DNA of 64,000 nucleotides, taken from NCBI GenBank assembly GCA_030430575.1, contig JAUIKF010000019.1:62001-126000 (forward strand), given 5' to 3'. The position numbers and the translations under genes were made by a program. The notes below the pieces were generated by a model. That model worked only from the letters and a program-made list of their open reading frames with translations. It had not been told where the DNA came from and did not search any database. The stretch is from Bacteroidia bacterium (GTDB lineage Bacteria > Bacteroidota > Bacteroidia > J057). Shown one piece after another: positions 1-64,000 of the stretch (positions are counted from its first letter, which is position 1; the number at the start of each line of letters is the position of its first letter).

Positions 1-3000
1 GCATCAATAGTATTCCAGCCGTATTAGATGGGGATGAACCTGTAGTACCCTTACCTTCCCTCAAAATAGGCTATAATGATTTTGAGCAAAACTTTGTATT
101 ACACTACCAATGGCAAGTCAGTACAGCAGGACCCAGTGGACCTTTTACGGACATCAATTTGGCTACAGGAGAAGATTACGTGCCAGTTGCTACTCTATCA
201 GCAGGTTCCCGTTGGTATCGTCGTATTGCGATTGCTGGGAATATCGAAGCTTTTCCGAACTGTGTGCAGCCAGATACCAGTAATGTGGTAGAAGTAGTCA
301 CCACCAGCAACATCAGCCACAGTACCAACCTGGTCGAAGATCCCTACGGGATTTGCCCAGGCAGTCCCATCAATGTATCAACTACCCTCGCAGCCAGCCC
401 AGATGGTGCTTTTGGCCCTTATACCTGGACCTTATCTGATATCAGTGTCGATACGGTAGTATTGAGTGGAAGTACGGGGGTAGGGAGTTTTTCTACTAAT
501 GGTGTACCTGCTGCGGGTTTATTCCGCCTGGTTGCAACCGACACCCGAGGGTGCCAAAGTGCTGACACACTCACAGTAGAAAGCATGCAGATAGATGCAG
601 GCCCAGCTACAGTATTTACCTGTGGAGATGCCAGCGTGGTGATCGGCCCTTCAGGCCCCGCGCCTATGTGGGAAAACTATGCTACGAACAGTTATGCCTG
701 GTCCCCTAGCACCAACTTGAATAATGCTGCGCTCTTGCGTCCTACGGTATCGCCCGTACTGGCCCTGGGCGATTCGATGACCTATTATTTATCTGTCAAT
801 GGTTGTTTGTCAGATTCGGTTAAGGTAAAAAATGAAGCGATTACCCCACTGCCTGCCTTGCCCGCAGATACGATATGCCAGGGCGATTCGCTGAATATGG
901 GGGCAGGAATTACGCCCCAAGCAGGCGTAGTTTATCAGTGGGCACCTGGTTTTAATATTGTGGATGATACCGACCCCAATAGCAAGTTAATCGGTTCCCA
1001 CGCCCCGGCAGGTGTGAATACCACTACCTATTACCTAACCGCTACGGCTGGCAATACGGGCTGTGTGCAAACAACAACCCAGGAAATTGCGGTCTACAAA
1101 CAACCCAATATCCCCTTTGATTCGGATGATCCCTATAGTTGTTTTATTGACTATTATGGGCAGGGACCATCTCTGTCCCTGGGTACAGGTTCTGAATCTG
1201 GGATTTCCTATAGCTGGGATGTACAGGTGATCAATATCAGCGCGACTACGGGGCTTCCTTCTACCGTAGATGCGCTCACCTATCTCAGTAGCACCACAGG
1301 TTCTAGCGTGATTTTTGCCCTCACAGGCCCAGAAATCCCGTTAGGAGGGATGGCTGATGGAGACTATGACCTTCGATACATTCGGACGAGTGTCAATATG
1401 GCTGAGCCTAGCTGTATGCGCAGGGATACAGCGGTGATCCACTATTCTCCTCCTTGTGATGGTATTCCGGGCTTTTATTGTACGGCTTTGACGCCCCCTA
1501 ATACCTGTGGGACGGAGGGCACCTTGATTGGTGCACAGTCAGTTGCTGGTGGATTGTATTATGAATGGTCTCCTGTAGCAGGTTTGATTGATCCTTATTC
1601 GGGTCTGCCGCTTCCTGCTTCTGGTCCTCACCCTGGGCAGGTTTTTGCCAATCCAGATACGACAACTCATTATCACCTGAGTATCAGTTATCCTGATAGA
1701 TCGGGAGATACCCTCTGTACGATAGATATATTGGTTTTCCCATCCCTCTTTAATACGCCTTCTTTCACTATTCCTCCTGTAGCAGGCGGCTGTGCCAGCA
1801 CCCCTATTCAAATAGGCAGCGCTCCGATCGCTGGCTTGGTATACAGTTGGGAACCTACAGCAGGCCTGAGTGATCCCAATATTTCCAATCCTACGGCTAC
1901 CATCACAGAAAACACGACCTATGTGGTGATGGCTGTAGATACAGCCACGGGTTGTTTTGCCATGGATACGGTCGTCGTGCAGCTCGTTCCGATATTGGTA
2001 GATGCTGGGCTAGACGCCAGTTATTGTGATGCCGCAGGCAGGACAGACTCCGTAGGCGCATTAGTGGCCAATCCCGCGTATAGCTACCAATGGACGGCGA
2101 GTAGTGGAGCCGTTACTTTTGGTAATTCCACCCTTGCCAAAACCACCGCCACCATCCCCGCAGGTACAGGCACGGTGACCCTTTACCTGACAGCTACCGA
2201 TCTGAATACTACCTGTAGCCAGATGGACTCCCTTGTATACACGGCTACGAGTGGGCCTGCAGGGTATAGCCCTGCCACCACAGTTCGGGTCTGTGATGGC
2301 GACTCGGTGCAAATAGGGGCTGCCGAACCTCCAGGTACTTCTTATACTTATGCCTGGACTTCTACGTCGACAGGAAATGGGCTGACTGTGGCAGAAAGCA
2401 GCAAGGCACAGCCTTACATAACGCCTACGGGTGCAGGCCCTTGGACTTATGATGTGGTTGTGACGGAAACAGGCGTATCGGCCACAAGCTGTACCGCTAA
2501 TTATACCGTGACGGTTTCCCGTCCTACCGAACCTGTGGTGACAGCTTCGCCTGCTGCCGTACCTTGTGCATCAAATGGGGTGCAGATAGGCGTGACCAAT
2601 TCACCCACAGCCATCTGGACCTTTAGCTGGTCACCGACGGATCACATCGTGAGTTTTGCTCATAATGATATGCGCAGGATCAGGGTCTATCCACCCGATA
2701 CGACCACCTATACCCTGACGGCCACTTATCAGACAGGCTGTGTGCGGACTTATGACATCATAGTCCCTGGGGCAGATTATGTAGCGGAAATCAGTGATGA
2801 TGAATTAGAACTCTGCGAAGGAGATGTCAATCCTACCTTCACCTTGAATAGCATTCCAGCAGGGGCTACCGTCGCTTGGACCTCTTCTCCTGCGGGTGCA
2901 ACGGCTTACCTCAATTCCACCACTGCCAATAATCCAGTATTTAATATCTCGGCTGCTCCAGCAGGGACTTATACCTATACCGCAACGGTCAATTATGGTG

Positions 3001-4450
3001 CGGGCTGTGTTTCATCAGCTTCGCTGACCGTTCGTCTAGACAAGGCGATTCCGGATATCGCTGGGGCTGATCAAAGTATATGTTTAGGAGAATGTGTAAC
3101 CATCGGTACGGCAGCAGTATCAGGACTATCCTACGCCTGGACAACAGTGCCATATGATCCTTCGGCTGTGATTTCTTTCCCCAGTGATGCTGCTCCTGAG
3201 GTATGTCCCACTCAAAATACAACCTATAAGCTGACCTATATTGATGTGGCTTCGGGTTGCACATTTGAAGATTATGTCTCTGTACAAATCAATGGCACCC
3301 TGCCAACTTTAACAGTCATATCCGCTTATGAAGATTGTCAAAATGCCTCGGGGACGGCTACCGTAGATCTAAACGCGTTGATCACCAGCAATACAGGTGC
3401 GAGTACCAGTTTCTGGTTGGATGCTACGGCTGCTGTCCTTCCCGTTGCCACGCCTACCACGGTGGAGGCAGGTACTTATTACATCAGGTCATCAGATGCC
3501 TCAGGCTTATGTAGCGTGGTGGAACCTACCACGATTACCCTCAACCCCATCCCCAATGTCTCGGGGCAGGCCGTGGCAAATTGCATTACGCAGACAGGTT
3601 ACCTGGCCTTGGCAGGCTTTGCTGCGGGTGACAGGTTCGACTATACCGCTGGGATGAGCTATACAGGGGCGGCTAGCTATGCCACTGCCAGTGTGATTCC
3701 ATTTAGTGGGCTCGTCGCCACGGGTTTGGCTTTGCCACCCACTTCTGGAAGCAATTTTTATACGGTTCGGGTATTTAATGCGGATAGTTGTAGCCAGGAT
3801 ATTACCCTAGAATTATTGCCGACTTGCTGCCCAGCAATTGATTCGCTCTCGCTTTCGGCTACAGTAGTATGTGAAGATGAACTTTTTAGCATTACGATCC
3901 ATCATGATGCCAATTTAGGCGACATGGGCCTATATATGAGTACAAATTCAGGGCTGACTGCCGCTCAATTATATGATTTTCCTAACCATAGTACCAACGG
4001 CATAAGCGCACTCAGCGGACTAGTCAGCCCTGCTGCGGGTGTACCTTTTACCGTAGTCTCAAACTTGCAAATTGCTGCTTCGGGCACTTACACCATTTAT
4101 GGGATTTTAGCAAATGGAAACTCGAATATTGTTGACTCAACGTGTGTGCCGGTAAGCAGTGTTACCCTGATCGTTAATGATCAGCCTGAGGTAGAGGCCA
4201 ATTCAGATCAGACGATCTGTGAAACAGAAACCGTAACCCTTTCAGGCTCCATAAGTGGAGGAGCAAGCACCTCAACCTGGACTACAGGAGGAGACGGAGG
4301 TTTTGATAATCCAGCTTCCCTAACCGCCATTTATACCCCTGGTGTAACCGATATCGCTAATGGCGGTGTCACCTTGACCCTCACCACCGATGACCCTGCG
4401 GGTCCTTGCGAAGCCGCAAGCGATTCCATGCGCGTGACCATAGATTCCCT
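1..4450 (+). repeat. Segmental duplication, copy 1 (paralogous to 6666-11595)
   Basis: Position 1 aligns with position 6666 and the reading frames stay parallel through about 3830/10490. Similarity resumes at about 3840-4450 versus 10980-11595, after an insertion in copy 2 (about 10500-10975). The protein is largely conserved while many third codon positions differ. Confidence 0.85.
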
Positions 4451-5015
4451 CGCGACGGTGACAGCAGGTGGGCCAGACACGGTTTGCCAATCTGCTACCC
4501 CTTCGGTCATTCTCTTGAGTGGCGCTGCGGTTGGAGGTGCTGCAAGCACGGGAGCGTGGAGTATTATTAGTGGAGGAGGAACCTTGAATAATACCTCACA
4601 GACGACAAATCCTCAAACGGTGAGTTATACCCCCGCTGCCAATTTTTCAGGAACGGTCACCCTTCGTCTGACTACAAATACTTCGGGTAGTTGTCCAGCA
4701 GAGGTTGCTGACAGGACGATTGAGGTAGAGCCGATGCCTGCGCTGACAGTAGCAGGAACGGCTATCTGTAAAAACAGCAGCATAGATCTCAGCACACTAG
4801 TGACAGGCAATAGCCCCACGGGTGTACTCAGCTTTCACGCTACATACGCAGATGCGGATGCGGCTATGAATCCTATTGGCCCAGTGGTAACGCCAGGCTC
4901 AGCTAGCACCTATTATGTGCGCAGCAGCTTGGGCAATTGCTACTCGATAGCCAAAATCCCCATAACCATTCTGCCTCCTGGTTGCGGTACAGCAACGGTT
5001 ACAGGGCCTAACTAG
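1..5015 (+). CDS. Large secreted multi-module (Ig/PKD-like) protein, C-terminal part; 5' end outside window
   Basis: The reading frame is open from the first bases of the window, so this is the 3' part of a longer gene. A TTG at 159 could be taken as a start, but codons upstream of it encode sequence conserved in the neighbouring gene (for example INSIPAVLDGDEP), so it is internal. The visible ~1670 residues are a chain of Cys-containing beta-sandwich-like modules with recurring motifs such as 'CPGSPINV', 'TYYLTA' and 'ICQGDSL', resembling the PKD/Ig-like and gliding-type extracellular modules of Bacteroidota. The visible part aligns module by module with residues ~535-2180 of the next gene (5063-27343), which starts only 47 bp downstream on the same strand; co-transcription is likely. 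It ends abruptly (TATVTGPN, stop) with no T9SS sorting domain, dockerin or membrane anchor. A role in adhesion or as a surface matrix is inference. Confidence 0.85.
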   Translation, partial: INSIPAVLDGDEPVVPLPSLKIGYNDFEQNFVLHYQWQVSTAGPSGPFTDINLATGEDYVPVATLSAGSRWYRRIAIAGNIEAFPNCVQPDTSNVVEVVTTSNISHSTNLVEDPYGICPGSPINVSTTLAASPDGAFGPYTWTLSDISVDTVVLSGSTGVGSFSTNGVPAAGLFRLVATDTRGCQSADTLTVESMQIDAGPATVFTCGDASVVIGPSGPAPMWENYATNSYAWSPSTNLNNAALLRPTVSPVLALGDSMTYYLSVNGCLSDSVKVKNEAITPLPALPADTICQGDSLNMGAGITPQAGVVYQWAPGFNIVDDTDPNSKLIGSHAPAGVNTTTYYLTATAGNTGCVQTTTQEIAVYKQPNIPFDSDDPYSCFIDYYGQGPSLSLGTGSESGISYSWDVQVINISATTGLPSTVDALTYLSSTTGSSVIFALTGPEIPLGGMADGDYDLRYIRTSVNMAEPSCMRRDTAVIHYSPPCDGIPGFYCTALTPPNTCGTEGTLIGAQSVAGGLYYEWSPVAGLIDPYSGLPLPASGPHPGQVFANPDTTTHYHLSISYPDRSGDTLCTIDILVFPSLFNTPSFTIPPVAGGCASTPIQIGSAPIAGLVYSWEPTAGLSDPNISNPTATITENTTYVVMAVDTATGCFAMDTVVVQLVPILVDAGLDASYCDAAGRTDSVGALVANPAYSYQWTASSGAVTFGNSTLAKTTATIPAGTGTVTLYLTATDLNTTCSQMDSLVYTATSGPAGYSPATTVRVCDGDSVQIGAAEPPGTSYTYAWTSTSTGNGLTVAESSKAQPYITPTGAGPWTYDVVVTETGVSATSCTANYTVTVSRPTEPVVTASPAAVPCASNGVQIGVTNSPTAIWTFSWSPTDHIVSFAHNDMRRIRVYPPDTTTYTLTATYQTGCVRTYDIIVPGADYVAEISDDELELCEGDVNPTFTLNSIPAGATVAWTSSPAGATAYLNSTTANNPVFNISAAPAGTYTYTATVNYGAGCVSSASLTVRLDKAIPDIAGADQSICLGECVTIGTAAVSGLSYAWTTVPYDPSAVISFPSDAAPEVCPTQNTTYKLTYIDVASGCTFEDYVSVQINGTLPTLTVISAYEDCQNASGTATVDLNALITSNTGASTSFWLDATAAVLPVATPTTVEAGTYYIRSSDASGLCSVVEPTTITLNPIPNVSGQAVANCITQTGYLALAGFAAGDRFDYTAGMSYTGAASYATASVIPFSGLVATGLALPPTSGSNFYTVRVFNADSCSQDITLELLPTCCPAIDSLSLSATVVCEDELFSITIHHDANLGDMGLYMSTNSGLTAAQLYDFPNHSTNGISALSGLVSPAAGVPFTVVSNLQIAASGTYTIYGILANGNSNIVDSTCVPVSSVTLIVNDQPEVEANSDQTICETETVTLSGSISGGASTSTWTTGGDGGFDNPASLTAIYTPGVTDIANGGVTLTLTTDDPAGPCEAASDSMRVTIDSLATVTAGGPDTVCQSATPSVILLSGAAVGGAASTGAWSIISGGGTLNNTSQTTNPQTVSYTPAANFSGTVTLRLTTNTSGSCPAEVADRTIEVEPMPALTVAGTAICKNSSIDLSTLVTGNSPTGVLSFHATYADADAAMNPIGPVVTPGSASTYYVRSSLGNCYSIAKIPITILPPGCGTATVTGPN

Positions 5016-5062
5016 CGCATTGGACGATATATTTTAATTCAGTAAAAAATAATATACAAGAG

Positions 5063-8000
5063 ATGGTTATTTCAAAAAAATTATACCTCCTCCTATTTTT
5101 AAGCTTCCTGCCTTTTTTAGCCTTTGGCCAGCAGATACAGTGGGGGACATTTATTGATGCTTCTGGGCGGACGAGTGGGCAGAATGCTCGGGGTTACCAA
5201 ATAAAAGTTGGGCCAGATGGGTTTGTATATTCAATAGGTTATGGGCGCTATTTGACCTTCCAAGGAAACCCAACTGCCGATACTGTTATTACTCATGGCC
5301 CTGGAAGCGGTAATTCCAATAACAATGATACCTATGTATTAAAGATGTCTCCCGATGGAAATCAAATTGTCTGGGCATGTGTGATAGGAGGTACCAATGG
5401 CGATCTGCCTGGATGGTTTGAGTTTGACTCTTCCGGAAACATTTTAGTCGCCGGAAATACCAGCTCCTCTAATTTTCCTGTAACGACAGATGCTGATCAG
5501 CCCATTTGGGGAGGAGGAGAAGATTTGTTTTTTACAAAACTTACCCAAAATGGGGAGTTGGTATATTCCTCTTATTTAGGTGGATCGGAAAACGAATACA
5601 TGTCATACGGTTTTATATCAGGAGATGGTACAATATTTTTTAATGGTTGGTCCGGTACTGTCGTATGGCCTTCTATAAACCAACCCACATTCCCAACCAA
5701 GCCTGGAGCTTATCAAGCTACTGGCGATTTTGCCACCTTTGGTGATGACTATTTCCTAGGAAGGTTGAATGCCGATATGAGTTTCAATCAGGGAACCTAT
5801 CTATTTCCACGCGATCCTAACAGCTACCGAGAGGGTTATCTATTAGAAGAAACTCCCAGTGGAGACCTCTTTATCCAAGGAAGTGCATCCAATGCTTACA
5901 TATCTGATATTCCTACCACCTCTGGAGCTTTGATCCAATCAACGGATGCTAATGCTAGCGGCAGTTATTATATGGTCATGAGTAGAGATTTAAGCAAAGT
6001 CAAATACTGTACGGCTGATTTATCAGGGAATCGCTTGTCATACCAATTTCAAAAAAGTAATGGAAATATCGTTATTCGTTCTGATGTACTTCCTGCCAAT
6101 ACATCCTATTTCCCTCTTTCTACCAATTCAGCTTATGGCTTCAAAACAGATGGTTCTCCAACATCTGTATTTGCTGAACTTACAGGGGACCTATCAACCA
6201 TTATAAATACAATGGTCATTAATGATGATATAGCTACGGGACTTCGAATCAATGGCGAAGATGGTAATGGTAATTATCATGCTAGTGCCTCTAATCCAAC
6301 CTCGGACGCCATGCTTGTTACCAGCCCTGGTGGCTCTTACTATTGGGGTTCGATTGCGAAAATAAATAGCGACTTCACCGAGTTACTTTATGCTTCTCGA
6401 ACCCTAGGAGGAAATAGATATTATGATGAACAAAATTGTACCTGGTATATTTCACCGTCAGTAGGCTGTGGAACAATATTCGGTACCTTTTATACTTCTG
6501 ATACAGCTTATAATACTGCTGGAGATACCCTGAATGGGTACTGGTTGGGAGATAGAACGACAATAAATTTATGTAGTGGTCAGCGAGGAGAACCCTATAT
6601 AACTGCCATCAACTTCCCCTCCATCACTAGTGGCAATGTCATTACCGCCCCTGCAAGTAGCTATTGCATCAATAGTATTCCAGAGGTATTGGATGGGGAT
6701 GAACCCGTAGTCCCTTTGCCTTCCCTCAAAATAGGCTATAATGATTTTGAGCAAAACTTTGTCTTACACTATCAATGGCAAGTCAGTACAGCAGGACCCA
6801 GCGGGCCTTTTTCTGACATCAATTTGGCTACCGAAGAAGACTATGTGCCGGAAGCAGAAGCATCAGCAGGTTCTCGCTGGTATCGTCGTATTGCGATTGC
6901 TGGAAATATTGAAGCCTTTCCCAATTGTGTACAGCCAGATACCAGTAATGTGGTAGAAGTAGTGACCTTGTCCAATATTAGCCACAGCACCGATATGCCT
7001 GAGGAGGCTTATGGGCTGTGCCCAGGCAGCCCGATCAATGTAAGTACGACTTTGTCTGCGAGCCCTGATGGCACTTTTGGCCCTTACACTTGGACCTTGT
7101 CCGATATCAGTGTGGATACGGTCGTATTGAGTGGGAGTACAGGCGTAGGTAGTTTTGCTGCCAATGGTGTGCCTGCTGCGGGCTTGTATCAGTTAGAAGT
7201 AACCGATACCCGTGGGTGTGTCAGTGCCGATACGCTTACAGTAGAGAGCATGGTTATTGATGCTGGTCCTGCAACGGTATTTACCTGTGATAGCTCTTCC
7301 TTAGTCATCGGACCTTCTGGCCCTGCTCCTCAATGGGAGAATTATGCGACAAATAGCTATTCTTGGCTGCCGACGAGCAATTTGAATAATGCAGCCTTAC
7401 TCAAGCCCACGGTTTCGCCTGTTCCTGCTTCGGGAGATTCTATTACCTATAGTATTTATGTTAATGGTTGCTTATCGGATTCTGTTAAAGTAAAAAATGA
7501 AACGTTGACGCCCCTGCCCGCCTTGCCGGCAGACACGATATGTCAGGGCGACTCCCTGAATATGGGGGCGGGAATCACCCCTCAGCCAGATGTGACCTAT
7601 CAATGGCTGCCTGGCGTTAATATCGTGGACGATACCGATCCCAATAGCAAATTGATCGGCTCTGATGCGCCAGCAGGTGTCAATACAACCACCTATTATT
7701 TGACCGCTATGGCTGGCAATACAGGGTGTGTGCAAACGGCGACTCAGGATATTACTGTCTATAAGCAGCCTAATATCCCCTTTGATTCGGATGATCCGTA
7801 TAGCTGTTTTATTGACTATTATGGTCAGGGACCTGCCCTTACGCTCGGGACAGGTAGTGAATCAGGGATTTCTTATAGTTGGGATGTGCAGGTGACCAAT
7901 ATCAGTGCTACCACGGGCCTGCCCAGCACAGTAGATGCCCTTGCTTACTTGAGTAGCACTACTGCTTCTTCCGTGGTCTTTAGCTTGACTGGCCCTGAAA

Positions 8001-11000
8001 TTCCCCTTGGCGGTATGGCAGACGGGGATTATGATCTCCGTTATATCCGAACCAGCTTCAATACGGCGGAGCCGAGTTGTATGCGGATGGATACGGCTGT
8101 GATACACTACTCTCCTCCCTGTGATGGGATTCCCGGTTTTTACTGCACCGCCCTGACGCCCCCCAATACCTGTGGGACGGAAGGCACATTGATCGGTGCT
8201 GAGGCCGTTTCAGGGGGGCTGTATTATGAGTGGACACCAGTAGCAGGGCTTACTGACCCTTATACAGGGCTGCCCTTGGTAGCTGGTGGCCCACATCCTG
8301 GTCAAGTATATGCCAATCCTGATACAACCACTGAATATCATTTGGCCATCAATTACCCAAATCGGAGTGGTGATACTCTTTGTACCATAGATATATTGGT
8401 TTTTCCTGCCATCTTTAATACCCCAGCGATTAATATCCCTCCTGTAGCTGGAGGGTGTGCAGGTACCCCCATTCAAATTGGGAGTGCTCCACTTTCAGGA
8501 TTGGTATACAGTTGGGAACCTACGGCAGGGCTGAGTGATCCTAACATTGCAAACCCTGCGGCTACCATCACAGAAAATACGACTTATGTGGTTACAGCTG
8601 TGGATACCGCCACAGGCTGTCTTGCTATGGACACGGTGGCGGTTCAGATTGTCCCTATTCTGGTGAATGCTGGTTTGGATGGCAGTTTTTGTGATGCTGC
8701 GGGGTACTCGGGAAGTATCGGGGCCTTAGCTGCTAATGCAGCTTATAGCTATCAATGGACGGCCAGTTCTGGGGCTGTTGTCTTTGGGAATGCGACAGAT
8801 GCTCAGACAACCGTAACCATCCCTGCAAGTACAGGTACAGTGTCTATTTATCTAGCTGTGACTGATCTAAATACGAGCTGCTCTCAAAGTGATACCGCAA
8901 TTTTTACTGCCACTGGTGGCCCAGTTGGTTATGCCCCTGCAACTACTGTTCGGGTCTGCGATGGAGATTCAGTGATCATAGGCGCACCTGCACCGACAGG
9001 AACAAATTATACCTATGCCTGGACCTCAGCCTCTACAGGCAATGGACTTCTGCCTTCTGAAAGCACCAAGCCCGAGCCTTCCATAACGCCTGCAGGGGCT
9101 GGCCCGTGGACCTATGACGTTACCGTCACAGAAACGGGTCCCACAAGCTTGACATGTACCTCCAATTACACCGTGACGGTTTCCCGACCTACAGAGCCTG
9201 TAGTGACGGTATCACCTGCTGCCGTACCCTGCGCCTCTGCTGGTGTCACAATAGGCGTGACCAATTCGCCAACGGCGATCTGGACCTTTAGTTGGTCGCC
9301 GACGGATCATATTGTGGGTTTTGCCCATAATGATATGCGCAGGATCAGGGTTTATCCACCTGATACGACGACCTATACGCTTACAGCCACGTATCAGACG
9401 GGCTGTGTGCGGACCTTTGACATCATTGTTCCGGGGGCAGATTATGTGGCGGAAATCAGTGATGATGAACTAGAGCTCTGTGAGGGAGATGTCAATCCAA
9501 CCTTCAGTTTGAATAGCATTCCAGCAGGCGCTACCGTCGCTTGGACCTCTTCTCCTGCGGGCGCTACAGCTTATCTCAATTCCACAACTGCCAATAATCC
9601 GATATTTAATATTACGACCGCACCAGCAGGGACGTATACCTACACCGCGACAGTAAATTATGGTACTGGCTGTGTCTCCTCTGCTTCGCTGACTGTTCGT
9701 CTAGGCAAAGCGATTCCTGATATTGCTGGGGCTGACCAAAGTATATGTTTAGGAGAATGTGTGACCATTGGTACAGCAGCCGTCTCGGGGCTCTCCTACG
9801 CCTGGACAACGGCGCCTTATGATCCTTCGGCTGTGATTTCTTTCCCAGGTGATGCTTCTCCCGAAGTATGCCCCACCCAAAATACAACCTATAAGCTGAC
9901 TTATATTGATGTGACTTCGGGGTGCACCTTTGAAGATTATGTCTCTGTACAAATCAATGGGGTGGTGCCTACCTTATCCGTCATATCAGCCTATAAAGAT
10001 TGTCAAAACACGTCAGGTACGGCTACTGTAGACCTCAATAGCCTGATCACCACCAATACAGGTACAAGTACCAGTTTCTGGTTAGATGCTACGGCATCTG
10101 TCCTGCCCATTGCCACGCCTACCATGGTGGAAGCGGGCACCTATTATATTAAATCAGCAGATGCTTCTGGCCTATGTACAGTGGTCGAGCCAACTACCAT
10201 CACCTTCAATCCCATCCCCCAAGTCTCGGGACAGGCTGTAGCCAATTGTGTTGCCCAGACTGGCTATCTAGCCTTGACAGGCTTTGCCGCAGGCGATAGG
10301 TTTGATTATACTCTTGGGATGAGTTATACAGGAGGGGCTAGTTATGCCACCGCCAGTGTGATTCCCTTTAGTGGGGTTGTCGCCACGGGACTGCCACTAC
10401 CGGCTATTTCAGGAAGTAGCTTTTATACCGTCAGGGTATTTAATGCAGATAGTTGTAGCCAGGATATTACACTAGAATTAATTTCTCCTTGTTGCCCAGA
10501 TATTGATTCACTTGCCTATTCTGCCCTTTCTATTTGCACAGGGAGTAATATTAATTTTGCAGATTATTTCCAAAACCCTGATCCTGATATTACCCTGACA
10601 TTCCATGCCTCAAAAGCTGATGCTGAGGCAGGAATGCCTACCATCTCTGGCGTACAGATGCCTGCTGTGGCAGGTACCTATTGGGTGCGAAGCCAATTAA
10701 CGGGTGAAACCTGTAATCGGGTGGACTCATTTACCGTGATGTTGACGCCAGCACCTGCCCCCACAGAAATATGCCCAGGCCAAACCTTTACCATTTCAGC
10801 CCCTACAAATTTTACTAATGTACAATGGTTTAGAGATGGGGTTGAAGTTCCTGCTGTGGGTTCATTTTCTGATACCTTTGCTGTTACCCAGCCAGGTGTT
10901 TATACCTTTACAGGTCTTGATGCTTCTTTATGTGTGGTAAATATATGTTGCCCTATCACATTTGAATCTTGTTGCCCAGACCTCAATTCCTTAGCCCTTT

Positions 11001-14000
11001 CTGCTAATGCTGTTTGTGAGGGGACTACATTTGATGCGACGATAAACCACCAGGCTGACCCTGGCACTTTGGCCTTATATTATAGCACGGATGGGAGCTT
11101 AACTCCCGCACAGTTATATGATTTCCCCAATCATGGAGCCAATAATATTGATCCATTATCAACGGCCATCAATCCGATTGCTTTAGCCACAACCACCACC
11201 GTTTCAAGCTTAAATATCTCGACTGCGGGATCTTATACTATCTATGTCATCCTAGCTAATGGAAATACCCAAATTGTTGATCCAGATTGCTTCCCAATGG
11301 CGACCGCGACAATTACCATCAATTCTCCTGCTGAAGCCAATGCAGGGCTAGACGACTCAGTTTGTGGAAATAATAGCTATCAGCTAAATGGAAGTATTGC
11401 TGGAAGTGCTTCCAGTTCGACTTGGTCGACAAGTGGCGATGGCAGTTTTGATAATGTAAATTCTCTGACTGCGGTATATACCCCAGGTACTACCGATCTT
11501 ACCAATGGCACAGTGATGCTTATCCTTTCCACTGATGATCCTCCAGGCGCTTGTTTGGCAGAGACTGATACCATGATATTGACTGTCTATGATCAACCCA
11601 CGGTTGTGGTGACTGCAAGCGATTCTGTCATTTGTGTAGGGGAAATGGTGAAATTGAGCCGGGTTACTTTTGGTGGAGATTTTGGCTCCCCTCCATTTAT
11701 CTGTGTTTGGGATCATGGCCCTACAACCTGCTTCCCCACTGTTTCTCCTACGGTTACTACGGATTACGCCATCACAGTCACAGACAATAATGGGTGCATG
11801 GCAAAAGATACCATTACCATAACTGTCTTAAATTCAAGTGTAGAAATCACCAGTATAATGGTAGGAAATTGTGTGGAAAATGAAGCAACTGTAGCGGTAG
11901 AGGTTGATTGGACAAATGCGCCGGGGGGAAAAGACATAGAAGTCTCCATAGGTCGCGACTTGAAAATTATACCTGCTCCTGCTGTTGGAAATACAGGTTC
12001 ACAGACAGTTACTTTTATGATGCCTGCGGATTCCAGCCAAAACAATAATGCTTATGTAAGATTTAAGGATATTGGATGTGAAGATTACTATACTTATGAT
12101 CTTCCTGGACCTTGTGAACCCTGTCCCCCATTAGCCCCTTCCTACAGTCTCTGGTGCGATAGCTTATCCGTGATGAAAGGAGAAATAGGTGATGGAACCG
12201 GCTTTTCTTATACAATCAATCAAGGGAGTGTGGCTTGTGGATCCATTGTAATGGCATTAACAGGTGCTGGAGGACCCAATGAAGGCAATGGCGGTTCGGG
12301 AGCTGAGTGTCTGTCATGGGGAACCACCTGCCATACACCAGGCACTTATGTGATGAATATCACCTTTGACGAGCCTATCTCAGGATTTATTCCTGTTGTT
12401 TTTGCTGATGGCTTTATTACCGAATGGACGGCTAGTGTCAATGGGCAACCATTTAATATCTCCGATTGGAAGGCACATGGAAACACTACATTAGGTAGTG
12501 GAGGTACGCGCTACCGCAATGTATTTAAAGCCACCGACAACTTCGCATCATGGCTTACCCATACAGATTCTACCTTAGAAGTAACTACTGCTACCCTTAC
12601 CTTTTACACCGAATTTCCTGCTGGATTTAGTCAAACTTACTGTCCACTGGAATTATTCCTTTATGGCAGTTCAGTGGTACCGTGCTGCCCAACTATAGAC
12701 AGCCTTATTGCTGATAGGACGATATGTTCTGGTGACCCAGTTGATTCGCTTGCTGTTTCTACTATTGAGAATCCTGACAGTATCGCTTTTGTCTATTTTG
12801 CTGGTCCTCAATCAGATACCGCTGTCATTTACTCAGGAGGAGTAGGGATCGATACGATTGAAGTAGCTAATAATCCAGATACCATTGCCTTGACAAATGT
12901 GAGCATTCCAGCATTTGTGAACACTGGAAGCCAGCCTGACACTTTCTATGTGTATGCGATCCAATTTCCCACACCAGCAGATGCTGCTTGTAGGCCTTAT
13001 GATGAGATGTTGGTGATTGTGAACCCTGAACCTACATTTACTTTGAGCAAAGTTGATGAGCAAACTTGTCTCGGAAATGATGGCAGTTTGACTCTGGCTG
13101 GATTGGTGAATGGAGCCGTTTATACCTTGACTTATACCTACAATGGTGGTACGCCAACAGTTCTGACTGGGCAAACTGCAAATTCGAGCGGAGAAATAAC
13201 CTTGTCAAACCTTACGCGAGGGGATTACACCGATATTTCAGTTACAAATATGAATGGGTGTACCAATGCGCCTTCTATGAGTGGTGCTTATGATGTGACG
13301 ATTGCCCCTGCTCCTTGTTATCGGATAGGCAATTTGATTTGGGAAGATTTGGATAATGATGGCAATGCAGAAGTAGGGGAGGTGGGGATAAATGGTGTGA
13401 GTGTGCAATTATTTATGGATGATGATGCAGCCCCTGGCGTATCAGCAGGGGATACGCAATTGGATACAGAAATTACGGTTGCAGGTGGATACTATGTGTT
13501 TGATAGTTTAAGTGCGGGAGACTATTATGTGATCATTGGAGATGGTCAAGCGTCGTTAAATGGATTTATCTCTTCTAATAATGGGGAAGAAAATAATCCG
13601 AATTCAGATGGGGATAATAATGATAATGGGGTCAATGAAGTCACCACCCCCCTCGCGGGCGTAGCTTCGGGAATCATTAGCTTAGGTCCTGGCACAGCAG
13701 AACCAACCAATGAGCAAATAAGGTCAGACAATTCTGGAGATGCTGACCTGGGAACTGCTTTGTCGCCTGACAATCAGTCAAACTATACCTTGGATTTTGG
13801 CTACTTTGTGCCCGTCTCAGTGGGCGATACCGCCTTTGTCGATGCGAATAGCAACGGCTTGCAGGATATGGGCGAAGCACCCGTTCCAGGTGTTACGGTT
13901 ACTTTGTATGACAATGCTGGCAATCAGGTGACAACCGATGCTGAGGGCAATGCCATTACAGGCACCACCACTACGGATGCCGATGGGGCTTATCTTTTCG

Positions 14001-17000
14001 ATAACCTACCTCCAGGTAGCTACTATGTAGTCTTTGATGTGAGTACTGCAACCGATGGCAATGCTGCGCTTTACATCGCAACTACCCAAAATGCGAACGG
14101 TGGCACCCTCGATCCTAACGATTCAGATATCGATGCTTTGGGCGTTTCAGATACGACGAACTTCCTGACTTCAGGGGATTCAGACCTGACGCTGGATGCG
14201 GGCTACTTTGTGCCAATCAGCGTGGGCGATACCGCCTTTGTCGATGCCAATGGCAATGGTTTGCAGGATGCAGGGGATGTGGGCATTCCAGGGATTACGG
14301 TTACTTTGTATGACAATACAGGTAACCAAGTGACAACGGATGCTCAAGGCAATCCCATTACTGGCACCACGACCACCGATGCCGATGGGGCTTATCTTTT
14401 TACCAATCTGCCATCAGGCAGCTACTACGTCATCTTTGATGTAAGCACCGCTACCGATGGTAATGCTGCGGACTATGTAGCAACTACTCAAAATGTGAAC
14501 GGCGGTACGCTCGATCCGAATGATTCGGACATTGACGCCTTGGGCGTTTCTGATACGACGAATGTCTTAACCACTGGTCAGTCGGACTTGACTTTGGATG
14601 CGGGCTACTTTGTGCCCGTCTCAGTGGGCGATACCACCTTTGTAGATGCGAATAGCAACGGCTTGCAGGATCTGGGCGAAGCCCCCGTTCCTGGCGTGAC
14701 TGTTACCCTATATGACAATGCAGGCAATCAGGTGACAACCGATGCCGAGGGCAATGCCATCACAGGCACCACCACCACGGATGCCGATGGGGCTTATCTT
14801 TTCGATAACCTACCTCCAGGCAGCTACTATGTGGTCTTTGATGTGAGTGCCGCGACCGATGGCAATGCTGCGCTTTACATCGCCACTACCCAAAATGTGA
14901 ACGGTGGCACCCTCGATCCCAACGATTCAGATATCGACGCTTTGGGCGTTTCAGATACGACCAATTTCCTGAATTCAGGGGATGCAGACCTGACGCTAGA
15001 TGCGGGCTACTTTGTGCCAGTTAGCGTGGGAGATACAGTATGGGTGGATAATAATGGCAATGGTTTGCAGGATGCAGGCGAGCCAGGCTTAGGCGGCGTG
15101 ACTGTCACCCTTTACGATGCCGCCACCAATACGGTAGTAACGACAGATGCCAATGGCGCTACCATTACAGGTAGCACCGTGACGGCTGGTACAGGCCGCT
15201 ATCGTTTTGATAACCTGCTTCCAGGTAGCTATTATGTGGCCTTTGATGTGACAACAGCCACCAATGGCAATCTCTATACAGCCAGCCCACAGGATGCCAA
15301 TGGCAATGCCAATGATGAAGATGATTCAGATGCTGACCCCAATCCCACCAGTGCTACTTATGGTCAAACAGCACCTACCGCCTTCCTGAATTCTGGTGAG
15401 GCGGATACTACGCTGGATGCGGGTTATTATCAGGGACTCAGTTTGGGTGATTTGGTGTGGTTGGATTCTGATGCTGATGGCACCCAAGATGTGGGAGAAC
15501 TGGGCATAGACGGCGTGGTGCTAGGCCTTGAGATGTATGATCCTACGGCGAATGGCGGTGCAGGAGGCTTTGTCCCTGCTACCGATGCTGGAGGGGCGAC
15601 CGTAGCCAATGCCACGACTTCTGCTGGCGGTTTATACAACTTTGGCAACCTGCTACCTGGGGAGTATCGCGTGACTGTTTTGCCCAGTAACTGGCAAGCT
15701 GGGGGGGTATTTGGCCCAGGTGGTGCGCAGGAGGGTGCTGTAGGTACTGCAGGCCAAGGCATGAACGATACCGATAATACCGATGACAATGGGGACCAAG
15801 ACTTTGTGAGCAATCCGCCAGGTGGAGTTGTAGGCAATCCAATAGAATTGGCGGTGGGCCTTGAGCCGATCAACGATGGAGACACCAATCCCAATACCAA
15901 CTTGACGATGGACTTCGGCTTTGCGCGTAATTTGAGCTTAGGCAGCCGTGTATGGTTTGACACCAATAATGATGAACTCCTCAATGGGACTGAAGTAGGG
16001 ATAGATGGTGTATTGGTAGAAGTCTATCGCCATGATGGCATGGGGGGCTACACCTTTATCGAAGATACGTTGACACGAGATGGAGGCTATTACCTCTTCT
16101 CTGACTTGCCAGTAGGAGACTATGTGGTAGTACTCCCTGCGAATAACTTTGCTGCTGGAGCCATCCTGGAAGGTTATTACAGCAGCGGCACGAGCCGCCT
16201 TCCCAATGGAAACTTCAATCAGACAAATGCGCCTGATCCCGATGTTGACCAAACGGATAGTGATGATAATGGAGCCTTTGCCATCACTGGACCATTTTTC
16301 GGGGCTGTGATTTCAGATGAAATCACACTGAACGTACCTAATCCGCTCAATGAGCCAGATGCTTATCCCATTACTTTTACTGATCCAGCTGCTGACAACC
16401 TGGGCGACTATACGGTAGACTTTGGCTTCTACACGATGAGAGCAGGGAATCAGGTATGGAATGATGTGAATAATAATGGCCTATTTGATGGAGGAGAGCA
16501 GCCCTTGGCAGGTGTACCTGTGATCTTACTGGCTGCTGATGGGGTTACTCGGATTGATTCTGTAGGGACCAATAATAGCGGTCGTTATATGTTCAATGGC
16601 CTAGCTGAAGGGGATTACATCATCAAGGTGCGTCCACCAGCAGGCTATGTCAGCAGTACAGGTACGGTAGGGAGCCATACTGGCCCTTATGAACCTGCAC
16701 CCGATGCCGAGACCATTAGTATAAATGATGATGACAATGGTAACAGCACTTTTGCAGGACCCGATTCTGGTTGTGTATTTACGACCCTCTTCAGCCTTAC
16801 CCCTGGTGCTGAGCATCAGGTTCAAGATAACCTTGGGCGGACGAGTGATCGTCGGATTGATTTTGGTCTCTTTGCGCCATTCTCTATCGGTAACTATGTC
16901 TGGAATGACAATGGGCTTGGGACCCTGTGCAATAATGGCCAACACGATACGGGCGAGGCTGGCATAGATGGGGTAGCTATGTGCATTTACCTCGACCCAG

Positions 17001-20000
17001 ATGGCGATGGAGATTTGAGCAATGCTACTCTGATTGCTGATGATACAACTGAAGCAGGGGGATTTTATCTCTTTGATTACCTCGTTGCAGGCAACTATGT
17101 AGTGGAGGTAAAAGCTTCCAACTTTGCCCCAAGCGCAGTCCTCGACTCTATGATTTCGGTGACGGTGACAGAAACCAATCCAAACAATGATGGAGATCAG
17201 AATGACAATGGAATTGATGATCCAGACCGTGTCATAAACGGTATTTTCTCTGGCGTCATAGACCTTAGTGGGAATGAACCCCAACTAGAGACGCCCCTCC
17301 ATCCAACAGATGGAGATGGTACACCTGTGGACATCAACGCCAATATGAGTGTAGACTTTGGCTTTACCCGCCCTGCCTATATCGGTAACTGGGCTTGGGA
17401 GGACCTCAACCGCAATGGCCTACAAGATGCAGGTGAACCTGGCGTAGATGGCATTATCGTTGATCTATTGCCTTGGCCGCCAGATCCCACCATTCCACCA
17501 GCTTCTCGCCCAGCCTTGGCGACAGATACTACCGCAAGTGGTGGCTACTACCTCTTTGAAGTAGCTCCTTGTACTTCCTATTACTTGCGTTTCCGCAACT
17601 TGCCAACAGGGTATGTCTTGACCCAGGACGAAGTAGGTTCCAATGACACCATCGATTCAGATGTAGAGATGGTCAATTTCTTGGCGATGTATGCTACGCC
17701 AAGACCTGGCGAACAAGACACAACTTGGGATATCGGTATCTATTTGCCTACTGCTAGTCTCGGCGATTATGTATGGGAAGATGTGAACGAAGATGGCTTG
17801 CAGGATGTCAATGAGCCTCCTGTACCAGGCGTAAGAGTTGTCCTATACAACTGCCTAGGTGATAGCCTCGATGAGGACTTTACCAATGCCCAAGGCCGCT
17901 ATCTCTTTGATAGCCTTCAGCCTGGAGATTACTACGTCGTCTTTACCGACCTCCCAGTAGGCTATGAAGATTATGTATTTACGGGCAAAGATCTTTTCCC
18001 TGATACCCAAGACTCAGATGCCGATTCGATGACAGGCCAGACGGCATGTACTACGCTGGATCCTGGAGAGGTAGATTTGATGTGGGATGCAGGGATTTAT
18101 GTACCCAAAGCTTCTATTGGCGATCGGGTGTGGGCTGATTTAGATGAAGATGGCGTTCAAGGCCCTGGAGAACCTGGCTACTCCAATATCAAGGTGATTT
18201 TGCATGATTGTACTGGGACGAAATTGGACAGTACTACCACGGACTTCCGTGGGGAATATGAATTCTCGGGCTTATATCCTGGCGATTACTATGTGAGCTT
18301 CTCCGACATCCCATTTGGCCTTACCTTCAGCCCACAAGATGTAAATACGACAACCGATTCTCTAGATAGTGATGTCGACCCAACAGGCAGAACGATATGC
18401 ACCCACTTGGATGCGGGAGAAGATGATCCTAGTTGGGATGCAGGCCTTTACCTCAATACGGCTTCCATTGGCGACCGTGTGTGGTTTGATGACAACGAAG
18501 ACGGTATCCAAGATGCTGGAGAAATGGGCGTGCCTGGTGTTCGGGTTGTCCTTTATAATGGCGCTACAGGTGGCGTTGTAGGCCTCGATACCACAGATGC
18601 AAATGGCCTCTATTACTTTGACGACCTGATACCTGGAGATTATTACATCGGTTTTTCCAATATTCCTTCGGGGTATGTCCTGAGTCCTCAGGACGTGGGG
18701 ATGAATGACTCCATCGATTCAGATGTAGATTCTTTGACTTCCTTTACAGCAGTGACTACGCTTGACCCAGGAGAGGATGATCCCACGTGGGATATGGGGA
18801 TTCATGTAAACCGGGCGAGTATCGGAGATAAAGTTTGGGAAGATTTGGATGAAGATGGAAGACAAGATACAGGAGAACCCGGTGTGATGGGCATAAAAGT
18901 GGTTTTGCATGACTGCACAGGAGCGCGTTTAGATAGTATGTTGAGTGGAATAAATGGCGAATATGTATTTGACAACCTACTTCCAGGCGACTACTATGTG
19001 AGCTTTAATGACTTACCTTCAGGGTATCTTTTTACCGCTCAAGATTCTACTTCAGCTTCTAATAATACCGACTCTGATGCCGACAAGCAGACAGGAGCTA
19101 CGGTGTGTACCACCCTCGATCCTGGAGAAGATGACGACAGTTGGGATGCGGGTATTTATCGTCCCAATGCGAGCCTCGGTAACCGCGTATGGGATGATTT
19201 GGACGAAGATGGGGAACAAGATGCAGGGGAACCAGGTGTGGCAGGAATAAAGGTCATCTTGCATGATTGTACGGGTTTGAAGCTTGATAGCACCGTTACT
19301 GGACCCAATGGTATTTACAATTTTAATGAGCTTCAGCCTGGGGATTATTATGTGAGTTTCCCTCAACTTCCCGTAGGTTACGTCTTCAGCCCGCAGGATG
19401 CGAGTGGGGATGATGCAACGGACAGTGATGCCAATGCCCAAGGAGTGGTGGCTTGCACCACCCTCGACCCAGGTGAAAATGATGATTCACACGATGCGGG
19501 TATTTATTTGCCCAAATCCTCCATCAGTAACCTCGTCTGGAATGACCTCGATGAAGACGGCGTACAAGACGCAGGTGAGCCTGGCGTGCAAGGCGTCAAA
19601 GTCATCCTTCACGACTGTACAGGTGCCAAATTGGATTCTATGCTGACCGATGCCAATGGGGAATACCTCTTCGCCAACCTTACCCCTGGCGACTACTACG
19701 TAAGCTTTGCAGACTTGCCTACAGGCTATGTATTCAGTCCGCAGGATGCGAGTGGCGACGATGCCACCGACAGTGATGTAAACGCCCAGGGCGTGGATGC
19801 TTGCACGACCCTTGATCCTGGCGAAGATGACGACTCACACGATGCAGGCATTTATTTACCCAAATCCTCCATCAGTAACCTCGTTTGGAATGACCTCGAT
19901 GAAGACGGCGTACAAGACCCAGGCGAGCCTGGCGTGCAAGGCATCAAAGTCATTCTTCACGACTGTATAGGCACCAAATTGGATTCTATGTTGACCGATG

Positions 20001-23000
20001 TTAATGGGGAGTACCTCTTTGATGAACTGAACCCTGGCGACTACTACGTCTCCTTTGCGGATATTCCTACAGGCTATGTCTTCAGCCCACAAGATGCCAG
20101 CGGCGATGATGCCACCGACAGTGATGCCAATGCCCAAGGCGTAGATGTCTGCTCGACCCTCGATCCTGGCGAAGATGACGACTCACACGATGCGGGTATT
20201 TATTTGCCCAAATCCTCCATCAGTAACCTCGTTTGGAATGACCTCGATGAAGACGGCGTACAAGACCCAGGCGAGCCTGGCGTGCAAGGCATCAAAGTCA
20301 TTCTTCACGACTGTACAGGCACCAAATTGGATTCCATGCTGACGGATGTTAATGGGGAATACCTCTTTGATAACCTCGCACCAGGCGACTACTACGTGAG
20401 CTTTGCAGGCTTGCCTACAGGTTACGTCTTCAGTCCACAGGATGCGAGTGGTGACGATGCGACCGATAGTGATGTGAATGCGCAAGGCGTAGCCGCTTGT
20501 ACGATCCTCGACCCAGGAGAAAATGACGATAGCCATGATGCGGGTATCTATTTGCCTAAATCTTCTATCAGTAACCTCGTCTGGAATGACCTCGATGAAG
20601 ACGGCATCCAAGACGTAGGCGAGCCTGGCGTACAAGGCGTAAAGGTCATCCTTCACGACTGCACAGGTACCAAACTGGATTCTATGTTGACGGATGTTAA
20701 TGGGGAATACCTCTTTGACAACCTCACGCCTGGCGACTACTACGTGAGCTTTGCAGACTTGCCTACAGGCTATGTCTTCAGCCCACAGGATGCCAGCGGC
20801 GACGATGCCACCGACAGTGATGCCAATGCCCAAGGCGTAGATGTCTGCTCGACCCTCGATCCTGGCGAAGATGACGACTCACACGATGCGGGTATTTATT
20901 TGCCCAAATCCTCCATCAGCAACTTCGTCTGGAATGACCTCGATGAAGACGGCATCCAAGACGTAGGCGAGCCTGGCGTACAAGGCGTAAAGGTCATCCT
21001 TCACGACTGTACAGGCACCAAATTGGATTCTATGCTGACAGATGTTAATGGGGAATACCTCTTTGATGAACTGAACCCTGGCGACTACTACGTCTCCTTT
21101 GCGGATATTCCTACAGGCTATGTCTTCAGCCCACAAGATGCCAGTGGCGATGATGCCACCGACAGTGATGTAAACGCCCAGGGCGTGGATGCTTGCACCA
21201 CCCTCGACCCAGGTGAAAATGACGACTCACACGATGCGGGTATTTATTTACCTAAGACTGCTATTGGCGATAGGGTCTGGGACGACCTCGATGAGGATGG
21301 TATACAGGACGCAGGCGAGCCTGGTGTCCAAGGCATCAAAGTGATCTTGCATACCTGTGCTGGCACCAAACTCGACAGCATGACCACTGATGTCAATGGC
21401 TTGTATACCTTTGATAACCTGGCCCCAGGAGACTACTATGTGAGCTTTGCTGATTTACCTGCTGGGTATTCATTTAGCCCCCAGAATCAGGGAACTGATG
21501 ATACCGCAGATAGTGATGTCGGGGCAAATGGAGCCACCATTTGTACCACCCTTGATCCAGGCGAAAACGATCCTACTTGGGATGCAGGGATTTTCCAGCC
21601 TACTGCTAGTATAGGGGACAAGGTCTGGGAAGATCTCGATGAAGACGGTGTCCAAGACCCTGGCGAGCCAGGCGTGCAAGGCGTAGTCGCATTGCTCTAT
21701 ACCTGTGCGGGTCAGCTGGTCGGCCAGGACGTGACGGACGCTAACGGGGAATACGGCTTTGACGGTCTGCTCTCAGGAGACTACCACGTCGTATTTACCA
21801 ATTTGCCTACAGGCTACACGATCAGCCCAATAGACCAAGGTGGGGACGACGCCACCGACTCTGATGCTGCTGCAAACGGCCAAACGGCTTGTGTACACCT
21901 CGATCCTGGAGAAGATGACACCACAGTAGATGCAGGGATTTATTTGCCCAAAGCAAGCATCGGTAATGTCGTCTTTGAAGACCTCAACCGCGACGGTAAG
22001 CAAACGCCTGGTGAGCCAGGCGTGCAAGGCGTAAAGGTGATAATTCACGATTGTATAGGGACGAAGCTAGACAGTACCACCACCGATGCAAGTGGCATCT
22101 ATGGATTTGATGACCTGGTTCCTGGGGACTATTATGTGAGCTTTGAACTGCCCACGGGTTATTCCTTTAGCCCCAAAGACCAAGGCGGTGATGATGCCAA
22201 GGACAGTGATGCCGATGTAAATGGAGAGACCGTTTGCACGACGCTGGATCCAGGAGAAGACGATCCTACTTGGGATGCTGGGATGTATCAGCCTTTTGCC
22301 TCTATAGGCAATAAGGTCTGGGAAGACCTCGATGAAGATGGCATCCAAGATGCGGGAGAGCCGGGAGTACAGGGAGTGACGGTGACCTTATACGATTGTT
22401 CTGGGGTGTTAATTCGCTCGACGACTACAGATGCCACAGGCCGTTACTTCTTTGGTGGCCTTCCTACTGGGGACTACTATGTCGTCTTTAGCAATCTACC
22501 GTCAGGGTATGTGCTTTCTCCACAAGATGCTGGCGCAGATGATGCGACTGATAGCGACGCTAATCCTAGCGGACAGACAATATGCACCCATCTTAATCCA
22601 GGGGAAAACGACCTGACGTGGGATGCGGGGATTTATTTGCCTAAAGCCTCCATCAGCGACCTCGTATGGGAAGACTTGGATGAAGACGGTGTTCAAGATT
22701 CTGGCGAGCCAGGTGTACAGGGTGTGAAGGTGATCCTTCACGACTGTACAGGCACTAAGCTTGACAGCACGATTACAGATGCCAATGGCAATTACCTCTT
22801 CGATGAACTCACCCCAGGGGACTATTATGTGAGTTTCTCAGACTTGCCCGCAGGCTATGTCTTCAGCCCTCAAGATCAAGGCGGAAATGATGCGCTAGAT
22901 AGTGATGTCAATGCGAATGGGGAAACACCTTGTACCACCCTTGATCCAGGCGAAGATGATGACTCACTGGATGCTGGGATCTATTTACCCAAAGCATCTA

Positions 23001-26000
23001 TCAGTGACCTGGTATGGGAAGATTTAGATGAGGACGGCGTTCAAGATGCTGGTGAGCCAGGCGTCCAGGGCGTGAAGGTGATTCTTCACGACTGTACAGG
23101 CACCAAGCTTGACAGTACCACAACCGATGCCAATGGCAACTACCTATTTGATGAACTCACGCCAGGGGACTATTATGTAAGTTTCTCAGACCTGCCCACA
23201 GGTTATGTCTTCAGCCCTCAAGATCAGGGCGGAAATGATGCTCTGGATAGTGATGTCAATGCAAATGGGGAAACACCTTGTACCACCCTTGATCCAGGCG
23301 AAGATGATGGCTCACAGGATGCTGGGATTTATTTATTCAAGGCCTCTATTGGCGATACAGTTTGGGAAGATTTGGATGAAGATGGCATCCAAGATGCTGG
23401 CGAGCCAGGGGTCCAGGGGGTAACAGTTACCCTTTTTGATGGCACAGGTAGACGCATGGGCCAAACCACAACGGATGCCAACGGCAACTACCTCTTTGAT
23501 AACTTGATGCCTGGCGACTACTTTATCATCTTTAGCAATATGCCTACAGGCTATCTCATCAGTCCCCAAGATCAGGGAGGCAATGATGTGCTGGATTCTG
23601 ATGTCGGGGTAAATGGGCAGACAATAACGACGACCCTTGATCCGGGAGAAAATGATATGACTTGGGATATGGGGATCTATTTGCCCAAAGCCTCCATCAG
23701 TGACCTTGTCTGGGAAGATTTGGATGAAGACGGTGTTCAAGATCTTGGAGAGCCTGGCGTACAAGGCATCAAAGTGATCCTTCATGACTGTACAGGTATC
23801 AAGCTTGACAGTACCACAACGGATGCCAATGGCAACTACCTATTTGACAACCTGATCCCAGGGGACTATTACGTGAGTTTCTCAGACTTGCCGACAGGCT
23901 ATGTCTTCAGCCCTCAAGATCAAGGCAGAAATGATGCGCTAGATAGCGATGGCAATGCGAATGGGGAGACGACTTGCACGACGCTAGGTCCAGGGGAAGA
24001 TGATGACTCACAGGATGCTGGTATTTATTTACCCAAAGCCTCTATTGGCGATACGGTATGGGAAGATTTAGATGAAGACGGCGTCCAAGATGCTGGCGAA
24101 CCAGGTGTCCAAGGGGTGACGGTCACCCTCTTTGATGGTGCTGGCACCCAAGTGGGCCAGACCACGACCGATGCCAACGGCAACTATGTCTTTGATAACC
24201 TCACACCAGGAGACTACTACGTCGTCCTTAGCAACTTGCCCACAGGCTATGTCCTTAGCCCCCAAGATCAGGGCGGAGATGATGCCTTGGATTCTGATGC
24301 AGGGGCGAATGGTCAGACAGTTACGACAACCCTCGATCCAGGCGAAAATGACTTGACTTGGGATGCGGGGATTTATTTGCCCAAAGCTTCTATCAGTGAC
24401 CTTGTCTGGGAGGATTTGGATGAAGACGGCGTTCAAGATGCTGGCGAGCCAGGGGTCCAGGGCCTAAAAGTGATCCTTCACGACTGCACTGGCACCAAGA
24501 TTGACAGTACGACAACAGATGCCAATGGCCTGTATAGTTTTGACAACCTGACCCCAAGTGACTATTATGTGAGCTTTTCAGACTTGCCCGCAGGCTATGT
24601 CTTCAGCCCTCAAGATCAGGGGGGAAATGATGCCCTAGACAGTGATGTCGGTGCTAATGGGGAGACACTGTGTACGACCCTTGATCCAGGCGAAGATGAT
24701 GACTCACAGGATGCCGGTATTTACCTCCCAGATGCCAGCATTGGCGATACGGTTTGGGAAGATTTGGATGAAGACGGTATACAAGATCCTGGAGAGACAG
24801 GCGTTGGAGGCGTTACCGTAACGCTATATAACTGCGCAGGCGTACAGATAGCGCAGACAACCACTGACCTAAATGGCCAATACAGTTTTGATAACCTGCC
24901 TGCAGGAGATTATTATGTCATATTCTCAGGCATCCCAACAGGCTACGTCTTTAGTGCAAAAGACCAGGGCGGAGATGATGCGCTTGACAGTGATGCAGAT
25001 GCTAATGGCGAAACAGATTGTATAAGTGTGAACCCAGGCGAAGATTATGACGACTTAGATGCAGGCATCTCCTTGCCTGATGTGAGCATCGGTGATACCG
25101 TCTGGGAAGACCTCGATGAAGATGGAGTTCAAGATGCTGGAGAGCAAGGGGTACAGGGCATCAAAGTGATCCTTCACGACTGCACAGGTGCCAAGCTTGA
25201 CAGTACAACAACCGATGCCAATGGCTATTATAGCTTTGACAACCTGACGCCAGGCGACTATTACGTGAGCTTCTCAGATCTACCTGTAGGTTATGTCTTT
25301 AGCCCCCAAGATCAGGGGGGAGATGATGCCCTAGATAGTGATGTCAATACAAATGGAGAGACCCTTTGCACGACGCTTGATCCAGGGGAAGATGATGATA
25401 GCCAAGATGCGGGCATTTATTTACCTAAAGCATCTATCGGTGATTTGGTCTGGAATGATCTGGATGAAGATGGCGTGCAGAATGCAGGTGAACCAGGGGT
25501 TCAAGGCGTCACGGTGACCCTATATGATGGTGCGGGTACGCAAGTAGCCCAAACCACAACGGATGCCAACGGCAATTACCTCTTTGACAACCTGACTCCA
25601 GGCGACTACTACGTTGTCTTTAGCAACCTGCCTGCTGGTTATACCCTCAGTCCTCAAGATCAGGGTGGAGATGATGCCCTAGACTCAGATGCAGGGGCAA
25701 ATGGTCAGACGGCCACGACCACCTTGGGGCCAGGAGAAAATGATATGACTTGGGATGCGGGTATTTACTTGCCCACAGGCTCAATCGGTGATACGGTCTT
25801 TGAAGACACTGATGGGGATGGGGTGCAGGATGTTGGTGAAACAGGTATGCCCGGGGTAAGCGTGGACCTCTACAATTGTACAGGGCAATGGGTAGCTCAG
25901 GCTACTACAGATGCCAATGGCAACTACATTTTCGACAACCTGCCTGCTGGGGATTATTATGTGGTCTTTTCAGGCCAGCCTACAGGCTATTTCTTTAGCC

Positions 26001-27343
26001 CACAAGATCAGGGTACTGACGATGCTTTGGATTCAGATGCCGATTCAACTGGCCAAACAGGCTGCTTTACCCTTGATCCTGGCGAGGACAAGGACGATGT
26101 GGATGCAGGTATTTATTGCAATACCCTCACCACTTGTGTAGCTACGCCATTCAATCCTGCAGGCTGGTCAATGTATTTTACCACAGGCATCTATCCTGCG
26201 AGCCAGGAATACATTTTTGCCACGAATGGTACCCTGCTTACTTATGGAGATGGCACGGCCAATCTCATTGGCACAGTAGTCAATAAGACCAATGCTTCAG
26301 TACAGTGGGAACTGGATATCTGGTTTGAGAATAAGCGTGATTGGGGAGCCTGGTCAGCCTTAGGTCGACAGGCCAAAGGCAGTCATCATGGCCCTTACCA
26401 GACATGGGATTACTATGAAATGGACTCCACTCGGAGCATTGCGGTTGGCAAAGGGACCATGGCAGGGGACACCCTCTTCATGCGCCATGATCCGCCCAAT
26501 TACCTCTTTGCCTTCCAAGTAGGCCAAGGAGCCAATGACAAAGATGGTGACTTTGGGGCTTCGGGATGGTTTACCTTCTATTCAGCCTCTGGATTCTATA
26601 TGGGACACGGAGACTTTAACGTAGATCTCAATTGCCAGACAGCTTGTGTTCCAATCAATCCAACGCCACCCATGATGACGGCTGTGGCGATGCTTGAAGG
26701 AGGATTCCAGCCTACTACAGGGTTGATGGCTACCCAACTCAATTCATCGGGTATCTTGCCACTGAGTCAACCCTATAACACGGCTCCTTGGAACTATATG
26801 GGAGCGGAAAGTGTGAGTGCCATTCCTAACGATTCTATCGTTGACTGGGTGCTGTTAGAGACGCGTGATGCGCTTCAGCCAGCACAGGTGCTTTCTCGTC
26901 AGGCTGCCTTTATCAATGAAGATGGAGAGATAGTTGGGTTAAATGGAACCTCCTTGCTACAAGCCAATGTGCCACAAGGGGTAGATAGCTTCTACATCGT
27001 GGTCAACCATAGAAATCACTTGTCAGTCATGAGTGCTTCGCCTGTGAAGAAAATGGGCAATGTATTCTTCCAAGATTTTAGCAGGAATATACAAGACCTC
27101 TATACCGATGGGGCCTTGCAGAATCCCCCGGCCAATACCGCCACCTCTGGAAGGATTCTCATGATGGAAGGGGACCAAAGTACTGACGACCAGATCAACT
27201 CAATTGATATTGGCCAAGTGATGAATCAGACCTTCTTGACAGGCTATCGAAATGCCGATGTCACGATGAACGGTTTGGTCAATTCACTGGACGTCGGGCG
27301 AGCGATGCAAAATTACTTTAAGCGGTCGCATGTCCCTAAATAG
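5063..27343 (+). CDS. Giant secreted protein with 34 SdrD_B-like repeats (7426 aa)
   Basis: The N-terminus is a signal peptide (basic start, LLLFLSFLPFLAFG, likely cut before QQIQWG). Residues ~25-510 resemble an SBBP-type beta-propeller ('IVWACVIGG', 'SGNILVAGNT', 'LVYSSYLGGSENE'). Residues ~535-2180 are Ig/PKD-like modules paralogous to the upstream gene. Residues ~2350-2540 form a Cys-containing module without a counterpart in the window. Residues ~2753-7018 are 34 Cna-B/SdrD_B-type repeats; each begins like 'SIGDxVWEDLDEDGxQDxGEPG', an EF-hand-like Asp loop expected to bind Ca2+ and stiffen the rod. Residues ~7019-7426 form a non-repetitive end closing with two dockerin-like motifs (DDQINSIDIG and NGLVNSLDVG). 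There is no YPNP-type T9SS domain. The frame is uninterrupted over 22 kb despite strong repetition. Family knowledge suggests a long extracellular adhesin or filament; the exact function is unknown. Start ATG follows 'caagag'. Confidence 0.93.
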   Translation: MVISKKLYLLLFLSFLPFLAFGQQIQWGTFIDASGRTSGQNARGYQIKVGPDGFVYSIGYGRYLTFQGNPTADTVITHGPGSGNSNNNDTYVLKMSPDGNQIVWACVIGGTNGDLPGWFEFDSSGNILVAGNTSSSNFPVTTDADQPIWGGGEDLFFTKLTQNGELVYSSYLGGSENEYMSYGFISGDGTIFFNGWSGTVVWPSINQPTFPTKPGAYQATGDFATFGDDYFLGRLNADMSFNQGTYLFPRDPNSYREGYLLEETPSGDLFIQGSASNAYISDIPTTSGALIQSTDANASGSYYMVMSRDLSKVKYCTADLSGNRLSYQFQKSNGNIVIRSDVLPANTSYFPLSTNSAYGFKTDGSPTSVFAELTGDLSTIINTMVINDDIATGLRINGEDGNGNYHASASNPTSDAMLVTSPGGSYYWGSIAKINSDFTELLYASRTLGGNRYYDEQNCTWYISPSVGCGTIFGTFYTSDTAYNTAGDTLNGYWLGDRTTINLCSGQRGEPYITAINFPSITSGNVITAPASSYCINSIPEVLDGDEPVVPLPSLKIGYNDFEQNFVLHYQWQVSTAGPSGPFSDINLATEEDYVPEAEASAGSRWYRRIAIAGNIEAFPNCVQPDTSNVVEVVTLSNISHSTDMPEEAYGLCPGSPINVSTTLSASPDGTFGPYTWTLSDISVDTVVLSGSTGVGSFAANGVPAAGLYQLEVTDTRGCVSADTLTVESMVIDAGPATVFTCDSSSLVIGPSGPAPQWENYATNSYSWLPTSNLNNAALLKPTVSPVPASGDSITYSIYVNGCLSDSVKVKNETLTPLPALPADTICQGDSLNMGAGITPQPDVTYQWLPGVNIVDDTDPNSKLIGSDAPAGVNTTTYYLTAMAGNTGCVQTATQDITVYKQPNIPFDSDDPYSCFIDYYGQGPALTLGTGSESGISYSWDVQVTNISATTGLPSTVDALAYLSSTTASSVVFSLTGPEIPLGGMADGDYDLRYIRTSFNTAEPSCMRMDTAVIHYSPPCDGIPGFYCTALTPPNTCGTEGTLIGAEAVSGGLYYEWTPVAGLTDPYTGLPLVAGGPHPGQVYANPDTTTEYHLAINYPNRSGDTLCTIDILVFPAIFNTPAINIPPVAGGCAGTPIQIGSAPLSGLVYSWEPTAGLSDPNIANPAATITENTTYVVTAVDTATGCLAMDTVAVQIVPILVNAGLDGSFCDAAGYSGSIGALAANAAYSYQWTASSGAVVFGNATDAQTTVTIPASTGTVSIYLAVTDLNTSCSQSDTAIFTATGGPVGYAPATTVRVCDGDSVIIGAPAPTGTNYTYAWTSASTGNGLLPSESTKPEPSITPAGAGPWTYDVTVTETGPTSLTCTSNYTVTVSRPTEPVVTVSPAAVPCASAGVTIGVTNSPTAIWTFSWSPTDHIVGFAHNDMRRIRVYPPDTTTYTLTATYQTGCVRTFDIIVPGADYVAEISDDELELCEGDVNPTFSLNSIPAGATVAWTSSPAGATAYLNSTTANNPIFNITTAPAGTYTYTATVNYGTGCVSSASLTVRLGKAIPDIAGADQSICLGECVTIGTAAVSGLSYAWTTAPYDPSAVISFPGDASPEVCPTQNTTYKLTYIDVTSGCTFEDYVSVQINGVVPTLSVISAYKDCQNTSGTATVDLNSLITTNTGTSTSFWLDATASVLPIATPTMVEAGTYYIKSADASGLCTVVEPTTITFNPIPQVSGQAVANCVAQTGYLALTGFAAGDRFDYTLGMSYTGGASYATASVIPFSGVVATGLPLPAISGSSFYTVRVFNADSCSQDITLELISPCCPDIDSLAYSALSICTGSNINFADYFQNPDPDITLTFHASKADAEAGMPTISGVQMPAVAGTYWVRSQLTGETCNRVDSFTVMLTPAPAPTEICPGQTFTISAPTNFTNVQWFRDGVEVPAVGSFSDTFAVTQPGVYTFTGLDASLCVVNICCPITFESCCPDLNSLALSANAVCEGTTFDATINHQADPGTLALYYSTDGSLTPAQLYDFPNHGANNIDPLSTAINPIALATTTTVSSLNISTAGSYTIYVILANGNTQIVDPDCFPMATATITINSPAEANAGLDDSVCGNNSYQLNGSIAGSASSSTWSTSGDGSFDNVNSLTAVYTPGTTDLTNGTVMLILSTDDPPGACLAETDTMILTVYDQPTVVVTASDSVICVGEMVKLSRVTFGGDFGSPPFICVWDHGPTTCFPTVSPTVTTDYAITVTDNNGCMAKDTITITVLNSSVEITSIMVGNCVENEATVAVEVDWTNAPGGKDIEVSIGRDLKIIPAPAVGNTGSQTVTFMMPADSSQNNNAYVRFKDIGCEDYYTYDLPGPCEPCPPLAPSYSLWCDSLSVMKGEIGDGTGFSYTINQGSVACGSIVMALTGAGGPNEGNGGSGAECLSWGTTCHTPGTYVMNITFDEPISGFIPVVFADGFITEWTASVNGQPFNISDWKAHGNTTLGSGGTRYRNVFKATDNFASWLTHTDSTLEVTTATLTFYTEFPAGFSQTYCPLELFLYGSSVVPCCPTIDSLIADRTICSGDPVDSLAVSTIENPDSIAFVYFAGPQSDTAVIYSGGVGIDTIEVANNPDTIALTNVSIPAFVNTGSQPDTFYVYAIQFPTPADAACRPYDEMLVIVNPEPTFTLSKVDEQTCLGNDGSLTLAGLVNGAVYTLTYTYNGGTPTVLTGQTANSSGEITLSNLTRGDYTDISVTNMNGCTNAPSMSGAYDVTIAPAPCYRIGNLIWEDLDNDGNAEVGEVGINGVSVQLFMDDDAAPGVSAGDTQLDTEITVAGGYYVFDSLSAGDYYVIIGDGQASLNGFISSNNGEENNPNSDGDNNDNGVNEVTTPLAGVASGIISLGPGTAEPTNEQIRSDNSGDADLGTALSPDNQSNYTLDFGYFVPVSVGDTAFVDANSNGLQDMGEAPVPGVTVTLYDNAGNQVTTDAEGNAITGTTTTDADGAYLFDNLPPGSYYVVFDVSTATDGNAALYIATTQNANGGTLDPNDSDIDALGVSDTTNFLTSGDSDLTLDAGYFVPISVGDTAFVDANGNGLQDAGDVGIPGITVTLYDNTGNQVTTDAQGNPITGTTTTDADGAYLFTNLPSGSYYVIFDVSTATDGNAADYVATTQNVNGGTLDPNDSDIDALGVSDTTNVLTTGQSDLTLDAGYFVPVSVGDTTFVDANSNGLQDLGEAPVPGVTVTLYDNAGNQVTTDAEGNAITGTTTTDADGAYLFDNLPPGSYYVVFDVSAATDGNAALYIATTQNVNGGTLDPNDSDIDALGVSDTTNFLNSGDADLTLDAGYFVPVSVGDTVWVDNNGNGLQDAGEPGLGGVTVTLYDAATNTVVTTDANGATITGSTVTAGTGRYRFDNLLPGSYYVAFDVTTATNGNLYTASPQDANGNANDEDDSDADPNPTSATYGQTAPTAFLNSGEADTTLDAGYYQGLSLGDLVWLDSDADGTQDVGELGIDGVVLGLEMYDPTANGGAGGFVPATDAGGATVANATTSAGGLYNFGNLLPGEYRVTVLPSNWQAGGVFGPGGAQEGAVGTAGQGMNDTDNTDDNGDQDFVSNPPGGVVGNPIELAVGLEPINDGDTNPNTNLTMDFGFARNLSLGSRVWFDTNNDELLNGTEVGIDGVLVEVYRHDGMGGYTFIEDTLTRDGGYYLFSDLPVGDYVVVLPANNFAAGAILEGYYSSGTSRLPNGNFNQTNAPDPDVDQTDSDDNGAFAITGPFFGAVISDEITLNVPNPLNEPDAYPITFTDPAADNLGDYTVDFGFYTMRAGNQVWNDVNNNGLFDGGEQPLAGVPVILLAADGVTRIDSVGTNNSGRYMFNGLAEGDYIIKVRPPAGYVSSTGTVGSHTGPYEPAPDAETISINDDDNGNSTFAGPDSGCVFTTLFSLTPGAEHQVQDNLGRTSDRRIDFGLFAPFSIGNYVWNDNGLGTLCNNGQHDTGEAGIDGVAMCIYLDPDGDGDLSNATLIADDTTEAGGFYLFDYLVAGNYVVEVKASNFAPSAVLDSMISVTVTETNPNNDGDQNDNGIDDPDRVINGIFSGVIDLSGNEPQLETPLHPTDGDGTPVDINANMSVDFGFTRPAYIGNWAWEDLNRNGLQDAGEPGVDGIIVDLLPWPPDPTIPPASRPALATDTTASGGYYLFEVAPCTSYYLRFRNLPTGYVLTQDEVGSNDTIDSDVEMVNFLAMYATPRPGEQDTTWDIGIYLPTASLGDYVWEDVNEDGLQDVNEPPVPGVRVVLYNCLGDSLDEDFTNAQGRYLFDSLQPGDYYVVFTDLPVGYEDYVFTGKDLFPDTQDSDADSMTGQTACTTLDPGEVDLMWDAGIYVPKASIGDRVWADLDEDGVQGPGEPGYSNIKVILHDCTGTKLDSTTTDFRGEYEFSGLYPGDYYVSFSDIPFGLTFSPQDVNTTTDSLDSDVDPTGRTICTHLDAGEDDPSWDAGLYLNTASIGDRVWFDDNEDGIQDAGEMGVPGVRVVLYNGATGGVVGLDTTDANGLYYFDDLIPGDYYIGFSNIPSGYVLSPQDVGMNDSIDSDVDSLTSFTAVTTLDPGEDDPTWDMGIHVNRASIGDKVWEDLDEDGRQDTGEPGVMGIKVVLHDCTGARLDSMLSGINGEYVFDNLLPGDYYVSFNDLPSGYLFTAQDSTSASNNTDSDADKQTGATVCTTLDPGEDDDSWDAGIYRPNASLGNRVWDDLDEDGEQDAGEPGVAGIKVILHDCTGLKLDSTVTGPNGIYNFNELQPGDYYVSFPQLPVGYVFSPQDASGDDATDSDANAQGVVACTTLDPGENDDSHDAGIYLPKSSISNLVWNDLDEDGVQDAGEPGVQGVKVILHDCTGAKLDSMLTDANGEYLFANLTPGDYYVSFADLPTGYVFSPQDASGDDATDSDVNAQGVDACTTLDPGEDDDSHDAGIYLPKSSISNLVWNDLDEDGVQDPGEPGVQGIKVILHDCIGTKLDSMLTDVNGEYLFDELNPGDYYVSFADIPTGYVFSPQDASGDDATDSDANAQGVDVCSTLDPGEDDDSHDAGIYLPKSSISNLVWNDLDEDGVQDPGEPGVQGIKVILHDCTGTKLDSMLTDVNGEYLFDNLAPGDYYVSFAGLPTGYVFSPQDASGDDATDSDVNAQGVAACTILDPGENDDSHDAGIYLPKSSISNLVWNDLDEDGIQDVGEPGVQGVKVILHDCTGTKLDSMLTDVNGEYLFDNLTPGDYYVSFADLPTGYVFSPQDASGDDATDSDANAQGVDVCSTLDPGEDDDSHDAGIYLPKSSISNFVWNDLDEDGIQDVGEPGVQGVKVILHDCTGTKLDSMLTDVNGEYLFDELNPGDYYVSFADIPTGYVFSPQDASGDDATDSDVNAQGVDACTTLDPGENDDSHDAGIYLPKTAIGDRVWDDLDEDGIQDAGEPGVQGIKVILHTCAGTKLDSMTTDVNGLYTFDNLAPGDYYVSFADLPAGYSFSPQNQGTDDTADSDVGANGATICTTLDPGENDPTWDAGIFQPTASIGDKVWEDLDEDGVQDPGEPGVQGVVALLYTCAGQLVGQDVTDANGEYGFDGLLSGDYHVVFTNLPTGYTISPIDQGGDDATDSDAAANGQTACVHLDPGEDDTTVDAGIYLPKASIGNVVFEDLNRDGKQTPGEPGVQGVKVIIHDCIGTKLDSTTTDASGIYGFDDLVPGDYYVSFELPTGYSFSPKDQGGDDAKDSDADVNGETVCTTLDPGEDDPTWDAGMYQPFASIGNKVWEDLDEDGIQDAGEPGVQGVTVTLYDCSGVLIRSTTTDATGRYFFGGLPTGDYYVVFSNLPSGYVLSPQDAGADDATDSDANPSGQTICTHLNPGENDLTWDAGIYLPKASISDLVWEDLDEDGVQDSGEPGVQGVKVILHDCTGTKLDSTITDANGNYLFDELTPGDYYVSFSDLPAGYVFSPQDQGGNDALDSDVNANGETPCTTLDPGEDDDSLDAGIYLPKASISDLVWEDLDEDGVQDAGEPGVQGVKVILHDCTGTKLDSTTTDANGNYLFDELTPGDYYVSFSDLPTGYVFSPQDQGGNDALDSDVNANGETPCTTLDPGEDDGSQDAGIYLFKASIGDTVWEDLDEDGIQDAGEPGVQGVTVTLFDGTGRRMGQTTTDANGNYLFDNLMPGDYFIIFSNMPTGYLISPQDQGGNDVLDSDVGVNGQTITTTLDPGENDMTWDMGIYLPKASISDLVWEDLDEDGVQDLGEPGVQGIKVILHDCTGIKLDSTTTDANGNYLFDNLIPGDYYVSFSDLPTGYVFSPQDQGRNDALDSDGNANGETTCTTLGPGEDDDSQDAGIYLPKASIGDTVWEDLDEDGVQDAGEPGVQGVTVTLFDGAGTQVGQTTTDANGNYVFDNLTPGDYYVVLSNLPTGYVLSPQDQGGDDALDSDAGANGQTVTTTLDPGENDLTWDAGIYLPKASISDLVWEDLDEDGVQDAGEPGVQGLKVILHDCTGTKIDSTTTDANGLYSFDNLTPSDYYVSFSDLPAGYVFSPQDQGGNDALDSDVGANGETLCTTLDPGEDDDSQDAGIYLPDASIGDTVWEDLDEDGIQDPGETGVGGVTVTLYNCAGVQIAQTTTDLNGQYSFDNLPAGDYYVIFSGIPTGYVFSAKDQGGDDALDSDADANGETDCISVNPGEDYDDLDAGISLPDVSIGDTVWEDLDEDGVQDAGEQGVQGIKVILHDCTGAKLDSTTTDANGYYSFDNLTPGDYYVSFSDLPVGYVFSPQDQGGDDALDSDVNTNGETLCTTLDPGEDDDSQDAGIYLPKASIGDLVWNDLDEDGVQNAGEPGVQGVTVTLYDGAGTQVAQTTTDANGNYLFDNLTPGDYYVVFSNLPAGYTLSPQDQGGDDALDSDAGANGQTATTTLGPGENDMTWDAGIYLPTGSIGDTVFEDTDGDGVQDVGETGMPGVSVDLYNCTGQWVAQATTDANGNYIFDNLPAGDYYVVFSGQPTGYFFSPQDQGTDDALDSDADSTGQTGCFTLDPGEDKDDVDAGIYCNTLTTCVATPFNPAGWSMYFTTGIYPASQEYIFATNGTLLTYGDGTANLIGTVVNKTNASVQWELDIWFENKRDWGAWSALGRQAKGSHHGPYQTWDYYEMDSTRSIAVGKGTMAGDTLFMRHDPPNYLFAFQVGQGANDKDGDFGASGWFTFYSASGFYMGHGDFNVDLNCQTACVPINPTPPMMTAVAMLEGGFQPTTGLMATQLNSSGILPLSQPYNTAPWNYMGAESVSAIPNDSIVDWVLLETRDALQPAQVLSRQAAFINEDGEIVGLNGTSLLQANVPQGVDSFYIVVNHRNHLSVMSASPVKKMGNVFFQDFSRNIQDLYTDGALQNPPANTATSGRILMMEGDQSTDDQINSIDIGQVMNQTFLTGYRNADVTMNGLVNSLDVGRAMQNYFKRSHVPK
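6666..11595 (+). repeat. Segmental duplication, copy 2
   Basis: This is the counterpart of 1-4450 inside the giant gene. It carries an extra block at about 10500-10975 (residues ~1810-1970), whose first part resembles the very last module of the upstream protein (about 4741-5000). Module order has therefore been rearranged between the paralogues. Confidence 0.8.
13319..26116 (+). repeat. Array of 34 SdrD_B/Cna-B-like protein repeats
   Basis: I counted 34 occurrences of the 'S(I/V/L)(G/S)(D/N)xVWxD' repeat start between residues ~2753 and ~7018. Repeats 1-14 vary in length (about 117-165 aa) and sequence. Repeats 15-34 (19163 onward) recur at 348 bp (116 aa); the equivalent Pro codon falls at 19163, 19511, 19859, 20207, 20555, 20903, 21251, 21599, 21947, then 22292 (one codon shorter), 22640 and so on to 25772. 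Repeats 16-20 form a near-identical block (SSISN(L/F)VWNDL). From repeat 25 on, a 'KVILHDCTG' type alternates with a 'VTVTLxDG/YNC' type. Confidence 0.92.
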
Positions 27344-27355
27344 AAGAATGTTTAA

Positions 27356-27409
27356 CGTTTGGGGTTTAGGGTTTAAGGGTAAATTCTCTTGAACTCTAGC
27401 CCCCAAACG
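27356..27409 (+). terminator. Possible hairpin after the giant gene
   Basis: Perfect 9-bp inverted arms (CGTTTGGGG at 27356-27364 and CCCCAAACG at 27401-27409) enclose 36 nt, starting 12 bp after the giant gene's stop. No T-run follows, so this may be a processing or stability hairpin rather than an intrinsic terminator. Confidence 0.3.
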
Positions 27410-27420
27410 AACTACTCTAG

Positions 27421-27456
27421 TCAAATTCAAATTCAAATTCAACTTCAAATTCAAAC
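27421..27456. repeat. Degenerate TTCAAA hexamer tract
   Basis: About six tandem copies of TTCAAA/TTCAAC-like hexamers lie just upstream of the 27466 gene. Related tracts lie at 34096-34133 and 62656-62724, always between genes. Confidence 0.6.
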
Positions 27457-27465
27457 ACCCTTCTG

Positions 27466-28299
27466 ATGCATTATTCCATATACCTACAGAAAATTGTGAC
27501 ATTGCTTCTATTGAGCCTGCTGGCTGTTAATCTTCCTGCCCAACAGCTCACCGTGAGCTATGAGACAGACGATTTAGGAAATGATCAACACCTCGTGAGG
27601 GTATATCTTCAAAGTACAGGCAGTGAGCAACTAAAGTTAGGGGCCATCAACCTTTCCGTTGCTTATGATGGGGAGTGTTTAACGTCAATAGGGCAGGAAA
27701 CGATATTTGATGAGGATTGGACCACGCATCTTGTGGACAATCAGCAATATACTGATATGGCCCTTTTCTACGAATCTGCGCTCCTCGATACGCGTTTGCA
27801 GTATGGAAATGCCGATCCTGGCCTGCCAATGACCGCCTCCATCATGGTACCATCGGCAACAGAAGCTCCCCTCCAGGTGATGGAACTCACCTTTGAAGGC
27901 GCATGTTCGGAAACTATTTACCTAGAACATGTTTCAGAAAATCCCCTCAATCAATACGCTGATGACCTTTTTAGGTCGATTGATTATGAGATTATCCATC
28001 CGCCGCAACATGCGACGACCTCTGTGGAAGAAGATTTCACCAGTAGCTTAGAAGTGGTAGCTTTTCCCAATCCCACAGAAGGCCCCGTGACGGTAACTTT
28101 CAAGGGAGAAATCCCTCAAGGGAAATACCAATTTCTGCTAATAGACAGCCAGGGAAGAACCCTTAGAAAAACTAAGAGAACACTATCTCGTGCTTTTGAC
28201 CTAACCTTAGCCGCTTATACAGAAGGGGTGTACTATTTGGAAGTCAGGTCGATTGCTGATGATAAACACTTTCGGACGATTACCTTGATTAGAAAATAA
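27466..28299 (+). CDS. T9SS-sorted small secreted protein
   Basis: 277 aa. The signal peptide is clear (hydrophobic LLLLSLLAVNLPAQQ). Residues ~25-180 form an all-beta region with two Cys ('YDGECL', 'EGACSE') that I cannot assign firmly; the pattern of a sandwich domain with 'VYLQSTG..LKLGAINLSVAYD' resembles cohesin-like folds. Residues ~195-277 are a type A T9SS sorting domain ('AFPNPTEG', 'GVYYLEVRS', ending ITLIRK), so the protein should be exported across the outer membrane and cell-surface attached or released. It lies 122 bp after the giant gene on the same strand, separated by a hairpin and the TTCAAA tract. No good ribosome-binding site is visible, as is common in this phylum. A partnership with the dockerin-like end of the giant protein is possible but unproven. 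Confidence 0.8.
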   Translation: MHYSIYLQKIVTLLLLSLLAVNLPAQQLTVSYETDDLGNDQHLVRVYLQSTGSEQLKLGAINLSVAYDGECLTSIGQETIFDEDWTTHLVDNQQYTDMALFYESALLDTRLQYGNADPGLPMTASIMVPSATEAPLQVMELTFEGACSETIYLEHVSENPLNQYADDLFRSIDYEIIHPPQHATTSVEEDFTSSLEVVAFPNPTEGPVTVTFKGEIPQGKYQFLLIDSQGRTLRKTKRTLSRAFDLTLAAYTEGVYYLEVRSIADDKHFRTITLIRK

Positions 28300-28436
28300 G
28301 GGTAGAGATAGGGGAAATTAGCTACGGATTACCTAGGTTTCACAGATTTTCTGCTTCAATCTATGTAAATTCGGGGTAATCCCTGGCTAATTCTTCTTTC
28401 TTCATTAAAGCCCTTAATGAATCTAGGTTTTCCCCT

Positions 28437-30560
28437 TTATGCCAATCCCACCAACCGAAAAGTGCTTCCTTTGCCCACTTCAGTTTGATAACTGATCTTG
28501 GCATGAATGGCCTTGGCCAGTTGCTGAGAAAGGTAAAGTCCTTGGGAACCGTCCCTTTCCATGGATGGGGGCTTTTCTGAGGAGAAGACATAGGATTGAA
28601 GCTCCTCGGCGATTCCAGGCCCCTGGTCTGTCACCTCAATCACAAATTGTCCATCATCACCATTTGCCTTGCAGGCCACCAACACTTCTTTGCCTTCTGG
28701 CGAAAACTTAATGGCATTCTGTATCAGGTTGCCCAAGATATGGGATAAGAATAGCTGATTGCTCTGAATAAAAATATCTTCAGAAACCATAGAAAGGCGG
28801 ATGTCTATCTGCTTTTCTGATGCCAAAGGTTGGTATTTTTGGATGACTTCGGAGAGGTGTTCGTGAAGGTCTATGGGATCGGTTTCATAGAGCAGATCTT
28901 GTTCGGCACTGGAAACCACCTGAGAGGTCTCACTGATCTCCTTGCTCAAGGTATAGATATGGGTAGCATTTTTGCTTCCATTGTGAATCAAGTTGAGCAA
29001 GTTTTCGGGGAGCTTTTGCAAGCCCAGGAAATACAGGATATTCCTGATATAGCCGAGCGGCGCTTGCAGGTCATGGCTGAGCAGGCGGATCAGATGACTT
29101 TTGTCTTTTTCCAGAACCAAGAGGGCTTCTTGTTTTTCATTGAGTTTCCGGTGGGCATCTTCGATCTGCTTTTTCTGGCGATAAAATTGCCAGAGGGCCG
29201 CTAATATAAGGACTGTTATGAAAATTAATCCGCCAATAATCAGGCCTCTCCGCCGCAGCTTCAATTGGCTAATTTCATTCTCTTGAGAGAGCAGGGCATT
29301 TTCTTGGGTTAAAAGGGCATTTTGTTGCGTCTTCAAGGAATCTTGAAAAGTAGCTTCTATGGATTTGATCTGCTCAGCTACTTCTACTTGGTTTGCAGAA
29401 TCCTGAAAGGTGGTATAAAGATGAAGGTATTTATAGGCTTCCGCTTCTTTTCCTAATTCATGAGCTATGTTTGCCAACAGTTGATATGTTTCAAATAATT
29501 TCTTTTGATTATTTGTTTGGATGGCTAGTTCTTTTGCCTTCAGGGCTGCTTGATAACTCAAAGAGAATTGTTGAAGGGAAAAGTGAACTTTAGCCAGGTT
29601 TTTCTGGATGTATAATTGTTGAGGGAAATGCTGTGTTTCTTGTGCAATCCTCCACGCTCGCTCAAAATAAGGAATGCTCTGCTTAGGTAAATCCTGGTCC
29701 ATCATTTGGACGCCTAAATTGATACATATAGCTGTGACATGAAGTTTGAGGTTTAAGCGTTCTGCCGCTGAAAGCCCAAGCAAAAGGTAATGTTTTGCAC
29801 TATCTGCCTCACCCAACTCATTATAGACATTGGATATATTGACTAAAGCTGTCACTACTTCAGCTGAATGGCCTCCCTTTGAATTTTCCTCCAAGGATTT
29901 TTTCATGTATTCCAAGCATTGTTCATAATCCCTGATTTCATACATAATCTTAGCTATTCTACCAAAAATCGTCCCTAAGGGATAATCAGGGACAGATTCA
30001 CTCAATTGATAGGCACTGAGTGTCCACTCCAACGCTTCTTTCCATTTTCCCTTTTTGGTCAAAGCATTACTAATCCCAGACTTGGCCGTTATGATAGCAG
30101 CTGTGTCTTTATGCAGTTCTTCAATGGCGATGGCTTGTAAATGGTAATGGATGGAACTATCCGGCTGACTTAAGGCATCATACATGACGCCAAGGTTATT
30201 ATAACTTCCGGAAAGGCTAAAGCTATCTGAAAAGGCTTCAAATATAGGAATGTTAGCTAGGGAAATGTTCTTAGCCTTTTCTAATCTTCCCAGTCGTATC
30301 AAAATATTTGCACGCCTGAAGTGTGCGCGTGCCTGTGAGTGGGGCAGATCTGCATCAACAGCCAGGGTGCTAGCAATCTGAGTGAGTGACAAGGCACTAT
30401 CTGGCTTCAAATGTTTTGATTTCTCTAAAAGACTATCAATCCGATGAATAATTGTACTATCCTTGACTTCATTTTCTTGTGAATACCCCAAGGGAATTAT
30501 CCAAATATTCAGGATGAGCATCATACACCTGAACAAATATGGTTGCACTACCTTCATCAT
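28437..30560 (-). CDS. TPR-containing sensor histidine kinase (HisKA/HATPase)
   Basis: 707 aa. An N-terminal signal/anchor (residues ~1-27) is followed by TPR-like helical repeats (~70-400), a Gln/Asn-rich coiled coil (~400-436), one membrane helix (~437-462, RRRGLIIGGLIFITVL) and a cytoplasmic kinase core. The H box is LLSHDLQAP with the phospho-acceptor His at ~496. The N box is GNLIQNAIKFS (~610), G1 is DQGPGI (~645) and G2 is GSQGLYLS (~671). This is the common Bacteroidota class of periplasmic-TPR kinases that autophosphorylate and pass phosphate to a response regulator. The divergent regulator at 30952 is the natural partner candidate. A normal ATG start is present. Confidence 0.9.
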   Translation of the reverse strand: MMKVVQPYLFRCMMLILNIWIIPLGYSQENEVKDSTIIHRIDSLLEKSKHLKPDSALSLTQIASTLAVDADLPHSQARAHFRRANILIRLGRLEKAKNISLANIPIFEAFSDSFSLSGSYNNLGVMYDALSQPDSSIHYHLQAIAIEELHKDTAAIITAKSGISNALTKKGKWKEALEWTLSAYQLSESVPDYPLGTIFGRIAKIMYEIRDYEQCLEYMKKSLEENSKGGHSAEVVTALVNISNVYNELGEADSAKHYLLLGLSAAERLNLKLHVTAICINLGVQMMDQDLPKQSIPYFERAWRIAQETQHFPQQLYIQKNLAKVHFSLQQFSLSYQAALKAKELAIQTNNQKKLFETYQLLANIAHELGKEAEAYKYLHLYTTFQDSANQVEVAEQIKSIEATFQDSLKTQQNALLTQENALLSQENEISQLKLRRRGLIIGGLIFITVLILAALWQFYRQKKQIEDAHRKLNEKQEALLVLEKDKSHLIRLLSHDLQAPLGYIRNILYFLGLQKLPENLLNLIHNGSKNATHIYTLSKEISETSQVVSSAEQDLLYETDPIDLHEHLSEVIQKYQPLASEKQIDIRLSMVSEDIFIQSNQLFLSHILGNLIQNAIKFSPEGKEVLVACKANGDDGQFVIEVTDQGPGIAEELQSYVFSSEKPPSMERDGSQGLYLSQQLAKAIHAKISYQTEVGKGSTFRLVGLA

Positions 30561-30951
30561 TAGTTTCCGTTATTTACCTTACCCCAAAAAAGTAAATTAT
30601 TTTGGTTCTATGGCAATTTTTGGGAAACCTATCCCTCATTAGATGAAAATGCTTTTCATTGAGGCAGTTGGTCCATCTTTCAAAGTCGGACCATCGATTT
30701 ATCACGTTATTTTGTCAAAATATTACCACTGATCAGCCCTTGTAATTCAGCCAATTTCGCGCAGATTTTTATACCATAAAATATAGGGCTAAAAATCACT
30801 TTTTGTAAACAAAAACCTCCATTATTTGTCTTGAAAGCCTGTTTTTCAATAGCATCTTTCTTATTGTATGCTTATCTTTGTTTTGATCCTCACACTCGTT
30901 TTTTGCTTAGAAATTATTGTAGGGAATAACAGTTTTTTTAGAGATAAAGAA
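30561..30951. promoter_or_regulatory. Divergent kinase/regulator intergenic region (391 bp)
   Basis: This is the only gene-free stretch above 300 bp. It contains a -7-like TATCTTTG at 30873-30880, 72 bp before the ATG of the response regulator; a matching -33 TTTG at 19-21 bp spacing is not evident. It also contains palindromes: ATGAAAA-TGC-TTTTCAT (30643-30659), TTTTTG-TAAA-CAAAAA (30800-30815) and GGTCC/GGACC around 30671-30691. These are operator candidates only. I see no RNA gene. Confidence 0.4.
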
Positions 30952-31581
30952 ATGGATAAAAAGATCAAACTGGTCATAGTTGATGACAATGAGCAATATG
31001 TAGAAGGATTGAAGATTATCCTCAATCAAGATGACATCCATATACAATTTACAGCCACTAATTTGGGCACTTTATTCATGTCCTTGGATAGAAATGATCC
31101 GCCTAATGTACTGTTGTTGGACATAGATTTGAATGGGATAAATAGCATTTCTCATATAGACAAGATTAAGGCTCTCCTGCCGCTAACCAAAATTATCATC
31201 GTTACGGGATTGGATTCTCCTACATCTGTTCAAAAATCCTTAAAGAAAGGAGTTGACGGATTTGTTCAAAAAGCAGCGGACCCCACCAACTTTCTGATGG
31301 CGATCCGAGAGGTGAATAAGGGCAATGCCTATTTGGACCCTAGGTCTACCAAACAAGCACTAAATACCCTCGGCTTTGAATCTCCTTTTTACTCAAAATT
31401 TGGCCTCTCAAAAGTCGAAGAAGAAATCGTGGTGTACTTGACTGATGGCCTTAGTTATAAGATGATAGGGGATAGAATAGGCATTAGCTTGGATTCAGTT
31501 AGGTATTATATCAAGGGCATCTATAAAAAAATGAAAGTGAACAGTAAAGTGGAATTGTTCAAAAAACTGCGCAATACATAA
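30952..31581 (+). CDS. LuxR/NarL-type response regulator
   Basis: 209 aa from the ATG at 30952. An in-frame ATG at 30868 would add a hydrophobic 28-residue leader; I reject it because it lies upstream of a -7-like element (30873-30880) and because MDKKIKLVIVDDNE is the usual receiver start and gives the same length as the paralogue downstream. The receiver has the acidic pair D11-D12, phospho-acceptor D57 (VLLLDIDLNG), T85 and K107. A LuxR-type helix-turn-helix lies at residues ~150-205 ('GLSYKMIGDRIGISLDSVR'). It is expected to bind DNA after phosphorylation, plausibly by the divergent kinase at 28437-30560. A close but degenerate paralogue follows 93 bp downstream. Confidence 0.88.
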   Translation: MDKKIKLVIVDDNEQYVEGLKIILNQDDIHIQFTATNLGTLFMSLDRNDPPNVLLLDIDLNGINSISHIDKIKALLPLTKIIIVTGLDSPTSVQKSLKKGVDGFVQKAADPTNFLMAIREVNKGNAYLDPRSTKQALNTLGFESPFYSKFGLSKVEEEIVVYLTDGLSYKMIGDRIGISLDSVRYYIKGIYKKMKVNSKVELFKKLRNT

Positions 31582-31674
31582 CCATAATCGGAGTTTCCTG
31601 ATTGCCACAGTTCACCATTTTCCCTAATATTCTGTATAAAAATTGTCAGAAAACCCTTAATATTATACAAGGAA

Positions 31675-32310
31675 ATGGCCTTTAAACAGCTTGTTGCCCT
31701 TATCCATGATGATAACTTACTCGCGCAACAAATAAGTGATTCGCTGGAGGAACATTCGTTTTGGAAATTCCAACGGATGGATGTGTCGATAGAAAAATTC
31801 TTTGAAGAGGTAAACCCCGTTTTTCCTCCCGATATCCTATTATTGGCAACAGCTAGTGGGCAAACCGATAATTTGCCCACGATTCCTAAACTGACCCAAT
31901 TTCTTCCCAACTTGGCGATCGTGGTTTTGATCCCTAAGGTGGAATCAGGGATTTTGGCGGAGGTGTTGAAAATGGGAGTTCATGGAATATATGATCAGGA
32001 ATGGCCATTGTCTGAACTCTGGAAAGCAATGGCTTATGCCAAAATACAGGGGGATTATTTAGATACAATGCTTTCCATTGCTCAATTAAATACCTTATAT
32101 CCCTCCGAAAAAACCTTGGCACAGGTGGGGTTATTGCCTTTAGAGCAGGAGGTCGTTTTGTATTTATTACAAGGATATAGTTATCCTATGATTGCCAAGG
32201 TGATGCAAGTGGACCTCAATGTTATTAGAAATTATATTAAATCCATATATAAAAAATTGGACATCCATACCAAAGAAGAGCTATTCCGCCAGTTCCCATT
32301 AGGACATTAA
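31675..32310 (+). CDS. Atypical response regulator with pseudo-receiver and LuxR HTH
   Basis: 211 aa, collinear with the preceding regulator. The C-terminal helix-turn-helix is well kept ('GYSYPMIAKVMQVDLNVIR', 'IYKKLDIHTKEELF'). In the receiver the acidic pair is retained (D12, D13). Aligned to its neighbour, the phospho-acceptor Asp is Ala58 (DILLLATASG), the switch Thr is Ile, and the conserved Lys is Gln108. It should therefore not be phosphorylated in the normal way and may act constitutively, respond to another signal, or dimerise with the first regulator. Probable co-transcription with 30952-31581 (gap 93 bp). Confidence 0.82.
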   Translation: MAFKQLVALIHDDNLLAQQISDSLEEHSFWKFQRMDVSIEKFFEEVNPVFPPDILLLATASGQTDNLPTIPKLTQFLPNLAIVVLIPKVESGILAEVLKMGVHGIYDQEWPLSELWKAMAYAKIQGDYLDTMLSIAQLNTLYPSEKTLAQVGLLPLEQEVVLYLLQGYSYPMIAKVMQVDLNVIRNYIKSIYKKLDIHTKEELFRQFPLGH

Positions 32311-32397
32311 ATGTCTTGATTTTACATCAAAATGTTTAATAATGCAAGCAAAATTAGTTCTATCTTTAGGTCTTCTAAATTACCTATTCCATATTGT

Positions 32398-32514
32398 TAC
32401 CCCGCCCCAGATGCTCAATTACCTTCTATCTTCCACTATTTGAGCATTTCCTATTCCCTAGTGTTTACAACACAATTCCTTTTCTCTCCGAAAAGGGGGG
32501 CGGGGTATTTTTTT
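32398..32514 (+). terminator. GC-rich inverted repeat with long loop, then T7
   Basis: Perfect 11-bp arms TACCCCGCCCC (32398-32408) and GGGGCGGGGTA (32497-32507) are followed directly by seven Ts. This is a plausible terminator for the regulator pair, overlapping the end of the convergent glycosyltransferase gene. The ~88-nt loop is unusually long. Confidence 0.45.
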
Positions 32515-33778
32515 ACTTCAAAATCGCCTTCGCATAATTCTCCCAACTCATATCTGCCGCTGTTGCAGCGACATTGTTGCGGTCGATGGGGTGATCGATG
32601 AATTTAAGCATCTGCTCGGCCATGGAGTCGGTGTCCTCCGGCTCTGCCATATAGCCGTTGAAACCATCTTTGATGGTTTCGGGAAAGTGGCCCACACGCG
32701 TGGCCAGGACAGGCATGTGAAAGTTGTAGGCGAGAGATTCCACGCCTGAAGGCGTAGCGGTGAGGTAATAGGTCAGGATGGCATCGCTGACCTGAAAGTA
32801 TTTGTGCACATCCTCATTTGGCACAAATTCATTGACCATTCCCACATGATCCTGTATGCCTAGTTCTTCGACCAATGCCAGGGGATTGTACTGGCGCTCG
32901 TCGTCGGATTTTCGGAGGAAAATGGACTTGGCGAGGCCAAAAAGGGCATTTTTGATGCGCGTAGAGATTTTAGTTTTGTCCAAAGTCTTCCAGAAAGATT
33001 CCCCGACAATCAGAAGGGAAACGTCTTTGCGCTGTTCCAGTACTTTGGCAAAAGCAGGGATGACATTGTGTAGCCCTTTATACTTCCGGATAAAGCCAAA
33101 AAAGAGAAAGACATGCTCTTTTAACCCAAATTCTTCCTTCATCGCCGCCTTGTCAAAATTGGGGTCTGGGGAAAAGAGGTCGTAGATCGGGTGATAAAGT
33201 TTGATGATATTGGTACTGCCGTCCGTACTCCTCGTTCCATCTTCATTGACCGTAAATGTACGTTTGGGAAAAGTCTCCTTGAGTTCGTTAGCGGTTTTAT
33301 AGGCGTGTGCAATAAAAGTGCTAGCAGGCTTCAAACCGTACCGAGTGAAACGCTTGTCTAAGACACTGGCCTCCTTTTGTACCAATACATGCACATCAAA
33401 CAAGACTTCAATATCCGTGTGCTTTCGCAGTTTTCTAGCTATCCAGCCCATAGGAAGGCCTTGCAGGGCGATGGCCCATTGGAATACCACTACATCTGGT
33501 TTTAGGTCACGGATATAGCGATAGGTCTTGGCCCAACTGCCAGGGCTGTTGTAATTGGTGATATATTCGACGCGAATATCCGTCCCTTCGAGCAGATCGG
33601 ATTTGCTGGATCGGTCCTTGAAGTCGCGGGGGATAATGGCGGGGTATTGCTGAGTCCAGGAGACGATATGTACTTCCGTGTCAGGAAGCTTGTCAAAGGC
33701 TTTGGCAAGGGCGGTGTTATAATTGGAGATGCCTCCTTTGAAGGCGGGCCCTGGGCCGAAGCAAACAATTCTTTTCAT
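32513..33778 (-). CDS. GT4-type glycosyltransferase
   Basis: 421 aa with the GT-B layout of GT4 glycosyltransferases. The N-terminal domain carries the glycine-rich 'GPAFKGGISNYN' loop (residues ~10-21). The C-terminal nucleotide-sugar domain has 'FFGFIRKYKGLHNVI' (~226-240, with the donor-phosphate Arg/Lys) and the EX7E-type region 'ATPSGVESLAYNFHMPVLA' (~341-359, first Glu 347). No signal peptide, so it should act at the cytoplasmic face. Acceptor and donor cannot be read from the sequence. It stands alone with no polysaccharide cluster beside it; the neighbours are a regulator (convergent) and a small membrane protein (divergent). Exopolysaccharide or glycolipid synthesis is inference. Confidence 0.85.
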   Translation of the reverse strand: MKRIVCFGPGPAFKGGISNYNTALAKAFDKLPDTEVHIVSWTQQYPAIIPRDFKDRSSKSDLLEGTDIRVEYITNYNSPGSWAKTYRYIRDLKPDVVVFQWAIALQGLPMGWIARKLRKHTDIEVLFDVHVLVQKEASVLDKRFTRYGLKPASTFIAHAYKTANELKETFPKRTFTVNEDGTRSTDGSTNIIKLYHPIYDLFSPDPNFDKAAMKEEFGLKEHVFLFFGFIRKYKGLHNVIPAFAKVLEQRKDVSLLIVGESFWKTLDKTKISTRIKNALFGLAKSIFLRKSDDERQYNPLALVEELGIQDHVGMVNEFVPNEDVHKYFQVSDAILTYYLTATPSGVESLAYNFHMPVLATRVGHFPETIKDGFNGYMAEPEDTDSMAEQMLKFIDHPIDRNNVAATAADMSWENYAKAILK

Positions 33779-33886
33779 GATAAGTAATACTTTGGCGCGA
33801 ATTTAGGGCTTTAGAGGCGATTATCCATCCTTATTTGAACAAATGGTGGAGAAAGCTTAACTTAGGGAAGAATCAAAATCAAGATA

Positions 33887-34084
33887 ATGCTAAAACTTTT
33901 TTTGCTCAGCATCGGGATGATAGCCTTCGTCTTTGCAGGCGTAGGGATCAAGATTTTACTGAAAAAGGATGGAGAATTTGCAGGTACCTGCGCGAGCCAA
34001 AGTCCGTTTTTGAATAAGGAAGGCGAAGCCTGTAGCTTCTGCGGGGCATCGCCTGATGAGAAGTGTAAAAGGGAAACGGCTTAA
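33887..34084 (+). CDS. Small Cys-rich membrane protein, NqrM-like candidate
   Basis: 65 aa. One N-terminal membrane helix (residues ~3-25, LFLLSIGMIAFVFAGVGIKI) is followed by a short basic stretch and four cysteines at 35, 49, 52 and 60 (GTC ... ACSFCGASPDEKC). NqrM (DUF539), needed for Na+-NQR assembly, has the same layout: one helix, then a GSC and a clustered Cys motif, thought to handle iron. Here the gene converges on apbE and the nqr operon, which fits such a role. The Cys spacing is not identical to the proteobacterial form, so the call is by architecture and context only. Confidence 0.6.
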   Translation: MLKLFLLSIGMIAFVFAGVGIKILLKKDGEFAGTCASQSPFLNKEGEACSFCGASPDEKCKRETA

Positions 34085-34095
34085 GGTTGAGGGGA

Positions 34096-34163
34096 AAATT
34101 CAAGTTCAAACTCAATCTCAAGTTCAAGTTAAAAGGACTCACCCCAATGGATTATCCTTTTAA
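34096..34163. terminator. TTCAAG/TTCAAA tract plus hairpin between convergent genes
   Basis: A degenerate hexamer tract (34096-34133) leads into 9-bp arms TTAAAAGGA (34129-34137) and TCCTTTTAA (34155-34163) with a 17-nt loop. It lies between the convergent NqrM-like gene and apbE. A bidirectional terminator is possible but the stem is AT-rich. Confidence 0.3.
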
Positions 34164-34188
34164 TCCTGAAAATTATGTCCATCCTGTA

Positions 34189-35181
34189 TCATTCCACAAT
34201 CCTTCCCTGAAGCCTTTCCGAAATAAACGTCTGCCATTCCCCCTTTTCATCTGAATAGACAAAATAGCCTTCCAGCTCTGGATGAGTGGCTAAAAATGCC
34301 TTCGCATCTTCTAATCCCATCACCATAAATGCCGTCGCATAAGCATCTGCCAGCATGCAAACGTCATGAATGACAGTCGCGCTGAGGAGGGTGTTACGAG
34401 CGGGATAGCCGCTGAAAGGGCTGAGTGTATGCGAATACTTCACGCCATCTTCTACATAAAACTTTCGGTAATTCCCCGAAGTCGCCAAGGATTTATCGTT
34501 TAGGTCCAAGATGAACTGAAAACGGTCTTGCCTGTCAAGTTCTTCTGTAGGTTTATCCACGCCAATCCGCCATAATTTTCCTTCTGCATTCTTTCCCTTG
34601 GTTTTCAATTCTCCTCCCAACTCTACGAGGTATTGGTTTACCCCTTTATCTTCCAAAAATCGCGCAAGCAGGTCCACCGAATAGCCTTGAGCAATGGCGT
34701 TAAAGTCAAACATTACGCCTTCTTCCTTGACAATGCGTCCTTCCACCAAATTAACTTTGTCAAATCCCACCAGTTGAAGCAGCTCCTTCACTCGCGCACT
34801 GTCCATCTTTTCTTTCTCAGAGAACCCAAATCCCCAGGCATTGGCGAGGGGGCCTATCGTACAGTCAAAGTGGCCATTTGACGCTTCATAGACAGCTTTT
34901 GCGCCCAAGAAGACTTCTTCGAACATGGGGTCGACGGGCAGGTCTTCGCCCTTATTGATGCGAGAGATCAGGGAAGTAGGGACCCAGGTAGACAAGGAAT
35001 TGTCAATGGCTTTCAGGATGCTATCGATCTGAGGATGGTAATCCGTGCCCTTCTTGGCGAGATAAGAGATGTGGTAAAAGGTGCCTTGGGCTTTGCCATC
35101 GTTTTGGATGAGGACATCTTTTTGTACAGATGGCGTACAGGCGGCGAGGCAAACAGCCAATAGAAGAATGAGGTTCCTCAT
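34189..35181 (-). CDS. apbE: ApbE, FAD:protein FMN transferase (lipoprotein)
   Basis: 330 aa. It has a lipoprotein signal with lipobox LAAC (Cys ~15) and the ApbE core: 'GTFYHISY', 'LSTWVPTSLISRIN', 'FDCTIGPLANAWGFG', 'DFNAIAQGYSVD', 'LVELGGELKTKG', 'KSLATSGNYRKF', 'YSHTLSPFSGYP' and 'MLADAYATAFMVMG'. ApbE transfers FMN from FAD to Thr residues of NqrB and NqrC on the periplasmic side. Its place directly after nqrF on the same strand, separated by 74 bp with a strong hairpin, makes it the maturation enzyme of the adjacent Na+-NQR. Confidence 0.95.
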   Translation of the reverse strand: MRNLILLLAVCLAACTPSVQKDVLIQNDGKAQGTFYHISYLAKKGTDYHPQIDSILKAIDNSLSTWVPTSLISRINKGEDLPVDPMFEEVFLGAKAVYEASNGHFDCTIGPLANAWGFGFSEKEKMDSARVKELLQLVGFDKVNLVEGRIVKEEGVMFDFNAIAQGYSVDLLARFLEDKGVNQYLVELGGELKTKGKNAEGKLWRIGVDKPTEELDRQDRFQFILDLNDKSLATSGNYRKFYVEDGVKYSHTLSPFSGYPARNTLLSATVIHDVCMLADAYATAFMVMGLEDAKAFLATHPELEGYFVYSDEKGEWQTFISERLQGRIVE

Positions 35182-35194
35182 AATATTTTGCAGA

Positions 35195-35242
35195 AGACCT
35201 CGGAGGTTTAAACAGCGGTACTGGCTAAAACCTCCGAGGTCT
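35195..35242 (-). repeat. Perfect 15-bp hairpin between nqrF and apbE
   Basis: Arms AGACCTCGGAGGTTT (35195-35209) and AAACCTCCGAGGTCT (35228-35242) are fully complementary with an 18-nt loop. In the nqr transcript it could stabilise the upstream message or dampen apbE expression. On the plus strand it is followed by GTCTTTTT. Confidence 0.6.
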
Positions 35243-35255
35243 GTCTTTTTCCATT

Positions 35256-36560
35256 CTATCCACCAAAGTCGTCAAAGCGTACATTCTCATCTGGAATGCC
35301 CCAGTCGTCGGCCATTTTGAGAACAGCTTGGTTCATGAGAGGCGGACCACAGAAGTAAAGCTCTAGGTCCTCTGGTGCTTCGTGATGGGTCAAGTAATGA
35401 TCAATCACCGCTTGGTGCACAAATCCCACAAACCCATCTCCTTCATCGTCCATGTCCTTTTTTATTTTCCAATTATCTTCTTCTAGTGGCTCAGAGAGGA
35501 CAAGATAGAATTTGAAATTGGGGAACTCTTTTTCGAGTTGGTAGAAATGGTCGAGGTAAAATAGCTCCCGCTTGGAGCGGCCTCCATACCAATAGGTCAC
35601 TTTTCGGCCTGTTTGAAGCGTTTTGAAAAGCTCATACAGGTGTGAACGCATAGGCGCCATCCCCGCTCCTCCACCGATGTAGAGCATTTCTGCCTCAGAG
35701 TGGTTGATGAAAAATTCTCCATAAGGACCTGAAATCGTGACGGTGTCTCCAGGTTTGCACCCAAAGATATACGAAGACGCTACGCCTGGATTGACATCGG
35801 CCCAGCCCTTTTTCTTACGATCCCATGGCGGCGTGGCTACGCGAACGTTGAGCATGATCTTCCGGCCTTCAGCAGGATAAGAGGCCATAGAGTAGGCACG
35901 CACCACTTCTTCGTCATTTTTCATGACAAGCGGCCAGAGATTAAATTTATCCCACTCTAACTGGAATTTATTTGGTTCTCCTGGATGCTCTTCAGGATGT
36001 GCTGTGATGTCCATGTCTGCATACTTCACTTCACAGTCAGGAATCTCAATTTGAATATATCCTCCCGCCTCATAGTCCATGTCTTCGGGCACTTCTACAA
36101 TAAATTCTTTGATAAAGGAAGCCACATTATAGTTTGAAACTACTTTCGCTTCCCATTTTTTTACCCCAAATACCTCTTCAGGAATGGAGATGTCCATGTC
36201 TTGGCGAACCTTTACCTGGCAGCCGAGGCGCCAGTTTTCTGTGATCTCCTTTCGACTGAAGTGAGGCGACTCGGTGGGGAGAATCCCGCCGCCACCTTCG
36301 TGGACCTGACAGGTGCACTGGATGCAGGTGCCCCCTCCGCCGCAGGCTGAGGGGAGGAAGATGCCTGCATTGCTTAAGGTGGTGAGCAGGGTGTTGCCCG
36401 CTTCTACTTCTATTTCCTTTTCTCCGTTGATCTTGATCTTGAGCTTGCCCGCGGGGGTCAATTTTGCTTTCACAAATAATAATACCCCTACCAAGGCATG
36501 GATGACCACAAGGAAAACAACGATACTGCTAGTGATGGTGAGAACATTCAATAATATCAT
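35256..36560 (-). CDS. nqrF: Na+-NQR subunit F (NADH dehydrogenase, 2Fe-2S/FAD)
   Basis: 434 aa. An N-terminal membrane helix (residues ~6-30) is followed by a ferredoxin-type [2Fe-2S] domain with Cys 73, 79, 82 and 114 ('SACGGGGTCIQC', 'RLGCQV'), the FAD-binding 'RAYSMASYP' (~221) and the NAD-binding 'YIGGGAGMAPMRSHL' (~294), ending FDDFGG. NqrF takes electrons from NADH in the cytoplasm and passes them to the membrane flavins. All cofactor ligands are present. It is sixth in the operon, 19 bp after nqrE. Confidence 0.97.
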   Translation of the reverse strand: MILLNVLTITSSIVVFLVVIHALVGVLLFVKAKLTPAGKLKIKINGEKEIEVEAGNTLLTTLSNAGIFLPSACGGGGTCIQCTCQVHEGGGGILPTESPHFSRKEITENWRLGCQVKVRQDMDISIPEEVFGVKKWEAKVVSNYNVASFIKEFIVEVPEDMDYEAGGYIQIEIPDCEVKYADMDITAHPEEHPGEPNKFQLEWDKFNLWPLVMKNDEEVVRAYSMASYPAEGRKIMLNVRVATPPWDRKKKGWADVNPGVASSYIFGCKPGDTVTISGPYGEFFINHSEAEMLYIGGGAGMAPMRSHLYELFKTLQTGRKVTYWYGGRSKRELFYLDHFYQLEKEFPNFKFYLVLSEPLEEDNWKIKKDMDDEGDGFVGFVHQAVIDHYLTHHEAPEDLELYFCGPPLMNQAVLKMADDWGIPDENVRFDDFGG

Positions 36561-36579
36561 GATATGTTTTTCCTTTAGA

Positions 36580-37194
36580 TTATAATTTGATGCCCATAAA
36601 ACTCATGAAAGCGATGCCCATGAGGCCCGTGATGATGAAGGTAATGCCCAAGCCTCGAAGGGCAGGCGGCACATTCGAATACCGAATCTTCTCGCGGATG
36701 GCGGCAATGCCTACAATCGCAAGGAACCAGCCTACGCCTGAACCAAGTCCAAAGGAGGTCGCTTCGAGGATAGTAGAATAGTCACGCTCTTGCATAAAGA
36801 GGGAGCCACCCAGAATCGCACAGTTCACCGCGATCAGGGGCAAAAAGATCCCCAATGAGTTATAAAGGACGGGGGAGAATCGTTCAATGATCATTTCTAC
36901 CAACTGCACCATGGAGGCGATGACGGCGATGAACATGATAAAGGAAAGAAAGCTCAGGTCTACATCGGCAAATTCAGGCCCTAACCAAGAAAGGGCACCT
37001 TCTTTTAACATGTAGTTTTCGAGGAGGTAGTTGATGGGAACAGTGATGCCCAGTACGAAGATTACTGCAGCTCCTAATCCCACGGATGTTTTTACGGTTT
37101 TGGATACGGCCAAATAGGAACACATGCCTAGGAAGTAGGCAAAGATCATATTTTCGACAAATACCGCTTTGACAAATATATTGAGTTCTTCCAT
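36580..37194 (-). CDS. nqrE: Na+-NQR subunit E
   Basis: 204 aa, about six membrane helices. It shows the NqrE/RnfA pattern '[25 protein letters not shown]' near the N-terminus, with the Cys (residue ~26) that helps hold the intramembrane iron centre, and a second conserved Cys in '[11 protein letters not shown]' (~120). It pairs with NqrD as the sodium-translocating core. The gap to nqrD is 8 bp, consistent with one transcript. Confidence 0.96.
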
Positions 37195-37202
37195 GACAGG
37201 TC

Positions 37203-37853
37203 TTATTTAGGTTCGATTAATGATTTGTTGCGGGAACGCTGGATCCAGATGCCGATGCCTACGATGATCAAGGCCATAGGCGGCAATAGCATCATGCCAT
37301 TATTTTCATACCCGAGGTTATATAAGCCGATTTTCTCCACAATGGGATAGCCATAGATGGTCCCTGAGCCAAACAACTCCCGACAGAAAGCCACGATGAT
37401 AAGGATATTGCCATATCCTGCGGCGTTGCCGAGGCCATCTAGGAAGGACTTCCAGGGGGTTTGTGCCATCGCAAAGGCTTCAAGCCTCCCCATGATGATA
37501 CAGTTCGTGATGATCAGTCCCACAAAGACGGAGAGTTCTTTGCTGACGTCATAGACAAAGGCCTTGAGCACTTGGTCTACGAGGATAACCAACGACGCTA
37601 CTACCACCAACTGCACAATGATCCGTATCCTCGACGGTATCAGGTTACGCATCAGTGAGATGACCACATTGGCTACTGCAAGTACCGCCATGACCGAGAT
37701 AGCCATAACAATTGCAGGCTTTAGCTGGACCGTAATCGCAAGGGCTGAACAAACCCCCAGTACCTGCACGGTGATGGGGTTATTGTCGTTAAAGGGTTCT
37801 TTTAACAGCTTTACGTTCTTCTTGGATAGTAAAGCCTCTTTATTTCCGCTCAT
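37203..37853 (-). CDS. nqrD: Na+-NQR subunit D
   Basis: 216 aa, multi-spanning. NqrD/RnfE signatures: '[17 protein letters not shown]' with the iron-centre Cys (~34), 'LVDQVLKAF', '[19 protein letters not shown]' with the second Cys (~112) and '[14 protein letters not shown]'. Its ATG shares one base with the nqrC stop (TAATG), an arrangement that suggests translational coupling. Confidence 0.96.
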
Positions 37854-38632
37854 TAGTTGATAGTTTGAGTTGAATCGGTGTTGGTTTCTTCTATCTCGGG
37901 TGCTATAGCAGGGGCAGCTTCTGCCGTGGGTTTTGCATTTGCCTGTAGCTTTTCAAAGTAGGTTAGATAATTACTAAGCCTTTCCTTAAGCATGTCGGTA
38001 ACTCCATCTGAGGTGACGGTGCCGCCTGAGATGGCGTCTACTTTGTGATAGTCTTGGGCGGTGGTCCCCCCTTTGGCTACCTTGATCGAGACCAGCTCGC
38101 TCCCTTCGAATATCGTTTTGCCTTTAAAAGGTTCCTGAAAGCTTTCTTTATTGATTTCTGCCCCGAGACCTGGTGTTTCTGTTTTATGGTCGAATACAGC
38201 TCCATAGACGGTATTTAAATCTTCTTCTAAAGCGAGGTAGCCCCAGATCGGTCCCCACAGGCCCTTGCCTCTAAGGGGGATGATGTAGCGGGTAGTCCCA
38301 TCTGCTTCATTGATGAATAGGGGAAACTGCTGATCTTCCCGATCTTTTTTGAGCTCTTTGGCGAGGTCAACATCAAAGGCACTGCCTTCAATTTCATTGC
38401 CATTGGCGTCTAGCAGGACTTCTTTTTTGATATTGTCGGCATAGACCTTCTCTGCGCTATCTCTTTCTACAGTGATACCCACCGATGCCAGGATATTTTG
38501 CTTCTTTTCCAGTTCTACATTTCGATCTTGAAATGGCTTGAGCGAAATAGCAGCAGCCGATAGCAAGGCAGCTACGACCACCACCATGATGCCCGCAAAC
38601 TGAAAGGTATAAGTGTTCTTATTTATGTCCAT
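37853..38632 (-). CDS. nqrC: Na+-NQR subunit C (covalent FMN)
   Basis: 259 aa. One N-terminal membrane helix (~11-30) precedes a periplasmic FMN-binding domain. 'PGLGAEI' and the flavinylation motif '[13 protein letters not shown]' (Thr ~205) are present; the usual S-[GA]-A-T appears here as SGGT, within the range ApbE accepts. The last ~25 residues form an Ala/Pro/Glu/Thr-rich tail ([19 protein letters not shown]) that looks disordered and is not part of the standard fold. The gap to nqrB is 2 bp. Confidence 0.96.
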
Positions 38633-38634
38633 TG

Positions 38635-39795
38635 CTATTTTTTTACACGATTTAACCTTCTTTTAATATTGGCTTCCACCACATAGTGATCCACCAGCGG
38701 CGCAAATACATTCATCAATAAGATCGCCATCATCATCCCTTCTGGATAGGCCGGATTCACGACGCGAACCAGAATGGCAAACACGCCGATCAAGAAGCCC
38801 ACGATAATTTTTCCTTTATCCGTCTGGGCAGCCGTCACAGGGTCTGTCGCCATAAAGACCGCCCCAAAGGCAAATCCGCCAAGGAGTAGGTGAACATGCG
38901 CAGGCGTTTTCATCAATTCATTGGTACTTTCTGGCCCAGCTAGCACATTTAACAATAAAGCCATCAGGTAGCCGCCTACAAAAACTGAGATCATGGTCCG
39001 CCAACTGCCAATGCCTGTTGCCAGGAGTATGGCAGCACCTATCAAAATCGCCAAGGTCGATGTTTCTCCCATTGAGCCTGGTATGTCCCCATAAAAGAAA
39101 CTGCCTATCATGCTCATGTCTAGGGGGACATTATTGGCCAAATCTCCAAGCGGTGTGGCGCCAGAGAATCCATTTACAGTAGCTTCTCCTCCTGTATGAA
39201 TCCATACTTTATCGCCTGACATGTAGGTAGGGTAGGCGAAGAAGAGGAAGGCCCGGGCCGTCAGTGCGGGGTTGAGGATGTTCATGCCAGTCCCGCCAAA
39301 GACTTCTTTACCGATGATAACGGCAAAAGCTACAGAGACTGCGACCATCCACAAGGGCACATCCACGGGCATGATCATCGGGATGAGCATACCCGTCACG
39401 AGATATCCCTCATTGACTTGGTGCCCTCGCTGGACGGCAAATCCAAATTCTATGGTAAGCCCTACGCCATAGGAGACGATGATCATGGGGGCCATTTTGA
39501 GCAGACCAAATAAAAAAGCGTCTATATTCGTGTACTCTGCCCCAATGGCATTAAAATGCAATTGCCCGATGTTCCACATTCCAAAAAACAGGGCGGGGAA
39601 CAATGCTCCTAATACCGTGATCATGGTACGCTTCAGGTCGATCCCATCTCTGATGTGTGTGCCTGAATGGGGCGTGTGGCCTGGCACAAACAAGAAGGTC
39701 GCAAACGCATCGTAGGCGGGGTACAGCTTCTCCAGTTTGCCTCCTTTTTCAAAGTGAGGCTTAACGGAATCCAGTATATTTCTGAATAACTTCAT
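38635..39795 (-). CDS. nqrB: Na+-NQR subunit B (covalent FMN, riboflavin)
   Basis: 386 aa, polytopic. Contains 'YDAFATFLFVPGHTP' near the N-terminus, 'MNILNPALTARAFLFFAYP' and the FMN attachment motif 'GFSGATPLGD' (Thr ~214), then 'GFAFGAVFMATDPVTAAQT'. NqrB carries FMN and riboflavin and is the quinone-reducing, Na+-conducting subunit. Separated from nqrA by one base. Confidence 0.97.
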   Translation of the reverse strand: MKLFRNILDSVKPHFEKGGKLEKLYPAYDAFATFLFVPGHTPHSGTHIRDGIDLKRTMITVLGALFPALFFGMWNIGQLHFNAIGAEYTNIDAFLFGLLKMAPMIIVSYGVGLTIEFGFAVQRGHQVNEGYLVTGMLIPMIMPVDVPLWMVAVSVAFAVIIGKEVFGGTGMNILNPALTARAFLFFAYPTYMSGDKVWIHTGGEATVNGFSGATPLGDLANNVPLDMSMIGSFFYGDIPGSMGETSTLAILIGAAILLATGIGSWRTMISVFVGGYLMALLLNVLAGPESTNELMKTPAHVHLLLGGFAFGAVFMATDPVTAAQTDKGKIIVGFLIGVFAILVRVVNPAYPEGMMMAILLMNVFAPLVDHYVVEANIKRRLNRVKK

Positions 39796-39796
39796 G

Positions 39797-41149
39797 TTAA
39801 CTAGTTTCTTTTCTGACTACATCTAAACCATGACGAATAAGGTCTTGCACGTTCACTTTGGAGGTGCAGACAAATTCACAAAGGGCAAAATCTTCCGGCG
39901 CCACTTCGTAGATACCCAGGTTTTCCATGAGCTCTACATCTTCTACCATGATGGCTTTGATCAAATGAACGGGGAAAATATCCATGGGAAGCACTTTTTC
40001 ATAATGGCCCGACATCACATAGGCCCGTTCTTCTCCATGCATATTGGTATTAAGGGCAAATTTCTTATTGGGCGTGAGGTAGGTCAAAAAGGTCTTGGAA
40101 ACCGAAAATTTGTCAAATCCTGGCTTCATCCAGCCAAGGAATTCGGGTTCATCGCCTTCGGGAAGCACCGTGACCTCGGTATCGTAAAAGCCCAGGTGGC
40201 CATCTGCTTCTATGCGCTTGCCAGTCAGCACGTCCCCGCTGATATAGCGGTTGGTCCCTGCCTTGACATTGTTTTCGAGCATATTGCTCACGCGTGCGCC
40301 TGCGATGGTGCGATAATATTGGGGATTCTCCACTTGGGAGCCTGCCAGGCAGACTACGCGTGACACATCGTATTTGCCTTCAGAAAAGAGGCGGCCAATG
40401 ACCAAGACATCTTGTGGGGCTATATGCCAAACGATGTCCCCCTTATTGATAGGGTCTATATGATGAATCTGAATACCGACATTCCCCGCTGGATGACGGC
40501 CTTTTATTTTGTTGATTTGAACGCCCTTGGCATTGGTGAAGACTGAGGCGGCGCCTTTATTTCCGCTTACGGTGAGGTGAGTAGTGCCTTCTGTCAGTTT
40601 TGTGATAAAGTCCAGCCCTTTCTGGAATAGCTCGTCAGTCCCTTCCATGGCAAAGTTGTTGTCAATGCATAAGGGCGATGACTTAAAGGCCGAGATAAAG
40701 ATCGCCTTTGGCGTGTCAGCGGGATTGGCGATGATGTCGTAGGGTTTTTGTTTGATAAAGGGCCAAACACCGCCTGCGAGCATGTGCGAGATGATCTCTT
40801 CCCTGGAAAGGTCTCCAGCCATTGCTTTGGGATAGGATTCGTAGGTCATATCCCCATCGGAAGCGATTTCCACCTCAAGGATTCTCCTTTTTGCCCCCCT
40901 GGTAACTTCCGTTACGGTACCGCTCACAGGCGAACAGAAATTCACCTGATCACTATACTTATCAAAAAATAAAACGGAACCAGCTTTTACGGTATCTCCA
41001 ACCTTGACTTTGAGCTTGGGAGTCAGCCCATGGAAATCAGTGGGTTTAACTACAAACTTGTGATCTTCTTTGATGTTGCCGTACGCTTTTGAAGCTTCTC
41101 CTACTAGGTTGATGGTTAGGCCTTTTCTTAATCTGATCTCTTTGGACAT
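39797..41149 (-). CDS. nqrA: Na+-NQR subunit A
   Basis: About 450 aa from the ATG at 41149 (MSKEIRLRKGLTINLVGEA). A TTG five codons upstream (41164) extends the open frame, but the ATG is the conserved start. NqrA is the soluble subunit that docks on NqrB and contributes to the quinone site. Seen: a biotinyl/barrel-sandwich-like start ('KVGDTVKAGSVLFFDK', 'NFCSPVSGTVTEV'), 'RHPAGNVGIQIHHIDP', 'VVCLAGSQVENPQYYRT' and 'GFDKFSVSKTFL'. First gene of nqrABCDEF-apbE. The 156-bp upstream region holds ATTGATT-like repeats; no convincing promoter is seen there. Confidence 0.96.
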   Translation of the reverse strand: MSKEIRLRKGLTINLVGEASKAYGNIKEDHKFVVKPTDFHGLTPKLKVKVGDTVKAGSVLFFDKYSDQVNFCSPVSGTVTEVTRGAKRRILEVEIASDGDMTYESYPKAMAGDLSREEIISHMLAGGVWPFIKQKPYDIIANPADTPKAIFISAFKSSPLCIDNNFAMEGTDELFQKGLDFITKLTEGTTHLTVSGNKGAASVFTNAKGVQINKIKGRHPAGNVGIQIHHIDPINKGDIVWHIAPQDVLVIGRLFSEGKYDVSRVVCLAGSQVENPQYYRTIAGARVSNMLENNVKAGTNRYISGDVLTGKRIEADGHLGFYDTEVTVLPEGDEPEFLGWMKPGFDKFSVSKTFLTYLTPNKKFALNTNMHGEERAYVMSGHYEKVLPMDIFPVHLIKAIMVEDVELMENLGIYEVAPEDFALCEFVCTSKVNVQDLIRHGLDVVRKETS

Positions 41150-41156
41150 TCTATGT

Positions 41157-41190
41157 ACAATCAATTAATAATCAGTCAATCAATAATTTT
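41157..41190. repeat. ATTGATT-like repeat tract upstream of nqrA
   Basis: Short tandem AATCAATTAATAATCAGTCA-type sequence. Related tracts occur at 60467-60488, 61096-61122 and 61148-61190. Confidence 0.45.
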
Positions 41191-41320
41191 AAGGCGATCG
41201 CCCATTTCACAATCAATTAGCATAAACTTCCTTAAAAAATCAAAAAAGTGTTGATGAACCTCTAAGCCTTTCGTCTAATTAAGTTGAATTTTTTTACCCC
41301 AACCCTAATATCAACTTATT

Positions 41321-44300
41321 ATGCATTTTGTTAACTCAAAAATTCTTTACTTAGCTATTTGGCTTTTGGTTCCAGGCTTTGTGACGTATGGTCAGCAATC
41401 CATTTCTGATCCGCTCATGCCTAACGTCATTCCCCCTTCTCCTACCGCAGCTTCGCTGGGTAAGTATGGCGATATCCCCGTGGGATATTATGCTGGCGTG
41501 CCCAATATCAGCGTCCCCCTGCTTCAAGTGTCGGGCCGATCCTTATCTGTTCCCATCGGCCTCAATTATCACTCCTCTGGCATCAAGGTCGATGAAGTTG
41601 CCTCCTGGGTAGGCTTAGGCTGGAGCGCTGACGTAGGCGGAGTCATCACGCGCAGCGTCAATGGATTTGAAGACGAGCGATCTGGCGCTGGTTTTTGGGA
41701 CATCGAAAGCAGTTTAGCTGATGCCTTTGGCAATCCCACCGACGAAGCCCAATTTCACATCGCCGAAGGCCTGTGGGACTCCCAGCCTGATATGTTCTAC
41801 TATAATTTTGGTGGAACCTCAGGCAAATTTATCGTGGCAGGCGATGGCGGCATTCACTGCATTCCGCACAACAATTTGAAGATCTATCGTGACCCTTCTA
41901 TGGGCTTTTTTGAGATCACCACCCCTGACGGTACTGTCTATCATTTTGCTGATTTTGAGGATACTTCCAGTCAGTCTCCGGAGAGTGCCAGTGTGTTTAA
42001 AAGTAGTTGGTACTTGACACGCATTGTCTCAGCGGACAGACGCGACAGCATTCGTTTTACCTATGCAAGTTCCACCATCACCCAGCCTGTACGTCGCTCA
42101 GAGACTGAGTATAGGCAAAATGTCGGAAATGGAAGTGATTGTTCTTTTAAACCCAAATCCTTTTCCATCAATACCACCACCATTGGGACTAAATACGTCC
42201 AGTCAATCGTATCTGCTACCGACTCTGTCAGGTTTTTCTCTCAGGCCAATCGTTCCGATCTGACTGGCGCACATAAGCTAGACTCAATAGCCGTCTGGAA
42301 GAATGGGGTTCGCGTAAAAGGGTTTCACCTCTTTTACTCCTACTTCCAGGCTACTGGAACTGCCAATCGCGCTGCGCCATTTTCAGGGACGACTTATGGC
42401 GATTTCAGCAAGCGGTTGCGCCTCGACTCGCTGACAGAATCGTCAGCGACTGGGGAGCAGCTTCCACCTTATGTTTTTACCTACAATGAAAGCCAAAGCA
42501 TCCCTTCTGTAGGTTCATTTGCCGTGGATCATTGGGGCTATTTTAATGGGCAAAATTACAATACTTCTCTGCTTCCGGAGGTTGAATTGGGCAATAATGA
42601 AGTATGGCCTGGGGCTAATCGGGAGCCTGATGCAGACTATGCGGTAGCAGGCGTGTTGGAGAAAATCACCTATCCGACGGGTGGTTCTGCCGCCTTCGAA
42701 TACGAAGGGCATCAACAACAAACAGCCTTACGCTACCAGACTGTGGGTTCGTCCAAGTCTGTCAGTGTTGACTATCCGACAAGCGGGTCAATAGTCACTG
42801 ATGAAATCCCTTTTACCCTGACGCATGACCAGGACATCCAACTGGTCTATCGAATCGAAAATCAGTCCCTCAATGCCAATGAGATAGGGGAGGGGAGTTT
42901 GGTAATCGAAGAGGTAAATGTGTCTGCTAGCAATAATGATAATTGTTCCAATAGCAACCATCCCAATGCCATCGAGTGCTTTTACCCTACAGCTACTGGA
43001 CCTGGTGTCTTTACAGCTATTCAGAAAATTACCCTAAAAGCAGGGACTTATCGCTTCAAAGCTACTGTAGGTATTGCGGGAGACCACGTAGATGCGACCG
43101 TGACCTATCAGGTAGAGCAATATCAACTGCCGATGGTCGGCTTCAAACCGATAGGCGGTATCCGCCTCAAAAAGCAGGTTGTCCATGACGGCATGGACCC
43201 CAGTAAGGACATGATCCGCGAATATCGATACACTGATCCTTCGGATGACAGAATCTCCACTGGCCTCGCCCAAGGCATCCCTCGCTATTCCTATATCTCT
43301 CACGAAGTGATTGTGGAAAATAGCAATGCCAATATTCCCCTTATCAAGCGGATATGCGATTATTATACCCGCACGACTTCCAGCAACGGTCCCCTGACCT
43401 ACAACCAAGGCAGCCCTGTGGCTTACGCAGCGGTGACGGAATTGCTAGGCGCAGCTGGAAGCAATGGCAAAACCATTTACCACTACACCACCAATTTGGA
43501 CGCGATTGTGAACACCTTTCCCTTTCCGCCAGCTACGAGCTACGAATACAAACGAGGGCTGCTCGTCAAAACAGAAACCTTTAATGTAGATGATCAGCTC
43601 GTCCAGAAGCAAGCAACAGATTATGCATATAGTGGCCCCCTGAAAGCGGTTCGAGGGTTTGTGGTGCAATATGACGTAAATACGCCTTTTGTCTACCCGA
43701 CTCATGGCGACCTATATTCCATCGCCTTATATGATGTGACGTCAGAGTGGGTGTACCAAACAGCAACCACAACCACCTTATATGACCCCGTAACGGGCGA
43801 TTCCATCCTAGAACGAACGGACTATGAATATGCCAATGATCAGCACTTGATGCCTACCAGTACCATTGAAACCTTAAGTGATGGGCAAATTCGGGTGAAT
43901 AAAACCAAGTATCCCCAGGACTATGTCAGTACGGCCATCGTAGGTGGTGCCAATTCCAACGTCACCATCGATCATTTGCTTCAAAAATACATGATCAATA
44001 CCCCAATTGAATACCAGACCTGGCAAGGGCCTGATATGAATAATTTGTCACTGATCAGCGGTAAAGTGACAGCCTATGCGGACATTAACTCAACTGCCAA
44101 CCCTTCTACTAGCCAACTGGATGATATGATGATTGTGCCAACAGAGGTATATGTATTGGAAATCGGGAGTCCATTGTCTGAGGCCAATTTTGGTGAAAAT
44201 ACGTTAGGCACCCTGGCCAAATACACGGAAGTGATTCCTAACACCTCTGTCTATCAAAACCGCGTTTCTATCACATACAACCCTGTCACGGGCAATATCA

Positions 44301-44914
44301 CCGAGCAAGCTTATACGGATGGGCAGCCTACGGCTTTCTTGTGGGGCCATGATGGCTATCGGCCTATCGCCCAGGCGCAGAATGCACATGCGAGCGAAAT
44401 CGCTTTTGCGGGCTTTGAGGCTGGAACCAGCAATGAAGGGAACTGGACTTTTTCGGCAGCTAGCACTTCCAATGACGCCAAGTCTGGCAACTACGCCCAA
44501 GACCTCAGCCAAGGAAGTATTTTTAAGACGGACATTCCCTCTGGCAAAAAGTACAAAGTCAGTTTCTGGGGCAAAAACCTGAGTGCTGCAGTAGTACTCA
44601 ACGGTACCCCGAAAGGAAATACCGCTGCCAACTCTACTTGGCAATACTACGAATACGAACTCGACCTATCTGCCGCCTCTACGGCTGGCACGGTCAACCT
44701 CTCAGGCACAGGCCTGATCGATGACCTGCGCCTGCATCCTGTAGATGCGCAGATGTCCACCTTCTCCTTCGACGAAGCTCTCCGTCTATGCGGCGTCTCC
44801 GACGTCAACAATCGTCCCATGCATTATGATTATGATGATTTTGGGCGTTTTGCGCTGGCGATGGATCATCAGGGGAATTTTATTCAGCAGATTTTGTATT
44901 CGATTGCGAGATAG
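41321..44914 (+). CDS. Secreted YD/RHS-type repeat protein
   Basis: 1197 aa. Signal peptide (LAIWLLVPGFVTYG before QQSIS). The N-terminal ~120 residues are the typical start of Bacteroidota RHS-like surface proteins: 'SPTAASLGKYGDIPVGYYAG', 'VPIGLNYHSSGIKVDE' and 'WVGLGWSADVGGVITR'. A central beta-rich region runs to ~1000. Residues ~1025-1140 look like a carbohydrate-binding-type sandwich ('FEAGTSNEGNWTFSA', 'KKYKVSFWGKN', 'WQYYEYELDL'). The end has a single YD-like motif (MHYDYDDFGRFALAMDHQGN) and stops shortly after, with no RHS core, toxin domain or T9SS domain. It may be a surface protein rather than a toxin. A strong hairpin follows 25 bp downstream. Confidence 0.8.
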   Translation: MHFVNSKILYLAIWLLVPGFVTYGQQSISDPLMPNVIPPSPTAASLGKYGDIPVGYYAGVPNISVPLLQVSGRSLSVPIGLNYHSSGIKVDEVASWVGLGWSADVGGVITRSVNGFEDERSGAGFWDIESSLADAFGNPTDEAQFHIAEGLWDSQPDMFYYNFGGTSGKFIVAGDGGIHCIPHNNLKIYRDPSMGFFEITTPDGTVYHFADFEDTSSQSPESASVFKSSWYLTRIVSADRRDSIRFTYASSTITQPVRRSETEYRQNVGNGSDCSFKPKSFSINTTTIGTKYVQSIVSATDSVRFFSQANRSDLTGAHKLDSIAVWKNGVRVKGFHLFYSYFQATGTANRAAPFSGTTYGDFSKRLRLDSLTESSATGEQLPPYVFTYNESQSIPSVGSFAVDHWGYFNGQNYNTSLLPEVELGNNEVWPGANREPDADYAVAGVLEKITYPTGGSAAFEYEGHQQQTALRYQTVGSSKSVSVDYPTSGSIVTDEIPFTLTHDQDIQLVYRIENQSLNANEIGEGSLVIEEVNVSASNNDNCSNSNHPNAIECFYPTATGPGVFTAIQKITLKAGTYRFKATVGIAGDHVDATVTYQVEQYQLPMVGFKPIGGIRLKKQVVHDGMDPSKDMIREYRYTDPSDDRISTGLAQGIPRYSYISHEVIVENSNANIPLIKRICDYYTRTTSSNGPLTYNQGSPVAYAAVTELLGAAGSNGKTIYHYTTNLDAIVNTFPFPPATSYEYKRGLLVKTETFNVDDQLVQKQATDYAYSGPLKAVRGFVVQYDVNTPFVYPTHGDLYSIALYDVTSEWVYQTATTTTLYDPVTGDSILERTDYEYANDQHLMPTSTIETLSDGQIRVNKTKYPQDYVSTAIVGGANSNVTIDHLLQKYMINTPIEYQTWQGPDMNNLSLISGKVTAYADINSTANPSTSQLDDMMIVPTEVYVLEIGSPLSEANFGENTLGTLAKYTEVIPNTSVYQNRVSITYNPVTGNITEQAYTDGQPTAFLWGHDGYRPIAQAQNAHASEIAFAGFEAGTSNEGNWTFSAASTSNDAKSGNYAQDLSQGSIFKTDIPSGKKYKVSFWGKNLSAAVVLNGTPKGNTAANSTWQYYEYELDLSAASTAGTVNLSGTGLIDDLRLHPVDAQMSTFSFDEALRLCGVSDVNNRPMHYDYDDFGRFALAMDHQGNFIQQILYSIAR

Positions 44915-44938
44915 ATCTTTTTGGAAAATCTATATTAT

Positions 44939-44964
44939 TGGGGCCGCATGATTGTGCGGCCCCA
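44939..44964 (+). terminator. Hairpin terminator after the RHS-type gene
   Basis: GGGGCCGCA (44940-44948) and TGCGGCCCC (44955-44963) form a 9-10 bp perfect GC-rich stem with a 6-nt loop, 25 bp after the stop. Only a weak T tail (ATTAGCATTT) follows. Confidence 0.6.
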
Positions 44965-45105
44965 TTAGCATTTACCAGTTATAAACTGAAAGCCGTAAAG
45001 TGTACAGTTTGAGTTGAATAAGCCCCATTAATTGACGTATTTTATAAAAAATGAACGAATTTATAGTTGAAGATTTTTTGACACGAATAATTAAGCAATT
45101 TAACA

Positions 45106-46800
45106 ATGAAAACAACAGCAACCTTATTATTATTTAGCCTTTTATTCACTTTTTCAATAGCCACTGCCCAAAAGCTGGAGTGGGTAAAAACCATGGGTGG
45201 GACAGAAAGTGATGCAGGCTACTCTATTGCTGTAGATGGCTTAGGCAATGTATATACTACGGGATGGTTCCAGAGAACAGTTGATTTCGATCCAAATGTA
45301 GGTGTATTTGCGCTGAATGCTAAAGGTTCTTGGGATATTTTTATTCAAAAACTGGATGCTAGGGGGAGTTTGGTTTGGGCAAAAGCTGTAGGTGGAATTG
45401 ATGGAGACCAAGGATATGCAATTGCTGTAGACGGTTCTATGAATGTCTACACTACAGGGTATTTCCGAGGCGTAGTAGATTTTGACCCCAATGCGGGTAT
45501 TAGCTATTTGACCGCAGTTGAGAGTTGGGATGTTTTTATTCAGAAACTGGATGCCAATGGGAGCTTTCTTTGGGCAAAAAGTATGGGTGGGATTGGCGGT
45601 GATATTGGGTATGGAATCGAAGTAGATGATTTTGGCAATGTATACAGCACGGGTTTTTTCAGAGATACGGTTGATTTCGACCCTGGCCCAGGTGTTTTTA
45701 ACCTTTATGCAGCTGGGATTCGAGATGTTTTTATACAAAAACTAGATAGTGCGGGAAATTTTCTCTGGGCAAAGAATATTGGGGGAGTAAGTGGTGATGA
45801 AGGTTTTTCTATGACCCTAGGCAATTCTGGAAGTATTTATGTTACAGGTCTATTTTCAGGAATGGTAGATTTTGATCCAAATAGTGGGACAAGTATTTTA
45901 TCGTCACAAGGGGGATCCGATATTTTTCTGTTAAAACTTGATTCGAATGGGAATTTCCTATGGGCAAAAGGCATGGGGGAAGCCGATGATGATATAGGTT
46001 ATTCTATAGCTGTAGATAAAAATGAAAATATCTATTCTACAGGTTATTTCTCTGGCATCGTAGATTTTGATCCAGGGGTAGACTCTACACATTTAAAGGC
46101 AAAAGGGGAAAGTGATATTTTTATACAGAAATTAGATCCTAATGGCAATTTTGTTTGGGTTAAAAGTATGGGAGGTATCAAAACAGATGTCGGAGAATCA
46201 ATCTCAGTAGATGATAATAGTAATGTTTACACTACAGGGAGGTTTATTGGTACTGTAGATTTTGATCCAGGATTAGATTCTTCCTTTTTAGCTGCAAAAG
46301 GCCAAAGAGATATATTCATTCAGAAACTTGACTCATCAGGTAATTTTATATGGGCAAAAAACCTAGGTGGATCTGATGCTGTTGGAACATCTTTAATGGT
46401 AAATAGTGAAATGAATATTTATACTGTTGGATATTTTTTTGGCATGGTAGACTTTGATCCAGATACAAGTTCTTTTTACCTAACAGCCCTTGGAAGCAGA
46501 GATATTTTTGTTCACAAACTCAACCAAAACGGCAACGTCGCCATCGATCCTCTGCGCTCTCCAGCCATCACTGCTTACCCCAACCCCACCACAGGCCTCC
46601 TCCAAATCGACCTCCCCCCTGGCGCTCAGCAAGCGCAAGTTCAGGTCGTAGACATGACAGGAAGAATCGTCCATCAAGACCATCTGACCACAGCTCAAAC
46701 GTCTCTAGACTTGAAGCACCTCGCCGCAGGCGTGTATCATCTGGATATGATCTTGTCAACGGGAGAGCGATATGCGGGTAAAGTAGTATTGGCGAAATAA
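45106..46800 (+). CDS. SBBP-type beta-propeller protein with T9SS sorting domain (1)
   Basis: 564 aa. Signal peptide (LLLFSLLFTFSIATAQ). Residues ~22-475 hold seven ~65-residue repeats of the form 'WAKxxGGxxxDxGYxIxVDxxGNVYTTGxFxGxVDFDPG...DIFIQKLDxxGNF', consistent with a seven-bladed propeller. Residues ~487-564 are a type A T9SS domain ('AYPNPTTGLLQIDLPPG', 'HLAAGVYHLDM'). It should be secreted by T9SS; function unknown. The coding sequence is AT-rich through the propeller and becomes clearly GC-richer from about 46515, the start of the linker and sorting domain, hinting at domain shuffling. A paralogue follows 24 bp downstream. Confidence 0.88.
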   Translation: MKTTATLLLFSLLFTFSIATAQKLEWVKTMGGTESDAGYSIAVDGLGNVYTTGWFQRTVDFDPNVGVFALNAKGSWDIFIQKLDARGSLVWAKAVGGIDGDQGYAIAVDGSMNVYTTGYFRGVVDFDPNAGISYLTAVESWDVFIQKLDANGSFLWAKSMGGIGGDIGYGIEVDDFGNVYSTGFFRDTVDFDPGPGVFNLYAAGIRDVFIQKLDSAGNFLWAKNIGGVSGDEGFSMTLGNSGSIYVTGLFSGMVDFDPNSGTSILSSQGGSDIFLLKLDSNGNFLWAKGMGEADDDIGYSIAVDKNENIYSTGYFSGIVDFDPGVDSTHLKAKGESDIFIQKLDPNGNFVWVKSMGGIKTDVGESISVDDNSNVYTTGRFIGTVDFDPGLDSSFLAAKGQRDIFIQKLDSSGNFIWAKNLGGSDAVGTSLMVNSEMNIYTVGYFFGMVDFDPDTSSFYLTALGSRDIFVHKLNQNGNVAIDPLRSPAITAYPNPTTGLLQIDLPPGAQQAQVQVVDMTGRIVHQDHLTTAQTSLDLKHLAAGVYHLDMILSTGERYAGKVVLAK

Positions 46801-46824
46801 TTTTTGGTACATTTAGCTTCATAA

Positions 46825-48540
46825 ATGACTTCTATGTACAAAACGACCCTCCTTTTTCTTTGCCAATTGACAGCCTGTATCATCGCCTCCGCCCAGACCT
46901 ACGGATGGGTATTGACGGTAGGTGGCCCCTCTGCCGCTAGCTCCTCGACAATGGTGGTAGACGACTCCAGCAATATATTCACTATAGGGACCTTTTGGGA
47001 TAAGGTAGATTTTGACCCCAAAATGGGGGTGGCAGAATTCACCGCATCAGGAAATGCAGATGTATTTGTTCAAAGATTGGACAGGGATGGCAACTTCCTT
47101 TGGGCGAAAACATTTGGAGGACCCGAAAATGAAATTGCCTATGATATAGCAGTGGACACATGGGGCAATGTCTATACCCTAGGCCTTTTTAGCGGGACGG
47201 CTGATTTGGACCCAGGGCCAGGAATGACGAGCTTCACAGCTTTGGGAAAAGGTGATATTTTTATTCAAAAGCTGGATTCATTAGGGAATTTGATCTGGGT
47301 AAAAAGCATCGGCGGTGACTCGTATGATTATGGATTATCGCTAGCCTTGGATTCAGATAACAATGTATATGTTACAGGGTCATTCAGAAATGAAGTAGAT
47401 TTTGACCCAGGAACTGGGATAAATCCTCTTACAAGTAAAGGAAGCGATGACATTTTTATGCTAAAGCTGGATACTGAGGGGAACTTTATATGGGTAAAAC
47501 AAATAGGGGGGCCAGGCAGGGGACAAGGGCATGCCATTGTCGTAGATCCCAAAGGATTTATCTATTCAACGGGCTTGTTTAATGATGAGGTAGACTTTGA
47601 CCCTGGGCCAGGAATGTCGATACTTTCCAGTAGCGGGGGCAGCGATGCCTATTTGCAGAAACACGATTTGGAGGGCAATCTCTTGTGGGTAAAACCCCTT
47701 GGCAATGGAGGCCAGGAGGTTGGATATGAAATTGCTTTAGATGGAGCGGGGAATATTTACACGACGGGGTTATTTGAAGGAATCGTAGACTTTGACCCTG
47801 GCTCAGGTACTACAGAACTGACTTCTAATGGCGTGCTGGACGTCTATGTGCTAAAGCTAGATCCAGGGGCCAATTTGCAATGGGCCAAGAGTGTAGGAAG
47901 CATCAACTTCGATTATGTGTATGGATTATCAGTAGATAGATGGGGAAATGCCTACCTCACAGGCACATTCGAGGGAGCGGGAGATTATGATCCGGGTTCA
48001 GGTACCACCTTATTGACCTCTCAGGGAGGATTTGATGCCTTTTTATTTCAGCTAAATAAAGACGGCAAATTGGGGTGGGCCATAGACATAGGCAGCACCT
48101 CAGATGAAAACGGTAGTTCGGTGGCAACAGACTTTGACGGAAATATTTACGCAACTGGGAATTTCAGTGGGGTAGCAGACTTCAGTTTGGATTCAAGTAA
48201 ATATGAGGTGACTCCCGCAGGGCCTTATGATATGTATATCTTAAAATTGGAAGCTCCTGACAACTTGCCTCCTATAGATCCTCCTTCGGTTTCCTCCGAT
48301 TTTATAATTTACCCCAATCCGACCAGCGGTTTGTTGAACGTCAACCTCCCTGATGGGGCCGATCAAGCTCAAATTCGGGTGTTTGACATGAGGGGGCGAG
48401 CGGTCCATAAAGACCTTGTTACCCCAGCTCAACAGGTCATTGACCTGAACCACCTTGCTGCTGCAGTATATTTGGTGGACGTAAAATTGTCAACGGGGCA
48501 GCAGTATGTGGAGAAAGTAATCGTTCTTAGGGAGTGGTGA
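46825..48540 (+). CDS. SBBP-type beta-propeller protein with T9SS sorting domain (2)
   Basis: 571 aa; an alternative ATG three codons in (46834, MYKTTLLF) may be the true start. Signal peptide ends around 'IIASAQ'. Seven repeats of the same family as the upstream gene ('WAKTFGGPENEIAYDIAVD', 'GNVYTLGLFSGTADLDPGPG'), then a T9SS type A domain ('IYPNPTSGLLNVNLPDG', 'HLAAAVYLVDVKL'). Likely a tandem duplicate co-transcribed with 45106-46800. Unlike its neighbour there is no sharp composition change at the sorting domain. Confidence 0.88.
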   Translation: MTSMYKTTLLFLCQLTACIIASAQTYGWVLTVGGPSAASSSTMVVDDSSNIFTIGTFWDKVDFDPKMGVAEFTASGNADVFVQRLDRDGNFLWAKTFGGPENEIAYDIAVDTWGNVYTLGLFSGTADLDPGPGMTSFTALGKGDIFIQKLDSLGNLIWVKSIGGDSYDYGLSLALDSDNNVYVTGSFRNEVDFDPGTGINPLTSKGSDDIFMLKLDTEGNFIWVKQIGGPGRGQGHAIVVDPKGFIYSTGLFNDEVDFDPGPGMSILSSSGGSDAYLQKHDLEGNLLWVKPLGNGGQEVGYEIALDGAGNIYTTGLFEGIVDFDPGSGTTELTSNGVLDVYVLKLDPGANLQWAKSVGSINFDYVYGLSVDRWGNAYLTGTFEGAGDYDPGSGTTLLTSQGGFDAFLFQLNKDGKLGWAIDIGSTSDENGSSVATDFDGNIYATGNFSGVADFSLDSSKYEVTPAGPYDMYILKLEAPDNLPPIDPPSVSSDFIIYPNPTSGLLNVNLPDGADQAQIRVFDMRGRAVHKDLVTPAQQVIDLNHLAAAVYLVDVKLSTGQQYVEKVIVLREW

Positions 48541-48590
48541 AATAATGCTGAAAGCCATTCACTTACAAATTTGGGTATTTCCCCTACCTC

Positions 48591-50450
48591 TCAAGCTCCG
48601 AGCGGAATATTGATACTCACTGACGTCCCCATCCCAGGGCGACTGTCGATTTCGTACTCCCCACCAAGGTAGTGGGTGCGAAATTCGATGCTTTTAAGAC
48701 CCATGCCTTCATCATGGGCTATTTTGGTAGGGTCAAAGCCCTTGCCGTCGTCTTCGACGGTCAGGTTGAGCCAAGCGTCGCTGAAGGTCATTTGAAGGAG
48801 GACCTCGCTGGCATCGGCATATTTGACGATGTTGGTGAAAAGTTCCTGGACCATGCGGAAGAGCATGACATGGGTGTTGTTAGGGAGAACTTGCTCATTT
48901 CCATAGAGATCGAAATGGACATCAAAGTCATAGGTAGCATCCATTTTTAGGGTTAAATCTTCCAGCGCTTTCTTCAACCCCAAGCGCTTCAGCGCTTCGG
49001 GCATCATCTCATGGGCGATCTTACGCACCTCTGTACAGGCTTCATCTATTTGCTCAATAGATTTGCCATAGCTCATCTGGGTCTCAGGATCGCTGAGATC
49101 GATGGGAAGATTGGCGACACTGACTTTGACGGAGGACAGCAAATTGCCAAGGCCGTCGTGGAGGTCTCTGGCAATGCGCGCCCGCGCTTTTTCCTCGCCT
49201 TCGAGCATGGAACTGATGGCGACGATTTGTTGAGCCTGCTTGGCTTCAGCCAGTAAGATGCGATCCGCTTTGATGCGGTTTTGGTAAACCAGCAAGCTGA
49301 TCACCAAAATCAACACAACGATGCCCAAAGACAGCAGGAGCAGATTCATTTTATTCTGCTGCGCACGGTTATTCACTTCTTCTTCCAACAGGCGGATTTT
49401 GAGTTGCTCCTTTTCATATTTGATTTTCAAATCGGCAAGGGCTTCCAGACTAGAAGCACTGAGCTTCTGTTCTTCCTCTTGTTGCTTCAATTCCCACAAA
49501 ATATTGTAAGCCTCCTGGTAGTTGCCGCGCAGCAAGTGGCCTTTGCGGCGCACATCTTGGATTGAACTCAGCAAGCCATCACGTCCTTCGATTCCGGGAA
49601 ATGCTGCTGCACTATCCAGTAAGGCGAGCGTATTGGGAAAGCCATAAGCTTGTATTTTAGGGATAATATCCGTGGTGTCGATCCCTTGTTCGGCTGCCTC
49701 AAATATCATAGAGGCGATGTTGGTGAGTACTTCCGAAACGCCCAAAGTATTGGCTTGCTTTCGATTTTTGTAGGATAATAAGTAATAGTCTGTGGCTTCC
49801 AGATGCCTGCCCAATAGCCTATTCGATTCGCCCAGACCTAAATAAACACGTCCCACTTTTGCTGCGTCGATCGGCTGCTTGGCTAGTTCAAAGGCAAGGG
49901 CTTCGTTGAATTTCGGAAGCGCCGAATCGGGTTTCCCCATTTCATTGAAACTCACTCCCCAATTATTCAAAATGACCGCCTGGCGGTTTTTATCCCCCGT
50001 AGCAGCAAAGTAGCCATAGGCTTTCTCCAAAGAGGCTTTGGCAGATTCGAATTCACCATATTCGAGGAGGATAGAAGCATTGGCATTGTGGACCAGCCCC
50101 AGTCCGCCGAGGTCTTCGATGAGGGTGAATTCATGAACGGCACTATCGATATAGGCTGTCTTTTTGTCCATTTCATCAAACCCATGACACCATGCCAAGG
50201 CGTAATAAGCCCTGCCTTTGAGCTTGGGGTTGTTGAGCCGTTTGGCCATCGCCAAGGCCTGGGTGCCATATTTTTCTGCTTCATCTCCGCTATAGAGGGT
50301 AAAAGCGATATGCAAAATGGCCTCACATTTAGTCGAATCCTCAGGCATACTTTTGAGTGCCTGTTTGAGGCTATCCAGGTTGGTGGGGGTCGCGTGAACC
50401 GCCTGACACATCAGGAAACATACCCCTAAGATCAGTAGGATTCTATACAT
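48591..50450 (-). CDS. NarL-type sensor histidine kinase with TPR region
   Basis: 619 aa from ATG 50450. The frame extends to a TTG at 50477, but MYRILLILGVCFLMCQAVHA is the natural signal peptide and a promoter lies between the two. Periplasmic TPR-like repeats (~40-320) precede a coiled coil (~325-365), a membrane helix (~368-391), a HisKA_3 dimerisation domain with 'ARIARDLHDGLGNLLSS' (His ~431), and a HATPase domain with N box 'QELFTNIVKYA' (~540), 'DDGKGF' (~567) and 'GMGLKSI' (~582). Such kinases normally pair with LuxR/NarL regulators; none is adjacent, so it is an orphan that could signal to the regulators at 31-32 kb or elsewhere. Confidence 0.9.
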   Translation of the reverse strand: MYRILLILGVCFLMCQAVHATPTNLDSLKQALKSMPEDSTKCEAILHIAFTLYSGDEAEKYGTQALAMAKRLNNPKLKGRAYYALAWCHGFDEMDKKTAYIDSAVHEFTLIEDLGGLGLVHNANASILLEYGEFESAKASLEKAYGYFAATGDKNRQAVILNNWGVSFNEMGKPDSALPKFNEALAFELAKQPIDAAKVGRVYLGLGESNRLLGRHLEATDYYLLSYKNRKQANTLGVSEVLTNIASMIFEAAEQGIDTTDIIPKIQAYGFPNTLALLDSAAAFPGIEGRDGLLSSIQDVRRKGHLLRGNYQEAYNILWELKQQEEEQKLSASSLEALADLKIKYEKEQLKIRLLEEEVNNRAQQNKMNLLLLSLGIVVLILVISLLVYQNRIKADRILLAEAKQAQQIVAISSMLEGEEKARARIARDLHDGLGNLLSSVKVSVANLPIDLSDPETQMSYGKSIEQIDEACTEVRKIAHEMMPEALKRLGLKKALEDLTLKMDATYDFDVHFDLYGNEQVLPNNTHVMLFRMVQELFTNIVKYADASEVLLQMTFSDAWLNLTVEDDGKGFDPTKIAHDEGMGLKSIEFRTHYLGGEYEIDSRPGMGTSVSINIPLGA

Positions 50451-50455
50451 AGGTT

Positions 50456-50486
50456 CAAAGATATGGCTTTGGCGCAAAAGGCCAAA
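50456..50486 (-). promoter_or_regulatory. Bacteroidota-type promoter of the NarL-type kinase
   Basis: On the minus strand, TTTG (50486-50483), a 19-nt spacer and TATCTTTG (50463-50456) match the phylum consensus TTTG-N19-21-TAnnTTTG exactly. The ATG (50450) begins only five bases after the -7 element, so the transcript may be leaderless. Confidence 0.7.
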
Positions 50487-50505
50487 TCACACTATTCTGT
50501 GATTT
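50484..50505. promoter_or_regulatory. Palindrome overlapping the -33 element
   Basis: AAATCACA-CTATTC-TGTGATTT, perfect 8-bp arms, overlaps the -33 box of the minus-strand promoter. On the plus strand the arm runs into a T-rich stretch. Operator candidate. Confidence 0.4.
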
Positions 50506-50511
50506 TTTGTT

Positions 50512-50529
50512 CTCATACAATTGTGTGAG
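50512..50529. promoter_or_regulatory. Near-perfect 18-bp palindrome
   Basis: CTCATACAATTGTGTGAG (16 of 18 positions symmetrical) lies in the divergent region between the kinase and the DUF4395-like gene. Possible operator for either gene. Confidence 0.4.
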
Positions 50530-50653
50530 AAAACTCCTCTGAAAGGATGATTTGTCAAAGTCATGCATTAGGGTGTAGTAAGGAAGGGGAAAGAGTCGGA
50601 GCTTTGTCCTATCACTTTAACACAACCTTTTTTTACTAAAATACCTATTCATC

Positions 50654-51196
50654 ATGAACAAGCAAAAGATGCTCTCTCCCACTCGAATCCGCAGAATGAA
50701 AGCGCAGGGATATACTTATCAGTCAGATGAAAAGCTTTCAGCGCTGGCATTTGGCAATCGCTTTGCCTATCGTCTGTGTACTGGATTATTGACCATTGGT
50801 GTGGTGACAAGCAGTATTCCTGTATTGTCTGTCATGCTGGTAATTGCTTTCTTGGGGATCATTTTGCCCAATCATCCTTTTGACTATATCTACAATGGCT
50901 TCTTGGCCAAACGCATGAATAAACCCATGCTTCCGTCTCGCTCCAAGCAGTTGAAATTTGCTTGTATGATCGCCACGATGACCATAACGGTGACGATTTA
51001 TCTGTTTTTTGCAGAGTTTATAGTTGCCGGGTATGTATTAGGGGGAATGTTGATAGGAACTGCTTTATTGGTCGGTACAACTGACTTTTGTATCCCATCG
51101 GAAATTTACAATCGGATTTATTCAACGAAAGATGCCAATCATTCCCTAAATGACCTCCCATTTCATGTAGTAAAAGGGGGTTATCCCCCCAAATGA
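50654..51196 (+). CDS. DUF4395-like membrane protein
   Basis: 180 aa. After a basic ~40-residue start come about four membrane helices in two hairpins: ~50-90 ('LLTIGVVTSSIPVLSVMLVIAFLGIILP') and ~123-160 ('FACMIATMTITVTIYLFFAEFIVAGYVLGGMLI'). The motifs 'FGNRFAYRLCTGL', 'LPNHPFDYIYN' and a Cys pattern ('FACM', 'TDFCIPSEIYN') fit DUF4395, a family of unknown role sometimes fused to thioredoxin-like domains. Its divergent neighbour is a histidine kinase; the shared upstream region contains two palindromes. Confidence 0.65.
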   Translation: MNKQKMLSPTRIRRMKAQGYTYQSDEKLSALAFGNRFAYRLCTGLLTIGVVTSSIPVLSVMLVIAFLGIILPNHPFDYIYNGFLAKRMNKPMLPSRSKQLKFACMIATMTITVTIYLFFAEFIVAGYVLGGMLIGTALLVGTTDFCIPSEIYNRIYSTKDANHSLNDLPFHVVKGGYPPK

Positions 51197-51231
51197 CAAG
51201 CATTTTAAAGATGACTTAATTATCTTTAACT

Positions 51232-52845
51232 ATGCTGCTCGCCAATCAACTTCTGTATAAGGTTCTCTTCATTTGTCTTTTTTCCTTGACATGCTCTTCG
51301 ATGTCTCAGAGCCATGCTCAAAGATCAGCACTAAATGAAAACCTGAATCAGGGAAACCACCAGGTAGGATTTCAAACCCACTTTATCCAAGATCACTCCC
51401 GTACTTCCGTCGCGTACACGGATTGGAATGGAAAGATTTACCCCCACCAACCCACAGAAGGCCGCCAGGTGCAACTGAATGTCTGGTATCCTGCTGCCGT
51501 TTCCGCAGATGACACCTGCCTTGCTTTTTCACATTATGTGAACTTAACCGCTCAACAGACCGATTTTTCTCCTTTAACCCAAGAGAAGATCGACTTTGCC
51601 AACAGCCAATATGTGGAGAAGACCAATATGTTGGGGGGAAATGGCGCTTTCACGCTGGAAGGGTTGGACATGCTCCGAAAGCTTCCTACAACTGCCTATC
51701 TCAATGCGTCCAAAAAGGGAGGGAAATTTCCGCTGGTGCTATTCCCAAATGGTGGTAGCCCAGCCTTTCAAAGCATCATGTGTGAGCAGATCGCTAGTCA
51801 CGGCTATGTGGTTGCAGCTTTTGTGATAAAAGGGGCCAATGCCTCGGTCATAGACATCTCTGTCCAAGGCATGCAAACGGCTGTCGATGACATCTCATTT
51901 GTAGTACAGGCACTATTAGAGATGGAGCAAGTCGATCCTGCTCATGTCTGTTTAATGGGAAATGCCATCAATTCCTCTCACGTAGCTGCTTATCAAGCTA
52001 GCCATCAAACGGCTGAATGCTTGATCAGCCTGGAAGGAGGCTTCTTGAGCAATTTTGAGCAAAACCTTTTAAAAAAGCTCCCCTATTATTCCCCCGAAAA
52101 CCTCTCTGTTCCCATTCTGGCCATTTATGCGCCGCATCCGCATGTCGATCCTATCCATATATTTCCCCTCAAACACGCTAAACGCTATTTCTTTAACTTC
52201 CCCGAGATGACGGAGTTCCACTTCTTGAATTATGGGGTGTTCAATTCGCTGGTTGAAGGAATCATTGGAGAACATGAAGGAGATGTTCAAGGGGGCTATC
52301 AAACTGCCAGTCAGTTGGTTGTTCGTTTTCTGGATGCACAGCTAAAAGAAGTTAGAGCGCAAATGGATTTATTGGAAAAAGGGATAACAGAGGAATTTGC
52401 TACACATATCGACACCTTTTTTATTCGTGATGCCTTACCTTTGGCACCCACGAGCACCGCCCTTAAAGACCAGTTCACGCGTCATGGGTTCGCCTATATC
52501 GACAGCGTTTATCAAGCGATGAAGGCACAGAATCCTGCGCCCTTTTCCATGGCGTTTTATCGTGCGATGAAAGATTATTTGGCTTGGAAAAAGGACCCTG
52601 CTTTTGAAAGTAGGTATCAATTATTCTTATTGGCTTATGATAGCTATCCTACTTCTGCGGAGGTGAACTATTATCTGGCATACTTCGCAATGGAGGCGAA
52701 GCATAAGGAAAAAGCCATTTTTCACAATCGAAAAGCGACAGAACTCTTAACCGAATCCCCAGATGAGGACCTCACGGTCAAGCGGAAGGAACTTATGCTT
52801 AAGTATTTGAAACAAGACTTGGAAGCGTTGCAAGCGAATGAATGA
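51232..52845 (+). CDS. Alpha/beta-hydrolase-fold protein (PAF-acetylhydrolase/dienelactone type), nucleophile missing
   Basis: 537 aa. Signal peptide (VLFICLFSLTCSSMSQSHA). Residues ~60-370 follow the alpha/beta hydrolase plan: 'LNVWYPA', the oxyanion strand 'KFPLVLFPNGG' (~165-175), 'EQIASHGYVVAA' and 'AVDDISFVVQAL'. Where the elbow GxSxG is expected the sequence is CLMGNAINSSH, so the Ser position is Ala245 and the second Gly is Asn247. Enzyme activity is therefore doubtful unless a nearby Ser (248/249) substitutes. The C-terminal ~140 residues are helical and TPR-like ('SAEVNYYLAYFAMEAKHKEKAIFHNRKA'). Just 35 bp after the DUF4395-like gene, probably one transcript. Confidence 0.7.
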   Translation: MLLANQLLYKVLFICLFSLTCSSMSQSHAQRSALNENLNQGNHQVGFQTHFIQDHSRTSVAYTDWNGKIYPHQPTEGRQVQLNVWYPAAVSADDTCLAFSHYVNLTAQQTDFSPLTQEKIDFANSQYVEKTNMLGGNGAFTLEGLDMLRKLPTTAYLNASKKGGKFPLVLFPNGGSPAFQSIMCEQIASHGYVVAAFVIKGANASVIDISVQGMQTAVDDISFVVQALLEMEQVDPAHVCLMGNAINSSHVAAYQASHQTAECLISLEGGFLSNFEQNLLKKLPYYSPENLSVPILAIYAPHPHVDPIHIFPLKHAKRYFFNFPEMTEFHFLNYGVFNSLVEGIIGEHEGDVQGGYQTASQLVVRFLDAQLKEVRAQMDLLEKGITEEFATHIDTFFIRDALPLAPTSTALKDQFTRHGFAYIDSVYQAMKAQNPAPFSMAFYRAMKDYLAWKKDPAFESRYQLFLLAYDSYPTSAEVNYYLAYFAMEAKHKEKAIFHNRKATELLTESPDEDLTVKRKELMLKYLKQDLEALQANE

Positions 52846-52871
52846 CAACACTGTTAATTAAATTTTTGGGC

Positions 52872-53015
52872 ATAACAACAGTGTTGTCATTTCGACGACC
52901 TGAGGCTTTGCGAAGGGAGGAGAAATCTAACAATGTGGTCTAGAAACCTGGAAATAACCGTTATGAAAGGGCGTGTTAGATTTCTCCCGTTGGTCGAAAT
53001 GACAACTTTGTTGTT
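52872..53015. mobile_element. MITE-like palindromic element, copy 1
   Basis: Inverted termini GTCATTTCGAC (52886) and GTCGAAATGAC (ending 53003) extend inward as GAGAAATCTAACA and GTGTTAGATTTCTC, and outward as CAACA-rich arms. A second copy lies at 54144-54292. No ORF inside, so it is non-autonomous. Confidence 0.65.
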
Positions 53016-53081
53016 GAGAGATATATTAAAACTTGTTACACACAATACTCAAGCTCAAGTGTAGAAAACACAGTTTCCCAT

Positions 53082-53112
53082 TCAAAATTCATTCATTCAA
53101 CATTCAAAATTA
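53082..53112. repeat. ATTCAAAATTC repeat tract before the AraC gene
   Basis: CATTCAAAATTCATTCATTC-type short repeats occur directly upstream of the AraC gene. A similar tract lies at 53674-53712 upstream of the VOC gene. Confidence 0.5.
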
Positions 53113-53126
53113 CTACGCTTGCCTCA

Positions 53127-53555
53127 ATGAAACCCGCTTCAGACATCCATCCCAAAATGTATAGGTATCGGCGGATCGTCGAGGCGAAGCTATTTATCGA
53201 TGCGCATTATGCGGATAAGATTGATTTGGACAATATCTCCAACCAGGCTGCTTTTTCCAAATACCATTTCTTGCGGCTCTTCAAAAGTGCCTTCGGCAAA
53301 TCGCCACACAAATACCTGACCGAAGTGCGCATTCAACACGCCCAAAAGCTCCTCAAGTCTCACCCCATCGCCAATGTCTGCTACGCCGTAGGCTTCGAAA
53401 GCATTCCCTCCTTCACCAAGCTATTTAAAGCCCATACGGGCCTTTCTCCCAAAGCTTTTTCCAAAAGACTCCAGGCCCAAGACCAGCAGCAACAGGCAGC
53501 CCCGCTGACCTTTGTCCCGCATTGCTTTGCCAAAAGCTATGGATGGGATGAATAG
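53127..53555 (+). CDS. AraC-family helix-turn-helix regulator, short form
   Basis: 142 aa, essentially only the AraC DNA-binding domain (residues ~14-118): first helix-turn-helix 'DLDNISNQAAFSKYHFLRLFKSAFGKSP' and second 'IANVCYAVGFESIPSFTKLFKAHTGLSP'. There is no N-terminal sensing domain, so activity may be set by expression level or a partner. A Gln-rich linker ('QDQQQQ') follows, and the protein ends in a short conserved-looking tail. The VOC gene starts 162 bp downstream on the same strand; AraC plus VOC pairs are a familiar arrangement in this phylum. Confidence 0.85.
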   Translation: MKPASDIHPKMYRYRRIVEAKLFIDAHYADKIDLDNISNQAAFSKYHFLRLFKSAFGKSPHKYLTEVRIQHAQKLLKSHPIANVCYAVGFESIPSFTKLFKAHTGLSPKAFSKRLQAQDQQQQAAPLTFVPHCFAKSYGWDE

Positions 53556-53673
53556 CAATTTTGGATAAGAAATTGTGAAAGGGAAGGCGTTTATTTGGAG
53601 GGTAAACTAATTTTGAATAAACCATCTGATACTAAGGCATTTCCTAGTTCAAGTGGCTTCATTCATTTTCCTT

Positions 53674-53712
53674 TCATTCAAAATTCAACATTCCTTCATT
53701 CAAAATTAATTC
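53674..53712. repeat. ATTCAAAATTC repeat tract before the VOC gene
   Basis: Second copy of the short-repeat tract seen at 53082-53112, again ending within a few bases of a start codon (ATG 53718). Confidence 0.5.
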
Positions 53713-53717
53713 TCCCC

Positions 53718-54125
53718 ATGATCACCCATTTATCCCACGCCAGTATCTATGTGCTAGACCAGGCGCGTGCCATCGACTTTTATGTGAATAAGCTAGGTTT
53801 TATTGAGCGGATGAAGGTGCCTTTAGGCCCTGACGCCTTCTGGATCACCGTTTCTCCGCCAGATCAGCCTGATCTCGAAATCACCCTGATGCCCATTCAA
53901 GAGGGCGGGATGTTCCAGGCCGATGTAGCCAAAAAGTTCCGAGAACTCGTCCAAAAAGGCACTTTTGGGTTTGGGGTATTTGAATGCAAAGACATTTACG
54001 CCACCTATCAGGAACTGAAAAGCAAAGGTGTTGAGTTCACGAAAGAACCCACGAAGGAATTCTATGGCATAGAAGCCATGTTTAAAGATGATTCAGGAAA
54101 CTGGTTTTCGCTGAAGCAATCGTAA
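53718..54125 (+). CDS. VOC/glyoxalase-fold protein
   Basis: 135 aa from ATG 53718 (MITHLSHASIYVLDQARAID). An upstream in-frame ATG (53595) would add a 41-residue low-complexity leader read through the repeat tract and is rejected. Two beta-alpha-beta-beta-beta halves as in the VOC superfamily: 'YVLDQARAIDFYVNKLGFI', then 'GVFECKDIYATYQELKSKGVEF' and 'MFKDDSGNWFSLKQS'. Metal-binding positions appear to include His6 and a C-terminal Glu/Asp, but the substrate is not inferable. Paired with the AraC regulator upstream. Confidence 0.82.
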   Translation: MITHLSHASIYVLDQARAIDFYVNKLGFIERMKVPLGPDAFWITVSPPDQPDLEITLMPIQEGGMFQADVAKKFRELVQKGTFGFGVFECKDIYATYQELKSKGVEFTKEPTKEFYGIEAMFKDDSGNWFSLKQS

Positions 54126-54143
54126 ATCAATTAACAGAAAGTC

Positions 54144-54292
54144 TGTCATTTCGACGATACCCTGAGGCTTTGCGAAGGGTTGAGGAGAAATCTAACAATG
54201 TGGCTTATTAGACTTTTCGAAGCAAGCGTAACAAATAGGTAAATCCGCAACAAAAGGGCGTGTTAGATTTCTCCCTTCGGTCGAAATGACAA
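54144..54292. mobile_element. MITE-like palindromic element, copy 2
   Basis: GTCATTTCGAC (54145) and GTCGAAATGAC (54280-54290) bound the copy. The inner arms GAGAAATCTAACAATGTGG and GGGCGTGTTAGATTTCTC are shared with copy 1, whereas the central loop differs. Confidence 0.65.
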
Positions 54293-54345
54293 CCAATGGT
54301 TGTTCTGAGCATGCCCCTTTTTCAGCATATTTTATTCTAACCATC

Positions 54346-54732
54346 ATGAAACTTGCATTAACCATCAACTGGGTCCTCACGACCCTGTTAAGTCTCGCTA
54401 CGGGCGTATTTAAGGTCATGCAGCAAGAGACTGACATTCAACTATTCGAAAAAATAGGCTTTAACGCTACCATGACGACCATTTTGGGCGTGATTCAGGT
54501 GATCGGCGGCCTCCTCCTCATTTTCCCTAAAACCCGAAAAATCGGTGCCTATGTGATGATTCCTACCTTTCTCATCGCGTCTATCGCCGTATTTGCCAAC
54601 AGCCTGTGGGCTTTTGGGATAGTGTCGCTTGTGTTTATTGTGATGGCGTATGGGGTGATCGTACGGGAACGTAGGGAAAGCTCAAGTTATGATGGAACGA
54701 CAGAGGAGCTATTGAGGGTGGACAAAACTTAA
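54346..54732 (+). CDS. DoxX-like membrane protein
   Basis: 128 aa from ATG 54346 (MKLALTINWVLTTLLSLATG). The longer frame from 54286 begins inside or beside the MITE copy and is rejected. Four membrane helices: ~5-22, ~44-62 ('MTTILGVIQVIGGLLLIFP'), ~68-84 and ~88-104. The 'GVFKV...QETDIQLFEKIG' region between helices 1 and 2 is typical of DoxX-like proteins. Role unknown. The MITE ends 54 bp before the start and may influence expression. Confidence 0.75.
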   Translation: MKLALTINWVLTTLLSLATGVFKVMQQETDIQLFEKIGFNATMTTILGVIQVIGGLLLIFPKTRKIGAYVMIPTFLIASIAVFANSLWAFGIVSLVFIVMAYGVIVRERRESSSYDGTTEELLRVDKT

Positions 54733-54779
54733 GAAGGGAAGGCTAACGAGCCATTTAGAAATCTATATTTCTAGCAAAA

Positions 54780-54824
54780 GCCCCTCTCTTTGCGCAGGCC
54801 ACTGGGGCAGGCCAAGAGAGGGGC
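54780..54824. terminator. Hairpin between convergent DoxX-like and VPS10 genes
   Basis: Perfect 11-bp arms GCCCCTCTCTT (54780-54790) and AAGAGAGGGGC (54814-54824) enclose a 23-nt loop. It lies between the ends of two convergent genes. No T-run, so Rho-independent termination is uncertain. Confidence 0.45.
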
Positions 54825-54860
54825 AGCGAAGGTTGAACCTGAGCGGGGTGAGTTCCCCAA

Positions 54861-57800
54861 TCACCTCTTCCAAATCGCTCCAATCCCTGCATCCCACAAC
54901 ACCTTATTATAAGCGGGAATATCCGTTTGCAAAAGCTCCTCAGCGGTTGCCTTCAGCTCAGTCCACTGGGCATCCAGTTCGGTACGCCGATCGCGCGAAG
55001 GCTGATTGACATGGGGAATATCGCTTTGTGTTTGATTGATGAGGAAGATATAGTTAGCGGTGAATTTGTTGGGGAAGTTCTCCACGTCGTCGTAGGCCTT
55101 GGACTTGCGCTGGATCATCAACTCATCCCAGTCTGTGATTTTTTTTGCTAACGCTTTTCCTTCTTCTTCGATCTCCTCATACTTCTCCCCTTCAGGTAAA
55201 TGCTTTATTACGGCGTCAATCTTCTGTTTCAAATCTGCCAACTGATTGACCATTTCATGCATCTCATTATATGCTGCTTCCATTTCACTCATAAACGTGT
55301 GATACGTTGCGTAATCGGATGCAGTGGTAGGATAACGTGGATTAGGTTTTAGGGCAAAGGGTGCTGTAACCTCTTGATCTCCAGCCTTCAAGGTCATCGT
55401 ATATTGACCTGGAGAAGCCTTATGTCCGCGATAACCGCCTTCGATATAGACCCCAGGTACACCTTTCATGATGGGATAGCGGAGGTCCCAGACAAATCGG
55501 TTGAGGCCCTTGGCCTTGTTCAAGGTAGGCGCAGGAGGCGGTCCGCCCGCATATCGCTGGTACCCAGCATCTCCCTTCGAACTGATGCTCCGCACTAGTT
55601 GCCCCTTGGCGTCCTTGATCTCCAAGGTGAGCTCCACACTATCGGCCAACTTCGGCAATTGGTAATAGATCACTGCCCCACTTGCAGGATTCACCCCACC
55701 ATAGGTACTCATGCCAGTAAAGCTAGCAGAGTTGCCATCGAGTTGGCTGCCTCCATTGGCGAGGACCACCTCGGCAGGCTGGAAGAGGTGAAAGTCTTCC
55801 GCATTTGCCTTGTATTGACGTAATAATTCCAAATCATCCAGTACCCAAAAAGAACGTCCCGAAGTAGCCACAATCACGTCGCCGTGCTTGATAATCAGGT
55901 CATTGATAGGCGTTACAGGGAGATTTAGGTTAAAGGGTTGCCATTGCTTTCCATCATTCCAGGAAATATAAACCCCAGTTTCTGTGCCAGCCAATAGCAG
56001 GCCTTTCACCTGATCATCTTCTCGTACCACACGTGTATAGGCACCCGTAGGAATCCCCTCACTGATATTTGTCCAGGTTTTACCATAATCAGTCGTCTTA
56101 TAAAGTCCTGGTCTATGGTCGTTAAATTTATAGCGTGTCGTCGCGATATAGGCTGTTGCAGGATCGTGAGGCGATACGTCGATGGCATTCACCAAGCATT
56201 CTTGCAAGCCCTTGGGCGTTACATTCTGCCAGGTTTCTCCGCTGTCTTTTGTCAATTGTACCAATCCATCGTCAGTGCCTACCCAGATGACGCCTTTTTC
56301 GTGGGGAGATTCTACCACATAACTGATCGTCCCGTAATTCTCCGCGCCTACGGCTTCGTTGGTGTAAGGGCCGCCGCCCTTGCCTTGTTTCTCAATTTCA
56401 TTATTGGAAAGGTCGGGAGAGATTTCCTCCCAAGTCACGCCCATGTCACGCGTGCGCAAGAGGTACTGCGCCCCATGAAAATACGTATTGGGCTCATGTT
56501 GTGACCAGACAATGGGGGCATTCCAATTGTAGCGATACTTCATCTCGCTGGCGTCCATCCCCAGGTACTGAATAGGGGCTGACATGATATTCGTACTCGC
56601 CTCTGCCTTGGTGTCTAGGACTTCTATTGTTCCCAAATAGCTTCCTCCCAATACGTAGCGCGGATTGTCTGGATCAAAAGCCAAAAAGGCGCTTTCGCCG
56701 CCAGCGGAAGCAGACCAGTTGGCTGGGCCGATCCCATAGCCTCCCAAATTTCTGCTGGCGATTTTGATGGAGGAATTGTCTTGCTGGCCGCCATAGATAT
56801 TGTAGGGAAAGGCGTTGTCAACGTTGACGCGGTAGAACTGAGCCGTCGGCATATTGCTCTGGCGAGACCAGGTCTCGCCTTGGTTAAAGCTGATGGCGGC
56901 ACCGCCGTCATTGGCGATGACGAAGTTCTGGGAGTTGTGGGGATTGATCCACAGGTCGTGGAAGTCGCCGTGGGTGCCAGAGAGGCGAGACCAGGTCTTG
57001 CCGCCGTCTATCGACCGCAAAGCGGGCGCACTGAGGACGTAGACCGTATGTTCGTCTTGCGGATCTGCAAAGACCTCCGTATAGTACCATGCACGCTGGA
57101 TAAGGCGGTGATCCTTGCTGATGCGCGACCAGCTTTTACCTGCATTATTCGAAACAAATAAGCCGCCCTTTTCCTGATCCGAATCACTCTCTACGAGGGC
57201 ATAGACCTTGTCAGGGTTGGATCGACAAATCGATACGGCCATTTTGCCCTTTTCCTTCGGTAAGCCATTGTGAACCTTATTCCAACTCTCCCCTCCGTCA
57301 GTCGATTTGTACATTCCACTGCCTTCGCCGCCGCTAATCACTTTCCACGGCAAGCGCTGATGCTCCCACATCGCTGCATAAAGCACCAAAGGATTGCTCA
57401 TGTCCATGTCTAGTTCTGCACACCCCGTTCCATTATCTACAAACAAAACATTGGTCCACGTCTTCCCGCCATCCGTCGATTTATACACGCCGCGCTCGGC
57501 ATTTTTGCCATATAAGGCACCTTGAGCCGCTACATAGACGATGTCTGGATTTGTTGGGTGAATCCTGATTCGAGAGATATGTTGGGTCTTTTCGAGGCCC
57601 ATGTGTTGCCAGGTTTTGCCTGCGTCGTAGGATTTGTATACCCCATCTCCGTATGAGGTCATAACGGCACGAGGTGCATGTTCACCCATCCCGCAATAGA
57701 CAATGTGGGGATTGCTTTCAGAGACGGCTACGGCACCGACACTACCTGTTTTGAAAAAACCGTCGGAGACGTTTTCCCATACATAGCCTGCGTCTTCTGT

Positions 57801-58013
57801 TTTCCACAAACCGCCGCCTGTGGTGCCCATATAATAGGTGATGGGATCACCGATCACGCCGCTGGCGCAGACGGATCGCCCCCCGCGAAAGGGACCGATA
57901 TTTCGCCATTTGACGGACTGGAAGACGGTGTCTAGGTGAGATTTGGGGAGGGTTTGGGAAAAGGTGTCAAAAGATAGGAGAAACGCTATGGATAAGGAGA
58001 AAAGGTACTTCAT
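54861..58013 (-). CDS. VPS10/sortilin-like (BNR/Asp-box) propeller protein
   Basis: 1050 aa. Signal peptide ([17 protein letters not shown]). Residues ~35-730 contain many Asp-box motifs of the S-x-D-x-G-x-T-W type ('[12 protein letters not shown]', '[12 protein letters not shown]', '[13 protein letters not shown]', '[10 protein letters not shown]', '[12 protein letters not shown]'), giving one or two large beta-propellers. Opening '[12 protein letters not shown]' and '[16 protein letters not shown]' are hallmarks of the family annotated as VPS10/glycosyl hydrolase-like in Bacteroidota. Residues ~790-930 form a beta domain and ~930-1035 a helical bundle. No T9SS domain, so it may stay periplasmic. 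Catalytic activity is unproven for this family. Confidence 0.87.
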
Positions 58014-58029
58014 GAAGATTAGATTGGGT

Positions 58030-58061
58030 TTTGTGAGGTAGCCAAATTAGTGATAAATTTG
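58030..58061 (+). promoter_or_regulatory. Bacteroidota-type promoter of the AAA-ATPase gene
   Basis: TTTG (58030-58033), a 20-nt spacer and TAAATTTG (58054-58061) match the TTTG-N19-21-TAnnTTTG consensus. The ATG at 58085 is 23 bp downstream. The divergent VPS10 gene starts at 58013. Confidence 0.65.
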
Positions 58062-58084
58062 AAAGATTAATTGATTCATCAGCT

Positions 58085-59659
58085 ATGCGTCGAAAATTTA
58101 ACGATACGGGGGTTTGTGTACCTGAAAAGCATTTCATGGCAGACACTTCGGAGAAATTGGCGCAAATATTTGAGCTGGTGGAGGATGGTTCGTACTTTAC
58201 CATCAATCGACCTAGACAGTATGGGAAGACGACAATCGTTTACTTATTGTCACAATACCTAAAAAGGCAAAAAGCATTTCTTTTTTTAGAGTTGAGTTTC
58301 GAAGGAATAGGGGATAAAATTTTTGAGACTGAAAAACTATTCTGTACCAATTTTGTGAAAATGCTTTCTCAGGAACTGCATTACCTCGACGAAGGCGAGT
58401 TGGCCGAGTACCTTGATGATCAAAAAGATTCGATTATTACTTTAGATACATTGTCAGGCCTCATCACTAAATTGGTAAATAAAACGGAGAAAAAGATAAT
58501 CTTAGCGATTGATGAAATTGACAAATCTAGCAATAACCAATTGTTCTTATCCTTTTTGGGGATGTTAAGAGACAAATACTTGGTTTCTAATACAAAATTA
58601 GAGAAAACCTTTTATTCCGTCATCCTCGCTGGGGTTCACGACATCAAATCCCTGAAGCTGAAACTTTCCCCAGATACAAAAGGCAAGCTCAATAGCCCGT
58701 GGAATATCGCCATTGACTTCAACGTGGATATGAGCTTCAATCCACGTGAGATTGAGGTAATGTTAGTGGATTATTCGAAGGATAGAGGGGTGAAAATGAA
58801 TACCGCAAAGATTGCCTCAAAGATACATTTCTATACTTCGGGGTACCCTTATTTGGTCAGTAAAATCTGCAAAGTAGCGAATGAAGTGCTGCTGCCTTTA
58901 CGGGAATCCAAGCACTGGGATCTGGCCATCATTGATGATGCTTTTCGGTATTTGGTGGATGAAACCTATTCCACCACTTTGTTCGATGATATGGCCAAAA
59001 ACCTGGAAAATAATGCGGAATTATATCAACTCGTTTTTGACATTATTTTTAATGGGAAAAAAGTCTCGTTTAACGTTTTAGACCCCATCATCAATTTGGG
59101 TAAATTGTATGGGATTTTTGACCATGAAAATGGCCGGTGTAAGATTCATAATCGGATTTTTGAGCAAAAAATCTATGGCTATATGCTCTCGCGAAAAAGC
59201 CGTGAAACTGATATGCTGGCGGGGGTTACCACTAGCCGATTTTTTGACGGAGATGACTTAGCCTTAAAAGAGGTGCTGTTGGGGTTTCAGCAATTCATGA
59301 AAGAGAATTATTCGACCAAAGATGTCAAATTCCTCGAAAGAGAAGGTCGATTGCTCTTTTTATCCTACCTCAAACCGATCATCAACGGACATGGTTTCGA
59401 TTTTAAAGAACCCAATGTAGCGGAAGAGCGGCGCATGGACGTCGTTGTGACCTACAACCACCAACGCGAAGTGGTAGAACTTAAGCGTTGGGAAGGCGAA
59501 GCCTACCACCAGAAAGGCCTCAAACAACTCTGTGAATACCTCGACACTTATTCCCTTCAGCATGGATTCCTCCTAATTTTCGACTTTCGAAAAGAGAAGG
59601 TGTATAAGTCAGAACTGATTGCTGTTCAGGGCAAAGAGATTTTTGCCGTTTGGGTATAG
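58085..59659 (+). CDS. AAA-ATPase with C-terminal PD-(D/E)XK nuclease-like domain
   Basis: 524 aa. N-terminal ATPase with a Walker A variant NRPRQYGKTT (Lys ~48) and Walker B 'IILAIDEID' (Asp143/Glu144). A middle winged-helix-like region covers ~220-360. Residues ~390-524 resemble the PD-(D/E)XK domain of DUF1703/AAA-like proteins, with Asp452 ('ERRMDVVV') and the 'VVELKRW' E-x-K at ~465-467. The family is frequent in Bacteroidota and spreads laterally; the role is unknown, with defence or DNA repair proposed only by analogy. Its own promoter (58030-58061) and a downstream terminator make it a single-gene unit. Base usage is AT-richer than the VPS10 neighbour. Confidence 0.85.
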   Translation: MRRKFNDTGVCVPEKHFMADTSEKLAQIFELVEDGSYFTINRPRQYGKTTIVYLLSQYLKRQKAFLFLELSFEGIGDKIFETEKLFCTNFVKMLSQELHYLDEGELAEYLDDQKDSIITLDTLSGLITKLVNKTEKKIILAIDEIDKSSNNQLFLSFLGMLRDKYLVSNTKLEKTFYSVILAGVHDIKSLKLKLSPDTKGKLNSPWNIAIDFNVDMSFNPREIEVMLVDYSKDRGVKMNTAKIASKIHFYTSGYPYLVSKICKVANEVLLPLRESKHWDLAIIDDAFRYLVDETYSTTLFDDMAKNLENNAELYQLVFDIIFNGKKVSFNVLDPIINLGKLYGIFDHENGRCKIHNRIFEQKIYGYMLSRKSRETDMLAGVTTSRFFDGDDLALKEVLLGFQQFMKENYSTKDVKFLEREGRLLFLSYLKPIINGHGFDFKEPNVAEERRMDVVVTYNHQREVVELKRWEGEAYHQKGLKQLCEYLDTYSLQHGFLLIFDFRKEKVYKSELIAVQGKEIFAVWV

Positions 59660-59735
59660 GAGATTATTGATTATTAATAAGCCTGCAAAATAATTTTTCT
59701 CACTTTTTTCATTTTCCCGAGATCCAAAAGAACCT

Positions 59736-59760
59736 GACGCCCGTAGGTATGGCGTCTTTT
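59736..59760 (+). terminator. Short intrinsic terminator after the AAA-ATPase gene
   Basis: GACGCC (59736-59741) and GGCGTC (59751-59756) with a 9-nt loop run directly into TTTT. The position 77 bp after the ATPase stop suits termination of that gene. Confidence 0.5.
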
Positions 59761-59793
59761 AAATATTTAACTCATAACTTAAGATAAAGCAAA

Positions 59794-60450
59794 ATGAAAA
59801 AGAAAAATCTAATGGCTGCGTGTGCCCTCATGTTAATGGCAGCAGCAGGAATCGTTTGGGCAGCAGACCACATTGATGCGCCTGCAGTATCGTCCACAAG
59901 CGCTGATATCACCGATTATTACGCATTTCAGAGTCCCGACAATAATGACAACATGGTTTTTGTCTGTAATGTACAAGGACTACTCGACCCCGCAGCCACG
60001 CAAGCTGCGTCATTTGACGAAAATGTGTTAATCGAATTCAATATCGACAATGATGGCGATAATGTAGAAGACCTGGTCATTCAGGCGATTGTCAAGGATG
60101 GTGAACTGAGTGTTTATGGCCCTGTAGCGCCGACTGTGACAGGCGTTCAAAGCGAAATTGTGACCACTGGAACTGTATCTACAGCAGCAGTCACTCCTTA
60201 CGGTTCAGCACCCGTTATTGGCACAGAAAACGGCATGAAAGTCTTTGCTGGGCCCCGTGATGACCCATTCTTTATGGATTTCGCACAATTTGGTGAAATT
60301 CTGGCTGGAAATGCCACCGGCTTCAACGACCCTGGTTCTGATACCTTTGCAGGTACCAATGTTCTGTCTATCGTCGTAGAAGTCCCCAAATCACAGCTAG
60401 GTACAGCTGCCACCCTCGGCACTTGGGTAGAAGCCAAGCGCAAACTATAA
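59794..60450 (+). CDS. DUF4331 protein, N-terminal-half type (periplasmic)
   Basis: 218 aa. Signal peptide (CALMLMAAAGIVWA before ADHIDAP). DUF4331 hallmarks of the family's N-terminal part: 'ADHIDAPAVS', 'DITDYYAFQSPDN', 'ASFDENVLIEFNIDNDGDNV' and 'EVPKSQLG..ATLGTWVEAKR'. Full family members are usually roughly twice this length; the segment normally following ('QMGRPAINTVF') is missing here and is encoded by the next gene. The family's function is unknown; an extracytoplasmic role is indicated by the signal. The gap to the next CDS is 104 bp with ATTGATT repeats. Confidence 0.8.
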   Translation: MKKKNLMAACALMLMAAAGIVWAADHIDAPAVSSTSADITDYYAFQSPDNNDNMVFVCNVQGLLDPAATQAASFDENVLIEFNIDNDGDNVEDLVIQAIVKDGELSVYGPVAPTVTGVQSEIVTTGTVSTAAVTPYGSAPVIGTENGMKVFAGPRDDPFFMDFAQFGEILAGNATGFNDPGSDTFAGTNVLSIVVEVPKSQLGTAATLGTWVEAKRKL

Positions 60451-60466
60451 CAGCATTATTCATTAG

Positions 60467-60488
60467 AGATTGATTGATTATTGATTAG
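60467..60488. repeat. ATTGATTGATTATTGATTA tract
   Basis: Short tandem ATTGATT-type repeat between the two DUF4331 genes, of the same kind as the tracts at 41157-41190 and 61096-61190. Confidence 0.45.
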
Positions 60489-60554
60489 CACTTGCTAGTC
60501 AAATAAGTGACCCTTTCTCAAAATTTCCCCCCAAAACTCATAACAAGACAAAAA

Positions 60555-61091
60555 ATGAAAACCATAAAATTTTTAGCCTTTGTAGGCTTACTCCTCTCCC
60601 TCACCCTGCTCACCAGTTGTAAAGACGATGATCCCATGATCCTGCCTGAACCTGCTGATATGTACACCTTGGAAGATCAAATGGGCCGTCCAGCGATCAA
60701 CACAGTCTTTGTGACTAGCGCAGAGAAAGACGACTTCAACCAAACGATTCCTTCTGAGCAAGGCGCCGCTTTTGCGACCAAATTCCAAAATCAACTCTTA
60801 GCCCTCAACGCTGGCTATACCACAAACGCCCTCGGCATGGATGCCGCTACCTTCACAGGTGCCCTCGCCACTGACGTACTGACTGTCGCTACCTCTGGAA
60901 CCACTACCTTCTTTGACGGCACCAATGTCTTGACAGGACGCAGATTAGCCGATGATGTAATCTCCGTAGAGCTTTTGCTCATCTTTGGAGGCCCCAATGG
61001 AATGGAAAATCCTGGCCTCACGGATGACCACGTAGACGCTAATGACAAAGCCTTCTTGACGACTTTCCCGTACTTGGCGAGTCCCCATTAA
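60555..61091 (+). CDS. DUF4331 protein, C-terminal-half type (lipoprotein)
   Basis: 178 aa from ATG 60555 (MKTIKFLAFVGLLLSLTLLT); an upstream in-frame ATG (60507) lacks a signal-like start and is rejected. The lipobox 'LLTSC' (Cys ~22) followed by Lys-Asp-Asp-Asp indicates a lipoprotein. 'LEDQMGRPAINTVFV', 'KDDFNQTIPSEQG' and 'LTGRRLADDVISVELLLIFGG' correspond to the second half of DUF4331 proteins. Together with 59794-60450 the two would rebuild one family member, but each has its own export signal, so they look like separately exported partners rather than a frameshifted gene. Confidence 0.75.
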   Translation: MKTIKFLAFVGLLLSLTLLTSCKDDDPMILPEPADMYTLEDQMGRPAINTVFVTSAEKDDFNQTIPSEQGAAFATKFQNQLLALNAGYTTNALGMDAATFTGALATDVLTVATSGTTTFFDGTNVLTGRRLADDVISVELLLIFGGPNGMENPGLTDDHVDANDKAFLTTFPYLASPH

Positions 61092-61098
61092 GAAATTG

Positions 61099-61171
61099 TT
61101 GATTATTGATTAATTATTGATTTGGGGAAACGAAACGCTATTTCTTGGATCAATAATTAATCATAAATCAA
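61099..61171. repeat. Long ATTGATT-based inverted repeat
   Basis: Arms 61099-61121 and 61149-61171 pair over 23 nt with two mismatches around a 27-nt loop. AT-rich, within the DUF4331-TPR intergenic region (61092-61324). Possible attenuator, terminator or short palindromic repeat. Confidence 0.5.
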
Positions 61172-61324
61172 TCGATAATTTCATCAAACAATTGACTGGT
61201 AGATTATTGAAAGATTTTAAGCCTTGATCTGCTGTATGCAGATAGGACATCACCCTTGTTCAATTTTAATCTACACAGTCAATTTTTTTCTCACACATTT
61301 CCCTTTGAAACTTCTGCAAGCATC

Positions 61325-62641
61325 ATGAAATACATCAAGCTAATCTCCCTTTTTGCACTGATAGGCCTTACGATATGGGCCTTTTTCCCTCGTCAACCCC
61401 TTGTTCAAACCAGTGATTACGAAATTTATCTTTCGCCAGAATGGCTAGCGGAAGAGGTGGCCCGAATGGATACACAGATTGATTTTTGGCAAAAAAAGCT
61501 AGATGCTGCGCCTCGAAATCAAGTGTATCTGCAAAAGATGGCGGGGTTGTATGCAGCCAAATTCAAGGCAACAGGTGAAATCAGTTTTTTGCATCAGTCT
61601 GATAGCTTGTATGAAGACCTGACCGCGCGATTTCCCGCCAATGTGGGCGTGTTACATGCCTTGACGGCCAATGCGATCTCTCAGCATCAGTTCAAAGCAG
61701 CTGAAGGATATGTGAATCAGGCATGGGAAGTTGGCGAAAAAAAGTTTGCCTCTTCCTTACTCATGACCGATGTGGCACTTGAGCGTGGAGACTATAATTT
61801 AGCGTGGGAAAAGCTTAACGAAATTTCCACTCGGCAGCATTTCGACTACTTCATTCGTGCGGTGAAATGGCAAGATCAGTCAGGGAATTTGGATAAAGCA
61901 GTAGACTATATGGAGCGCGCATTGGCACTTGCCAAGACCTCAAAAAAGAAAACCCTGATCAACTGGTCCTTGTCCAATTTGGCAGATATGTATGGCCACC
62001 AAGGGGAAATCAAGCAATCCTATGATACCTATTTGGAAGCGTTGGCTCAGAATCCTTCGGATATGCATTCCCTCAAAGGCATCGCCTGGATTGCTTATTC
62101 TCACGAAAAAAACACCGAGGAAGCTAAGCGCATTTTACACTTCCTACAGGAAGTCCACCCTGTGCCAGACTATGACTTGATGCTTTCTGAAATCGCCGCT
62201 TTCGAGGGAGATGACAAACGTGCAGCAGCCCATTTGGCGAAATTCGTAGCGGCAGCTAGCCGCCCAGCATATGGGAAGATGTACCATACGTATCTCAGCC
62301 CCATTTATGGGGAAGAAATGGACGATGTCGCGCTGGCACTGGAAATGGCAGAAGCCGAAGTAGCCGAACGCCCACATCCGATGTCCTATAGCCTGCTGTC
62401 TTGGGCATATCACCTCAAAGGGGATAGCAAAAAGGCCCTTGAAGTCCTCACTGATCATGTGATTGGGCAGACAGAAGAGCCCGATGCAATCCTTCGCGCT
62501 GGCATCCTCTTCCATGCCAATGGCATGGCGAAAGAAGCCCAAAAATACCTTCTGGAAGCGCAAGATGCCGCTTTTGAATTAGGGCCTATGGCGAGTCAGG
62601 AGATTGCGGATTATTTGCGGATGCCGATGGCGAGGAAATAG
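61325..62641 (+). CDS. Membrane-anchored TPR protein
   Basis: 438 aa from ATG 61325 (MKYIKLISLFALIGLTIWAF); the longer frame from 61256 adds a leader without export features. A single N-terminal helix (~4-21) anchors it, and the rest is helical with TPR-type pairs: 'AWEVGEKKFASSLLMTDVAL', 'YDTYLEALAQNPSDMHSL', 'LSWAYHLKGDSKKALEVL' and 'ILFHANGMAKEAQKYLLEA'. It is expected to scaffold protein contacts outside the inner membrane. It lies downstream of the DUF4331 pair on the same strand, a grouping that suggests a shared function; the export or chaperone role is inference. Confidence 0.78.
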   Translation: MKYIKLISLFALIGLTIWAFFPRQPLVQTSDYEIYLSPEWLAEEVARMDTQIDFWQKKLDAAPRNQVYLQKMAGLYAAKFKATGEISFLHQSDSLYEDLTARFPANVGVLHALTANAISQHQFKAAEGYVNQAWEVGEKKFASSLLMTDVALERGDYNLAWEKLNEISTRQHFDYFIRAVKWQDQSGNLDKAVDYMERALALAKTSKKKTLINWSLSNLADMYGHQGEIKQSYDTYLEALAQNPSDMHSLKGIAWIAYSHEKNTEEAKRILHFLQEVHPVPDYDLMLSEIAAFEGDDKRAAAHLAKFVAAASRPAYGKMYHTYLSPIYGEEMDDVALALEMAEAEVAERPHPMSYSLLSWAYHLKGDSKKALEVLTDHVIGQTEEPDAILRAGILFHANGMAKEAQKYLLEAQDAAFELGPMASQEIADYLRMPMARK

Positions 62642-62661
62642 AGAGGAAAAGAAATCAACCT

Positions 62662-62719
62662 CAAGTGCAAATTCAAATTCAATCTCAAACGCTTCTTTTT
62701 GAACTTGAGTTTGCACTTG
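62662..62719. terminator. Hexamer-derived hairpin between convergent genes
   Basis: Arms 62662-62680 and 62701-62719 are complementary at 17 of 19 positions. They are built from CAAGTGCAAATTCAAATTC-like hexamer repeats, with a T-rich loop. Placed between the ends of the TPR gene and the PLP decarboxylase gene, so a bidirectional terminator is plausible. Confidence 0.45.
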
Positions 62720-62726
62720 CACTTTC

Positions 62727-64000
62727 CTATACTCCTTTCTTAATCTCCTCCCACGCCGCTTCCACATGCCTTTTCTCCACATACGTCTGCCCTATGACCA
62801 TCCGCAGCGTATAGCGACCCTTCACTTTGGTATGGGTCAAATACAGCTTTCCTGAATCGTTTAGTCGATGCAGGAGTTTTTCATTGAGGGCATCTTGTTG
62901 TTCGGGTGAAAGGTGTTTGGGACAAAATCGAAAGCACACGAGGTTGAGTTTGGTGGGGGCCATGAGCATGGCGTGGGGATGTGCTTCGACTTGCTCGACC
63001 AGCCACTGTGCGTAGCTGAGATGGTCGCGAAGCCTTACTTGGATGCCTTCCACGCCAAAGCTGCGAATCACAAACCACAGCTTCAGTGCCCTGAAGCGAC
63101 GGCCTAAGGCGATGCCCCAGTCTCGGTAGTCATTGACTTGTCCGCGAGAACTGGTTTTGAGGTATTCGGGCAAAATGGAGAAGGTGCGGATCAAGGCTTC
63201 TTTGTCCTTGACAAAATAGGCCGTGCAGTCAAAATTGGTGAACATCCACTTATGCGGATTGAAGACATAACTGTCAGCCAGTTCGAGTCCTTTGCCCATC
63301 CATCGCTGCTCGGGCAGAATCATGGCCGTCCCCGCAAAAGCGGCGTCTACGTGCAGCCAGAGGCCATATTTTTGGCAAATCTGGCCAATCGGTTCCAGCG
63401 GATCGAAGGCAGTAGTACTGGTCGTCCCTAGCGTCGCGATCACACATAAAGGCTGCTTGCCTGCCTTGAGGTCGGCTTGAATAGCCGCTTCCAACGCTGC
63501 GGGATCCATCCCCATTTCGTCATCTACCGCGACTTTGACAAGGTTTGCGGCACCGATACCGGCGATCTTCACGGCCTTGTCGATGGACGAATGCGTCTCT
63601 GTCGAGCAGTACACCCGAAAGTCAGTATAGCCTTCAAAGCCAGCCTTGTTCACGGCAAATTCAGAGGCCTGCTCACGCGCCGAGAGGATGGCGCACAGCG
63701 TCGCGGAAGAGGCTGTGTCCTGGATCACGCCTTCCCATTCCGCAGGTAAGGCGCACATTTCTTTGAGCCAGTTCATGCACAGCTCTTCCAACTCCGCCGC
63801 GGCGGGAGAGGTGTCCCAGATCATGCATTGGGCGGCGAGGGTAGCGGTGAGCATCTCTGCGATCACCGATGGGTAGCTGCTATTGCCCGGAAAGTAGGCA
63901 AAGAAATTGGGGCTTTGCCAATGCGTCATCCCTGGCAGGATGTGTTGCGTGAAGTCAGCCATAATGGCATCCATGTCTTCCGGCTGGGCCGGCGGAGAGG
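62727..64000 (-). CDS. Group II pyridoxal-phosphate-dependent decarboxylase, 5' end outside window
   Basis: At least 424 codons are visible; the frame continues to the window edge (upstream codons ...QPED before MDAIM), so the start lies beyond 64000. Motifs of the aromatic-L-amino-acid/diaminobutyrate decarboxylase group: 'THWQSPNFFAYFPGNSS', 'QDTASSATLCAILSARE', 'CSTETHSSIDKA', 'ATLGTTSTTAFDP', 'HVDAAFAGTAMI' and the PLP Lys in 'SYVFNPHKWMFTNFD'. It removes the carboxyl group of an aromatic or related amino acid in the cytoplasm; sequence alone does not fix the substrate. The C-terminus (RYTLRMVIGQTYVEKRHVEA) matches full-length family members. Confidence 0.9.
   Translation of the reverse strand, partial: SPPAQPEDMDAIMADFTQHILPGMTHWQSPNFFAYFPGNSSYPSVIAEMLTATLAAQCMIWDTSPAAAELEELCMNWLKEMCALPAEWEGVIQDTASSATLCAILSAREQASEFAVNKAGFEGYTDFRVYCSTETHSSIDKAVKIAGIGAANLVKVAVDDEMGMDPAALEAAIQADLKAGKQPLCVIATLGTTSTTAFDPLEPIGQICQKYGLWLHVDAAFAGTAMILPEQRWMGKGLELADSYVFNPHKWMFTNFDCTAYFVKDKEALIRTFSILPEYLKTSSRGQVNDYRDWGIALGRRFRALKLWFVIRSFGVEGIQVRLRDHLSYAQWLVEQVEAHPHAMLMAPTKLNLVCFRFCPKHLSPEQQDALNEKLLHRLNDSGKLYLTHTKVKGRYTLRMVIGQTYVEKRHVEAAWEEIKKGV

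Follow-up and report, generated by a model that had tools for sequence, protein, structure and literature searches.

In 2018 the B domains of staphylococcal surface proteins were reported to have the greatest mechanical strength of any protein fold, with calcium holding the fold together; in the passages of that report, B domains loaded with calcium withstand forces above 2 nN, and those deprived of it are far weaker (PMC6232131). According to the structural passages of PMC13174682, SdrD crystals have sheets DAG and CBEF, an F0 strand adjoins G, and the three calcium sites are found mainly towards DAGF0; the B1 domain of SdrD retains a folded core in EDTA. Covalent internal bonds, which we propose here for an SdrD_B protein, are familiar from other extracellular proteins of the same fold class, the CnaB-type pilins (FimP, SpaA) and the isopeptide families: FimP, as described in passages of PMC3485203, carries one disulfide in each of two CnaB-fold domains, and passages of a survey of isopeptide proteins place SdrD_B among the isopeptide families and record disulfides in several such families (PMC12617251). 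A further point of comparison is titin, in which the I-band Ig domains have a CysB/CysF/CysG cluster; the relevant passages of PMC5766482 give a pair of these cysteines in 43 of 101 domains, all three in 21 and a single one in 24 of 101, and state that the intradomain disulfides shorten the contour length and vary between domains.

The protein described here comes from the window, by which we mean the whole 64,000-nucleotide stretch of DNA that was analysed. An ORF of 7,426 residues on the + strand (5063–27343) begins with a hydrophobic, signal-like stretch read from the sequence, has a match to PKD in its N-terminal part, upstream of the repeats, continues with 34 tandem repeats matching SdrD_B (PF17210) at 13325–26131, and ends in a C-terminal module of 403 residues (26132–27343, + strand). 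It is probably an exported rod of SdrD_B domains. Repeats 1–10 (13325–17758, + strand) are 126–168 residues long, and repeats 11–34 (17759–26131, + strand) are 115–119 residues long. The C-terminal module has a weak dockerin-like match below the cut-off (Dockerin_1, E 0.057), and its last part (26924–27343) resembles the ends of two other giant SdrD_B proteins, the ORFs of loci L069 and L071: all three end in (S/T)HVP(K/R) after two Asp-rich dockerin-like loops, possibly a sorting or anchoring module. The gene downstream (27466–28299) matches Por_Secre_tail (T9SS sorting) by Pfam with 29 bits against a cut-off of 27, while the NCBIfam model stays below its cut-off, at 19.6 of 23 bits. The host genome (8.16 Mb in 127 contigs) has 79 SdrD_B matches, mostly in the window ORF and in a second giant ORF, that of L069 (G000:C66:322000-339930, - strand, 5,287 residues). 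Contig C77 of the same genome carries, at about 40000–61000, clustered large ORFs in which RCC1 repeats abound (53 matches).

The window repeats have in common with the B domains of SdrD and SdrG the family, the fold and the acidic calcium-loop motifs. The window protein differs in having tens of repeats and in belonging to the Bacteroidota, and above all in a pair of cysteines: in the SdrD B repeats 10ps B1, 10ps B2 and 4jdz B1, cysteine is absent at both of the sites described below. All 34 repeats were split and aligned, and the sites are numbered after repeat 25 (22652–22999, + strand, 116 residues), in which the codon of Cys32 lies at 22745–22747 (+ strand), directly after strand B (residues 26–31), and that of Cys94 at 22931–22933 (+ strand), directly before strand F (residues 95–97). 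The preliminary description had counted 20 repeats with both cysteines, four with neither and none with one among repeats 11–34, with the first cysteine in “LHDC/LYNC” and the second in “xCTTLDPGE”; both count and motifs are right, the first site also occurring as “LHTC” and both sites in similar variants. The 20 paired repeats have TGC or TGT codons at both sites. The four repeats lacking both, all on the + strand, are 13 (18467–18820), 27 (23348–23695), 29 (24044–24391) and 33 (25436–25783); site 32 is glycine in each (GGC or GGT), and site 94 is threonine (ACG) in 27, 29 and 33 and valine (GTG) in 13. The pair is found in none of repeats 1–10, three of which (8, 9 and 10) have other cysteines; repeat 9 (16886–17380) has two off the pair columns, one of them right after a five-residue insert in the A–B loop. 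Repeat 34 has a third, extra cysteine at position 112 (26117–26119, + strand).

From this pattern the preliminary description had drawn strong evidence for a disulfide, and here the window proves a weak witness, since a single clade could hold all of its cysteine-less repeats. In a tree of repeats 10–34 with the columns around the sites removed, two state changes suffice, and uniting the five unpaired repeats (10, 13, 27, 29 and 33) costs 0.13 log-likelihood units (p-AU 0.50). The window could therefore record one event copied by duplication, and its pattern appears to need only about one or two evolutionary events. A rod that alternates between cross-linked and uncross-linked units near its end, as had also been suggested, is right insofar as repeats 25–34 are mixed, but their order is irregular, with runs of two, one, three and one paired repeats separated by the single unpaired repeats 27, 29 and 33. 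The unpaired repeats 27, 29 and 33 belong to one subtype (“TVTLFDG/TVTLYDG”) and most of their neighbours to another (“KVILHDC”), so that the arrangement looks like the duplication of mixed units, not a designed alternation. All-or-none cysteines in one array are insufficient for predicting a disulfide, because duplication can create such a pattern, and relatives are needed.

Domains were therefore gathered by profile from the organism's own genome, from genomes of its family, order and phylum and from named contigs, and placed on one HMM. In a first set of 428 distinct full-length domains, 54 have both cysteines, 374 neither and none a lone cysteine at precisely these columns; two domains come close, with cysteine at columns 30 and 34. 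The enlarged set of 590 domains, in which near-duplicate rows were kept (L143 and L163 are the same region twice), has 108 with both, 478 with neither and four with Cys94 only. A held-out set was taken from 40 regions of 32 previously unused genomes, which a profile built from pair-free domains had picked out; its 136 domains comprise 87 with both, 44 with neither, four with Cys32 only (all from locus L263) and one with Cys94 only. Together, and with the window included, 726 distinct domains have both in 195 cases, neither in 522 and a single one in nine, where independence would expect 54.8 with both; the two cysteines thus covary within one SdrD_B domain. These frequencies carry a bias from the profiles and listings used to choose regions, by which the pairing should be less affected. 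They exclude 158 distinct partial domains from the enlarged set and three from the held-out set, which covered under 95 of the 116 match positions or were gapped at the sites.

Over the 726 domains the weighted phi of Cys32 and Cys94 is 0.97, the first of 31,137 pairs of residue features, the next having 0.67; direct coupling analysis (DCA) likewise puts 32–94 first, with a z of 20.2 against 11.0 for the next coupling. An odd cysteine is not generally shunned in this family, because 64 of the 590 domains have exactly one, nearly all at other columns. After the pair itself, the columns that differ most between the paired and unpaired classes are 59, 28, 71, 91, 4 and 57. Besides Bacteroidota, the pair is present in two contigs that bear the label Krumholzibacteriia and one with the label Methanosarcinaceae; such labels can err in assembled genomes. 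We regard an intra-repeat disulfide between Cys32 and Cys94, which would limit the unfolding of each module, as the likely explanation; the disulfide of the preliminary description is thus well supported, although by the relatives and not by the window itself.

The covariation could also arise by descent alone, if arrays grew by duplication of two repeat subtypes, one carrying the cysteines and one lacking them, and the two residues were inherited together unbonded. Much in the window is compatible with this: the five unpaired repeats can form one clade with two changes, as described above, and repeats 16–20 (19523–21262), a recent local expansion, are each 91–94% identical to their nearest copies. 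Across loci the question is one of how often the pair was gained or lost. A tree of the 590 rows, with the columns around the sites removed, has 29 changes at Cys32, 31 at Cys94 and 31 of the joint state, of which the starred (well-supported) branches leave three independent changes, all three joint (sign test p 0.25); the trees are poorly supported because the domains are short. A clade test was made with 86 rows from 23 loci holding both kinds, with at most three paired and three unpaired rows per mixed locus, the unpaired rows being those closest to paired ones, and with L102, L137, L139, L143 and L152 omitted as duplicates or fragments. Forcing all paired domains into one clade lowers lnL by 113.8 and is rejected (p-AU 0.0097); the best tree has 17 changes, of which its starred branches force only one. 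Within the window, moreover, paired repeats 22, 24 and 31 each resemble repeat 29, which lacks the cysteines, more than they resemble any other paired repeat, for repeat 31 by only 68 versus 67% identity, and other residue pairs in the family stay far below the phi of 0.97. We read these results as several joint gains or losses of the pair, and consider descent alone improbable.

The preliminary description had named two observations that would speak against the bond, a repeat with a single cysteine and a model with the two cysteines far apart. Single-cysteine repeats are absent from the window, with 0 of 24, but are found in the relatives, with nine of 726 domains. The nine bear on the geometry of the sites. 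Four have a cysteine in strand E, at 57 or 59: L152 has Cys59 and Cys94; L181 and L239, which share one layout and one genus code (g95), have a strand-E cysteine at 57, aligned as an insert, with Cys94 and two more cysteines each (four in total); and the domain of L263 at 281–398 has three, at 32, 59 and 63. Two more, in L163 and L143, are the same misaligned linker, one region counted twice; two further singles of L263 have several other cysteines; and the last, L263 at 526–638, has Cys32 and no other. Outside the nine, L082 has a cysteine in the B–C loop together with Cys59, a partial domain of L076 has Cys32 and a strand-E cysteine at about 57, placed by eye, and a partial domain of L174 has Cys32, with a clear partner absent. 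Cysteine at columns 56–60 occurs in seven domains; because five of these hold exactly one partner at 32/34 or 94 (the other two having no other cysteine), a residue of strand E near 57–59 seems able to replace either partner. Such substitutes are few and partly ambiguous. Other cysteine pairs exist in the family: a recurrent one at columns 74 and 86, between F0 and F, in five domains of L116 and L120 (titled Planctomycetota), and one at columns 61 and 91, in one domain each of L124 and L129, where the two columns match an E–F pair predicted by DCA.

The family assignment of the repeats is firm, with PF17210 scores of 127.8 bits for repeat 25 and 138.1 for repeat 33 against a cut-off of 29.7. 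AlphaFold2 models were made of repeat 33 from an alignment of 96 domains lacking the pair (mb047de1aeb32, pLDDT 96.6) and of repeat 25 from 46 paired domains (mbf3e5f6b73dd, pLDDT 95.7), and both have the same strands: A 2–7, B 26–31, C 36–41, D 47–49, E 56–63, F 95–97 and G 108–111. The model of repeat 33 has the SdrD B fold, superposing on three SdrD entries with Z 19.5–20.0 and an rmsd of 1.1–1.2 Å over 110–111 residues (B1 of 8vdk: Z 20.0, 1.1 Å, 110 residues); a PDB search with the paired profile returned SdrD, UafA and remoter folds. The acidic calcium-loop motifs are DxDxDG-like at 8–13, D83-S84-D85 and D107, and calcium binding is predicted from these motifs. A CnaB isopeptide bond is formed from a strand-A lysine and a strand-G asparagine, with a catalytic glutamate or aspartate on strand E. 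The same motif is given in passages of PMC12617251. By inspection, repeats 11–34 lack this set of residues: core positions 58, 60 and 62 of strand E are Y, V or I, and F or L, with an acid in none of the 24; Lys4 occurs in repeats 14, 22 and 24, and an asparagine just after strand G in 12, 13, 14 and 34.

Where the two sites lie relative to each other can be judged from the couplings in domains that lack the pair. DCA of these finds B–E pairs (30–61, 28–61) and E–F pairs (61–91, 57–96); the strongest, though weak, partner of column 32 is 56 and that of column 94 is 57 (z 2.7 each), and 32 and 94 are uncoupled to each other (z -0.4). The two sites thus seem to share one end and the outer face of the domain, flanking the start of strand E. 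Since B and F are next-nearest strands across E, the Cα spacing in an ideal sheet would be about 9.6–10 Å. A disulfide has a Cα limit of roughly 7 Å. The ideal-sheet spacing would therefore be slightly too wide, and the bond would need local departures from the sheet; by DSSP of the models, residue 31 is the last of strand B and F has no pairing at 92–94, and a departure at these places could close the gap. A crude Cα model built from the DCA pairs put 32–94 at 23 Å, against an intra-repeat bond. It was set aside as too loose and is given little weight, because it missed its controls (32–58 at 19 Å and 34–59 at 17 Å), though the DCA registers and the cysteine substitutions suggest closeness.

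As for the identity of the partners, 69 of the 195 paired repeats stand without a paired repeat on either side. The bond partners should therefore lie within one repeat or in separate molecules. The second case would be one of lateral cross-linking, with reciprocal 32–94′ and 94–32′ disulfides between side-by-side rods at the outer CBEF face. By residue alternation and DCA partners both sites appear to point outward from the same sheet, at a spacing of about two strands that would fit a partner related by two-fold symmetry, and such bonds would also give covariation within a repeat; the substitute cysteines of strand E, however, are most simply intra-domain, and some loci (L104 and L108) have a single paired domain, so that we think lateral bonds quite unlikely. 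A metal or cofactor site formed by the two cysteines would bring two thiols into a calcium-binding domain family, yet a further strongly conserved cysteine or histidine near the pair is absent (column 30 is mostly Y or F, with histidine in 11%) and the calcium sites of SdrD, in the passages cited above, are largely on the DAGF0 side (PMC13174682); we give this very little credence. Bonding of Cys94 to Cys32 of the following repeat was dropped as scarcely credible, for although paired repeats often adjoin (both members are paired in 86 of 477 adjacent pairs), it fails for the 69 isolated ones, the joint absence falls within one repeat and not across a junction, and the two sites apparently share one end of the domain. 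The isolated paired repeats point instead to the intra-repeat bond.

If the Cys32–Cys94 disulfide within each repeat is correct, the following would be expected of the rod. In the paired members of repeats 11–34, which are transthyretin/CnaB-like β sandwiches, the two thiols would be oxidised after export to one disulfide per repeat, passing over the start of strand E. The host genome has three matches to the DsbA family over the cut-off and no match to VKOR. The disulfide would close a loop of 61 residues (33–93) that comprises strands C, D, E and F0 and the F0–F calcium loop. Because the bond would enclose residues 33–93, pulling could free only some half of the chain: by simple arithmetic, a stapled repeat pulled from its ends would release about 55 residues instead of about 116, or roughly 15 nm instead of 37 nm. 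A stapled repeat should also retain more of its fold upon calcium loss. The staple would not be needed for folding as such, because SdrD B1, which has no such pair, keeps its folded core in EDTA, as the passages of PMC13174682 have it. With 20 of the 24 C-terminal repeats stapled and four not, most of the rod would be inextensible, and the few unpaired repeats could still be released to their full length. The mechanical role, like export, oxidation and loading, is what we infer for this protein.

The paired repeats may be unevenly placed along the arrays. In 25 mixed arrays of at least four domains, among them those of the window, L069, L071, L231 and L238, the mean position of the paired repeats is shifted towards the C-terminal end in 19, towards the N-terminal end in four and in neither direction in two, a tally in which L102, L137, L139, L143 and L152 are omitted, partial domains count as unpaired, some arrays are cut by locus ends and some are related to each other. 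In L069, with 29 SdrD_B repeats, the pair is found in the last four only. The C-terminal bias may be a real regularity. One could go further and see in positions 32 (strand B), 57/59 (E) and 94 (F) an evolvable three-site cysteine cluster on one face, from which lineages draw different pairs and which, with stapled repeats mostly C-terminal, would be a bacterial, extracellular counterpart of the titin cluster and a per-repeat code of extensibility in a surface rod of perhaps 0.1–0.2 µm; we offer this as a speculation with the odds against it. The likeness to titin, insofar as the passages of PMC5766482 describe it, lies in a tandem array whose domains use alternative cysteine pairs from one cluster. 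The differences are that titin has another fold, a buried cluster and common single-cysteine domains, whereas the sites in the family of the window repeats are on strands B, E and F and are nearly all-or-none.

A disulfide in a domain of this class is of a kind already known, because such bonds have been described in CnaB-type domains in passages of PMC3485203 and PMC12617251. Those of FimP are elsewhere in the fold, one joining the start and end of loop β1–β2 and the other sheet S6 to hairpin β22–23, as given in the same passages of PMC3485203, and the passages of PMC12617251 on disulfide-rich families name neither SdrD_B nor the Cys32/Cys94 pair. Searches of the open-access literature found no mention of this pair in SdrD_B; as far as we found there, neither the placing of the two cysteines, nor their nearly all-or-none occurrence, nor the substitute cysteines of strand E had been described. 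For a fold regarded as held by calcium, a staple in some repeats only would, if true, be a second, calcium-independent lock, and the stapled and unstapled repeats of one protein would be natural matched pairs for measuring each lock.
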